This document shows, in pieces, positions 1 through 37,248 of a DNA stretch of 37,248 nucleotides. This DNA is from Anaerolineae bacterium (GTDB taxonomy: Bacteria > Chloroflexota > Anaerolineae > Aggregatilineales > Phototrophicaceae): assembly GCA_025454525.1 (NCBI GenBank), contig JALOOG010000046.1, positions 1 through 37,248 of the forward strand, given 5' to 3'. How positions within the stretch are numbered: position 1 is the stretch's first letter; each line of letters starts with the position of its first letter. The position numbers and the translations under genes are program-made. A model generated the notes under the pieces. It was not told the DNA's origin. It did no database searches and saw only the letters and a program-made list of their open reading frames with translations.

Positions 1-261
1 ATTAAACCGGACAACATTAGCCAAATCGTCCGGCGCATTTGCCACGCGGCCGCTATTCGTGGCCAAGGCTCACACGCGCTTCGACATCGCAATGGTCATC
101 AAATGGCAGATCAAGGTGTTGCGCCATCCGTCGCCGCCCGTGTTTTGGGTCACAGCGATGTCATGGTGACGCTCAAACATTACTATCCCAAAGACTGGAA
201 GCGCGCTGAAAAAACCATGAAGGATCTTGCTTATAAGCCGAAAACCATAAGGAGAAAATAG
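1..261 (+). CDS. Tyrosine recombinase/integrase, C-terminal fragment (5' end outside window)
   Basis: Reading frame 1 is open from the first base to a TAG at 259-261, giving 86 residues with no start in the window. The fragment holds the C-terminal catalytic part of a phage-type integrase: box II HALRH at residues 25-29 (catalytic Arg28), the LGH motif at 49-51 and a Tyr at residue 61 in LKHYY, which aligns with the nucleophile of the family. Members cut and rejoin DNA through a 3'-phosphotyrosine bond. The stop lies 24 bases from the 3' end of the oppositely oriented tRNA-Pro, the usual place for the integrase of a tRNA-targeted element. It may serve an integrative element, genomic island or prophage to the left; a Xer-like housekeeping role is less likely from this location. 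The family call is firm; the element is inferred. Confidence 0.85.
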   Translation: MKPDNISQIVRRICHAAAIRGQGSHALRHRNGHQMADQGVAPSVAARVLGHSDVMVTLKHYYPKDWKRAEKTMKDLAYKPKTIRRK

Positions 262-285
262 CGTATCGAAGGCCGTCATTTTTAG

Positions 286-359
286 TCGGGGTGACGGGAC
301 TCGAACCCATGACCTCTTGCACCCCATGCAAGCGCGCTACCAAGCTGCGCCACACCCCG
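286..359 (-). tRNA. tRNA-Pro (anticodon GGG)
   Basis: Read on the minus strand, 74 bases fold as a cloverleaf. The acceptor arm CGGGGTG (359-353) pairs with CACCCCG (293-287), with discriminator A at 286. The anticodon stem CTTGC/GCAAG encloses the loop ATGGGGT, giving anticodon GGG, and the T arm carries GGTTCGAGTCC. No CCA is encoded: the bases after the discriminator are CTAAA. The sequence strongly resembles bacterial proline tRNAs. A promoter lies just upstream (377-405), and the integrase gene faces its 3' end. Confidence 0.95.
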
Positions 360-376
360 CTGTTGTTGATAAGGAC

Positions 377-405
377 AGTATAAACGATACTAGACGGGCT
401 GACAA
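377..405 (-). promoter_or_regulatory. Promoter of tRNA-Pro
   Basis: On the minus strand a -35 TTGTCA (405-400) is separated by exactly 17 bases from a -10 TATACT (382-377), which lies 17 bases before the tRNA 5' end. Both hexamers are 5/6 matches to the sigma-70 consensus. A 7-bp inverted repeat AGACGGG/CCCGTCT (392-398 with 415-421) overlaps the -35; whether it matters is unknown. Confidence 0.65.
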
Positions 406-530
406 GGTGCTTTTCCCGTCTGATTAAATTGTTATGTGTTCGGTCAGATTCTGTAACGTTTTCTAGACAAGATGTTTATGCAATTTTCTAACTAAACGCC
501 TTAAAATAAGGGTAATGAGGGAGTCAAGGT

Positions 531-1424
531 ATGCTGCGCTCACGTAAAAACCAATATTTTGGCGTTAACGCCCATCTACACAGCTATCTCCAATCAAATG
601 AGGGTTGGACGGGGTTTCATGGCAAATCGATCGCGGATCTCGCCGAGATCATCAGGCAACGTCTACCGCCCGGTTATCTGGTGGATACCGAACGTTCGCT
701 TCAAATTCGTGATGTGAATCGTGAAACCCGCGAGATCACCCGATGGAATAACCTTGACGCATGGGATGAATTGATCGAAAACTCCCAAGCTTCCGATGAT
801 CCGAATATCCGTACCCAACCGTTGATCGAAACATTGGATCTGGACGAAGATCAATATCATATCGCTTTGATGATCTACAAATTGGACGATGAACAGGTGA
901 TCGGTCATCCGATCACGCGCATTGAATTGTTGTCGCCCTCCAACAAGCGGGGAATTGGCTATTTACAATATCGTGAGAAACGTAGCACGATTTTGAAAGC
1001 CGGTATTCACATGGTGGAGATCGACTACTTGCACGAAACCCGCCCGATTGTGCGTGGTTTGCCACGTTATCCTTATAGCACCGAGTCGCACGCTTATCAC
1101 ATTATCGTCAGTAATCCCACACCTAGCCTACGCCTTGGTACAGTCATGCTTTATGGGTTTGATGTGGATCAACGCATTCCGAAAGTGACGATCCCACTCT
1201 TAGGTGACGATCGTCTTGAGGTTGATTTTGGCATGGCGTATCATCAAACCTATCAGAGCCTTAAGGCATATAGTCAGCGGGTAGACTATGGTCAACTCCC
1301 CGAAAACTTCAATCGTTATAGCCCCGCCGATCAAACTCGCATTTGGCGACGCATGGCGGTGATTGAAAAAATGGCCGAACGTAGTATTGATCTTGAAACT
1401 GGGCCATTTTTGCGTGAGACTTAA
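531..1424 (+). CDS. DUF4058 family protein
   Basis: The 297-residue product has the hallmark of DUF4058, a family frequent in cyanobacteria and Chloroflexota. It has an N-terminal region opening MLRSRKNQYF, then RIELLSPSNKRG near residues 132-143, the YREKR segment and the strand HMVEIDYL about 30 residues later. The biochemical role of the family is not established. The alternating acidic and lysine positions in these strands resemble a PD-(D/E)xK-like nuclease core, but that is only a suggestion. The ATG follows GAGGGAG with suitable spacing. The gene stands alone between the tRNA-Pro and an MFS gene, with a hairpin behind it. No signal peptide or membrane segment is visible, so the protein is probably cytoplasmic. 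Confidence 0.85.
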   Translation: MLRSRKNQYFGVNAHLHSYLQSNEGWTGFHGKSIADLAEIIRQRLPPGYLVDTERSLQIRDVNRETREITRWNNLDAWDELIENSQASDDPNIRTQPLIETLDLDEDQYHIALMIYKLDDEQVIGHPITRIELLSPSNKRGIGYLQYREKRSTILKAGIHMVEIDYLHETRPIVRGLPRYPYSTESHAYHIIVSNPTPSLRLGTVMLYGFDVDQRIPKVTIPLLGDDRLEVDFGMAYHQTYQSLKAYSQRVDYGQLPENFNRYSPADQTRIWRRMAVIEKMAERSIDLETGPFLRET

Positions 1425-1450
1425 GCGACTTCGCTTATGTCTTAACACAA

Positions 1451-1482
1451 AAGGGCGGTGTTTGATCGTGATCGCCGCCCTT
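1451..1482 (+). terminator. Hairpin after the DUF4058 gene
   Basis: AAGGGCGG (1451-1458) pairs with CCGCCCTT (1475-1482), extendable by two more pairs to a 12-base loop. There is no T-run behind it, so termination is uncertain. The right flank supplies the GAGG ribosome site of the next gene, so the hairpin could also affect its translation. Confidence 0.45.
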
Positions 1483-1490
1483 GAGGATTT

Positions 1491-2828
1491 ATGCAAACAT
1501 CCAATTTAGATTACGGGCGCGTCATACCGATTTTCGCGCTCACCTTTGTCGATATTCTTGGCTTAACGATCATTTTGCCACTGTTACATCTCTATGCGGT
1601 GACTTTTGGCGCAACCCCGCTTGAAATTGGACTCGTGGCGGCCGCTTTTCCCCTCGCACAATTGATCGGTGTGCCATTCATGGGCGTGTTGTCGGATCGC
1701 TTCGGTCGCAAGCCTCTTTTGTTAATCAGTCAGATCACCACCTTGATCGGTTTTTTGATGTTAGCCTTTGCCAATTCTCTGGCTTTGGTGATCCTCTCAC
1801 GGGTGATTGACGGTTTATTCGGCGCAAATATCGCCACGGCACAAGCCGCGCTTAGCGATATCACCACCGATGAAAATCGCACACAAGGCTTAGGCATCAC
1901 TGGGGCCGCTTTTGGTTTAGGTTTTGTGATCGGCCCGGTGATCGCCTTATTGACTTTAGAATTTACGGATAGCTTGGCCTTACCCGCATTGATCGCCGCT
2001 TTATATTCGTTTTTATCGATTTTACTGACCCTATTTGTCTTTAAAGAGACCTTACCTCCCGAACGACGCTCTTTGACTCGATCCCGCGCTCCGTGGCCGA
2101 TCCGATCCTCGCTCTTGATCTTATTGATCCTAATGTTCGCGCAACAAGTGATCTTTTTTGGTTTCGAGAGTCTTTTAGGGTTATTTACCTTGAGTCGTTT
2201 AGGGTTATTAGGACAAGGGAACGCCTTGTTATTCGTCTTTGTGGGAGTCTTGTTGGTGATCGTGCAAGTCCGTTTTATCGGCAAATGGAGTCGGCGTTTC
2301 GGTGATCATCGTTTGGTTCACCTCGCGTTAGGCCTATTGGCTTTGGGTTTGATCTTACTATCATTGACTCCCGCGCAACCTCACCCGTTTTATGTGCGCC
2401 CCTTGGTGGAATATGAGATCGCGCAATTACGCCCTAGTGGTACAGAGGCAATCATTGGTGAGATCGCGGTATCATTACCCTTAGAACAGCAACGCGGGGT
2501 AGGGGGGATTCTTTGGACATTGTTCGCGGTTATCCCAATTTCGATCGGCGCGGGTTTGATTCGCCCTAGCTTAAATAGCCTGATGACTCGGCAAGTCGGG
2601 CCGGAGCATTACGGACGTGTTTTAGGGTTTAGTGCGGCCACTGTCAGCGCGGCAAATGCGGCCGCACCCTTATTAGGTGGCCTGATCTTTCAACAAATGG
2701 GTGAACTTGCGCCGTTTTTATGGGGTGGAATCATCATGACCGTGTTATTTTTAGTTAGTCTGTTTGCGGTGCGATCGGTGCGATCAGTGGGAGAACGTTC
2801 AGATTTATCGACGACACGGACTCCCTAA
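1491..2828 (+). CDS. MFS transporter, DHA1/TetA-like drug efflux type
   Basis: The 445-residue product is an integral membrane protein with about twelve hydrophobic helices. It belongs to the major facilitator superfamily: the motif A loop GVLSDRFGRKP follows the second helix at about residues 65-75, and a motif C-like GFVIGP sits in the fifth. The N-terminus (FVDILGLTIILPLL) resembles TetA and related 12-TM proton antiporters, which export drugs or metabolites in exchange for protons. A hydrophilic segment of roughly 50 residues (about 300-350, rich in Glu, Arg and Pro) between helices of the C-terminal half is longer than usual. The substrate cannot be read from sequence. A GAGG site precedes the ATG closely. 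The lipoprotein gene follows after 34 bases and may be co-transcribed. Confidence 0.88.
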   Translation: MQTSNLDYGRVIPIFALTFVDILGLTIILPLLHLYAVTFGATPLEIGLVAAAFPLAQLIGVPFMGVLSDRFGRKPLLLISQITTLIGFLMLAFANSLALVILSRVIDGLFGANIATAQAALSDITTDENRTQGLGITGAAFGLGFVIGPVIALLTLEFTDSLALPALIAALYSFLSILLTLFVFKETLPPERRSLTRSRAPWPIRSSLLILLILMFAQQVIFFGFESLLGLFTLSRLGLLGQGNALLFVFVGVLLVIVQVRFIGKWSRRFGDHRLVHLALGLLALGLILLSLTPAQPHPFYVRPLVEYEIAQLRPSGTEAIIGEIAVSLPLEQQRGVGGILWTLFAVIPISIGAGLIRPSLNSLMTRQVGPEHYGRVLGFSAATVSAANAAAPLLGGLIFQQMGELAPFLWGGIIMTVLFLVSLFAVRSVRSVGERSDLSTTRTP

Positions 2829-2862
2829 CGTAAGGTGTGTTTTGTAAATTTCAAGAGGGACT

Positions 2863-3387
2863 ATGATGCGTATATTGCTCTTTGTGTTAATGTTGATGTT
2901 ATTGACCGCGTGTAATCTCACGACCCCTAATTCCACACCTACTGATGAGATTTTACTCTCAACATCAACGGTAGAACCGATCCCTAGTTCACCTACCTTG
3001 AGCGTTAATCCGACCGCGAATAACATCACGCCGATCCCCCCTTCCCCTAGCGTTACTGTGATCAATGTCACCCCGGACGCGACTCCTAGTCCGGTGGTAG
3101 ACGGAGATTTCCCGACCACGTTTATCGAAAGTTATGCGATTGCCGCCCGTCAAGGTCAACAAATTGAGATCAGCTATGATGTCACGATCAACAATCCTAA
3201 CGATGGACGGGTATATTTTTTAGTGCGTGATCCCAATGGAGCAGAGGTAACACGATTAACGATCATGACCACTGAAAGCGATGTGCTGATCGTGGATGCT
3301 CAAATTAGCGGTGAGTATCGCTTTTATGCCACCCCGCGTAACCTTCAGGGGAATTATCGCACATCGTATCAATTACAAAATCCATAG
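2863..3387 (+). CDS. Small exported lipoprotein with Pro/Thr-rich stalk
   Basis: The 174-residue product begins with a short basic start, a leucine-rich hydrophobic core and a lipobox LTAC (Cys17), so it should be cleaved and lipid-anchored on the outer face of the membrane. Residues 18-80 form a Ser/Thr/Pro-rich stalk. Residues 85-174 form a compact beta-rich domain (IEISYDVTINN, GRVYFLVRDPNG, GEYRFYATPRN) reminiscent of PPC or emp24-like sandwich domains; no confident family was recognised. An AGAGGGA site lies ahead of the ATG, and an in-frame ATG directly follows the first. It sits 34 bases behind the MFS gene, and an 8-bp hairpin follows its stop. Role unknown. Confidence 0.75.
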   Translation: MMRILLFVLMLMLLTACNLTTPNSTPTDEILLSTSTVEPIPSSPTLSVNPTANNITPIPPSPSVTVINVTPDATPSPVVDGDFPTTFIESYAIAARQGQQIEISYDVTINNPNDGRVYFLVRDPNGAEVTRLTIMTTESDVLIVDAQISGEYRFYATPRNLQGNYRTSYQLQNP

Positions 3388-3395
3388 AGGGATCA

Positions 3396-3418
3396 AAGGG
3401 CATGGATGACATGCCCTT
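3396..3418. terminator. Hairpin between convergent genes
   Basis: AAGGGCAT (3396-3403) and ATGCCCTT (3411-3418) form a perfect 8-bp stem with a 7-base loop, placed between the convergent lipoprotein and SufT-like genes. There is only a poor T-run on either side. It may end transcription from both directions. Confidence 0.5.
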
Positions 3419-3427
3419 CAGTCCATA

Positions 3428-3736
3428 TTAGAATAATCCCCAGTCGTCGGCCGCGCCGTCTTCCATCATGCTAGGATCCCACAGTTCAAGCCCCATTTCG
3501 ATCGTTGTGGGGACTTTGAGATATTCTTGGGCGGTGCGGCGGCTTTGTTCTAACAATTGCGGTGCATACGGGCAAAACGGGGTGGTCATGATCATCGTGA
3601 TATGAGCGCGATCTTCATGGATCTCCATATCGCGGATCAGACCTAATTCAATGATGTTCATGCCGATTTCGGGATCGATCACCGCACGTAATGCTTCACG
3701 AACGCCTTCTTCTTTGCTGACAGTTTGATCACTCAT
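3428..3736 (-). CDS. MIP18/DUF59 family protein, SufT/PaaD-like iron-sulfur assembly factor
   Basis: The 102-residue protein carries the MIP18 (DUF59) signature: REALRAVIDPEIGMNIIELGLI near residues 13-34 and a later TTPFCPYAPQL with the conserved Cys. Relatives (SufT, eukaryotic CIA2, PaaD) help load or mature iron-sulfur proteins. It is divergent from sufC and shares its 230-base upstream region, which supports a role in the same pathway. The frame stays open for 59 more codons upstream, but the ATG at 3736 is preferred: AGAGGA sits at the right distance on the minus strand, and the protein then matches the usual ~100-residue family length. The C-terminal tail (DPSMMEDGAADDWGLF) is acidic and unusual. 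Function is inferred from family and neighbourhood. Confidence 0.85.
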   Translation of the reverse strand: MSDQTVSKEEGVREALRAVIDPEIGMNIIELGLIRDMEIHEDRAHITMIMTTPFCPYAPQLLEQSRRTAQEYLKVPTTIEMGLELWDPSMMEDGAADDWGLF

Positions 3737-3866
3737 CGCTTTTCCTCTGTTTTGTCTCATGAAACTGTATAATAACACAGGAACACACCGAATTTCTACA
3801 ATCCCCATGATAAAAATTGAAGATGAGAGACGGGTAAGATAATTTTTCTCATAAGCATCATAAATA

Positions 3867-3895
3867 TTGACACCCCTTCGGCACGGCGTTATACT
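3867..3895 (+). promoter_or_regulatory. Main promoter of the suf cluster
   Basis: A perfect -35 TTGACA (3867-3872) is followed by 17 bases and a -10 TATACT (3890-3895). Predicted start of transcription is near 3902, giving a 5' leader of about 64 bases before sufC, whose ATG is preceded by GAGGAG. This is the best sigma-70-like promoter in the window and explains transcription of sufC and sufB. No clear repressor palindrome was seen in the region. Confidence 0.75.
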
Positions 3896-3965
3896 TGGTT
3901 CAACTTTACACACAGGGTATGCTTAAAATTTAACAACCGTGAAAAAATGAGGAGATAGTCCCCGA

Positions 3966-4748
3966 ATGGGCGCAACACTCGAAATTCGTAACCTTCATGC
4001 AGCCGTAGCCGAAGATCATAAACCAATTTTACGCGGCGTGAATTTGACCATTAAACAAGGCGAAGTTCATGCCTTGATGGGCCCCAACGGTTCGGGTAAG
4101 AGTACCCTTGCCAACGTGTTGATGGGCAATCCCGCTTATGAAATTACTGATGGCGACATCTTATACAACGGTGAAAGCGTTCTGGAAATGGAACCGGATG
4201 AACGCAGCCGCGCCGGTTTGTTTCTCGCTTTTCAATATCCGGTGGCGATTCCCGGTGTCACCCTCGCTAATTTCTTGCGTCATGCCATCAATGCCCGCAT
4301 GAAAGCCAAAGATCCCGAATCAAAAGGCATTTCGATCCCCGATTTTCGCCGTTTGATGCGTGGCAAGATGGATCAATTGAAGATGGATCACAGCTTTGCC
4401 GGCCGTTATTTGAACGAAGGTTTTAGTGGTGGTGAGAAAAAACGCGCCGAGATCTTACAAATGGCCGTGCTTGAGCCAAATATGGCGATCTTAGACGAAA
4501 CCGACTCCGGTTTAGACATTGACGCACTCCGGATCGTTTCAGATGGGGTGAATACCTTGATGGGCCCCGGCTTAGGGGTATTGGTGATCACGCACTATCA
4601 ACGCTTGTTGAACTACATCAAGCCGCAATACGTGCATGTGATGTTTGAAGGTCAATTGGTTGAAAGCGGCGGCGCGGATCTCGCGTTGAAGTTAGAAGAA
4701 ACCGGTTACGATTGGATTCGCGAAAAATACGGTGTTGTCACTGAATAG
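3966..4748 (+). CDS. sufC: SufC, iron-sulfur assembly ABC ATPase
   Basis: The 260-residue protein is the soluble ABC ATPase of the SufBCD scaffold, which builds iron-sulfur clusters in the cytoplasm. Visible motifs are Walker [10 protein letters not shown] (about residues 38-46), a Q-loop in LAFQYPV, the SufC-type signature FSGGEKKR, Walker [13 protein letters not shown] (the SufC form, with DE.DSGLD rather than the transporter form) and the switch His in [10 protein letters not shown]. Length matches the family (about 250). ATP binding by SufC dimers drives rearrangement of SufB-SufD so that the cluster can form. It is first in the cluster, behind the promoter at 3867-3895, and sufB follows after 46 bases. 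Confidence 0.97.
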
Positions 4749-4794
4749 TGAATAGTTAAACAAATTGATGTTGAGTTGAATAGGTAGGGAAACC

Positions 4795-7700
4795 ATGACC
4801 GACGAGATTTTGAGCGACAAGCAGCTTACACAAGAAGAATCCCAACTAAAAGACATGCGGGCATCCTATGACGAAACCTACGGTTTCCATGATGATGATG
4901 TGCATTATAGCTTCAAGAGCGAAAAAGGGCTGAATGAAGACATCGTGCGTCAGATCAGCCAGATGAAAAATGAGCCGGATTGGATGTTACAACAACGCTT
5001 AGAGGCGTATCGGATCTTCTTAAGCAAACCGACTCCCCAATGGGGCGGTGAGCTGAACAAGATCGATTATGATGACATTTACTACTATGTGCGTGCTACC
5101 GATCAAAAAGGCCGTTCATGGGATGAAGTCCCGGCCGAAGTCAAACGTACCTTTGATCGGCTTGGGATTCCGGAAGCGGAACAAAAGTATTTGCAAGGGG
5201 TCAGCGCACAATATGACTCGGAGTCGGTTTACCACAGCATCCGCAAAGATCTAGAAGAAAAAGGCGTGATCTTCCTGGATATGGATTCGGGACTCGCGCA
5301 ATATCCTGATCTGGTCAAAGAATATTTCGGCACGGTGATCCCGTCATCCGATAACAAATTTGCCGCCTTGAATACGGCGGTATGGTCGGGTGGGTCATTT
5401 ATCTATGTGCCGCCCGGTGTGCATATCGATATGCCGTTACAAGCGTATTTCCGCATCAACACTCAAAACATGGGACAGTTTGAACGCACCCTCATCATCG
5501 TTGATAAGGATTCATACGTTCATTACGTTGAAGGGTGTTTGCCAGCAGGTGAATTGATCAGTAAAGGGGATCGTTGGGTCAATATCGAGTCGATTTCCCC
5601 TGGAGACACCGTTATGGATAGCGACGGCAATCAAGCCGTTGTGAAAAATGTCCGCGTAGTGCCTTTCAAAGGCGATATGTTGACCATTCGCCCCATTTCA
5701 CAAGCAAATGCTTTCCAATTGACCCCTGAACATCCTGTCTTAACGGTTAAACGTAAAGATGTTGCTGTCGCTCGTAGTCGTAGAGGCTGGAAAGCCGAAG
5801 TAGACACTAAGAAATTATTGGCCGCGCATCCCGAATTTCTACCAGCTGGTGAATTGGAAGAAGGGGATTTCATCATATTTCCGATCTCCAAATTGACTCG
5901 CGAGAATCCGAAATACACGGTTCCGATGATGCGTTTATTAGGCTACTACTTGGCTGAAGGTAGTGCTTATATCCACAAACAATTGAACCAAGCGGTCGTG
6001 AGCTTCACGTTTAACCAAACTGAACGCGAGTACATTGATGAGGTGAAATCCCTTATTGAGGAGATTACAGGTAAAAAAGCCATGGAAATCGCTCAAACTG
6101 AGCGCCATGGTGTTGAGGTACGTGTTTACTCACGCTCACTGATGGATCTATGTGTCACTGATTGCGGTAAAGGTGCGGCCACTAAACAATTGAGTAAGGA
6201 CATCATGGAACTCCCTGTGGCCTTACAAAAGGAATTGTTGGAAACCTACTTTAATGGTGACGGTAGTGTTTATACCAAGCGCAAACACCTGATGATTCGC
6301 GCTGCCACCGTTTCCCAACAATTGGCTTGGCAATTGCAGGAACTTTTAGCGCGTCAAGGCTATTATGCGACTATCAGCATTCGTAAGGGCGGGAAAGATA
6401 CTATCCTTGGACGTGAGATCACGCGCCGCGATCAATACATCATCTACTATTCGCCTGATAAACAACAGAGCGAGATTCGCAAAGGTAACGGTTACTTCTT
6501 AGTTCCGATTAAGAAAATTGATCGCACGCCATTTGAAGGCCCTGTGTTCAACTTTGAACTTACGAGTGCGCCTAATGCCTATACCGCACGCGGTTTCGCA
6601 GTTCATAATTGTACTGCACCAAGCTATAGCTCTAATTCGTTACACAGTGCAGTTGTCGAAATCATGGTAAAAGAAGGCGCACGTTGTCGCTATACCACCA
6701 TCCAAAATTGGTCGAACAATGTGTATAACCTTGTGACCAAACGTGCGATCGCTAATAAAAATGCGACGATGGAATGGGTGGACGGGAATCTCGGCTGTTT
6801 GGCCGAAGGCTCACAGGTCACGACACCTCATGGCACCAGAACGATTGAGTCACTCAACATTGGTGATGAGGTGCTTTCGTTTAACGAAAAAACCGGACAA
6901 TTGTGCTTCCGTAAAGTCACGGCCAAGAAATTCTCCGGTTATCAACCTGTTCATACTGTGTCAGTAGGCGAACGTCAACTCCAAGTCACAGCGAATCATC
7001 CGTTTTTCTCGTATATCTATGAGCCAGAGAGTTCTAAGAAATTGGAACCTTATCAATTGGCTTACGTTCGCGCTGATCAACTGAAACAAGCGATTGTGCC
7101 TCGTACCTCAATGGAGTATGGCCAACTTTATGAAATGAATCAATACAGCCCTAATCTAACGATGGTTCGCGACCACTCCTCTAAGTTGAAATTAGGTCAA
7201 CGTACCAACGAGGAGTTAGCGAGGTTACTGGGCTTAAGTGAAGCAGTCGAAATTGTGAAAGTGGAAGTTTCAGAAGCTTCTAGCGAACTTGTCCCCACTT
7301 GGGACATTGAAGTTGAAGAAACCGCCAATTTTGTCGCACAAGGCTTTATCGTTCACAATTCCCATCTCACTATGAAGTATCCTGCTGTCATATTAGCGGG
7401 TGAAGGCGCTCATGGCGAAGTCCTTTCGATCGCTTTTGCAGGCGAAGGTCAACACCAAGACGCGGGCGCGAAGATCACCCATCTTGCGCCAAATACCACG
7501 AGTCAGATTATCAGCAAATCGATCAGCAAAGACGGTGGACGCGCCAGTTATCGCGGTCTGCTCAAGATCGTAGAGGGTGCAGATAACGTCAAGAGCAATG
7601 TCGTCTGTGACGCGCTTCTTTTAGATGATCGCAGCCGTTCCGATACCTATCCGGTGATCGAAGTAGACGCGAAAAATGTCACGATGGGGCATGAGGCCTC

Positions 7701-7881
7701 GGTGAGCCGCATCGGAGAAGATCAACTCTTCTATCTGATGTCACGCGGCATGAGTGAAGACGAAGCCAACGCGATGATCGTTAACGGTTTCATTGAGCCA
7801 CTGGTGAAAGAATTACCGATGGAATATGCGCTAGAGATGAACCGCTTGATCCAAATTCAACTTGAAGGATCGATCGGCTAA
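4795..7881 (+). CDS. sufB: SufB, iron-sulfur scaffold protein, precursor with two inteins
   Basis: A single 1028-codon frame encodes SufB in three extein pieces: residues 1-247, 606-667 and 856-1028. Joined, they give 482 residues, the normal SufB length. SufB is the scaffold subunit of SufBCD on which the iron-sulfur cluster is assembled. Extein 1 ends in SYVHYVEG, extein 2 runs from CTAPSYSS to WVDGNLG, and extein 3 opens SHLTMKYP. The first insertion lies directly before the conserved Cys of the YVEGC motif (Cys606). A second Cys in the SNVVCDALLLD motif (residue 938) is likely the other functional thiol of the family. Without protein splicing the product could not be functional SufB. The ATG follows GTAGGGAAACC. 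sufC precedes by 46 bases and a hairpin follows. Confidence 0.97.
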   Translation: MTDEILSDKQLTQEESQLKDMRASYDETYGFHDDDVHYSFKSEKGLNEDIVRQISQMKNEPDWMLQQRLEAYRIFLSKPTPQWGGELNKIDYDDIYYYVRATDQKGRSWDEVPAEVKRTFDRLGIPEAEQKYLQGVSAQYDSESVYHSIRKDLEEKGVIFLDMDSGLAQYPDLVKEYFGTVIPSSDNKFAALNTAVWSGGSFIYVPPGVHIDMPLQAYFRINTQNMGQFERTLIIVDKDSYVHYVEGCLPAGELISKGDRWVNIESISPGDTVMDSDGNQAVVKNVRVVPFKGDMLTIRPISQANAFQLTPEHPVLTVKRKDVAVARSRRGWKAEVDTKKLLAAHPEFLPAGELEEGDFIIFPISKLTRENPKYTVPMMRLLGYYLAEGSAYIHKQLNQAVVSFTFNQTEREYIDEVKSLIEEITGKKAMEIAQTERHGVEVRVYSRSLMDLCVTDCGKGAATKQLSKDIMELPVALQKELLETYFNGDGSVYTKRKHLMIRAATVSQQLAWQLQELLARQGYYATISIRKGGKDTILGREITRRDQYIIYYSPDKQQSEIRKGNGYFLVPIKKIDRTPFEGPVFNFELTSAPNAYTARGFAVHNCTAPSYSSNSLHSAVVEIMVKEGARCRYTTIQNWSNNVYNLVTKRAIANKNATMEWVDGNLGCLAEGSQVTTPHGTRTIESLNIGDEVLSFNEKTGQLCFRKVTAKKFSGYQPVHTVSVGERQLQVTANHPFFSYIYEPESSKKLEPYQLAYVRADQLKQAIVPRTSMEYGQLYEMNQYSPNLTMVRDHSSKLKLGQRTNEELARLLGLSEAVEIVKVEVSEASSELVPTWDIEVEETANFVAQGFIVHNSHLTMKYPAVILAGEGAHGEVLSIAFAGEGQHQDAGAKITHLAPNTTSQIISKSISKDGGRASYRGLLKIVEGADNVKSNVVCDALLLDDRSRSDTYPVIEVDAKNVTMGHEASVSRIGEDQLFYLMSRGMSEDEANAMIVNGFIEPLVKELPMEYALEMNRLIQIQLEGSIG
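5536..6609 (+). other. Intein 1 in SufB (full-size, LAGLIDADG homing endonuclease)
   Basis: This 358-residue in-frame element runs from Cys248 to Asn605 of the precursor. Splicing block A opens with CLPAGELI, block B is LTPEHPVL (Thr and His of the TxxH motif), block F is PVFNFELTSAPNAYTARG, and block G ends FAVHN with the next extein residue Cys606. All catalytic positions are therefore present (Cys1, TxxH, His-Asn, Cys+1). Between the splicing halves are two dodecapeptides of a LAGLIDADG endonuclease, LLGYYLAEGSA and LLETYFNGDGSV, each with an acidic residue (Glu or Asp) in the active position, so homing activity may be intact. It is inserted at a highly conserved scaffold motif, as is usual for inteins. 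Confidence 0.93.
6796..7359 (+). other. Intein 2 in SufB (mini-intein without endonuclease)
   Basis: This 188-residue in-frame element spans Cys668 to Asn855 of the precursor. Block A is CLAEGSQVTTPHGTRTI, block B VTANHPFF (TxxH), block F PTWDIEVEETANFVAQG and block G FIVHN, followed by extein Ser856. The splicing residues are complete, with Ser as the +1 nucleophile instead of Cys. No LAGLIDADG or HNH motif is visible in the roughly 90 residues between blocks B and F, so this looks like a mini-intein that has lost its nuclease. It sits 62 extein residues after intein 1. Confidence 0.92.
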
Positions 7882-7904
7882 ATCCAACATTGTGAAGTAC
7901 ACAA

Positions 7905-7941
7905 ACCCCTAGCCCACCAAACATCTGGATGAGCTAGGGGT
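7905..7941 (+). terminator. Hairpin after sufB
   Basis: ACCCCTAGC (7905-7913) pairs perfectly with GCTAGGGGT (7933-7941) around a 19-base loop. It sits 24 bases after the sufB stop. There is no T-run, so it may act as a partial terminator or RNA-stabilising end rather than a full stop. Confidence 0.45.
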
Positions 7942-8081
7942 GAGGGTAAAACAGTAACATTTGTCACATCTTTTACCTGTAATCAGATGTACACTGTGTT
8001 GAAAGTACCTTAACAATTCCATATCCGTAAATGATCTAACGATCAAATTTTCATTGTCGTGCGTCATGACCCGTTTTTGTC

Positions 8082-8087
8082 TATAAT
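8082..8087 (+). promoter_or_regulatory. Probable internal promoter (-10 TATAAT) before the membrane gene and sufD
   Basis: A perfect TATAAT lies 40 bases before the ATG at 8128, in a 246-base gap after sufB. No good -35 is found at 16-18 bases (the nearest, TTGTCG at 8054-8059, is 22 bases away), so confidence is limited. The gap also has a T-rich stretch just upstream (8074-8078). Confidence 0.4.
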
Positions 8088-8127
8088 GGAGTCTCTTACA
8101 TCTTCTTAACTTGAAGGAGACGCTCTC

Positions 8128-8622
8128 ATGAACGTTTCGGCACTTCCCAAACTGTTGATCGGCACGGCGTTAGCAATTGTGATCGTCGGGGGTGTGATCG
8201 CTTTTATCAGCGTGCAATTTGAGCTATATCTGATCATTGTCTTTCCGATTTTAATGGCAGCCATTGGTGGTTTTTTAGCCGCTTGGTGGTCAAAAGAGTT
8301 ACCGATCGACAACCGTCTGCTCATCGCGTTTTTAGCAGTGGTGCTAGGCTTGGCGATTTATGGGGCTTACCGCTTTGGCGAATATCTTTTTGTCTTGAAT
8401 GCTGCTGAAATTTCGATGTCGGCGATGTCTTTTGGAGAATTTTTAGAACTTTCCGCCAGCATGGGCATGAGTATCGGTGATGTTGGCAGTGGTTCAGGGG
8501 ATATGGAATTTAACGAACAATCAACCCAGATCTTCTGGTTAATTGAAATGGCTGTGATTGCCTTAACCAGTATCTATTTCGCGTTCAGTTCGCGTAAAAA
8601 TAGCCCGCTCTTAAACTCTTAG
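8128..8622 (+). CDS. Four-TM membrane protein of unknown function inside the suf cluster
   Basis: I do not recognise this 164-residue protein. Four hydrophobic helices are clear: about residues 9-31 (LLIGTALAIVIVGGVIAFIS), 34-56 (LYLIIVFPILMAAIGGFLAA), 67-90 (LLIAFLAVVLGLAIYGAYRF) and 132-155 (FWLIEMAVIALTSIYFAFSS). Helices 3 and 4 are separated by a Ser/Met/Gly-rich loop of about 40 residues (EISMSAMSFGEF, GDVGSGSGDMEF). There are no cysteines or obvious metal ligands. An excellent GAAGGAGA site precedes the ATG. sufD begins 14 bases after its stop, so the two are very likely co-transcribed and translated together. A link to SufBCD is suggested only by position. Confidence 0.75.
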   Translation: MNVSALPKLLIGTALAIVIVGGVIAFISVQFELYLIIVFPILMAAIGGFLAAWWSKELPIDNRLLIAFLAVVLGLAIYGAYRFGEYLFVLNAAEISMSAMSFGEFLELSASMGMSIGDVGSGSGDMEFNEQSTQIFWLIEMAVIALTSIYFAFSSRKNSPLLNS

Positions 8623-8636
8623 GAGAGATAACCACT

Positions 8637-9968
8637 GTGACTGTAGTAAGAAGGCGTTCAGGCGTAGATGCGCCTGTTTACACTTTAGAGGATGTACAAG
8701 CGTTAAGCGAAAAACACAATGAACCCCAATGGCTGCGCCAAGCCCGTCTTGCTTCTTGGGAGGTCTATCAAGATCTACCCATGCCTAGCGGTAAAGACGA
8801 AGATTGGCGACGTACAGACTTACGTCGGGTGCGTTGGGAAACCGTATCACCTTTAGCCCAAGCGAACGGTGCAACTGTGGACTCTGTGCCAACCAGCAAC
8901 CGTGAACCATTGCTGGGCAATGAAGGCGGCACGATGATCTTTGTGGACAGCAAATTGGTGAGCATGAGCTTAGCGGAGTCGCTCAAAGATCAGGGCATTA
9001 TCTTCACCGATTTGCTGACCGCTTGTATCGAACATGAAAAGCTTGTCCGTCCGAACCTGATGACCAAAGCGGTTTTACCTACCGATGGTAAGTTTGCCGC
9101 TTTGCACGCCGCGTTGTGGACGCATGGCGTATTTCTCTATGTGCCGCGTAACAAAGTTGTGGAATTGCCCTTCCATGCGGTGATGTATAACGCACATCAG
9201 GGCGCAAGTTTAGGGCATATCTTGATCGTGTTGGAAGAAGGCGCGCAAGCGACGATTCAAGTCGAATACGCCTCACCAGAACATTCACAACCCTCCACTT
9301 ACATCGGAGCGACTGAGTTGTTAGTAGGGGATGCGGCCAACTTGCGTTATGTCGCGCTTCAAGGCTGGAATCGTCAAACCTACGAGTTCACCCATCAACG
9401 CGCCCGCATTGGACGTGATGCTAACTTGGATTGGATCTTAGGGGTGATGGGGAGTGCGCTCACCAAGTCGTATATTGAGATCTTTACCGATGGTAAAGGT
9501 GCAAACGGACGGGTTTCTGGGTTTTTCTTTGCCGATCAAGATCAACACTTTGACTTAGACACCCAACAGAATCACAACGCACCGTTGACCACCACCGATC
9601 TGTTGTTTAAGGGCGCGGCCAAAGATGAGGCCCGCACGGTTTGGCAGGGCATGATCAAAGCGCTCCCCAAGATGCAAAAGATCGACGGTTTTCAGGCTAA
9701 TCGTAACCTTGTCTTGAGCGATCAAGCGCGTATGGATGGCATTCCTGGACTTGAGATCGAAGCGGACGATGTGAAATGCTCTCATGCGGCCACTTTCGGC
9801 ACCTTAGAAGCACAACCCATCCATTACTTGATGAGTCGTGGGATTCCGCGCAAAGAAGCCGAATTGATGGTGATCGATGGGTTCTTTGACGAGTTATTGC
9901 AACGTGTCCCCTTTGATCGTGTACGCGAACGTTTGCAAGCCGCGATCGAAGCGAAAATTTTAAGTTAA
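8637..9968 (+). CDS. sufD: SufD, iron-sulfur assembly scaffold subunit
   Basis: The 443-residue protein is the SufB paralogue that forms the SufBC2D complex and is needed for iron entry and cluster formation. It has the SufD architecture: an N-terminal helical part with PSGKDEDWRRTDLRRV near residue 50, a beta-helix core, and the C-terminal family motif DDVKCSHAATFGTLEAQPIHYLMSRGI near 380-405, in which Cys and His are candidate ligands at the SufB-SufD interface. Length is normal. The start is GTG at 8637, chosen because AGGAGAG sits nine bases before it and the following residues fit the family N-terminus. No intein is present, in contrast to sufB. A strong terminator follows. Confidence 0.95.
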   Translation: MTVVRRRSGVDAPVYTLEDVQALSEKHNEPQWLRQARLASWEVYQDLPMPSGKDEDWRRTDLRRVRWETVSPLAQANGATVDSVPTSNREPLLGNEGGTMIFVDSKLVSMSLAESLKDQGIIFTDLLTACIEHEKLVRPNLMTKAVLPTDGKFAALHAALWTHGVFLYVPRNKVVELPFHAVMYNAHQGASLGHILIVLEEGAQATIQVEYASPEHSQPSTYIGATELLVGDAANLRYVALQGWNRQTYEFTHQRARIGRDANLDWILGVMGSALTKSYIEIFTDGKGANGRVSGFFFADQDQHFDLDTQQNHNAPLTTTDLLFKGAAKDEARTVWQGMIKALPKMQKIDGFQANRNLVLSDQARMDGIPGLEIEADDVKCSHAATFGTLEAQPIHYLMSRGIPRKEAELMVIDGFFDELLQRVPFDRVRERLQAAIEAKILS

Positions 9969-9980
9969 AACAGATCTACG

Positions 9981-10029
9981 GAGAGGGAGTATCCCGGCTA
10001 TTTCGGATATTTCTCCCTCTCGTTTTTTT
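9981..10029 (+). terminator. Intrinsic terminator between sufD and sufS
   Basis: GAGAGGGAG (9981-9989) pairs with CTCCCTCTC (10013-10021), with a further inner stem TATCC/GGATA (9990-9994 with 10005-10009), followed by a run of seven T (10023-10029). This is the clearest rho-independent terminator in the window. It lies in the middle of the suf genes, only 31 bases before the sufS start, so it may cap or attenuate read-through into sufSU. Confidence 0.8.
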
Positions 10030-10060
10030 AAGTATCATTCGGTGTTACAAGGGCTATTTT

Positions 10061-11302
10061 ATGTTCACCAAAACATTTGACGTTCAGTCCATCCGCGCCG
10101 ATTTTCCGATTCTGCATCAACTCCATCATGCTGATGTGCCGTTGACCTATCTCGATAATGCCGCCTCTACCCAAAAACCCCAAGCGGTGATCCATGCGTT
10201 GAGCGATTACTACAGTCGCTACAATGCCAATGTACATCGCGGTATCCATAAGTTGAGTGAAGAAGCGACCGCCGCCTACGAAGGGGCCCGCAAAAAACTT
10301 CAAAAATTCATCCATGCCAAAAGTTACCGTGAGATCCTGTTCACTAGTGGTACAACGGAAGGGATCAATCTGGTCGCTCAAACATGGGGACGGGCAAATT
10401 TACAAGCGGGCGATCTGGTGATCTTAACCGAGATGGAACATCACTCAAACATCGTGCCTTGGCAAATTTTGGCCGCAGAAAAGGGTTTTAATTTACGTTA
10501 TTTACCGATCTTACCTGACGGCACGCTTGATCTTGGGGTTTATGAAGCGTTATTACGTGATCATCCGGTGAAATTGGTCTCTTTAGTACATGGCTCAAAC
10601 GTTTTAGGCACGATCAATCCGATTGAAACGATCATCACCCAAGCGCACGCACGGGGGGCCCGAGTTTTAGTCGATGCCGCACAAACCGCGCCGCATTTGC
10701 CGTTGGATGTCCAAGCCTTAGATGTCGATTTTCTCGCCTTCAGCGGACATAAAATGTTAGGCCCTACGGGTATCGGTGTGTTATATGGCAAACGTGCCTT
10801 GTTAGAAGCGATGCCGCCATGGATGGGCGGAGGTGATATGATCGCTGAAGTCCGCCTAGAAGGATCAACATGGAATGAGCTGCCCTATAAATTTGAGGCC
10901 GGCACACCTCATATTGCCGGGGCAATCGTCTTAGGTCATGCGGTGGATTATTTGCATCAGGTGGGTATAGACGCGATTCACGCGCATGTTGAGGCTTTAA
11001 CTCAATATGCCTTAGAGAAGTTACGTGCCTTTCCCCGTTTAACCATTTATGGCGATGCCCCCAAGCGTGGGGGAGTCGCTGCCTTTAGCTTAGCGGGCAT
11101 TCACGCCCATGATCTCGCCCAACTATTGGATCAAGAGGGAATCGCGGTACGCGCCGGCCATCACTGCACCCAACCGTTGCATCGTAAATTAGACTTGGCT
11201 GCGACCACCCGTGCGAGTTTTTACCTCTATAACACGTTTGAAGAGGTCGATCGTTTGATCAGGGCCTTAGAAAAAATTAGCCATGTGTTTGAGAGAGGCT
11301 AA
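10061..11302 (+). CDS. sufS: SufS, PLP-dependent cysteine desulfurase
   Basis: The 413-residue enzyme converts L-cysteine to L-alanine and passes the sulfur, as a persulfide, to SufU for cluster assembly. It is a class V aminotransferase fold of the group II (SufS/CsdA) type: TYLDNAASTQKP near residue 30, TSGTTEGIN, EMEHHSNIVPWQ, the PLP lysine in AFSGHKMLGPTG and the persulfide Cys in RAGHHCTQPL near the C-terminus. Length is typical. The start ATG has AAGGG ten bases upstream. sufU begins three bases after the stop, so the pair is surely co-transcribed. The terminator just upstream implies read-through or a separate promoter; none obvious fits in the 31-base gap. Confidence 0.97.
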   Translation: MFTKTFDVQSIRADFPILHQLHHADVPLTYLDNAASTQKPQAVIHALSDYYSRYNANVHRGIHKLSEEATAAYEGARKKLQKFIHAKSYREILFTSGTTEGINLVAQTWGRANLQAGDLVILTEMEHHSNIVPWQILAAEKGFNLRYLPILPDGTLDLGVYEALLRDHPVKLVSLVHGSNVLGTINPIETIITQAHARGARVLVDAAQTAPHLPLDVQALDVDFLAFSGHKMLGPTGIGVLYGKRALLEAMPPWMGGGDMIAEVRLEGSTWNELPYKFEAGTPHIAGAIVLGHAVDYLHQVGIDAIHAHVEALTQYALEKLRAFPRLTIYGDAPKRGGVAAFSLAGIHAHDLAQLLDQEGIAVRAGHHCTQPLHRKLDLAATTRASFYLYNTFEEVDRLIRALEKISHVFERG

Positions 11303-11305
11303 CCG

Positions 11306-11704
11306 ATGGATAATATGTATCGTGAGTACATTTTAGATCACGGCACTAATCCCCGTAACCGCGGGATATTAGATCCAGCCGACATCGATCATGAGGAAAA
11401 AAATCATTTGTGTGGGGATCGTTTGCGCTTAACGATCCAATTTGACGCAGATCATCGGATTGCCGCGCTCAATTGGGACGGAGAAGGCTGTGTCATCAGT
11501 CAAGCGACCGCTTCTATGTTGAGTGAAGATTTAATCGGCAAAACCGTTACAGACTTGGCTCGCTTGACTCGTCAAGATGTGTTAGATCTCTTGGGCATCC
11601 CGTTGACCATGAATCGGGAAAAATGTGCTTTATTATCTTTGCGGGTGATTAAAACCGCATTGTTCGGCGTTGAGGAATGGCAACGCACCTTAGACGAAGA
11701 ATAA
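11306..11704 (+). CDS. sufU: SufU, zinc-dependent sulfur acceptor for SufS
   Basis: The 132-residue protein is an IscU-fold sulfurtransferase that takes persulfide sulfur from SufS. The three cysteine motifs are present: NHLCGD (Cys-Gly-Asp, zinc ligands Cys and Asp), GCVISQATASMLS, and EKCALLSLRV near the C-terminus. NPRNRG near residue 17 is also characteristic. The segment between the second and third Cys has the SufU-type insertion, though it is shorter than in Bacillus, whose SufU is about 147 residues. The cluster lacks sufE, so SufU is presumably the only acceptor, as in Firmicutes and Actinobacteria. The gene is packed between sufS (3-base gap) and the Rieske gene (10-base gap). Confidence 0.94.
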   Translation: MDNMYREYILDHGTNPRNRGILDPADIDHEEKNHLCGDRLRLTIQFDADHRIAALNWDGEGCVISQATASMLSEDLIGKTVTDLARLTRQDVLDLLGIPLTMNREKCALLSLRVIKTALFGVEEWQRTLDEE

Positions 11705-11714
11705 GAGAGGTTCA

Positions 11715-12035
11715 ATGATGGTAGATTTTGTGAGCGTGGCGAAAACCGACGAAATTCAACCCGGTGAGCGTTTGATCTTTGAATTGGGGAAACGTTGGAT
11801 CGCCGTTTTTAACGTGGACGGGCAATATTACGCAATTGAAGATGTCTGTTCACATGACGATGGCCCCTTGGCTGAGGGGAAATTGATCGGTTGCCAAATC
11901 GAATGCCCACGGCACGGCGCGAAATTTGATCTACGCACCGGTGAAGTATTAACCCCGCCTGCTCTGGTAGATGTACCTGTTTATCAGGTGCGTGTAATTG
12001 GTGATGAGATCCAAGTTTCTACGGAGCGCTCCTAG
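11715..12035 (+). CDS. Rieske [2Fe-2S] ferredoxin (NirD/small dioxygenase-ferredoxin type)
   Basis: The 106-residue protein is a soluble Rieske domain. The cluster ligands are CSHDD (Cys and His near residues 46-48) and CPRHGAKF (Cys and His near 65-68), the C-x-H ... C-x2-H pattern of Rieske ferredoxins. No signal peptide or membrane anchor is present. Such genes are commonly found directly behind sufU or sufD in Actinobacteria and Chloroflexota, where the product may supply electrons for assembly or be a client; the exact role is unknown. The start is either ATG 11715 or the adjacent ATG 11718; GAGAGG fits the second slightly better. It ends four bases before the GDPD start. Confidence 0.92.
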   Translation: MMVDFVSVAKTDEIQPGERLIFELGKRWIAVFNVDGQYYAIEDVCSHDDGPLAEGKLIGCQIECPRHGAKFDLRTGEVLTPPALVDVPVYQVRVIGDEIQVSTERS

Positions 12036-12039
12036 CTTT

Positions 12040-12762
12040 ATGGCGCGGACTCTGGTGTTTGGTCATCGGGGCGCGTCTGCTTACGCGCCCCAAAACACCC
12101 TTCCATCTTTCCAATTGGCCTTAGATCAACAGGTGGATGGGATCGAATTTGATGTACATCTGTCATCCGATGGGATTCCGGTTGTATTTCACGATTTTGT
12201 CTTGGATCATTTGACCGACGGCACAGGCTTGATCCACGAAAAATCCCTTGCCGATCTCAAACAGCTAGACGCAGGCGGAAAATTCGGCGCGCAATTTGCC
12301 GGAGTCCGCATTCCCACGTTAGCAGAGGTGTTTGAGTTAGTCGGGGATCGGGTGATCTTAAACGTTGAGATCAAATCGCGTCATCAACAAGCATCGCGTT
12401 TAATTGGCGAAGTGATCCACCAATTCGGATTACAATCCCAAGTGATCGTTTCATCATTTGATTTAGACACCTTATCTCTTGCCCGTCAAGCGATGCCGGA
12501 CATCGCGATCGGAGTCTTGCATGAAGCGATTTTAAGCGATGAACACCTTAAACTCATTGAAGCGATCCGCCCACAAGCTTTGCATCCCTACTATCAATTG
12601 TTATTTCACAACACCGATTATGTAACGACCTATCTCAATTCAGCGTTTCAGGTGAATACATGGACGGTAAACGATCCTGCCCACGCCCAAAAATTGCAAC
12701 AATTAGGCGTGAATGCCGTGATGACCGATTACCCGGATCTGATTCGTGCGGCGTTGGTTTAA
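12040..12762 (+). CDS. Glycerophosphodiester phosphodiesterase (GDPD family)
   Basis: The 240-residue enzyme hydrolyses glycerophosphodiesters to glycerol-3-phosphate and an alcohol, using a divalent metal in a TIM barrel. Key motifs are GHRGASAYAPQNT (His and Arg of the active site, residues 8-20), GIEFDVHLSSDGIPVVFHD (metal Glu and Asp, catalytic His) and LNVEIKS. The C-terminal QVNTWTVND and AVMTDYPDL are also family typical. No signal peptide, so likely cytosolic. The frame continues upstream from a TTG inside the Rieske gene, but the ATG at 12040 places the first conserved motif at residue 8, as in relatives. The methyltransferase gene follows after 10 bases. Confidence 0.93.
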   Translation: MARTLVFGHRGASAYAPQNTLPSFQLALDQQVDGIEFDVHLSSDGIPVVFHDFVLDHLTDGTGLIHEKSLADLKQLDAGGKFGAQFAGVRIPTLAEVFELVGDRVILNVEIKSRHQQASRLIGEVIHQFGLQSQVIVSSFDLDTLSLARQAMPDIAIGVLHEAILSDEHLKLIEAIRPQALHPYYQLLFHNTDYVTTYLNSAFQVNTWTVNDPAHAQKLQQLGVNAVMTDYPDLIRAALV

Positions 12763-12772
12763 GGGATCGCTG

Positions 12773-13429
12773 ATGAAGTGGTGGTGGAGTCTTGTCCGTT
12801 TTGGCTTTCGATTACTCTATAACGAATTGGCCTTCACCTATGATTGGGTGAGTAGGATCGTCTCGTTAGGAGCGTGGCGCTGTTGGCAACGTTCCGCCCT
12901 TAAACATCTCCCGGCGCAAGGGGTGATTTTAGAGTTAGCGCACGGCACGGGTGATCTACAGATCGATTTACATGCCGCCGGGTATCACACCGTGATCGGG
13001 TATGACCTCTCACCTTACATGGGACGGATCACCCAACGCAAACTCACACACAACGGCATTACACCACGTTTAACGCGAGGCATGGCCCAAGCGTTGCCTT
13101 TTTCTAATGCGACCTTTGACGCGATCGTCTGTACTTTTCCCACGCCTTTTATCTTTGAGCGTGTAACCTTAGATGAACTCTATCGGGTTATGCGTCCCAA
13201 TAGCCGCTTGATCATCGTGATCAGTGGCACATTTACCGCCGGAGGCGTGCTAATCCGCTTGTTAGAGGGCTTATATCGCATTACCGGACAACGTGCCGAT
13301 CGTTCGGCGAATGAGATCTTGTTTCAACAGGTGATTGATCGGTTTCAAAATACCGGATTCCAAGCACGTTTAACCCGTGAACCTTGTCAGCATAGCGAGG
13401 CTTTGGTGATCCTTGCTGAACGCCGCTAA
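12773..13429 (+). CDS. Class I SAM-dependent methyltransferase
   Basis: The 218-residue protein has a Rossmann-type methyltransferase fold: motif I ILELAHGTGDLQ (about residues 51-62), motif II VIGYDLSPYM, motif III-like ALPFSNATFDAIVCTFP and the strand LYRVMRPNSRLIIV. This is the UbiE/Coq5-like layout of small-molecule methyltransferases. The N-terminal 35 residues (MKWWWSLVRFGFRLLYNE) are aromatic and basic and may contact the membrane. The ATG at 12773 is preferred to a GTG 27 bases earlier because AAGGGA lies seven bases before it and the start then clears the GDPD stop. A role as menaquinone methyltransferase (MenG) is possible, but the gene is not next to the men operon and no substrate motif supports it. 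Confidence 0.85.
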   Translation: MKWWWSLVRFGFRLLYNELAFTYDWVSRIVSLGAWRCWQRSALKHLPAQGVILELAHGTGDLQIDLHAAGYHTVIGYDLSPYMGRITQRKLTHNGITPRLTRGMAQALPFSNATFDAIVCTFPTPFIFERVTLDELYRVMRPNSRLIIVISGTFTAGGVLIRLLEGLYRITGQRADRSANEILFQQVIDRFQNTGFQARLTREPCQHSEALVILAERR

Positions 13430-13524
13430 ATTTACACTCTTTTCACAGTTTTCTACAGAATTTTATACCTAAAAAGCTGTATAACAGACTTACGATGATG
13501 GTAAGCAATCAAAAGGTGTAAACC

Positions 13525-14211
13525 ATGTGGTTTGATCCCAATTACTTTTGGCTGGTGATGATCCCGACCTTGGTATTGTCGCTAGGCGCACAGGTGTTAG
13601 TCCGTTCTGCTTATAGCAGATGGAGTGGTATTCCGAACAGCCGTGGCCTTACTGGGCCAGAAGTCGGACAACATTTGATCCGGTCAGCGGGCTTACAAGG
13701 TGTCCGTTTAGAGCGTGTCCCTGGCGAATTAACCGATCATTTTGACCCGCGTGAAAATGTGGTACGCATGTCCGATAGTGTGGTATCTCGTCCGTCGGTG
13801 GCATCGATGGCGATCGTCGCCCATGAGTTAGGCCATGCCCAACAATACCAACAACGTTCCCCTCTAATCGCGATGCGAAGCTTTTTATTGCCTGCGGTGC
13901 AGTTTAGCCCGACGATCTCCTATATGTTGATCTTTGCTGGGTTCATGTTTAATGCCACGGGCTTGATCCAATTGGGCGCGCTGTTTTTTGGGGTGGTGGT
14001 GCTGTTTATGATCCTTACTTTGCCTGTGGAAGTGGATGCAAGCTTGCGCGGTTTACGCATCTTGCGCGAAAGTGGCTTGATCGGCGTTGAGCAGGACATC
14101 ACCGGAGCGCGTTCGGTATTAACCGCCGCCGCTTTAACCTATTTTGCCGCGGCCATTACCTCGGTGTTGCAATTGTTATACTATCTTAGCTTGGCTTCAC
14201 GGCGTAACTAG
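13525..14211 (+). CDS. YugP-type membrane zinc metallopeptidase
   Basis: The 228-residue protein belongs to the neutral zinc metallopeptidase family typified by Bacillus YugP. The zinc motif HELGHAQQY (HExxH) is near residues 99-107, and the likely third ligand is in the conserved LPVEVDASLRGLRIL near 171-185. One N-terminal helix (about 5-24), two central helices (about 131-171) and a C-terminal helix (about 199-220) anchor it in the membrane. The physiological substrate is not known. The start is ATG 13525 with AAGGTG six bases before it. It has its own 95-base upstream region, which includes TTCACA (13441-13446) and TATACC (13463-13468), a weak promoter candidate. A perfect hairpin follows. 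Confidence 0.88.
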   Translation: MWFDPNYFWLVMIPTLVLSLGAQVLVRSAYSRWSGIPNSRGLTGPEVGQHLIRSAGLQGVRLERVPGELTDHFDPRENVVRMSDSVVSRPSVASMAIVAHELGHAQQYQQRSPLIAMRSFLLPAVQFSPTISYMLIFAGFMFNATGLIQLGALFFGVVVLFMILTLPVEVDASLRGLRILRESGLIGVEQDITGARSVLTAAALTYFAAAITSVLQLLYYLSLASRRN

Positions 14212-14244
14212 CTGCCTGATACAAATTCAGACAATCTCCACCCC

Positions 14245-14271
14245 TAAAGGCGGTTCAAACAACCGCCTTTA
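14245..14271 (+). terminator. Perfect hairpin after the yugP-like gene
   Basis: TAAAGGCGGTT (14245-14255) and AACCGCCTTTA (14261-14271) form an 11-bp stem with a 5-base loop. It lies 33 bases after the metallopeptidase stop. The A/T ends of the stem and the following ACCTAAAAATT make it a reasonable though not classical intrinsic terminator. Confidence 0.6.
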
Positions 14272-14349
14272 CCTAAAAATTGTCCCATCACCCTATAGAT
14301 TAACTCAAATTCAATTGCACCATTTACTTTCACGATATTTGCATTTTCT

Positions 14350-14391
14350 GTGAATAAATTCACTTGTGTTTTGGAAAAACTGCGTTATCTT
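14350..14391 (+). promoter_or_regulatory. Candidate operator and promoter for the RND gene
   Basis: The palindrome GTGAAT-AA-ATTCAC (14350-14363) directly abuts a possible promoter, TTGTGT (14364-14369), 16 bases, TATCTT (14386-14391). The hexamers are weak (3/6 and 4/6), so the palindrome as a binding site for an activator or repressor is plausible but unproven. The leader to the ATG at 14499 would be about 100 bases. Confidence 0.35.
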
Positions 14392-14498
14392 AAGAAAGGG
14401 TTGATCGGCGTTATCATAATCAACAGGTCGCTAATCCCCATGACAACTCCACGCGGGAATTGTCCAACTTGTCTTGTTAGGTGAGTGAAGGAAAATCT

Positions 14499-17400
14499 AT
14501 GAAAGCCATCTTTAACGTGATGACTTTGCTCTCGTTACGATTCTGGTACTTTACGATTGGGTTAGTCGTGGTAGTGCTAGGGTTGGGTGGGGTAGCTGTC
14601 TCACAATTGAATCAAGAATTACTGCCGCCCGTCTCATTCCCACAAACGATCATCTTAGCCCAAGCTTCTGGTTTAAGCAGTGAGCAGGTGCTCAAAGTCG
14701 TGACCGTTCGTTTAGAGGATGAATTAACCACAATTCCCGAAATCGTCAATCTTGAAACCACAACCACCGGTGCCTTTGGCGCAGTAATCATCGCCCGTAA
14801 CAACTTTGGGGTCAACCAAGAGCGGTTACTGGCGCGGATTCAAGAAGCGGTCAACGATGTTTGGTTGCCTTCGCGTCATATTCAACCTGCTGAAGGTCAA
14901 GATCCTTCTGAATTTGCGACTCAACTCTTAGGACAGATGACCCCAGAAGTTTTAATCTTCCTATCACAACGCGATGGGAACTTCTTGTTTCAACTCTCCC
15001 CAGAAGTTTGGGCCGCCTTACCCGATGAGACCATTCGACAGACCCTTGCTTATTTAGCCGATCAAGTTGTACAAACTGAAGGCGATGCTTTACAGCAATT
15101 GGTCGATCAAGAGATCATCCCACAATTAGACGCGATCGAAACAGTGGCTAATGTCAATGTGAGTGGAGGTCAAGCCTTACCGGGGGACGAAAGCATCGCC
15201 GGTCCAGTACAAACCTCTACCCGTAGCCGTCTATTACAACTCTCACCCGAAACATGGGCAATAGTTGCCCCAAAACTAGGACTTAGCACGTTAGATCAAG
15301 CGGCCGTAACGACCTTACAAACGGTGGAATATCCCTTGCCCACCGTGGCCCCCACCCTCCCCGGTGATTGGCAAGTCAATCATTTTGTGACGGCGGCGGA
15401 TCTCCTTGAGATTCGTTCTTTGACCACCTCAATTGCTGGCATTTTTAACGATTTTCAACAAACCGGACAGATGTCAGGGGCGTTAGGTCAAACCGACGAT
15501 TTAACCCCTGATGACATCGCGCAAATGGTTGCAATTGATCCAACTATGGTTGAATACTTTGAGGCGGAACATCTGGTAGCCATGTCGCCAGAGGTGTTCG
15601 CAGCCTTACCACCGGAATTTGTCGCGAACCTTGACGGATTCACCCGGGATGCGATCGCGGCCAAAGAGTTGGCACGGAGTATCACAGGTCAAGATGCGGT
15701 GATCACCCCCGTGCAGTTGCCGTCACAATGGCGGATTGCCCCGCCACAGCTGATCACCTTTAGCTTTGCAGATATTCCGTTAGCGACTTTCAGCGTTTCG
15801 ACTCGGGGTGGTGAGCCGATTGTGGCGAATCCCACGCCCACTGAAACCACCGATCCGGTAGATACCCCTACCGATGAAACTCCGATAGAACAACCGTTGA
15901 TCGAGATTCCGGAAGGCCCGGCCTTACCTTCTTCTTTGGCCTTGTTGGGATCATTTATCGGGGTGACTTTGGACACCGCTGATGACTTGATCAACATTCA
16001 ATTACCTGAAACATTTGCGGCTCAATTAGGGAGTCCTACCTTAAGCGGCGCGCAATTGTTGAATTTTTTGATCTTGTTAGGCGATCCCGAAAATTTACCC
16101 CCCGGCGTACAGTTACCACCAATTCCCTTGAATCCCGAAGGCGTGATCAATCAATTTACGCCAGAAGCGATCCTATTCATCGCTCAATATGATCCGACTT
16201 TCCTTCCGACCCTATCACCAGAGATTTTCAATGCCTTCTCCGATACGGTGTTATCACAACCGGAGATTGCACCTAATCTAGCGGATGTGTGGTCAACGTT
16301 GGCGGGTCAACCGCAATTTGCCGAACGACCCTTACGCAATGCAGCGGATCTTATCGCGATCGGTAATGGTCAAGCATCCATGGTATTGAACACGATCAAC
16401 AGCGCGATCCCAACGCAATTCGCGGGTTATGAAGTGCGCTTGTTTGATAGTTTATCTCCGGCCGCTTTGCGTTATTTCGCGCTCAACGAAACGGATTTTT
16501 ACCCGTCTTTAGAGGTGAGTGTCCTTAAGAAGCTTTCTCCGGCCGCCTTAGCGGTTGTGCCAACTGATTTTCTTAGCAGCTTGCCTGCGTCCGATCTCAC
16601 CGAGATCGAAGCGATCCGTTCTGGCGCGCAACCGTCAGCCTTTACACAATTGCAAGAACAATACGCTTTAGATGTGCCGCCCGCTGATCCCAACGCCCCG
16701 GCGTTAAATGCGGATTGGTCATTTATCGGGGATTTCCTTGGGGTTGAATTGGATACAGCGGATGATTTTTCGCGCTTCTTCCCTAGCACGACCAATTTCC
16801 TCAACAGTTTTTTTGACAGCGCGCAAGGGCGTAATTTTGCGCCGAATTTGTTCGGCAACCTTACCCCAGAAGCGTTCCAATATATCGTCGCCCAGGATCC
16901 CACCGTTTTAACCGGATTGCGGATCGAAGCGCTTCAACTGTTACCAGAGACGATCGTCCAGACGTTACCACAAGAAGTCCTTGATCGGATCGAACAAGGG
17001 GGGACTCCGTTTGTCCCGACGGATAGCGTTACCCGTACCAATGGTAACAGCAGTTTGTTGTTGACCGTGTTTAAAACCAGTGAGGCCAACACGGTACAGA
17101 CCTTCCATGAAGTCGAAAAAGCGATCGAAGAAATTCAACTTGCCCACCCTGAATTGATCGTCAACGTAGCCTTTGAGCAAGCGAGTTTTATCGAAGAGTC
17201 GATCGGCGGTGTGGCGCGTGAAGGTGTCCTCGGTGCTTTGTTTGCTATGGTGGTGATCTTGGTGTTTTTGAGCGGTGGCCATTGGGCATCGCGTCCGCGC
17301 CGGATTACTGGGGTGGTGATGACCGTGTTGTTTGTAGGTTTGTTGGTCTGGTTGGTGGGCAGTCAGGCGGCTAATCATGGCGGGGACATCAATCAAACCT

Positions 17401-19400
17401 TAGCCAACCTCGGCGAAAACGAGACGATCGCCTTTTTCTTGTTTTGCGCTGCCATTGTGATCGGCTTAGTGATCGTGATCGCCCCGTTTAGCCTACCGTC
17501 TCCCTCTTGGCGGGCAACTTTGGTGATTGGGGTAAGTATCCCATTATCTGTGTTGGCCGCGTTGATCGGGATGCGTTGGTTATCACCCGCGGTGCATGAC
17601 TTGTTAGAACCGTTGGTTGAATCCTCATCGTTCTTTGCGTTTTTGATCCGTCTGTTCCCCGAAACGCTCACCTTGAATATCATGACCCTTTCCGGTTTAA
17701 CGGTTGCGATCGGCCGTGTTGTCGATGACTCGATCGTGGTATTAGAAAATATCTTCCGTCAGATGCAAAGCGGCATGGATAAACGTGAAGCGGTTTTAAC
17801 CGGTACACGCGATGTCTCCTTAGCGATTTTTGTGGCTACCGTGGTCACAGTGGTCGTGTTTTTGCCCTTGGGTTTAACGGGCGGTTTGATCGGTGAGTTC
17901 TTCTTACCGTTTGGTCTAGCGGTAACCTATTCGTTGTTAGCCTCGTTTATCGTGGCGATCACCGTTGTGCCGCTTTTGGTGTTTATCTTCATTCGCCCTG
18001 AAGATGAGACCGAAGAAACCCAAACGATCTTAGAACGCACCTATCTTCCGGTGTTAAATTGGTCGCTTTCGAGTCGATCCGCTAAGTTAATGGTTGTTGC
18101 GGTTGCGCTTCTTTCGGCCGCCTTTGGTTTTGTGTTGTTTGGAGGCCGTCCGGCCGCATTTTTACCGGATTTTGGGGATCCACAAATCGGTGTGAATGTG
18201 AGTTTGCCGTCCGGAACGACCATTATCCAAACCAACCAATTGGCCGCCCAACTTGAGACTCGCATTCGGGAGATCGTGCCGGCCGAACGCCTTGGTACGG
18301 TGCAATCGATCGTCGGTGGAGGTGGTTTAAGCCTTGAGTCGTTATTGACGGGGGGCGGTGTTTCGGAAAATGTCGCGGCGATCACCATCGGCTTACGAGA
18401 AGCGAATGCCGATGAACTGAACTTGTATACCGCCGAGATTCGCACCGCGGCTTATGAAATTTTTGGTGAGGAGAATGCCACAGTTTCGGCCGCCTCCTTA
18501 AGTGAACAGGGTTTCGGGGGATTCCAAGTCGTGTTATCCGGCCCTCAAGAAGATCTACTCGCGATCAACGATCGTGTGATCGAAACCCTAAGCGCTGTTC
18601 CAGGCTTAACCAACGTGTCGGGTAATCTCGCTCAAGCAGCTTCCGCTGGAACGGATGCCCCCGTAACCTATATCCGTATTGATCGTCAAACCGCAGTGAG
18701 TTACACGGGTGAATTAGAGACCCAAAACACCATCGGCGTAACTCAACAAGCCATCACCGCGATCCGTGGGATTCCCGATCTGCCAGCGACGATCAAAGTC
18801 AGTCAAGGGTTTGAGACCGAAACCCAAGTTCAAGGGTTTCAAGGGTTGTTTGTAGCGATGATCATTGCGATCGCGATCATGATCGTGATCTTGATCTTTA
18901 CCTTTGGTTCCCCCGTCTATTGGTTAGCGATCATCTTCAGTATTGTGGTTGCGCCGGTTGGTGCGGCGATCGCCTTGACGATCACCGATCGCGTTTTGGG
19001 CATTTCCGCTTTGATCGGGTTATTGATGTTGTTAGGGATTGTGGTGACAAATGCGGTTGTGTTGATTGACCGGGTTCACACCAACGACATCAAGAAGAAA
19101 ATGCCGTTGAAAGAGGCCTTAATGGAAGCGGGTGAGCGTCGTTTACGCCCGATCGTGATGACCGCATTAGCGACCATTATGGCGTTGATGCCATTGGCTT
19201 TAGGGTTGTCTAAGGGCGCGATCATCGCCTCTGAATTAGGCACGGTGGTGATCGGTGGATTGTTTAGCAGCACGTTGCTAACACTGATTGTCGTGCCAAT
19301 CGCCTATAGTGCCTTCCATCCGATCCACAATCGGATTATGGGCGTTTTCCGGCGTTCTAAAGCGGCGCAAGTTGAGCCGCAAGGAAGCAGCGCTGATTAG
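14499..19400 (+). CDS. RND-family efflux permease with a large repeat-bearing extracytoplasmic insertion
   Basis: The 1633-residue protein is an AcrB/HAE-type permease, expected to use the proton gradient for export. TM1 is at about 10-35. The proton-relay motif GRVVDDSIVVLENI places the paired aspartates at 1076-1077, and the second-half counterpart GIVVTNAVVLIDRV lies near 1515. Normal members are about 1050 residues. The excess lies mainly between residues ~127 and ~845, where at least six divergent units of the form LTPEA..FIAQ.DPTFLP.LSPEVF.ALP occur, together with two copies of an FIGV.LDTADD unit and a Pro/Thr-rich linker (nt 15832-15930). Two extra hydrophobic helices (about 937-956 and 977-998) lie between TM2 and the SWRATL motif. 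The ATG at 14499 is preferred over GTG 14481 because AAGGA lies seven bases before it. Substrate and partners are unknown; no adaptor gene is adjacent. Confidence 0.9.
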   Translation: MKAIFNVMTLLSLRFWYFTIGLVVVVLGLGGVAVSQLNQELLPPVSFPQTIILAQASGLSSEQVLKVVTVRLEDELTTIPEIVNLETTTTGAFGAVIIARNNFGVNQERLLARIQEAVNDVWLPSRHIQPAEGQDPSEFATQLLGQMTPEVLIFLSQRDGNFLFQLSPEVWAALPDETIRQTLAYLADQVVQTEGDALQQLVDQEIIPQLDAIETVANVNVSGGQALPGDESIAGPVQTSTRSRLLQLSPETWAIVAPKLGLSTLDQAAVTTLQTVEYPLPTVAPTLPGDWQVNHFVTAADLLEIRSLTTSIAGIFNDFQQTGQMSGALGQTDDLTPDDIAQMVAIDPTMVEYFEAEHLVAMSPEVFAALPPEFVANLDGFTRDAIAAKELARSITGQDAVITPVQLPSQWRIAPPQLITFSFADIPLATFSVSTRGGEPIVANPTPTETTDPVDTPTDETPIEQPLIEIPEGPALPSSLALLGSFIGVTLDTADDLINIQLPETFAAQLGSPTLSGAQLLNFLILLGDPENLPPGVQLPPIPLNPEGVINQFTPEAILFIAQYDPTFLPTLSPEIFNAFSDTVLSQPEIAPNLADVWSTLAGQPQFAERPLRNAADLIAIGNGQASMVLNTINSAIPTQFAGYEVRLFDSLSPAALRYFALNETDFYPSLEVSVLKKLSPAALAVVPTDFLSSLPASDLTEIEAIRSGAQPSAFTQLQEQYALDVPPADPNAPALNADWSFIGDFLGVELDTADDFSRFFPSTTNFLNSFFDSAQGRNFAPNLFGNLTPEAFQYIVAQDPTVLTGLRIEALQLLPETIVQTLPQEVLDRIEQGGTPFVPTDSVTRTNGNSSLLLTVFKTSEANTVQTFHEVEKAIEEIQLAHPELIVNVAFEQASFIEESIGGVAREGVLGALFAMVVILVFLSGGHWASRPRRITGVVMTVLFVGLLVWLVGSQAANHGGDINQTLANLGENETIAFFLFCAAIVIGLVIVIAPFSLPSPSWRATLVIGVSIPLSVLAALIGMRWLSPAVHDLLEPLVESSSFFAFLIRLFPETLTLNIMTLSGLTVAIGRVVDDSIVVLENIFRQMQSGMDKREAVLTGTRDVSLAIFVATVVTVVVFLPLGLTGGLIGEFFLPFGLAVTYSLLASFIVAITVVPLLVFIFIRPEDETEETQTILERTYLPVLNWSLSSRSAKLMVVAVALLSAAFGFVLFGGRPAAFLPDFGDPQIGVNVSLPSGTTIIQTNQLAAQLETRIREIVPAERLGTVQSIVGGGGLSLESLLTGGGVSENVAAITIGLREANADELNLYTAEIRTAAYEIFGEENATVSAASLSEQGFGGFQVVLSGPQEDLLAINDRVIETLSAVPGLTNVSGNLAQAASAGTDAPVTYIRIDRQTAVSYTGELETQNTIGVTQQAITAIRGIPDLPATIKVSQGFETETQVQGFQGLFVAMIIAIAIMIVILIFTFGSPVYWLAIIFSIVVAPVGAAIALTITDRVLGISALIGLLMLLGIVVTNAVVLIDRVHTNDIKKKMPLKEALMEAGERRLRPIVMTALATIMALMPLALGLSKGAIIASELGTVVIGGLFSSTLLTLIVVPIAYSAFHPIHNRIMGVFRRSKAAQVEPQGSSAD
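14920..17000 (+). repeat. Divergent internal protein repeats in the RND permease
   Basis: Units recognised by eye begin near nt 14920 (MTPEVLIFLSQRDG), 15228 (LSPETWAIVAP), 15510 (VAIDPTMVEYF then MSPEVFAALPPEF), 16140 (FTPEAILFIAQYDPTFLP), 16447 (LSPAALRYFALNETDFYP) and 16848 (LTPEAFQYIVAQDPTVL). Each is about 45-60 residues with a D-P-T/S-P-E pattern and predicted helices. A second unit, GSFIGVTLDTADDL and GDFLGVELDTADDF, occurs near 15945 and 16720. DNA identity between units is low, so the repeats are old. Confidence 0.7.
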
Positions 19401-19412
19401 GTAACAAGGGAT

Positions 19413-19446
19413 TGATCCGGCCGTGATCAATATCACGGCCGGATCA
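19413..19446. terminator. 15-bp perfect hairpin between convergent genes
   Basis: TGATCCGGCCGTGAT (19413-19427) and ATCACGGCCGGATCA (19432-19446) form a perfect 15-bp stem with loop CAAT. It lies between the stop of the RND gene and the convergent zinc-ribbon stop, so it likely serves as a bidirectional terminator, although no T-run follows. Confidence 0.65.
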
Positions 19447-19450
19447 TACG

Positions 19451-19651
19451 TTAGATAAAGACTTCCCATTCATATTGACAGTGTTCACATTTGTAATAAT
19501 GTTCGACTTCAGTATCCGCGGCCGGGCTATACGGATTCCCATGTAGCACCGCAGTCCCAAGGTAATAAATCCCTAATTTTCCACAATTGGGGCAGGGGCG
19601 ATCCGGTTTAAACTCGTAGGTTGAACCATTGCCATCAAAAGTTGCGCTCAT
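19451..19651 (-). CDS. Small zinc-ribbon protein, last gene of the men operon
   Basis: The 66-residue protein has two CxxC knuckles, CPNC (about residues 20-23) and CEHC (about 55-58), separated by about 31 residues. This is the classic pattern of a single zinc ribbon. No other domain is present and I do not recognise a family. AAGGA lies nine bases ahead of the ATG, inside the end of menE, and only five bases separate the two genes, so it is almost certainly translated from the men messenger. It could be a regulator, a metal-binding accessory or an unrelated passenger. It ends just before the 15-bp hairpin. Confidence 0.8.
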   Translation of the reverse strand: MSATFDGNGSTYEFKPDRPCPNCGKLGIYYLGTAVLHGNPYSPAADTEVEHYYKCEHCQYEWEVFI

Positions 19652-19656
19652 GTCGG

Positions 19657-21102
19657 TTAATCCTTGAACAATGTTTGAACGGCCTTACGTTCAATTTTAC
19701 CCGATCCTGTCAGCGGAAACGCATCAACAAATTTAAACACCCGCGGGATCTTATAACCGGCCAATGTTTCGCGACAAAAACTCATAAGTTCTTCTGGGGT
19801 GACAGACTTGTGCAAGATGATCGCTGCCCCGACTTGTTGACCCCATTGGGGATCAGCAACCCCTACCACACACGCATCACGGACGGCTGAATGCTGTTTA
19901 AGGCGTTGCTCAACTTCCACCGGATAGACATTTTCGCCCCCGGTGACGATCAAGTCACTTCGCCGTTGTACCAACCACAAATCCCCATCCTGATCAAAAT
20001 AACCGAGATCCCCTGTATATAACTTGCCATGTCGGAGCGTTTTTGCCGTTGCTTCTGGATCGCGATAATACCCCGCCATGACCGTGTGACCACTCACGAC
20101 AATTTCACCAATTTCACCCTTTGGTAGGGGGGTATGCTCCTCACCGATCACCGTGATCGTCGTCCATGGCATTCCTTTACCCACGCTACCGGGTTTATCA
20201 ACCGTATGGGATGGGGTTTGCGTTGCGACTTGTGAGTCGGCTTCTGTTAACCCGTAGGTGGTGCTGATCGGCAACCCTAGACTCTGACAACGCGCCACCA
20301 ATTCGATCGACGCGGCCGCACCCCCCAATAGGATTAACCGTAGGGAATGCATAAGCATTTGATCACCATTTGCATCTAACAAGCGGGTGAGCATCGTTGG
20401 CACGAGTGAGATCAACGTGATCTGGTGTTGGGTGAGATCGGCTAGGATCGTTTGAGGATCAAAGCCTTGATAGAGGACAACGGCTGTCCCATACAGACAG
20501 CACCGTAACACGATGTTTAACCCACCCACATGATACAGCGGTAAACATAAGGCCCAACGATCCTCTGGCAACGTACCTAGCCGAAATGCCGAGGCCGTAG
20601 CGCTGTAGAAATGATTACCATAGGTGAGCATGGCCCCCTTAGGGTTTCCAGTCGTACCAGAGGTGAATACAATCGCATGAAGGCGATCAAAATCAATCAT
20701 TTGAGGCATAAAAGAGGCGGTTGTATGATCTATGAGCGACTCTATCGCAATCAAGGGTTGTGTTAAGTGTTGGGCGGTTTCGGCGGTTTCGACACGATAG
20801 ATCACACAACTGCAATCCGCTTTTTCCACTTGATAGCGCAATTCGTGCGCGGTGAGTCGCGTATTGAGCGGCACGATCACCGCACCGACTCGAATTAACG
20901 CATGGATCAACAGGACGTATTCCGGGCAATTCGGCATCAGGACACCGATCAGTTGATCCTGTTTTACACCATATTCGCTTAATGCCTGACACAGGGTATC
21001 GACTTGTGCATTAAGTTCAGCATAAGTCCACTTTTGATCGCGGTAGATCAGTGCGATATTTTGTGGATTCGCTTGTGTTGAATGAAACAGCCAATCAAGC
21101 AT
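19657..21102 (-). CDS. menE: MenE, o-succinylbenzoate-CoA ligase
   Basis: The 481-residue protein is an ANL-superfamily acyl-CoA synthetase. Core motifs are A3 VFTSGTTGNPKGAML (about residues 148-162), A5 STTYGLTEADSQVA, A7 LYTGDLGYFDQDGD, A8 RRSDLIVTGGENVYPVEVE and the terminal lysine motif GSGKIERKA. The ligase adenylates o-succinylbenzoate and transfers it to CoA in menaquinone synthesis. The substrate is assigned from length and from the adjacent menB and menD; as a bare sequence it could be another acid-CoA ligase. It lies 52 bases after menB, with a 9-bp hairpin in that gap, and the zinc-ribbon gene follows. Confidence 0.92.
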   Translation of the reverse strand: MLDWLFHSTQANPQNIALIYRDQKWTYAELNAQVDTLCQALSEYGVKQDQLIGVLMPNCPEYVLLIHALIRVGAVIVPLNTRLTAHELRYQVEKADCSCVIYRVETAETAQHLTQPLIAIESLIDHTTASFMPQMIDFDRLHAIVFTSGTTGNPKGAMLTYGNHFYSATASAFRLGTLPEDRWALCLPLYHVGGLNIVLRCCLYGTAVVLYQGFDPQTILADLTQHQITLISLVPTMLTRLLDANGDQMLMHSLRLILLGGAAASIELVARCQSLGLPISTTYGLTEADSQVATQTPSHTVDKPGSVGKGMPWTTITVIGEEHTPLPKGEIGEIVVSGHTVMAGYYRDPEATAKTLRHGKLYTGDLGYFDQDGDLWLVQRRSDLIVTGGENVYPVEVEQRLKQHSAVRDACVVGVADPQWGQQVGAAIILHKSVTPEELMSFCRETLAGYKIPRVFKFVDAFPLTGSGKIERKAVQTLFKD

Positions 21103-21120
21103 AGAGGGGACTTTCGATAC

Positions 21121-21144
21121 GGGGTACGGGATCGTCCGTACCCC
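21121..21144 (-). other. Intra-operon hairpin between menB and menE
   Basis: GGGGTACGG (21121-21129) and CCGTACCCC (21136-21144) make a perfect 9-bp stem with a 6-base loop in the 52-base menB-menE gap. On the transcribed strand it is not followed by a T-run, so it is more likely an RNA-processing or stability element, or a weak attenuator, than a full terminator. Confidence 0.5.
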
Positions 21145-21154
21145 ATGAAGTGAA

Positions 21155-21985
21155 TCAGGGTCGCCAAGGATATTTGCGGTATTCCGGATCGCGTTTTTCG
21201 AGGAAGGCGTTTTTACCTTCGCTGCCTTCTTCCGTCATATAGAATAACATCGTCGAGTCGCCGGCCAATACTTGTAATCCGGTTTGACCGTCCATATCGG
21301 CGTTCATCGCCGCCTTTAAGAAGCGGATCGCGATCGGGCTTTTCTCAAGGATCTCTTGCGCCCAAGCGATTCCTTCATCCTCTAATTGTTCCACTGGGAC
21401 GACTTTATTGACCAATCCCATATCAAGCGCTTCTTGGGCGTTATATTGACGGCACAGATACCAGATTTCACGGGCTTTTTTCTGTCCGACGATCCGCGCT
21501 AATGTCGCTGAACCGTAACCCGCATCAAAGCTACCGACTTTGGGGCCGGTTTGACCAAAAATCGCATTGTCGGCCGCGATACTCATATCACAGATCACAT
21601 GCAGCACATGGCCACCCCCGATCGCGTAACCCGCCACCAATGCGATCACTGGTTTTGGCATGGTACGGATGATCCGTTGTAGCTCTAACACATTTAGACG
21701 CGGCACACCATCATCGCCTGCGTATCCAGCATGGGTCCGCACCCGCTGATCCCCACCCGAACAGAACGCATATTTCCCATCTTGCGCCGGCCCGTTTCCG
21801 GTGAGCAGGATCACACCCACCTCTTGATCCATCCATACATGCCGAAACGCATCGATCATCTCATCGATCGTTTGTGGACGGAAAGCGTTACGCACTTCTG
21901 GGCGGTTAAATGCGATCCGCGCCATGCCGTCCGCTTTATGATAGGTGATGTCCTCGTATTGTTTGACTTCAATCCAGTTAACCAT
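21155..21985 (-). CDS. menB: MenB, 1,4-dihydroxy-2-naphthoyl-CoA synthase
   Basis: The 276-residue enzyme is a crotonase-fold Dieckmann cyclase that closes the second ring of the naphthoquinone from o-succinylbenzoyl-CoA. Typical MenB features are [18 protein letters not shown] (about 22-39), [14 protein letters not shown] (oxyanion Gly and the flexible loop), [20 protein letters not shown], and [19 protein letters not shown] with the conserved SFD motif and catalytic Tyr. The C-terminal [16 protein letters not shown] is nearly invariant in the family. Length is normal. AAGGA lies five bases ahead of the ATG, and only two bases separate it from the menD stop. Confidence 0.97.
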
Positions 21986-21987
21986 GA

Positions 21988-23739
21988 TTATCCTTTGATC
22001 TGTTGACTTTGTAGATACATTTGCACGCGCTGATGAATCGCTAGACGGTCTTCAAGATCACGTTTTGAGTCTGTTTGAACCTCAATAACCGTCGGTTGCG
22101 GGGTATTCAGCGCGGTTTTAACCGCTTGTTGTAAATCGTGATGCGAGTCCGCCTTGATATAATCGAAACCATACATGCGAATGGCGGGTTCAAACGCTAA
22201 TCCGTGTGGGGTGAGAAACAGATCCGTAAAGGGCGGATCAAATTCTGCGATTGGCAACCGTTGGAAGATCCCGCCCCCGTCATTATTGATTAGCACGATC
22301 GTCAAATTGTGAATCTGACACCGTTTAGCCGCCAATAACCCGTTGAGATCATGATAAAACGCCAAATCTCCGATCACCAAGACGGTGTGTACTTCTGGAT
22401 GACTCGCGGCCACACCAAAAGCGCTAGAGATTGTGCCGTCGATCCCGGATGCACCGCGATTAGAGTAGATTTGATCAAGGCGCGGATGTGCCGGAAGATA
22501 TTGTTCGGCATGTCGCACGGGTAGGCTACTCGCGAAAAAGATCGCGAGGGGTTGATCACTTGCGTTAAATGCTTCGATCGCCGTATGGATCGCCGATCCA
22601 TCGAAAAATGTCTCGGTTAGATCGTTTTGTAATCTTTCCCAAGTGATCCGCTCTACCATTTGGATCAATTCTGTCCATACCTGATCGGTGTGATAATCGA
22701 AACCGATCATCGCTTCACACACCTTGATCGGATCGGCGTGGATTACATGCGTGAGTCGATGATACGCATCCGTCCAAGTCCCGGTTGAGGTGATCAAGAC
22801 ACGATAGCGTGGCGTGATCTTGTTGAGATACTGTTCTAAGGCGGCTGATGCGGGCATTGTGCCAAAATGAATCACCAGATCCGGCGCTTCAAACGGCAGT
22901 TCACCCGTTAAGAAGCTATCATACCCGCTGATAACCGCTGGACTCACCCGCAGATTCGACAAAATATCCGCTAAAACCACAAATCCGCTTTTTTCCCGCA
23001 GAGCGTCTAACACGGGGTAGGGGAGTTCCGATTTTTGCCCACAGATGATCAAACCGCGTTTGCTTTGGCCGATGATCGTTTGTAATGTGTCGATTTGCGC
23101 TTGGGACGGGTATAAACTGCCTTCTAAAATCGTCGTAAAAGGCTGTTCTGCATTATACGGCTCAACATCCGTTTGATCGCTTTCGACTAAGATCGGCTCT
23201 AGCGGTTTTCTAAACGGGAAGTTGAGATGTACCACGCCTCCACGGCGTGCAGTGGCATAAGCGCGATCGGCTAATGTGCGTAAATTGCGAATCGCTACTC
23301 CGGGCGGAGTTGCTTCTGGCAATGCGACATCATAAAACCATGCCACATGATCCCCATACAGCTTGACTTGATCAATCGTCTGATTCGCACCACTCGCTCT
23401 CAATTCATGTTGACGATCCGCGGTTAACACCAACAGTGGCACATGCGAGTAATGCGCTTCAATGATCGCCGGATAAAAGTTAGCCGTGGCCGTGCCGGAT
23501 GAACACAGCAAGGCGACTGGGGTACGACTCGCCAGCGCTAGGCCAAGTGCAAAAAAAGCCGCGCTTCGCTCATCAATATGTGAATAGACTTTGATCTGTG
23601 GATTTTCGGCAAAGGCGATCACTAATGGCGTTGATCGGGATCCAGGGGCGATGCACACCGCCTTGACTCCACACCGGGCCAACTCATCAACAAATGTCTT
23701 GGCCCAAAATAGGTTACGATTCGCCGCGTTCATGACCAT
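21988..23739 (-). CDS. menD: MenD, SEPHCHC synthase (ThDP-dependent)
   Basis: The 583-residue enzyme adds the succinic semialdehyde unit from 2-oxoglutarate to isochorismate, forming SEPHCHC. It has the three-domain ThDP architecture: N-terminal pyrimidine domain with [12 protein letters not shown] (about 29-40), [16 protein letters not shown] with the cofactor Glu (about 56-71) and [14 protein letters not shown], then the pyrophosphate domain with [17 protein letters not shown] and [14 protein letters not shown] ending in a metal-binding NNDGGGIF. Length is typical. The start is at 23739 or two codons later at 23733; the latter gives an ATGA overlap with the menF stop and has GGGAG ten bases upstream, so both fit translational coupling. 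Confidence 0.96.
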
Positions 23740-25076
23740 TTCGCTCCCAATGCCTCTAACATCGGGCGGAATTTGAGCGCAGTTTCATCCCATTCTTTAT
23801 CAGGATCGCTATCGATCACAATGCCCGCACCTGCATACAACCGCGCCGTTTGATCGTGACTCACCGCCGATCGGATCGCAACCGCAAACGTCCCATCCCC
23901 ATCTGCATCGATCCAACCGACTGGAGCGGCATACCACCCGCGTGCGATCAACTCTACTTCACGGATCGTATCCATGGCTAAAGCGCGTGGAGTCCCGCCC
24001 AACGCCGGAGTCGGATGCAGATGCTCCAAAATTTCAATCGCGTGGATCGGGTGATTCAAATGGGCGACGATCGGCGTATACAGATGTTGGATATTGCTTA
24101 ACCGTCTTAAACAAGGTTCAGTCGGGGCATCTAATTCACCGACCGTCAACGGCTTCAAAATCTGGAGCAACGCATCCACGACAAATTGATGTTCACGCCG
24201 ATCTTTGTCACTGGTTAGCAGTTGTTCTCCCAGCATTTCATCTTCGGTTTCAGTTTTTCCGCGCCGTGTTGAACCTGCTAAGGCCGCCGTCTCTAAACGT
24301 CGCCCTTGGATCGAGGTGATCAATTCAGGTGTTGCACCAAAAAAGGCATGACCTTTACGCGGTTCGATCAAGAAGCGATAACAATCGCTATAGCGGGTTT
24401 CCAGATGCGCTAAGGCCATCAATGGATCGATTGGCTGTTGAAATGTGAGATCAGCGGTGCGCGATAAGACGACTTTTTCTAAGTCTCCATTTTGCATCAA
24501 TGCGATCGCATGGTGGATCTGCTTACGCCAATCTTTCACGCCTAACGGATAATCAAGCTGTAACAGGGGATTGGAATCGGTTGTGGGTGTGAATTGTGAT
24601 AATTGGATGGCCAGTTGATCCGCCTCAAACCGTAACTGATCGATCGCATCCGTTCCGACACATGCGCTAATCGTGAGCCATGTTTCGCTCCCACTTTGAG
24701 TAAGGAGGTAACGTGGCAAGACAAAGTAAGCGCTAGGGAAGGCCGACCAAATTCCGTTTTCTTCATGTTCCGCTTGAAAAGCAAAACCACCAAACAAGCG
24801 CGGGCGGATCTCATGACGTGGCGAGTCAAGGATAGCATTGAGAAACAGGTCATCCACTTTTTGGCGTACTTCATCAAACCGATTTTGACCCGACGCGGTA
24901 ATTTCCGCAGCGACCCCAAAGCCGGCAAAGGCCAGATCGATCTCCGAATTTTCCCAAAAAATCCTAGCTTGATGCGTGTGATCCCCCAACCGCAGAAAGT
25001 CTAACAATTTCATTGGGGTGATCTGACGGCTATAGCTGACTAATTGCGCGGTTGTTGATACCAGTTTCGTCTGCAT
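23730..25076 (-). CDS. menF: MenF, isochorismate synthase
   Basis: The 448-residue chorismate-utilising enzyme isomerises chorismate to isochorismate, the first step of the classical menaquinone route. The C-terminal chorismate-binding domain shows KVVLSRTADLTF, FFGATPELI, TAALAGSTRRGKTETED, LLTSDKDRREHQFVVDAL, HPTPALGGTPRA and the Mg-site Glu region YAGAGIVIDSDPDKEWDET. The roughly 190-residue N-terminal domain is the usual variable part. Isochorismate synthase rather than anthranilate or salicylate synthase is assigned by the adjacent menD. Its ATG overlaps the tetR stop by one base (TAATG). Confidence 0.94.
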   Translation of the reverse strand: MQTKLVSTTAQLVSYSRQITPMKLLDFLRLGDHTHQARIFWENSEIDLAFAGFGVAAEITASGQNRFDEVRQKVDDLFLNAILDSPRHEIRPRLFGGFAFQAEHEENGIWSAFPSAYFVLPRYLLTQSGSETWLTISACVGTDAIDQLRFEADQLAIQLSQFTPTTDSNPLLQLDYPLGVKDWRKQIHHAIALMQNGDLEKVVLSRTADLTFQQPIDPLMALAHLETRYSDCYRFLIEPRKGHAFFGATPELITSIQGRRLETAALAGSTRRGKTETEDEMLGEQLLTSDKDRREHQFVVDALLQILKPLTVGELDAPTEPCLRRLSNIQHLYTPIVAHLNHPIHAIEILEHLHPTPALGGTPRALAMDTIREVELIARGWYAAPVGWIDADGDGTFAVAIRSAVSHDQTARLYAGAGIVIDSDPDKEWDETALKFRPMLEALGAKWS

Positions 25077-25690
25077 TACAATAATCCCTCATCATCGTAA
25101 CCAATACTACGCAACAGCATCGGCAATAGGGTAGACATAATGCGTTCTGGGGTCGGTTCACCGGTGTACACCCAGCGGATCACAATTTCGTAAATTGCGC
25201 CCATCCATGCGCGGGCCACAATTTCCGTATCGACCGGAGGAACATCGCCTACCGTAATCGCTTGATCTACATAATCTTTAATCAAGTGGACAAAACGTTC
25301 ACTGACTTCTAGCCGCTTATCCTCAAAGATCGATCCAAGTCCTACGGCCTGCACCAACATGATTTTAGCCAAGAGGCGATATTTACCGAACGTATCCAAA
25401 CATGCGCGTAAAGCGGCTCTTACCCGTGCAATACCGATCTGCTCTTGTTCGATCGCTTCAACGATCCGTTTTTCTAACAATTCAGCAAATTTATCGACCA
25501 GTGCGAGAAAAATCGTCTGTTTGTTCGGAAAATGAAAATAGATTGAGCCTTTTGAAGTAGATGAAATTTCGACAATATCGTCTACTTTGGTATCGTGATA
25601 CCCTTTGTTGGAAAACACATCCAATGCCGCGTCTAAGATTCGGCTCCGGGTGTTTTCTGGATCTTTTGGTTTACGATCATCGTGGCTCAT
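25076..25690 (-). CDS. TetR-family transcriptional regulator heading the men operon
   Basis: The 204-residue protein has the TetR N-terminal helix-turn-helix: TRSRILDAALDVFSNKGY, then VDDIVEISSTSKGSIYFHFPNKQTIF (about residues 13-60), followed by an all-helical ligand domain without further recognisable motifs. TetR proteins usually repress their own and neighbouring genes until a small ligand binds. A palindrome typical of such operators lies just ahead of it (25708-25721), over its own likely start of transcription, suggesting autorepression of the tetR-men operon. The ATG at 25690 is preferred over a GTG at 25702. The stop overlaps the menF start, so the regulator is the first cistron. Ligand unknown. 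Confidence 0.88.
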   Translation of the reverse strand: MSHDDRKPKDPENTRSRILDAALDVFSNKGYHDTKVDDIVEISSTSKGSIYFHFPNKQTIFLALVDKFAELLEKRIVEAIEQEQIGIARVRAALRACLDTFGKYRLLAKIMLVQAVGLGSIFEDKRLEVSERFVHLIKDYVDQAITVGDVPPVDTEIVARAWMGAIYEIVIRWVYTGEPTPERIMSTLLPMLLRSIGYDDEGLL

Positions 25691-25707
25691 CTGGATACTC
25701 ACTTCAA

Positions 25708-25758
25708 ACCGACTGGTCAGTCTATTGATAGTATACCAGATTCTGTGAAATTTGACAC
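25708..25758 (-). promoter_or_regulatory. tetR-men promoter with TetR-type operator
   Basis: On the minus strand a -35 GTGTCA (25758-25753) and -10 TATACT (25735-25730) are 17 bases apart. Just downstream, around the predicted +1, is the palindrome ACCGAC-TG-GTCAGT (25708-25721; the inner GACTG-GT-CAGTC is perfect), a form common for TetR operators. On the plus strand, TTGACA (25752-25757) overlaps the same -35 region and may serve menH, but its -10 is poor. Binding is inferred. Confidence 0.6.
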
Positions 25759-25797
25759 AAGTCTTTGACCGAACTTAACAATTTTTAAGGTATGGAA

Positions 25798-26616
25798 ATG
25801 TTGCGTCATCTACAGGTTAATCAACTGAATTACCGCGTCGGACAATTCGGAAATACGGGAGCGTTGCCATGGATGTTTTTACATGGTTTCACCGGCCGAA
25901 TTGAACATTGGCAAGGACAAATTGAGCGTTTACAAGCCTCATATCCATTGATCATCCCCGATCTTATTGGACACGGAGAGACTGACTCGCCTTTAGACTC
26001 GAAACGTTATCAGATCGAATCTGCCGCTGCTGACTTAATCGCCATGTTAGATCAGTTAGCGATCGAAAAGATCGGGCTTTTGGGGTATTCAATGGGGGGG
26101 CGATTAGCGCTGTATACTGCGCTCCATTATCCTAATCGGATTGATAAGTTGATTTTAGAAAGCGCTTCTCCGGGTTTAGCCACGATAGAAGAACGTTCGG
26201 ATCGCATCATCCAGGATGAACAATTAGCAATCAAAATTGAACGCGAGGGAATGATGACATTTGTCGAATACTGGGAAAATCTCCCGTTATTTGCCTCACA
26301 AACGCGCCTTTCGGACGAGGTAAAACAACGCTTGCGCGCTTTACGTCTACAAAATCGCCCACAAGGTTTAGCCGGAAGTTTACGCGGTATGGGAACAGGC
26401 AGCCAGCCCTCTTTATGGGATTTTTTGCCTCAATTGACCTGCCCAACCTTGTTGATCACAGGAGATTTAGATCACAAATTCACGCAAATCGCCGAAAAAA
26501 TGTCCCGCCGCTTACCTGATGTTCAACACATCCAAGTTCAAGCGGCGGGACATACCGTTCATCTAGAACAACCCGAATTATTTACGGAAATCGTGCTTGC
26601 TTTTATTGAGCGATAA
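25798..26616 (+). CDS. menH: MenH, SHCHC synthase (alpha/beta hydrolase)
   Basis: The 272-residue alpha/beta hydrolase has the oxyanion segment MFLHGFTGRIEHW (about 23-35), the nucleophile elbow GYSMGGR, a late Asp in LLITGDLDHKF and the catalytic His in AAGHTVHLEQPE. MenH eliminates pyruvate from SEPHCHC to give SHCHC; the MenH-type GYSMGGR motif, the conserved Arg-rich lid (RLQNRPQGLAGSLRGMGTG) and the position opposite menF and menD support the assignment. The ATG at 25798 is preferred to the one at 25792 because AAGG sits seven bases before it; the first would leave only one base. The 3' end overlaps the convergent gene by 39 bases. Confidence 0.9.
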   Translation: MLRHLQVNQLNYRVGQFGNTGALPWMFLHGFTGRIEHWQGQIERLQASYPLIIPDLIGHGETDSPLDSKRYQIESAAADLIAMLDQLAIEKIGLLGYSMGGRLALYTALHYPNRIDKLILESASPGLATIEERSDRIIQDEQLAIKIEREGMMTFVEYWENLPLFASQTRLSDEVKQRLRALRLQNRPQGLAGSLRGMGTGSQPSLWDFLPQLTCPTLLITGDLDHKFTQIAEKMSRRLPDVQHIQVQAAGHTVHLEQPELFTEIVLAFIER

Positions 26617-27864
26617 TTCACAGTCTACAGGTGGACTGGTCAAAAACGGATCAACATCGATCAACCCTAACAGATCATCGGTGCTTGCGCCGCTAGTTTG
26701 GCCCCACCAGTTATTCTCAAACGTGATGCCAAGCAGGGTGTTATTGTGAACCGCCCGCCCACGAGAAGCCATGTTATCGACAAAACAACTTTGACTTCCT
26801 TCGATATTCTCGCTTTCGGTGCTGATCGCGCCGCCGAGGTCTACTGCGGTGTTTTGTTGGAATAAGGATTCAGTGATTGAAATAGTACCGAAGGTGGCGT
26901 TCCGAATACCACCGCCTTGTTGAGCGCTATTGTTGACAAAAACGGTCGTCGTAATCGTGACAAACGAATTGTTATTGAACAATCCGCCACCAAGGTTATT
27001 AGCGACATTATCTTTGATCAAACTTCTAGAAAGATAGACAACTGTGGCTGTTCCGGTGACATACACCCCAGCACCCACTGGCGCACGATTATTCAAAATC
27101 TGCACATGAGTCAATTCCGCGGTGCTACCACTGATAAACAGACCGCCGCCTGCATTAGAAGCAACTTGATCGCGCACGATCACATTGTTTAAGGTTAATG
27201 CTCCCGTAGCAGCAATCCCTCCCCCTTGCAGGGCTGAACCGTTGCTGATTGTGAGGTCTCTGATTGAGAGCGAACCATTTAGCGCTACACGGAAAATCCG
27301 AAATGTTGGGCTTCCGGCGACGCGGGTAATCGTTGCGTTATTGCCCCAAATGGTGATCGGACTAGTGATTGAAGGTAATCCCGTGGTGTTATCGATCACT
27401 TGGGTCAATGGATAGATGCTGTTATTCGCTAAACAGATAATGTCTGGATTTGGTGCAGCATTCGCGGCCTGAATGGCATTGATCAATTCAAGGCTATCCC
27501 CCGGTGGAATGCTGTAATTGCAGGGGGTAAAGGTCGCAGTCGGCGTAAAGGTTGGACTCGGTGGGATCGGCGTATGAGTGAATGTGGCCGTGGGTGGGAC
27601 GGGTGTGAAAGTCGGACTCGGCGGGATCGGCGTATGGGTAAAGGTGGCCGTGGGTGGGACGGGTGTGAAAGTCGGACTCGGCGGGATCGGCGTATGAGTG
27701 AATGTGGCCGTGGGTGGGACGGGTGTAAAGGTTGGACTCGGCGGGTGTAAAGGTTGGACTCGGCGGGATCGGCGTATGGGTGAATGTGGCCGTGGGTGGG
27801 ACGGGTGTAAAGGTCGCGGTTGGATGTAAGCAGAAATTACTACCGCCCAAGTGACGCGCATCAA
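26578..27864 (-). CDS. C-terminal part of a secreted right-handed beta-helix protein (out of frame with its N-terminal part)
   Basis: This frame gives up to 428 residues, but its first ~40 are probably not translated from here: the natural start is in the other frame at 28759. It reads through Thr/Pro-rich units (PPTATFTHTPIPPSPTFTP) and then about 300 residues of parallel beta-helix, with repeating GGGIAATGALTLNNV, GGGLFISGSTAELTHV, GAGVYVTGTATVVYL, GGGLFNNNSFVTITTT, GGGIRNATFGTISITES and GGAISTESENI. These are surface beta-helices of the CSLREA/polymorphic type found in Chloroflexota. The end NNWWGQTSGASTDDL is typical too. Deleting one copy of the 22-bp duplication (27721-27764) joins it exactly to the upstream ORF, giving a 719-residue product. 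The stop lies inside the 3' end of menH. Confidence 0.8.
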   Translation of the reverse strand: MMRVTWAVVISAYIQPRPLHPSHPRPHSPIRRSRRVQPLHPPSPTFTPVPPTATFTHTPIPPSPTFTPVPPTATFTHTPIPPSPTFTPVPPTATFTHTPIPPSPTFTPTATFTPCNYSIPPGDSLELINAIQAANAAPNPDIICLANNSIYPLTQVIDNTTGLPSITSPITIWGNNATITRVAGSPTFRIFRVALNGSLSIRDLTISNGSALQGGGIAATGALTLNNVIVRDQVASNAGGGLFISGSTAELTHVQILNNRAPVGAGVYVTGTATVVYLSRSLIKDNVANNLGGGLFNNNSFVTITTTVFVNNSAQQGGGIRNATFGTISITESLFQQNTAVDLGGAISTESENIEGSQSCFVDNMASRGRAVHNNTLLGITFENNWWGQTSGASTDDLLGLIDVDPFLTSPPVDCELSLNKSKHDFRK

Positions 27865-28759
27865 GTAATCTTGGCCCGTAACGCTGACCGTTGAGACTCA
27901 ACAATACCGGCCCATAAAACAAATCAACTTGAGTAGCACAATTAGGCAATGCTACTCCCAGTTGAATCGTTTGAAGCGGTTGAATGATCGTGGTTGTGTA
28001 ATCAAAAATTTCTTGATTATCAATGATGTTATCGAATTTTCTATAAGAGGCGATCCCCACCTCATATGCACAAAGCGGCGATGTGTTGACGATACGGCCA
28101 CGATCATTCGCAATCAAACGACTTTGGCCATGTTGTTTCAAATGGGCATGAGGATTTGGTATACATACCGGAGTCGCGGTCATGGATGGTGTAGCTGTTG
28201 GTGGGATCACGGTAGGCGTGGCCGTCAACGTAAAGGTTTCGGTTGGCAACGGTGTAAAGGTTTCAGTAGGGGACTCGGTTGGGGTTACAGTTAAGGTAAA
28301 AGTTTCGGTTGGAATCGGGGTAAACGTTTCACTAGGTGTTAAAGTGAACGTAGGAGTATTGGTGTTAGGCACAATGGTAAAAGTAGCAGTTGGTGGGTGA
28401 CAAGACGCGGGATTACTTGCCTTAACATCTTCCAGCACCTGATTGATAAAAATCTGCACGGTATTCGGGCCGGACTCAGTAGGGGAGGTGAAAAAAACCT
28501 CTTGATGACCGTCCACCGCTCCCGATCCATTGGCATAACCGCTATACAATTGCCATGTAAATTCTACCCGATTCGCTGTTAAATTACGTACACGCCACAC
28601 CCGATACGAGTCGGGTTCTGGTGAACACATGGAAGTCAATAACAGTGTGGTACGTTGGCCTTCTGGTGAAACCTGCTCACCTTCAGCATAAAGCGAAAAG
28701 CTGATCGCAAATAATAAAACGATCCAAAGAATTCGTATTAGGGGGAGCAATTTTTGCAT
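27494..28759 (-). CDS. N-terminal part of a secreted Thr/Pro-rich surface protein, frameshifted before its C-terminal domain
   Basis: The frame starts at an ATG with a signal peptide (MQKLLPLIRILWIVLLFAIS, cleavage near residue 25). It contains a first compact domain (about 40-120: RVWRVRNLTANRVEF), a Thr/Pro stalk of TETFTP.PTETFTLT units (about 125-195), a second domain with paired Cys (about 196-312) and a second Thr/Pro stalk built of 60-bp units. At the 22-bp duplication the frame slips, and the remaining ~90 residues (AESNLYTRPTHGHIHSY) are out-of-frame reading of the same repeats until a stop at 27494. The out-of-frame path stays open because the unit is a multiple of three. As sequenced, the secreted product would lack its beta-helix domain. 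Confidence 0.8.
   Translation of the reverse strand: MQKLLPLIRILWIVLLFAISFSLYAEGEQVSPEGQRTTLLLTSMCSPEPDSYRVWRVRNLTANRVEFTWQLYSGYANGSGAVDGHQEVFFTSPTESGPNTVQIFINQVLEDVKASNPASCHPPTATFTIVPNTNTPTFTLTPSETFTPIPTETFTLTVTPTESPTETFTPLPTETFTLTATPTVIPPTATPSMTATPVCIPNPHAHLKQHGQSRLIANDRGRIVNTSPLCAYEVGIASYRKFDNIIDNQEIFDYTTTIIQPLQTIQLGVALPNCATQVDLFYGPVLLSLNGQRYGPRLLDARHLGGSNFCLHPTATFTPVPPTATFTHTPIPPSPTFTPAESNLYTRPTHGHIHSYADPAESDFHTRPTHGHLYPYADPAESDFHTRPTHGHIHSYADPTESNLYADCDLYPLQLQHSTGG
27541..27820 (-). repeat. 60-bp tandem repeat array coding for Thr/Pro stalk
   Basis: Three near-identical 60-bp units lie at 27541-27600, 27601-27660 and 27661-27720. A fourth, 82-bp unit (27721-27802) carries an extra 22 bp, and a partial unit follows. 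Each unit encodes 20 residues of the form PPTATFTHTPIPPSPTFTPV. The extra 22 bp is an exact tandem duplication (27721-27742 and 27743-27764, beginning GGGTGTAAAGG). A second, more diverged Thr/Pro array lies at about 28190-28390. Confidence 0.92.
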
Positions 28760-29353
28760 AACAATGCCTATGACCTTGATATAATGACGATAAAAAGCAT
28801 TTATCCCCTAGGGTGTAACATAATTCTAACCTTTCTAACCGTAAAAAAAGTTTGAATGTTATGCCCTAAGCTATAGTATAACAAAAATATCGCCAAAATT
28901 GACCCAGAGTTTAATTTTTCAAACCAAAGCAATACAATTCTGGACACTTCCTAATCACCCATGTAAACTTTTATACGACTCTTGAGCAATTTTCAGAGAA
29001 AAACCACCCTGATCGCAAGGTTTATTGATAGTTTAATTCGTAAAAAGCGTGTTTGAAAAATCCTACCACCGACCCCCACTTCTCACCAAACTAGCGTCCA
29101 AATTTTACGGGTTTTTCGCTCATCTGTGCTATCATCATTCCGAGAGGCCTCATCAGCGCTTGAGAGTGAACCGATCCTTGTTTGCATAGTACAGTTTTTA
29201 GGTAGGTTCAAGTCTTACAACAGACCTTTCATTGTCATTATCATCATCGCAGGTCAGCGGAGGTGACATTTAGCAATTTTGACACAGCTTCTACCGTGTC
29301 TCGCTAGATATGAATTGTGTTATACTCACCGCAATCAACAGAGGGGAGGTCGT
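28760..29353. other. 594-base intergenic region between divergent genes
   Basis: No coding region is supported here. An imperfect inverted repeat pairs 28807-28821 (CCTAGGGTGTAACAT) with 28856-28870 (ATGTTATGCCCTAAG), with one mismatch and two G-U pairs, around a 34-base loop. The A/T-rich block around 28870-28940 and TATAAC/TATAGT strings offer promoter candidates for the minus-strand gene, none convincing. The right end carries the kinase promoter. No tRNA, CRISPR or clear riboswitch was seen. Confidence 0.6.
29318..29326 (+). promoter_or_regulatory. Extended -10 promoter of the kinase gene
   Basis: TG-T-TATACT (29318-29326) is an extended -10 element with no good -35 at the right distance. 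Transcription would begin near 29333, about 20 bases before the GTG at 29354, with GAGGGGAGGT at 29341-29350 as ribosome site. This supports the GTG as the start rather than the TTG 75 bases earlier, which would lie ahead of the promoter. Confidence 0.55.
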
Positions 29354-32300
29354 GTGGAGGATTGGAAAGGCCGCGTTATTCGGGGGTATGAACTCCGTGA
29401 ATTATTAGGGGTTGGGGGTTTTGGTATGGTTTACAGCGCTTATCAAGCGACTGTAAAGCGTGAAGTTGCGATCAAGATCATCTTACCTGAATCGGCAAAT
29501 AAACCTCATTTTATCCGTAATTTTGAGCGTGAAGCCGAATTGATCGCCCGCTTAGAACATCCTCACATCGTCCCCTTGTACGATTATTGGCGCGATCCCA
29601 CCGGGGCCTATATTGTCATGCGTTTGTTGCGTGGTGGAAGCGTGCGCGATTTGATCAAACGTGAAGGCGCATTTTCCATTGAAAAAACCGCCAAAATGTT
29701 AGAACAGATCGGTGATGCCTTATCGATCGCCCATTCTAAAGGGGTGATCCACCAAGACATGAAAACCGCCAATATCCTATTAGATGAGCTAGGCAATGCG
29801 TATCTCTCGGATTTTGGCATTGCTAAGGACTTAGCACGCCGTGATGAGATCCAAGACCCCTCAGAACAGAAGGTCTACGGTTCACCGGAGTACATGGCCC
29901 CCGAACAGATTCTCAACATTAGCGTAGATGCACGCGCCGATATTTACAGTTTGGGTGTGATGTTATTTGAGATGTTGACGGGACAAAAACCATTTGTCAC
30001 AGATGATGATGTAAAGCTCATTCAAAAGCAGCTTTATGAGCGTCTGCCGATGATGCACAGCGTTCGTACCGAAATTCCCCCTAATCTTGACATTGTGGTT
30101 CAACGCGCCACCGATAAAAACCCAAAATTGCGGTATTCAAACCCGCGTGAAATGGCGCTCAATTTCCGCCAATTTGTCACACTTAACGCCACACCTACGA
30201 TCAATAGTTTTGAAACACCCACCACAGATCACCTAGAAAGCAAGCCTAAACTCGCTTTGGTCAACCCTTACAAGGGGTTACGTGCCTTTTTTGAGGCGGA
30301 TGCTCAAGATTTTTTTGGTCGGGAAAAGATGATCGAGCGTTTGTATCGTCGAATGCTTGAACCCGGTGCAGAGGCGCGCCTCTTGGTCGTCGTGGGTCCA
30401 AGTGGGAGCGGTAAATCCAGTGTGGTACGGGCGGGTTTATTGCCCGCATTGCGTGAAAACTTACCCAAGTGGTTTATCGCCTCAATGACTCCGAGTGCTA
30501 AACCGTTTGCTCAATTGGCAGAAGCGATCGCGAGTGTTGCTTCACATGAGACACCCGATTTAACGCTTCAGCTAAAAAGTGGTGTTGAGGGAATACATCA
30601 AGCATTACAAGTGGCTTTAGGCGCGGGTAAGCACCAATTGGTATTGTTGATCGACCAATTTGAGGAATTGTTTACCCAAGTTCAAGAAGAATCCGAACGA
30701 CAAAGGTTTATTGATAGTCTGTTATTTGCTCTGCAAGCCGAAAATAGTCGTTTACGGGTGATTTTGACGTTACGTGCTGATTTTTATGATCGCCCGCTGT
30801 TGTATGCCAATTTTAGCGAGTGGATTAGCAAGCGAACCGAGGTGGTATCGCCTTTGGCGGGTGATGAATTAGAACGCGCTATTGTCAAACCCGCCGAACG
30901 AGTGGGTTTAACCATTGAGGACGGCTTAGTCAGCGAGATTATCACAGAAGTGAGCAAAGAGCCGGGTGTGTTACCGTTGCTCCAATTTGCCCTAACCGAA
31001 CTCTATAACCAAAGTCTCTCTAAAAACCCCGATCAAGAAGACCCGATGTTGACCATTAAGGCCTATCATGTCAGTGGGGGAGTGACCGGGGCGATGACTC
31101 GCCGTGCTGAAACCTTGTTTGAGCAGATGAATGATGATGTAAAGTTGATCACCGAACGGTTATTTCTCCGCCTTGTCACCCCCGGCGAAGGCGTTGAGGA
31201 TACCCGCCGACGTGCTTTGCTCTCTGAACTTTTATCGTTGGTGGATCAACCCCATGTGATGCAAACGGTGATCGATCAATTTGGCCATTTCCGTTTGTTA
31301 TCCTTTGATCGGGATGCGTCTAGCCGTGAACCGACCGTTGAGATCGCACATGAAGCATTGATCCGCAGTTGGGGGCGTTTGCGTGGTTGGTTACGCGAAA
31401 ATCGGCGCTTGGTGATGTTGCAACGTGAATTATTTGCCGAAACCAACCGTTGGTTACAGGCAAATCGGGATCAAAGTTATTTGCCTGTTGGCAAGCGCTT
31501 AAATCGCCTTGAAGAATTGTTAGATGCTCGGGCCGTGCCATTGAGTCCGGATGAACGATCATTTTTACAATCGGGGGTCGCTCTGCGAACGCTAAACGAA
31601 CGCATCCGAAAAGGTTTATTTGCTTTGGCATTATTTGCCGCCTTATTTTTTGCACTCTTAGCGATGTTTGCCACCGAACAGAGTCGTGCCGCCCAAGTGG
31701 CCCGCTCAGATGCAGAGCAAGCGCGGGATCTTGCAGAATTATCCGATCGCGAGTCCCGTTCGCGTGAATTAGCGATCCGTGCGTTGACAGGGCAATCACA
31801 CTTTGATTGGGCTTTGCTCACCAGCGTCGAGGCCTTACAGACGGCCGACACCTTTGAGGCACGTAACACCTTATTGACCACCTTACAAGCGCAACCCCGC
31901 CTTAAAGGCCTTTTGCAAGGGCAACAAGATCACATTCGGGCGATCGCCTATAGTCCAGATGGGCGTTGGATTGCGTCCGCCGGCCGTGATCAACAGGTGA
32001 TGATCTGGGATCTTCAAACCGGATCGCTTGTTCAACAATTTCAGCACAATGAGCGTGTGAATGCAGTCATGTTTAGCCATGATAATCGCTGGGTGATCTC
32101 AGGGGGGGCGGATGATGCCGTGCGAATTTGGGATCGTGAGACAGGGCAGCCCATCGGCGATCCGCTGATTTTAACGGATGATGTTTGGGCTTTGGCTTTG
32201 AGTCCCGATGGACGGGTGTTGATTGCGGCTGGTGCTGATGACTTGATCTATCGTTGGGATCTCAACACGCACGAACCAATCGGTACACCTTTACAGGAGG

Positions 32301-33817
32301 CCGGGGATATTTATACCTTAGCTTATCATCCTAACGGGGAAATTTTTGCCTCTGCTGGTATGGAAGGGGGAATCCGATTGTGGGATGCTCAAACCGGTGA
32401 GCGGATCGGCGAACCTTTAACCGCACATCGCAATTGGATCTGGGAAGTAGAATTTAGCCCCGATGGAAACCTACTCGCATCCACAGGCAACGATCAAACC
32501 TTGATCTTTTGGGATGTCATTCAACGTCAACCTTTAGGCGAACCCTTGTTAGCGCATGAGGGATTGGTGCGAACGCTTGATTTTGACCCGTCGGGACGTT
32601 TATTGGTTACGGGGGGAGCGGATGGTCGATTGATCTTTTGGGATGTTTTGACCCGTAGACCGATCAGCGCGATTAACCACTTAGAGCAATCGCGTGTTTG
32701 GGGGGTAGATTTTAACCCTGATGGCACAGTTTTAGCCTCGGTGGGTGAAACGGATGCTGTGATCCTTTGGGATTGGCAAGCGCGTTCTGTTTTGGCTGCG
32801 CCTTTTCAGGGACATGATCAACCGATTGCCGGACTTGCCTTTGCCGGGGAAAGTTTACTCTCCTTGACCAATCCAATTGAGAGTGAGCTAGGCTTAAATG
32901 TCTTGCGTCAATGGAATTTGGCCGATCAAACTTATACCGAGACCCGTTTGACAGAAGCTACACCGCGCTTAGTAACCGCATTTGCGCTTGATCCTGTTCA
33001 TTTAACGGTAGCTACCGGGGATATTCAAGGTCATGTCTACCTAGATACCCCGTCTAATCCAACCGTCGATCTTAAATTGGGTAACGCGATCATCTTTGCC
33101 TTAGCTTTTGATCCCACCGGTGATCGCTTGGCAATCGGTGATGCAACAGGCCAGATCACTTTATGGCAACGTGAGGGTGATCAATGGACGCGCTTGGGTG
33201 AGCCGTTAATCGGTCATCAAGATCGGATCTTGACACTTGCCTTTAATCGAGACGGCACACGATTAGCCTCTGGTAGCCGTGATACAAGTGTCCGTTTATG
33301 GCATGTGGAGACAGGTCAAGCGGTATTCGATCCGTTGATAGGGCATAATCAAGCTGTGGTAAGTTTAGCTTTTCATACGGATCGTTTAGCGTCCGGTGGA
33401 CGGGATAATGCGATCCTCTTATGGGATCTTCAGAGCGGTCAAGCGCTTCAAACGCTAAATGTGCATACGGATTGGGTGAATAGTTTGACCTTTAGCGCCG
33501 ATGGCCGTTATTTAGCGTCTGGCAGTCGTGATCAAACTGTGATTCTTTGGGATATGAGGCAAGAAACGGTGACTCCGATCGGTCAGCCGTTTGTTGGGCA
33601 TCAGACTTCAGTGAATGCCGTGGTTTTTACCCCTGATCAACGTCTTTTGGTCTCTGGTGGAGAAGACGGTTTGATCCTTGCATGGTCAATTGACCCGCAT
33701 GATTGGCAAATTTTGGCATGTCAAATCGCGAATCGGGATCTTAATCCTATGGAATGGCGTGATCTAATGCGTGAATGGCCTTATCGTCCGACTTGTAGCG
33801 AGGAAATTCGATCATGA
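29354..33817 (+). CDS. Ser/Thr protein kinase fused to nSTAND1 NTPase, TM helix and 14 WD40 repeats
   Basis: The 1487-residue protein has four parts. Residues ~10-275: a Hanks-type kinase with GVGGFGMVY loop, Lys41 (VAIK), HQD at 133-135 in place of the usual HRD, DFG at 153-155 and SPEYMAPEQ. Residues ~305-740: an nSTAND1-type NTPase opening NPYKGLRAFFEADA, with Walker A GPSGSGKSS at 348-356 and Walker B LLIDQFEELF. Residues ~753-773: one hydrophobic helix, followed by a short charged coil. Residues ~850-1470: 14 WD40-type blades, enough for two seven-bladed propellers, ending with a Cys-rich tail (ILACQIANRDL, YRPTCSEE). The kinase and NTPase would be cytoplasmic and the propellers outside if the helix spans the membrane once. 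Such fusions are known from filamentous bacteria; the signal sensed is unknown. It is translationally coupled to the next gene. Confidence 0.93.
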   Translation: MEDWKGRVIRGYELRELLGVGGFGMVYSAYQATVKREVAIKIILPESANKPHFIRNFEREAELIARLEHPHIVPLYDYWRDPTGAYIVMRLLRGGSVRDLIKREGAFSIEKTAKMLEQIGDALSIAHSKGVIHQDMKTANILLDELGNAYLSDFGIAKDLARRDEIQDPSEQKVYGSPEYMAPEQILNISVDARADIYSLGVMLFEMLTGQKPFVTDDDVKLIQKQLYERLPMMHSVRTEIPPNLDIVVQRATDKNPKLRYSNPREMALNFRQFVTLNATPTINSFETPTTDHLESKPKLALVNPYKGLRAFFEADAQDFFGREKMIERLYRRMLEPGAEARLLVVVGPSGSGKSSVVRAGLLPALRENLPKWFIASMTPSAKPFAQLAEAIASVASHETPDLTLQLKSGVEGIHQALQVALGAGKHQLVLLIDQFEELFTQVQEESERQRFIDSLLFALQAENSRLRVILTLRADFYDRPLLYANFSEWISKRTEVVSPLAGDELERAIVKPAERVGLTIEDGLVSEIITEVSKEPGVLPLLQFALTELYNQSLSKNPDQEDPMLTIKAYHVSGGVTGAMTRRAETLFEQMNDDVKLITERLFLRLVTPGEGVEDTRRRALLSELLSLVDQPHVMQTVIDQFGHFRLLSFDRDASSREPTVEIAHEALIRSWGRLRGWLRENRRLVMLQRELFAETNRWLQANRDQSYLPVGKRLNRLEELLDARAVPLSPDERSFLQSGVALRTLNERIRKGLFALALFAALFFALLAMFATEQSRAAQVARSDAEQARDLAELSDRESRSRELAIRALTGQSHFDWALLTSVEALQTADTFEARNTLLTTLQAQPRLKGLLQGQQDHIRAIAYSPDGRWIASAGRDQQVMIWDLQTGSLVQQFQHNERVNAVMFSHDNRWVISGGADDAVRIWDRETGQPIGDPLILTDDVWALALSPDGRVLIAAGADDLIYRWDLNTHEPIGTPLQEAGDIYTLAYHPNGEIFASAGMEGGIRLWDAQTGERIGEPLTAHRNWIWEVEFSPDGNLLASTGNDQTLIFWDVIQRQPLGEPLLAHEGLVRTLDFDPSGRLLVTGGADGRLIFWDVLTRRPISAINHLEQSRVWGVDFNPDGTVLASVGETDAVILWDWQARSVLAAPFQGHDQPIAGLAFAGESLLSLTNPIESELGLNVLRQWNLADQTYTETRLTEATPRLVTAFALDPVHLTVATGDIQGHVYLDTPSNPTVDLKLGNAIIFALAFDPTGDRLAIGDATGQITLWQREGDQWTRLGEPLIGHQDRILTLAFNRDGTRLASGSRDTSVRLWHVETGQAVFDPLIGHNQAVVSLAFHTDRLASGGRDNAILLWDLQSGQALQTLNVHTDWVNSLTFSADGRYLASGSRDQTVILWDMRQETVTPIGQPFVGHQTSVNAVVFTPDQRLLVSGGEDGLILAWSIDPHDWQILACQIANRDLNPMEWRDLMREWPYRPTCSEEIRS

Positions 33818-35265
33818 AAGCGTTTTCGCGCTTAATGTTGATCCTAATCGGTGTTCAAATGATGTGGGTAGTGGCTCAAGCAACGCCTGAAGCGACCCCA
33901 GATCCAACTGTTCAATCAACCCCGGAGATGACTCCTGAAGCGGCAGATACCGTTTGTCCCCGCTTGGTGCGTTCCGCGATTGATCTCACTCAAGATCGTT
34001 GCGAGACGGTGAATAGCAATCAGGTTTGTTATGGGCATTCGATTTTAGAGGCCGCTTCTCGTCCGGGTTTTGAAGATTTTAACTTTGAGGAACCCGGCGA
34101 TATTGAAGATGTGATCGAAATGCAAAGTTTGAATCTTAGCCCCATGGATCTGGATGAAGGGGTATGGGGCGTGATTCTGATGCGGGTGCAGGCCGAAATT
34201 GAAGGCGAAAATGATGATGTGCAGGTGATCGTATTTGGGGACGCGGCTCTTGAAAGCCCAACACCGATCCTTGAGGTGAATGTCGATCAGAACGCCAATG
34301 TCCGCGTTTTGCCGGATGAGACGGCCGAATCGATCGCCATTTTAACCGCCAACTCTCGCATCATCGCCAATGGACGCTCACAAGATGATGAATGGTTACG
34401 GGTGCAATTGCCCACCGGAACTGAACCGCCATTCGGTTGGATCTCTCAAGCGTTGATTGACCCCAACCCTGAATTAGAGACATTAGAAGTAATCGCGGAT
34501 GCTGATCTAGAAGATGCGTTAGTTTATCGACCGATGCAGGCATTCTATTTTCAAAGTGGGATAGACGATGCGCCGTGCGAAGCTGCTCCGAACAGTGGCA
34601 TGATGATCCAAACGCCAGAAGGTGAGGCCAAAGTTACCCTTTGGATTGATGAAGTGATCATCGAATTAGATGCAACTGCTTTTGTACAAGCGCAGCCGAA
34701 TGGTGAACTTTCGATCGATGTTTTAGAAGGCACGGTGACTGTTACCGCAGATGGAGAAACTCGGACTGCCGTTACTGGCACTCAAATCACGATCCCATTA
34801 GATGATGAGTTGGGAGTCGCGGGCGCACCTAATGATCCCCAACCGCTTGATCCCATTGATTTACAAGGAATCCCGATCGATTTATTAGATATACCCGTTG
34901 AGATTCCCCAACCCCTTGATCTCCCACCCGGCACACCGATCGCGGGCAATTGGACTTTCCGTTGGGATGTCACCGAACAAACATGCCCCGATGGCCAAAC
35001 GATCCCGTTTGAAAGTTCCGGAATCCCGTTCTCAATCATAGTAGCGGCACAAGGCGAGACCCTACAATGGGGGGGAGGAACCTATACCCGTACTGAAACC
35101 GGAATTTATACCCGGTCGTATGTCGATACCAATGGTAACTTATACCAAGATACCTTGACTGTTACCGCCCTAGATCGGATGAGCGGCGAGTCGATCATCG
35201 ATCTCGCCGCCACAGTATGTACATTAACCGTGCCGTTTAGTTTACAATTGGTCAGCGTGGGGTGA
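33814..35265 (+). CDS. Exported SH3/FecR-like domain protein coupled to the kinase
   Basis: The 483-residue protein starts with a signal peptide (MKAFSRLMLILIGVQMMWVV, likely cleaved near residue 22), then a Thr/Pro/Glu stretch, a Cys-containing domain (about 45-155), and an SH3b-like domain (about 160-220: NANVRVLPDETAESIAILTA to FGWISQALI). Next is a FecR-like segment (about 265-330: WIDEVIIELDAT, LEGTVTVTADGETRTAVTGT), a Pro/Asp linker and a C-terminal beta-rich domain (about 375-480) with two Cys. Its ATG overlaps the kinase stop by ATGA, so both proteins are made from the same message. It is a plausible extracellular partner or ligand sensor for the WD40 propellers, but this is inferred only from coupling. 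It overlaps the convergent DUF1990 gene by 14 bases. Confidence 0.8.
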   Translation: MKAFSRLMLILIGVQMMWVVAQATPEATPDPTVQSTPEMTPEAADTVCPRLVRSAIDLTQDRCETVNSNQVCYGHSILEAASRPGFEDFNFEEPGDIEDVIEMQSLNLSPMDLDEGVWGVILMRVQAEIEGENDDVQVIVFGDAALESPTPILEVNVDQNANVRVLPDETAESIAILTANSRIIANGRSQDDEWLRVQLPTGTEPPFGWISQALIDPNPELETLEVIADADLEDALVYRPMQAFYFQSGIDDAPCEAAPNSGMMIQTPEGEAKVTLWIDEVIIELDATAFVQAQPNGELSIDVLEGTVTVTADGETRTAVTGTQITIPLDDELGVAGAPNDPQPLDPIDLQGIPIDLLDIPVEIPQPLDLPPGTPIAGNWTFRWDVTEQTCPDGQTIPFESSGIPFSIIVAAQGETLQWGGGTYTRTETGIYTRSYVDTNGNLYQDTLTVTALDRMSGESIIDLAATVCTLTVPFSLQLVSVG

Positions 35266-36004
35266 TCTGATCCCCCGCTTCCTCTTGTAGATCGGCTAAC
35301 TTTTGAGCAACGGCCGGGTTATCGGTCGTTGTTTTGACCTCTGGAGTACCCAAAGGTGTTTGATATTGGATGTGTTGCGTGCGTTCGATCACCATTTGAC
35401 GCATCCGTGCGAGTGCTGTACGGGCAAATTTGACTTGTAAACGCCGTCCGAAAATCCAGAAACCGATCCGGTAAAAGATATTCGGGATATGGGTGGGTTT
35501 GGAATAAGCGTGAATCCGAAATTCCACCTTTCCCGATTCCAGATATTTCCAGATCTCAAAGGTGATCTCACCCATTTCAAAATGACCTTCTAGGGTTTGA
35601 TAGCTATAGCCCCAGATGCGCGCATGGGTGATCTCATCCACACGACGGGTTTCATCGGTCACTTTGCCAATTTTTGCACCGAACAAAAACGTAAACCACC
35701 AAAAACGCCCGCGCAAGATCATATAACGCTCTTGCAACGGCACATCCGGCACATAAATCCCCGTGATCAAACTGGGATCAGGAAATTCATAGTTTCGCAA
35801 GACCTCGCAAGCCACTTCCCAAGATCCATTCGGATAGGGCTGCCCAGGTGATTCATTTGGGAGTTCAGTCACATAATCGTCAATGCGCCAACCCTTCAAC
35901 GCGGTAAATTCTTCACGCTTTTCGAGGTCATAATTGAGTTTACGGAGTTTGATCTGCTCTAACAGCGTTTGATATTCCTGCCACAGCGGTTTAGTCTCCT
36001 TCAT
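35252..36004 (-). CDS. DUF1990-type protein (second of a tandem pair)
   Basis: The 250-residue protein matches the DUF1990 (UPF0548) pattern: WEVACEVLRNYEFPDPSLITG, a middle strand pair (RYMILRGRFWWFTFLFGAKIGKVTD), then ARIWGYSYQTLEGHFEMGEITFEIW with the G-T/TLEGH-E-GE motif and FRIHAYSKPTHIPNIFYRIG near the C-terminus. No function is known for the family. No signal peptide or TM helix is evident; the hydrophobic stretch FWWFTFLFG is part of the fold. The ATG at 36004 is preferred to the one ten codons earlier because it leaves only a 14-base overlap with the upstream paralogue. It ends 14 bases inside the convergent SH3/FecR-like gene. Confidence 0.75.
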   Translation of the reverse strand: MKETKPLWQEYQTLLEQIKLRKLNYDLEKREEFTALKGWRIDDYVTELPNESPGQPYPNGSWEVACEVLRNYEFPDPSLITGIYVPDVPLQERYMILRGRFWWFTFLFGAKIGKVTDETRRVDEITHARIWGYSYQTLEGHFEMGEITFEIWKYLESGKVEFRIHAYSKPTHIPNIFYRIGFWIFGRRLQVKFARTALARMRQMVIERTQHIQYQTPLGTPEVKTTTDNPAVAQKLADLQEEAGDQITPR

Positions 36005-36719
36005 GTTGGGATTCTCCCTCCTCATAGGGCGCACGTTGGGTGATGATCTCGATGTTTCCGATCATCTCTCCACCGCTTTTGATCACCACCTGCTCACAGA
36101 AACCCGTCCACATACCCGTTTGTGCGGTTTTTGCGATGTTCGCTTCATAAAACAATTCCACAATCTTGTCCGCACTCCGCGCCCACGATTCGATCTCAAA
36201 ACGGAAGGCTTGGTTTATGGCTGGGTGAGGCAAAAGCCGAAAATGAATTTCACCTGCTTCCAGATGTCCCGTGAGGGTGATAAATGTGAAAGCGGTCGGG
36301 ATTTGATTCAATACTCGCACCGGCCCATCCCAGGGTCCGGTGATGTGAATGTAATATTCATCGCCAATTTCAAACCGATCGGGATCGCCTTTGGTTTTCT
36401 CAAAGCGTGCCAATTCGATCGGGGTAAAGGCGTTCGGGTCACTTTTGATCTGCTGCATCAGCGTCAAAAGATCCACTTGTGGTTGATCAACATCCACACG
36501 ATACAAACGATGATAGAGCGCGCCTGTTCCTTCGGATCGAGGTTGCACCTTTTCATCTGGTTTGAGGTCATCGGGGACTTTGGGATCGGGCATCTCCTCG
36601 CGATTGTCCATTTGCATCACATATTCGTCTGCATACAGACGCTTGCGCTTCCAAAGCAACGCGATAATCGTGATCGATCCGATCAACGCAAATAGATAAA
36701 CCTTAGGGCGAATGATCAT
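35991..36719 (-). CDS. DUF1990-like protein with N-terminal membrane anchor (first of a tandem pair)
   Basis: The 242-residue protein starts with a hydrophobic helix (about residues 6-24: VYLFALIGSITIIALLW) followed by KRKR, so it is probably anchored in the membrane with the bulk cytoplasmic or outside depending on topology. The rest resembles DUF1990: DEYYIHITGPWDGPVRV, then TAFTFITLTGHLEAGEIHFRLL (the same TL-GH-E-GE core as its neighbour) and AFRFEIESWARSADKIVELF. The ATG at 36719 is preferred to one 25 codons earlier, which lies in the inverted repeat region. It overlaps the next gene by 14 bases, and the pair is likely an old duplication. Confidence 0.72.
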   Translation of the reverse strand: MIIRPKVYLFALIGSITIIALLWKRKRLYADEYVMQMDNREEMPDPKVPDDLKPDEKVQPRSEGTGALYHRLYRVDVDQPQVDLLTLMQQIKSDPNAFTPIELARFEKTKGDPDRFEIGDEYYIHITGPWDGPVRVLNQIPTAFTFITLTGHLEAGEIHFRLLPHPAINQAFRFEIESWARSADKIVELFYEANIAKTAQTGMWTGFCEQVVIKSGGEMIGNIEIITQRAPYEEGESQHEGD

Positions 36720-36725
36720 GGGTTT

Positions 36726-36780
36726 GACTCGTGATTGTCTCTCGTTATTTGTATTGTAACGAAAAAACCGATCACGAGTC
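36726..36780. promoter_or_regulatory. Nested inverted repeat upstream of the DUF1990 pair
   Basis: GACTCGTGAT (36726-36735) and ATCACGAGTC (36771-36780) form a perfect 10-bp outer stem. Inside it, TCGTTA (36742-36747) and TAACGA (36757-36762) form a 6-bp inner stem with a 9-base loop. It lies between the LPTTG gene and the DUF1990 pair, so it may terminate the former or regulate the latter. Confidence 0.55.
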
Positions 36781-36790
36781 GCAATTGATC

Positions 36791-37248
36791 TCAATTATTC
36801 ATCTTACGTGTGCGAAGATAAACACCCGATACCAAGATGAGACCGATCATCACACTTGCGATTAACCATAGATGCGATCTTGATCCTTCTCCCGTAGTAG
36901 GCAACGCCCGCGCACGGAAAAAGCCACTAGAAGCACAGCGCGGGGAAGGGTTCTCACGGGTGGTCAAACAGGCACGATTGAATACCTCTGGCGCGGTTTG
37001 ACCTTCACGTAAACGACCTCTAATTGTGATCACAATCCGCTCTTGCGGCGCGATCTGGGCTTGTTGGAAGTTAACCGCTTGGCCATTCACCTGTACTGTG
37101 CCGCTACTTGCTTCAGCACCTAAGATCTCAATGGCATCCGGCATCTGATCATTAACCACAATATTACGGAAAGTCTGATTGGTCGGATTGATCACCCGAA
37201 TAAGATAGGTAATTTCTGCGCCGGGGGAGGCAAACGGAGGCTGACTGG
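36791..37248 (-). CDS. C-terminal part of an LPTTG-anchored surface protein (5' end outside window)
   Basis: The frame is open to the window edge, giving the last 151 residues. The first ~95 residues form a DUF11/isopeptide-type beta domain (PGAEITYLIRVINPTNQTF, NIVVNDQMPDAIEIL). Two Cys follow near NRACLTTRENPSPRCAS, then LPTTGEG (LPTTG encoded at 36890-36904), a hydrophobic helix (LWLIASVMIGLILVSGVYL) and the basic tail RTRKMNN. That is the layout of a sortase cell-wall sorting signal, implying a single-membrane envelope and a sortase elsewhere. A non-sortase LPXTG-like membrane anchor is an alternative. The full protein is probably a repeat-built adhesin or envelope protein. Confidence 0.82.
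   Translation of the reverse strand, partial: SQPPFASPGAEITYLIRVINPTNQTFRNIVVNDQMPDAIEILGAEASSGTVQVNGQAVNFQQAQIAPQERIVITIRGRLREGQTAPEVFNRACLTTRENPSPRCASSGFFRARALPTTGEGSRSHLWLIASVMIGLILVSGVYLRTRKMNN

Follow-up and report, generated by a model that had tools for sequence, protein, structure and literature searches.

Two distantly related inteins, one full-size and one mini, in the SufB of an Anaerolineae bacterium

The suf cluster and the sufB gene

The window, i.e. the whole stretch of 37,248 nucleotides that was analysed (contig JALOOG010000046.1 of assembly GCA_025454525.1), holds a suf cluster with genes for an ABC ATPase, SufB, SufD and a NifU_N protein. All features of the window described here are on the plus strand. 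The ABC ATPase (positions 3966-4748, PF00005) is presumably SufC, judging by the position of its gene. The sufD gene (8637-9968) encodes a SUFBD_core protein that reaches 245 bits against the SufB model, less than the cut-off of that model. The NifU_N protein (11306-11704), sufU by position, is the sole match of its kind found in the source genome. A second SufB was likewise not found in this genome, a draft of 230 contigs that is 97% complete. Because a single SufB and a single NifU_N protein were found, sufB is likely to be needed by its host, in line with the assumption of the preliminary description that the gene is essential. A 164-residue hydrophobic protein without a Pfam match at 1e-5 is encoded between sufB and sufD (8128-8622). 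Further along the window, a protein of 1512 residues (29279-33817) has kinase, nSTAND1 and WD40 matches.

The sufB gene is a single open frame of 1028 amino acids (4795-7881) without an internal stop. It matches TIGR01980 with 689 bits, compared to a cut-off of 346, in three pieces of this one frame. The pieces are an N-extein of 247 residues (4795..5535), a middle extein of 62 residues (6610..6795) and a C-extein of 173 residues, followed by the stop (7360..7881). They are separated by intein 1 (5536-6609) and intein 2 (6796-7359). The preliminary description had reported two in-frame inteins 62 extein residues apart and joined exteins of 482 residues, and the present analysis gives the same boundaries and the same sum (247+62+173). 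Insertion sites are named here after the last extein residue that precedes the insertion in the spliced SufB, the sites being 141, 247 and 309; genomes carry labels beginning with G, and loci or records labels beginning with L. The intein C-terminal model TIGR01443 scores above its cut-off on two stretches of the frame, the N-terminal model TIGR01445 on one, located on intein 2, and Pfam LAGLIDADG_3 matches two stretches, the better of which is on intein 1. The G+C content of the inteins (0.46 and 0.45) is close to that of the exteins (0.46-0.51), whereas at third positions it is lower in the inteins (0.46 and 0.44) than in the exteins (0.48-0.56).

The full-size intein at site 247

Class-1 inteins are recognized by Cys1, a TxxH sequence in block B, a penultimate His, a last Asn, and Cys, Ser or Thr at position +1. 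Intein 1, which is inserted at site 247 and consists of 358 residues, has this signature: C1, TPEH in block B, and a VHN end followed by C+1. It contains a LAGLIDADG homing endonuclease, of which both motifs and both catalytic acids are present, as had been described earlier for the motifs. Motif 1 (5935..5967) reads LLGYYLAEGSA with the acid E, and motif 2 (6235..6270) reads LLETYFNGDGSV with the acid D. Judged by its sequence, the endonuclease looks intact. The AlphaFold2 model of intein 1 has a mean pLDDT of 93, and its matches in the Protein Data Bank are endonuclease-bearing inteins, the best being the TliVMA intein with its endonuclease (VMA is, we assume, the V-ATPase). The TliVMA and PhoVMA inteins (7qsu, 7qst) resemble intein 1 in fold, a HINT domain combined with a LAGLIDADG domain, at a sequence identity of 14-16%.

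Both catalytic acids are kept in 36 of the 39 site-247 intein members examined, the window included. The three exceptions, L142 (E to A), L143 (D to K) and L144 (E to K, D to N), form one clade (100/100) in which the acids have been lost in three different ways. In pairs among these three the dN/dS of the endonuclease segment is 0.05-0.08, with dS reaching 2.5; five pairs in which both acids are present gave 0.06, 0.06, 0.06, 0.11 and 0.48. Because the two sets of values resemble each other, the acid-less endonucleases are not visibly relaxed. Synonymous sites between the window's intein 1 and its kin are saturated, hence no dN/dS value was obtained for it. Site 247 is occupied by two related intein families (28% identity, E 8.7e-43).

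The mini-intein at site 309

Intein 2, of 188 residues, also has a class-1 signature, namely C1, TANH in block B, and a VHN end followed by S+1. It has no LAGLIDADG motif, in agreement with the preliminary description, save for a remainder at a deletion scar that aligns with the beginning of motif 1 (its first three residues, LLG). The scar (7228..7239, the codons around G146/L147) joins the start of motif 1 to the former end of the endonuclease: the alignment matches the relatives of intein 2 up to LLG and picks up again at the endonuclease end. A further 12 residues are absent upstream of the main deletion when compared to the full-size kin. On the evidence of the alignment, intein 2 is an in-frame deletion derivative of an endonuclease-bearing intein of 405-407 residues, cut in LAGLIDADG motif 1. 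Confidence in the model of intein 2 is low (the pLDDT averages 62 and falls below 50 at residues 71-89 and 101-152). In the Protein Data Bank this model matches mini-inteins along with further domains of the splicing (HINT) type, the first match being the splicing domain of Mtu RecA.

The site-309 family to which intein 2 belongs comprises 24 full and 4 mini members. The full-size members are 405-407 residues long and have two LAGLIDADG motifs, with both acids in 23 of the 24; the lone exception is L142, in which D is changed to N in motif 2. The other minis are those of G050 (175 residues), G219 (172 residues) and G380 (167 residues). In the tree of the splicing domains the four minis require four changes, but just 7 of the 25 inner branches are starred. 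The deletion end points, compared in detail for the window and G050, provide better evidence: the deletion of the window begins in motif 1 and that of G050 elsewhere, which argues for separate losses of the endonuclease at site 309. At least two intein families are found at this site. The record L171, titled Acetothermia and placed by NCBI in the Bipolaricaulota, carries a full intein at site 247 and a 148-residue mini of another family at site 309. Since that mini is of a different family, this pairing of a full-size intein with a mini at the two sites has arisen more than once.

Inteins in the SufB of related genomes

SufB was surveyed in 61 genomes from the family and order of the window, whose own genome is among them. 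The protein is uninterrupted in 43 and interrupted in 8; in 4 it is truncated where a contig ends, and in 6 no match was obtained. Sites 247 and 309 are both occupied in five of the eight interrupted genes (the window's genome, G028, G042, G048 and G050), site 247 alone in G011 and G029, and site 309 alone in G004. The same pair of sites and intein families also occurs together in the named record L142. When 396 genomes of the class were searched with family profiles (E 1e-20 or better), the site-309 profile was matched in 32 genomes and the site-247 profile in 25. Some of these matches lie outside SufB, as 10 of the 56 loci fetched contain no SufB piece of more than 45% identity.

Genes with more than one intein were counted in 44 chosen loci, 38 loci of named records and the window; L138, L140, L144 and L154 were treated as repeats of genomes already read and counted once. 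At least two inteins were found in 20 distinct SufB genes: those of the window, G028, G042, G048, G050, G160, G196, G217, G219, G236, G239, G285, G306, G317, G401, L142, L146, L147, L149 and L171. The SufB of G306 (locus L119) has three inteins, of 404, 248 and 407 residues, at sites 141, 247 and 309 (2535-3746, 4065-4808 and 4995-6215, plus strand). Its middle intein is half-decayed, with motif 1 gone and the acid of motif 2 changed from D to N. In G026 two contigs (the end of L055 and the start of L054) break in sufB, at site 247 or no more than eight residues from it. Such breaks could fit a population that is mixed for the site-247 intein.

Other frames of the source genome carry intein signals as well. 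A frame of 1680 residues in C211 (L031), presumably a ribonucleotide reductase, shows the start signal as well as the end signal of an intein twice. A frame in C198 (L032), which we take to be DnaE-like, has a short intein. In C205 (L035, 1264-2091) a short frame whose start and end signals resemble those of an intein is probably of the pretoxin HINT kind, and the frame adjoining it is probably formylglycine-enzyme-like.

Carriage of the inteins by phages or plasmids was considered and rejected, the matches being weak or absent. No confirmed relative of intein 1 was found in viral contigs, and for intein 2 these yielded 12 loci with weak matches only (E 7e-7 at best, partial alignments of 20-56% identity). 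Six phage and two plasmid records matched, the best at about 28% identity. The 48 bases around site 247 are identical to those of the window at 21-36 positions in 35 occupied genes and at 29-41 positions in 29 empty genes (one of 30 was unread). Around site 309 the figure for the same 29 empty genes is 33-39 of 48. At these 48-base empty sites no nucleotide signal of a homing site beyond protein conservation was found.

Apparent movement of the site-247 intein between phyla

The titles of the records that contain relatives of the site-247 intein name Chloroflexota, Armatimonadetes, Eisenbacteria, Omnitrophota, Bipolaricaulota, Patescibacteria, Thermoplasmata, Nanoarchaeota and others. In 33 of 35 clean comparisons to the window the intein is less alike than the exteins, in some cases by less than one point; the alignments of L161 and L165 each fall into two pieces, and L172 is truncated. 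The reverse holds in two cases, namely L139, labelled as Armatimonadota, with 74.0% identity in the intein and 61.7% in the exteins, and the partial L153, with 51.9% and 47.2%, respectively.

The intein tree places L139 with two genomes of the window's family (98/85), and the window joins next, weakly (82/48). In the extein tree L139 sits on a long branch with Thermoflexus (97/91), and the long-branch warning includes L139. An AU test rejected a tree in which nine Chloroflexota inteins stand together without L139 and two Eisenbacteria (p 0.0045), these excluded rows having been tested jointly. Another rejected a tree that joins the exteins of L139 to the exteins found in the window, L136 and L137 (p 0.002). 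The groups in both tests were chosen after the trees had been seen. A conflict between intein and extein trees is the pattern that horizontal movement would give, and the full intein has apparently passed from one phylum to another. Mis-binning of the L139 contig is possible; it would alter the name of the recipient, but the tree conflict would be unaffected. The tree for site 309 is poorly resolved. The 38 loci of named records did not include a mycobacterial record.

Insertion sites and the sulfur tunnel

Alignment with 5awf positions site 247 between G253 and C254 of E. coli SufB, and site 309 between G322 and S323. In E. coli, SufE hands sulfur to SufB C254, and a tunnel has been proposed to run from C254 to C405 (PMC5571166, PMC6006206). 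The middle extein begins with the equivalent of C254 and also holds those of H265, T283, Q285, W287 and K303, so that four of the eight named tunnel residues (H265, T283, Q285 and K303) are located between the two inteins. Of the remaining four, E252 is just before site 247, T326 and K328 are just after site 309, and E236 is further upstream. The window has the same residue as E. coli SufB at C254, H265, T283, Q285, W287, K303, T326 and K328. A precursor or a half-spliced SufB would presumably lack a complete sulfur tunnel. Inteins generally prefer conserved regions (PMC2814812).

Comparison with known systems

Among the closest known counterparts is the SufB intein (Pps1) of M. tuberculosis, which resides in the same host protein. 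As described in PMC8891592, it has 359 residues compared to the 358 of intein 1, shares with it Cys1, Cys+1 and the His-Asn end, and is preceded, as in the window, by an N-extein with His at -5 and -38. Intein 1 shows the marks of that insertion site, namely Gly|Cys+1, His -5 and His -38. By these marks, intein 1 occupies the same site as the M. tuberculosis SufB intein. M. tuberculosis SufB has one intein in the published accounts consulted, and the window has two (PMC8891592). The M. leprae SufB intein (SufB-b, 386 residues) is reported to lie, possibly, at a site other than that of M. tuberculosis (PMC8891592, PMC8861304, PMC5050341).

The DnaB of M. smegmatis, like the SufB of the window, combines a mini-intein (DnaBi1) and an endonuclease-bearing intein (DnaBi2) in one essential gene; however, it is a helicase and its mini-intein is of class 3, whereas both window inteins have class-1 signatures (PMC6195587). 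A review figure flags two-intein genes among mycobacterial DnaB, RecA and SufB (PMC8529194, legend). In the literature searched we found no publication on a SufB that carries more than one intein, from Chloroflexota or otherwise, and surveys elsewhere may contain one. The arrangement had been called unusual in the preliminary description. This is not supported, because 20 SufB genes with at least two inteins were found and the M. smegmatis case has been published.

Origin and fate of the two inteins

The sufB gene of the window, a Chloroflexota gene, has very probably been invaded separately by two class-1 inteins that presumably excise themselves, of which that at site 247 is full-size and seems to move horizontally and that at site 309 has decayed by deletion. 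The two inteins are only distantly related, and sites 247 and 309 belong to the three recurrent insertion sites (141, 247 and 309). By its sequence, the site-309 intein is a full-size intein that has lost its endonuclease by in-frame deletion. Each intein would leave the precursor autocatalytically, by formation of a thioester at Cys1, attack by Cys+1 or Ser+1 and cyclization of Asn, and the removal of both would yield a SufB of 482 residues. The homing cycle predicts empty, active, dysfunctional and mini states (PMC3229294). A full intein at site 247 together with a deletion mini at site 309 suggests that the former is in an invasive or fixed phase and the latter in a phase of decay, in support of the earlier proposal that the two are at different stages of this cycle.

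Both inteins have the HINT fold, reside in one gene and have family profiles with a distant resemblance (hhalign probability 98, E 1.4e-14, 11% identity), which would fit a duplication within sufB, in which one derived from the other. Against this, they are 24% identical over 76 residues, whereas the kin that occupy the respective site of each in other genomes are 58-79% identical to it; furthermore, the two families that share site 247 are nearer to each other than the two families of the window are. A duplication has therefore been rejected and retains practically no probability. The distance between the inteins would also argue against a cross-reaction that drops the middle extein. That the gene is a chimera of assembly or binning is scarcely credible, even in a draft of so many contigs: its frame is continuous and open, and the occupation of the same two sites by the same families in separate assemblies, four of them from related genomes and one the named record L142, speaks against an artefact, the possibility raised in the preliminary description. 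It is also highly improbable that intein 2, or both inteins, are dead for splicing and that the gene is dying or yields a partial protein. The 52 residues 101-152 of intein 2, a remnant of the endonuclease, are predicted at low confidence, but the splice-junction and block residues of both inteins are intact, the frame is open over all 1028 codons, and this is the sole SufB found in a nearly complete genome. Tandem splicing of the precursor is plausible.

The two inteins differ at the +1 position, and oxidation could halt intein 1 (Cys1, Cys+1) but not intein 2 (Cys1, Ser+1), thereby gating the supply of SufB. The Cys+1 of intein 1 is the equivalent of the sulfur-entry residue C254, inhibition of the M. 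tuberculosis SufB intein by a disulfide has been published (PMC8529194), and the two inteins of one DnaB respond unequally (PMC6195587). We nevertheless consider such a redox switch unlikely. SufB is uninterrupted in most genomes of the family and order, the Cys at +1 is set by the function of SufB and not by the intein, and a selfish element fits both the tree conflict and the decay by deletion. A broader version of this idea is decidedly doubtful. According to it, the SufB of Anaerolineae and their neighbours would be an intein trap with three sites, two of which flank part of the tunnel and, through Cys+1 and Ser+1, would provide a two-lock, redox-graded control of Fe-S supply, with the dead endonuclease of L142-L144 as if kept for another use.

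Separate invasion followed by decay at site 309 accounts for a two-intein SufB that is real and of an already known kind, and its value is that of a comparative series. Across the relatives of the window, sufB displays most states of the homing cycle, from empty to live-looking, point-mutated and endonuclease-deleted, and does so at two or three sites. Because the extein can serve as an internal clock, this series would make the order of invasion, the rate of decay and the transfer between phyla testable. The SufB of the window itself provides a two-intein precursor in which the first +1 residue corresponds to the cysteine where sulfur enters.
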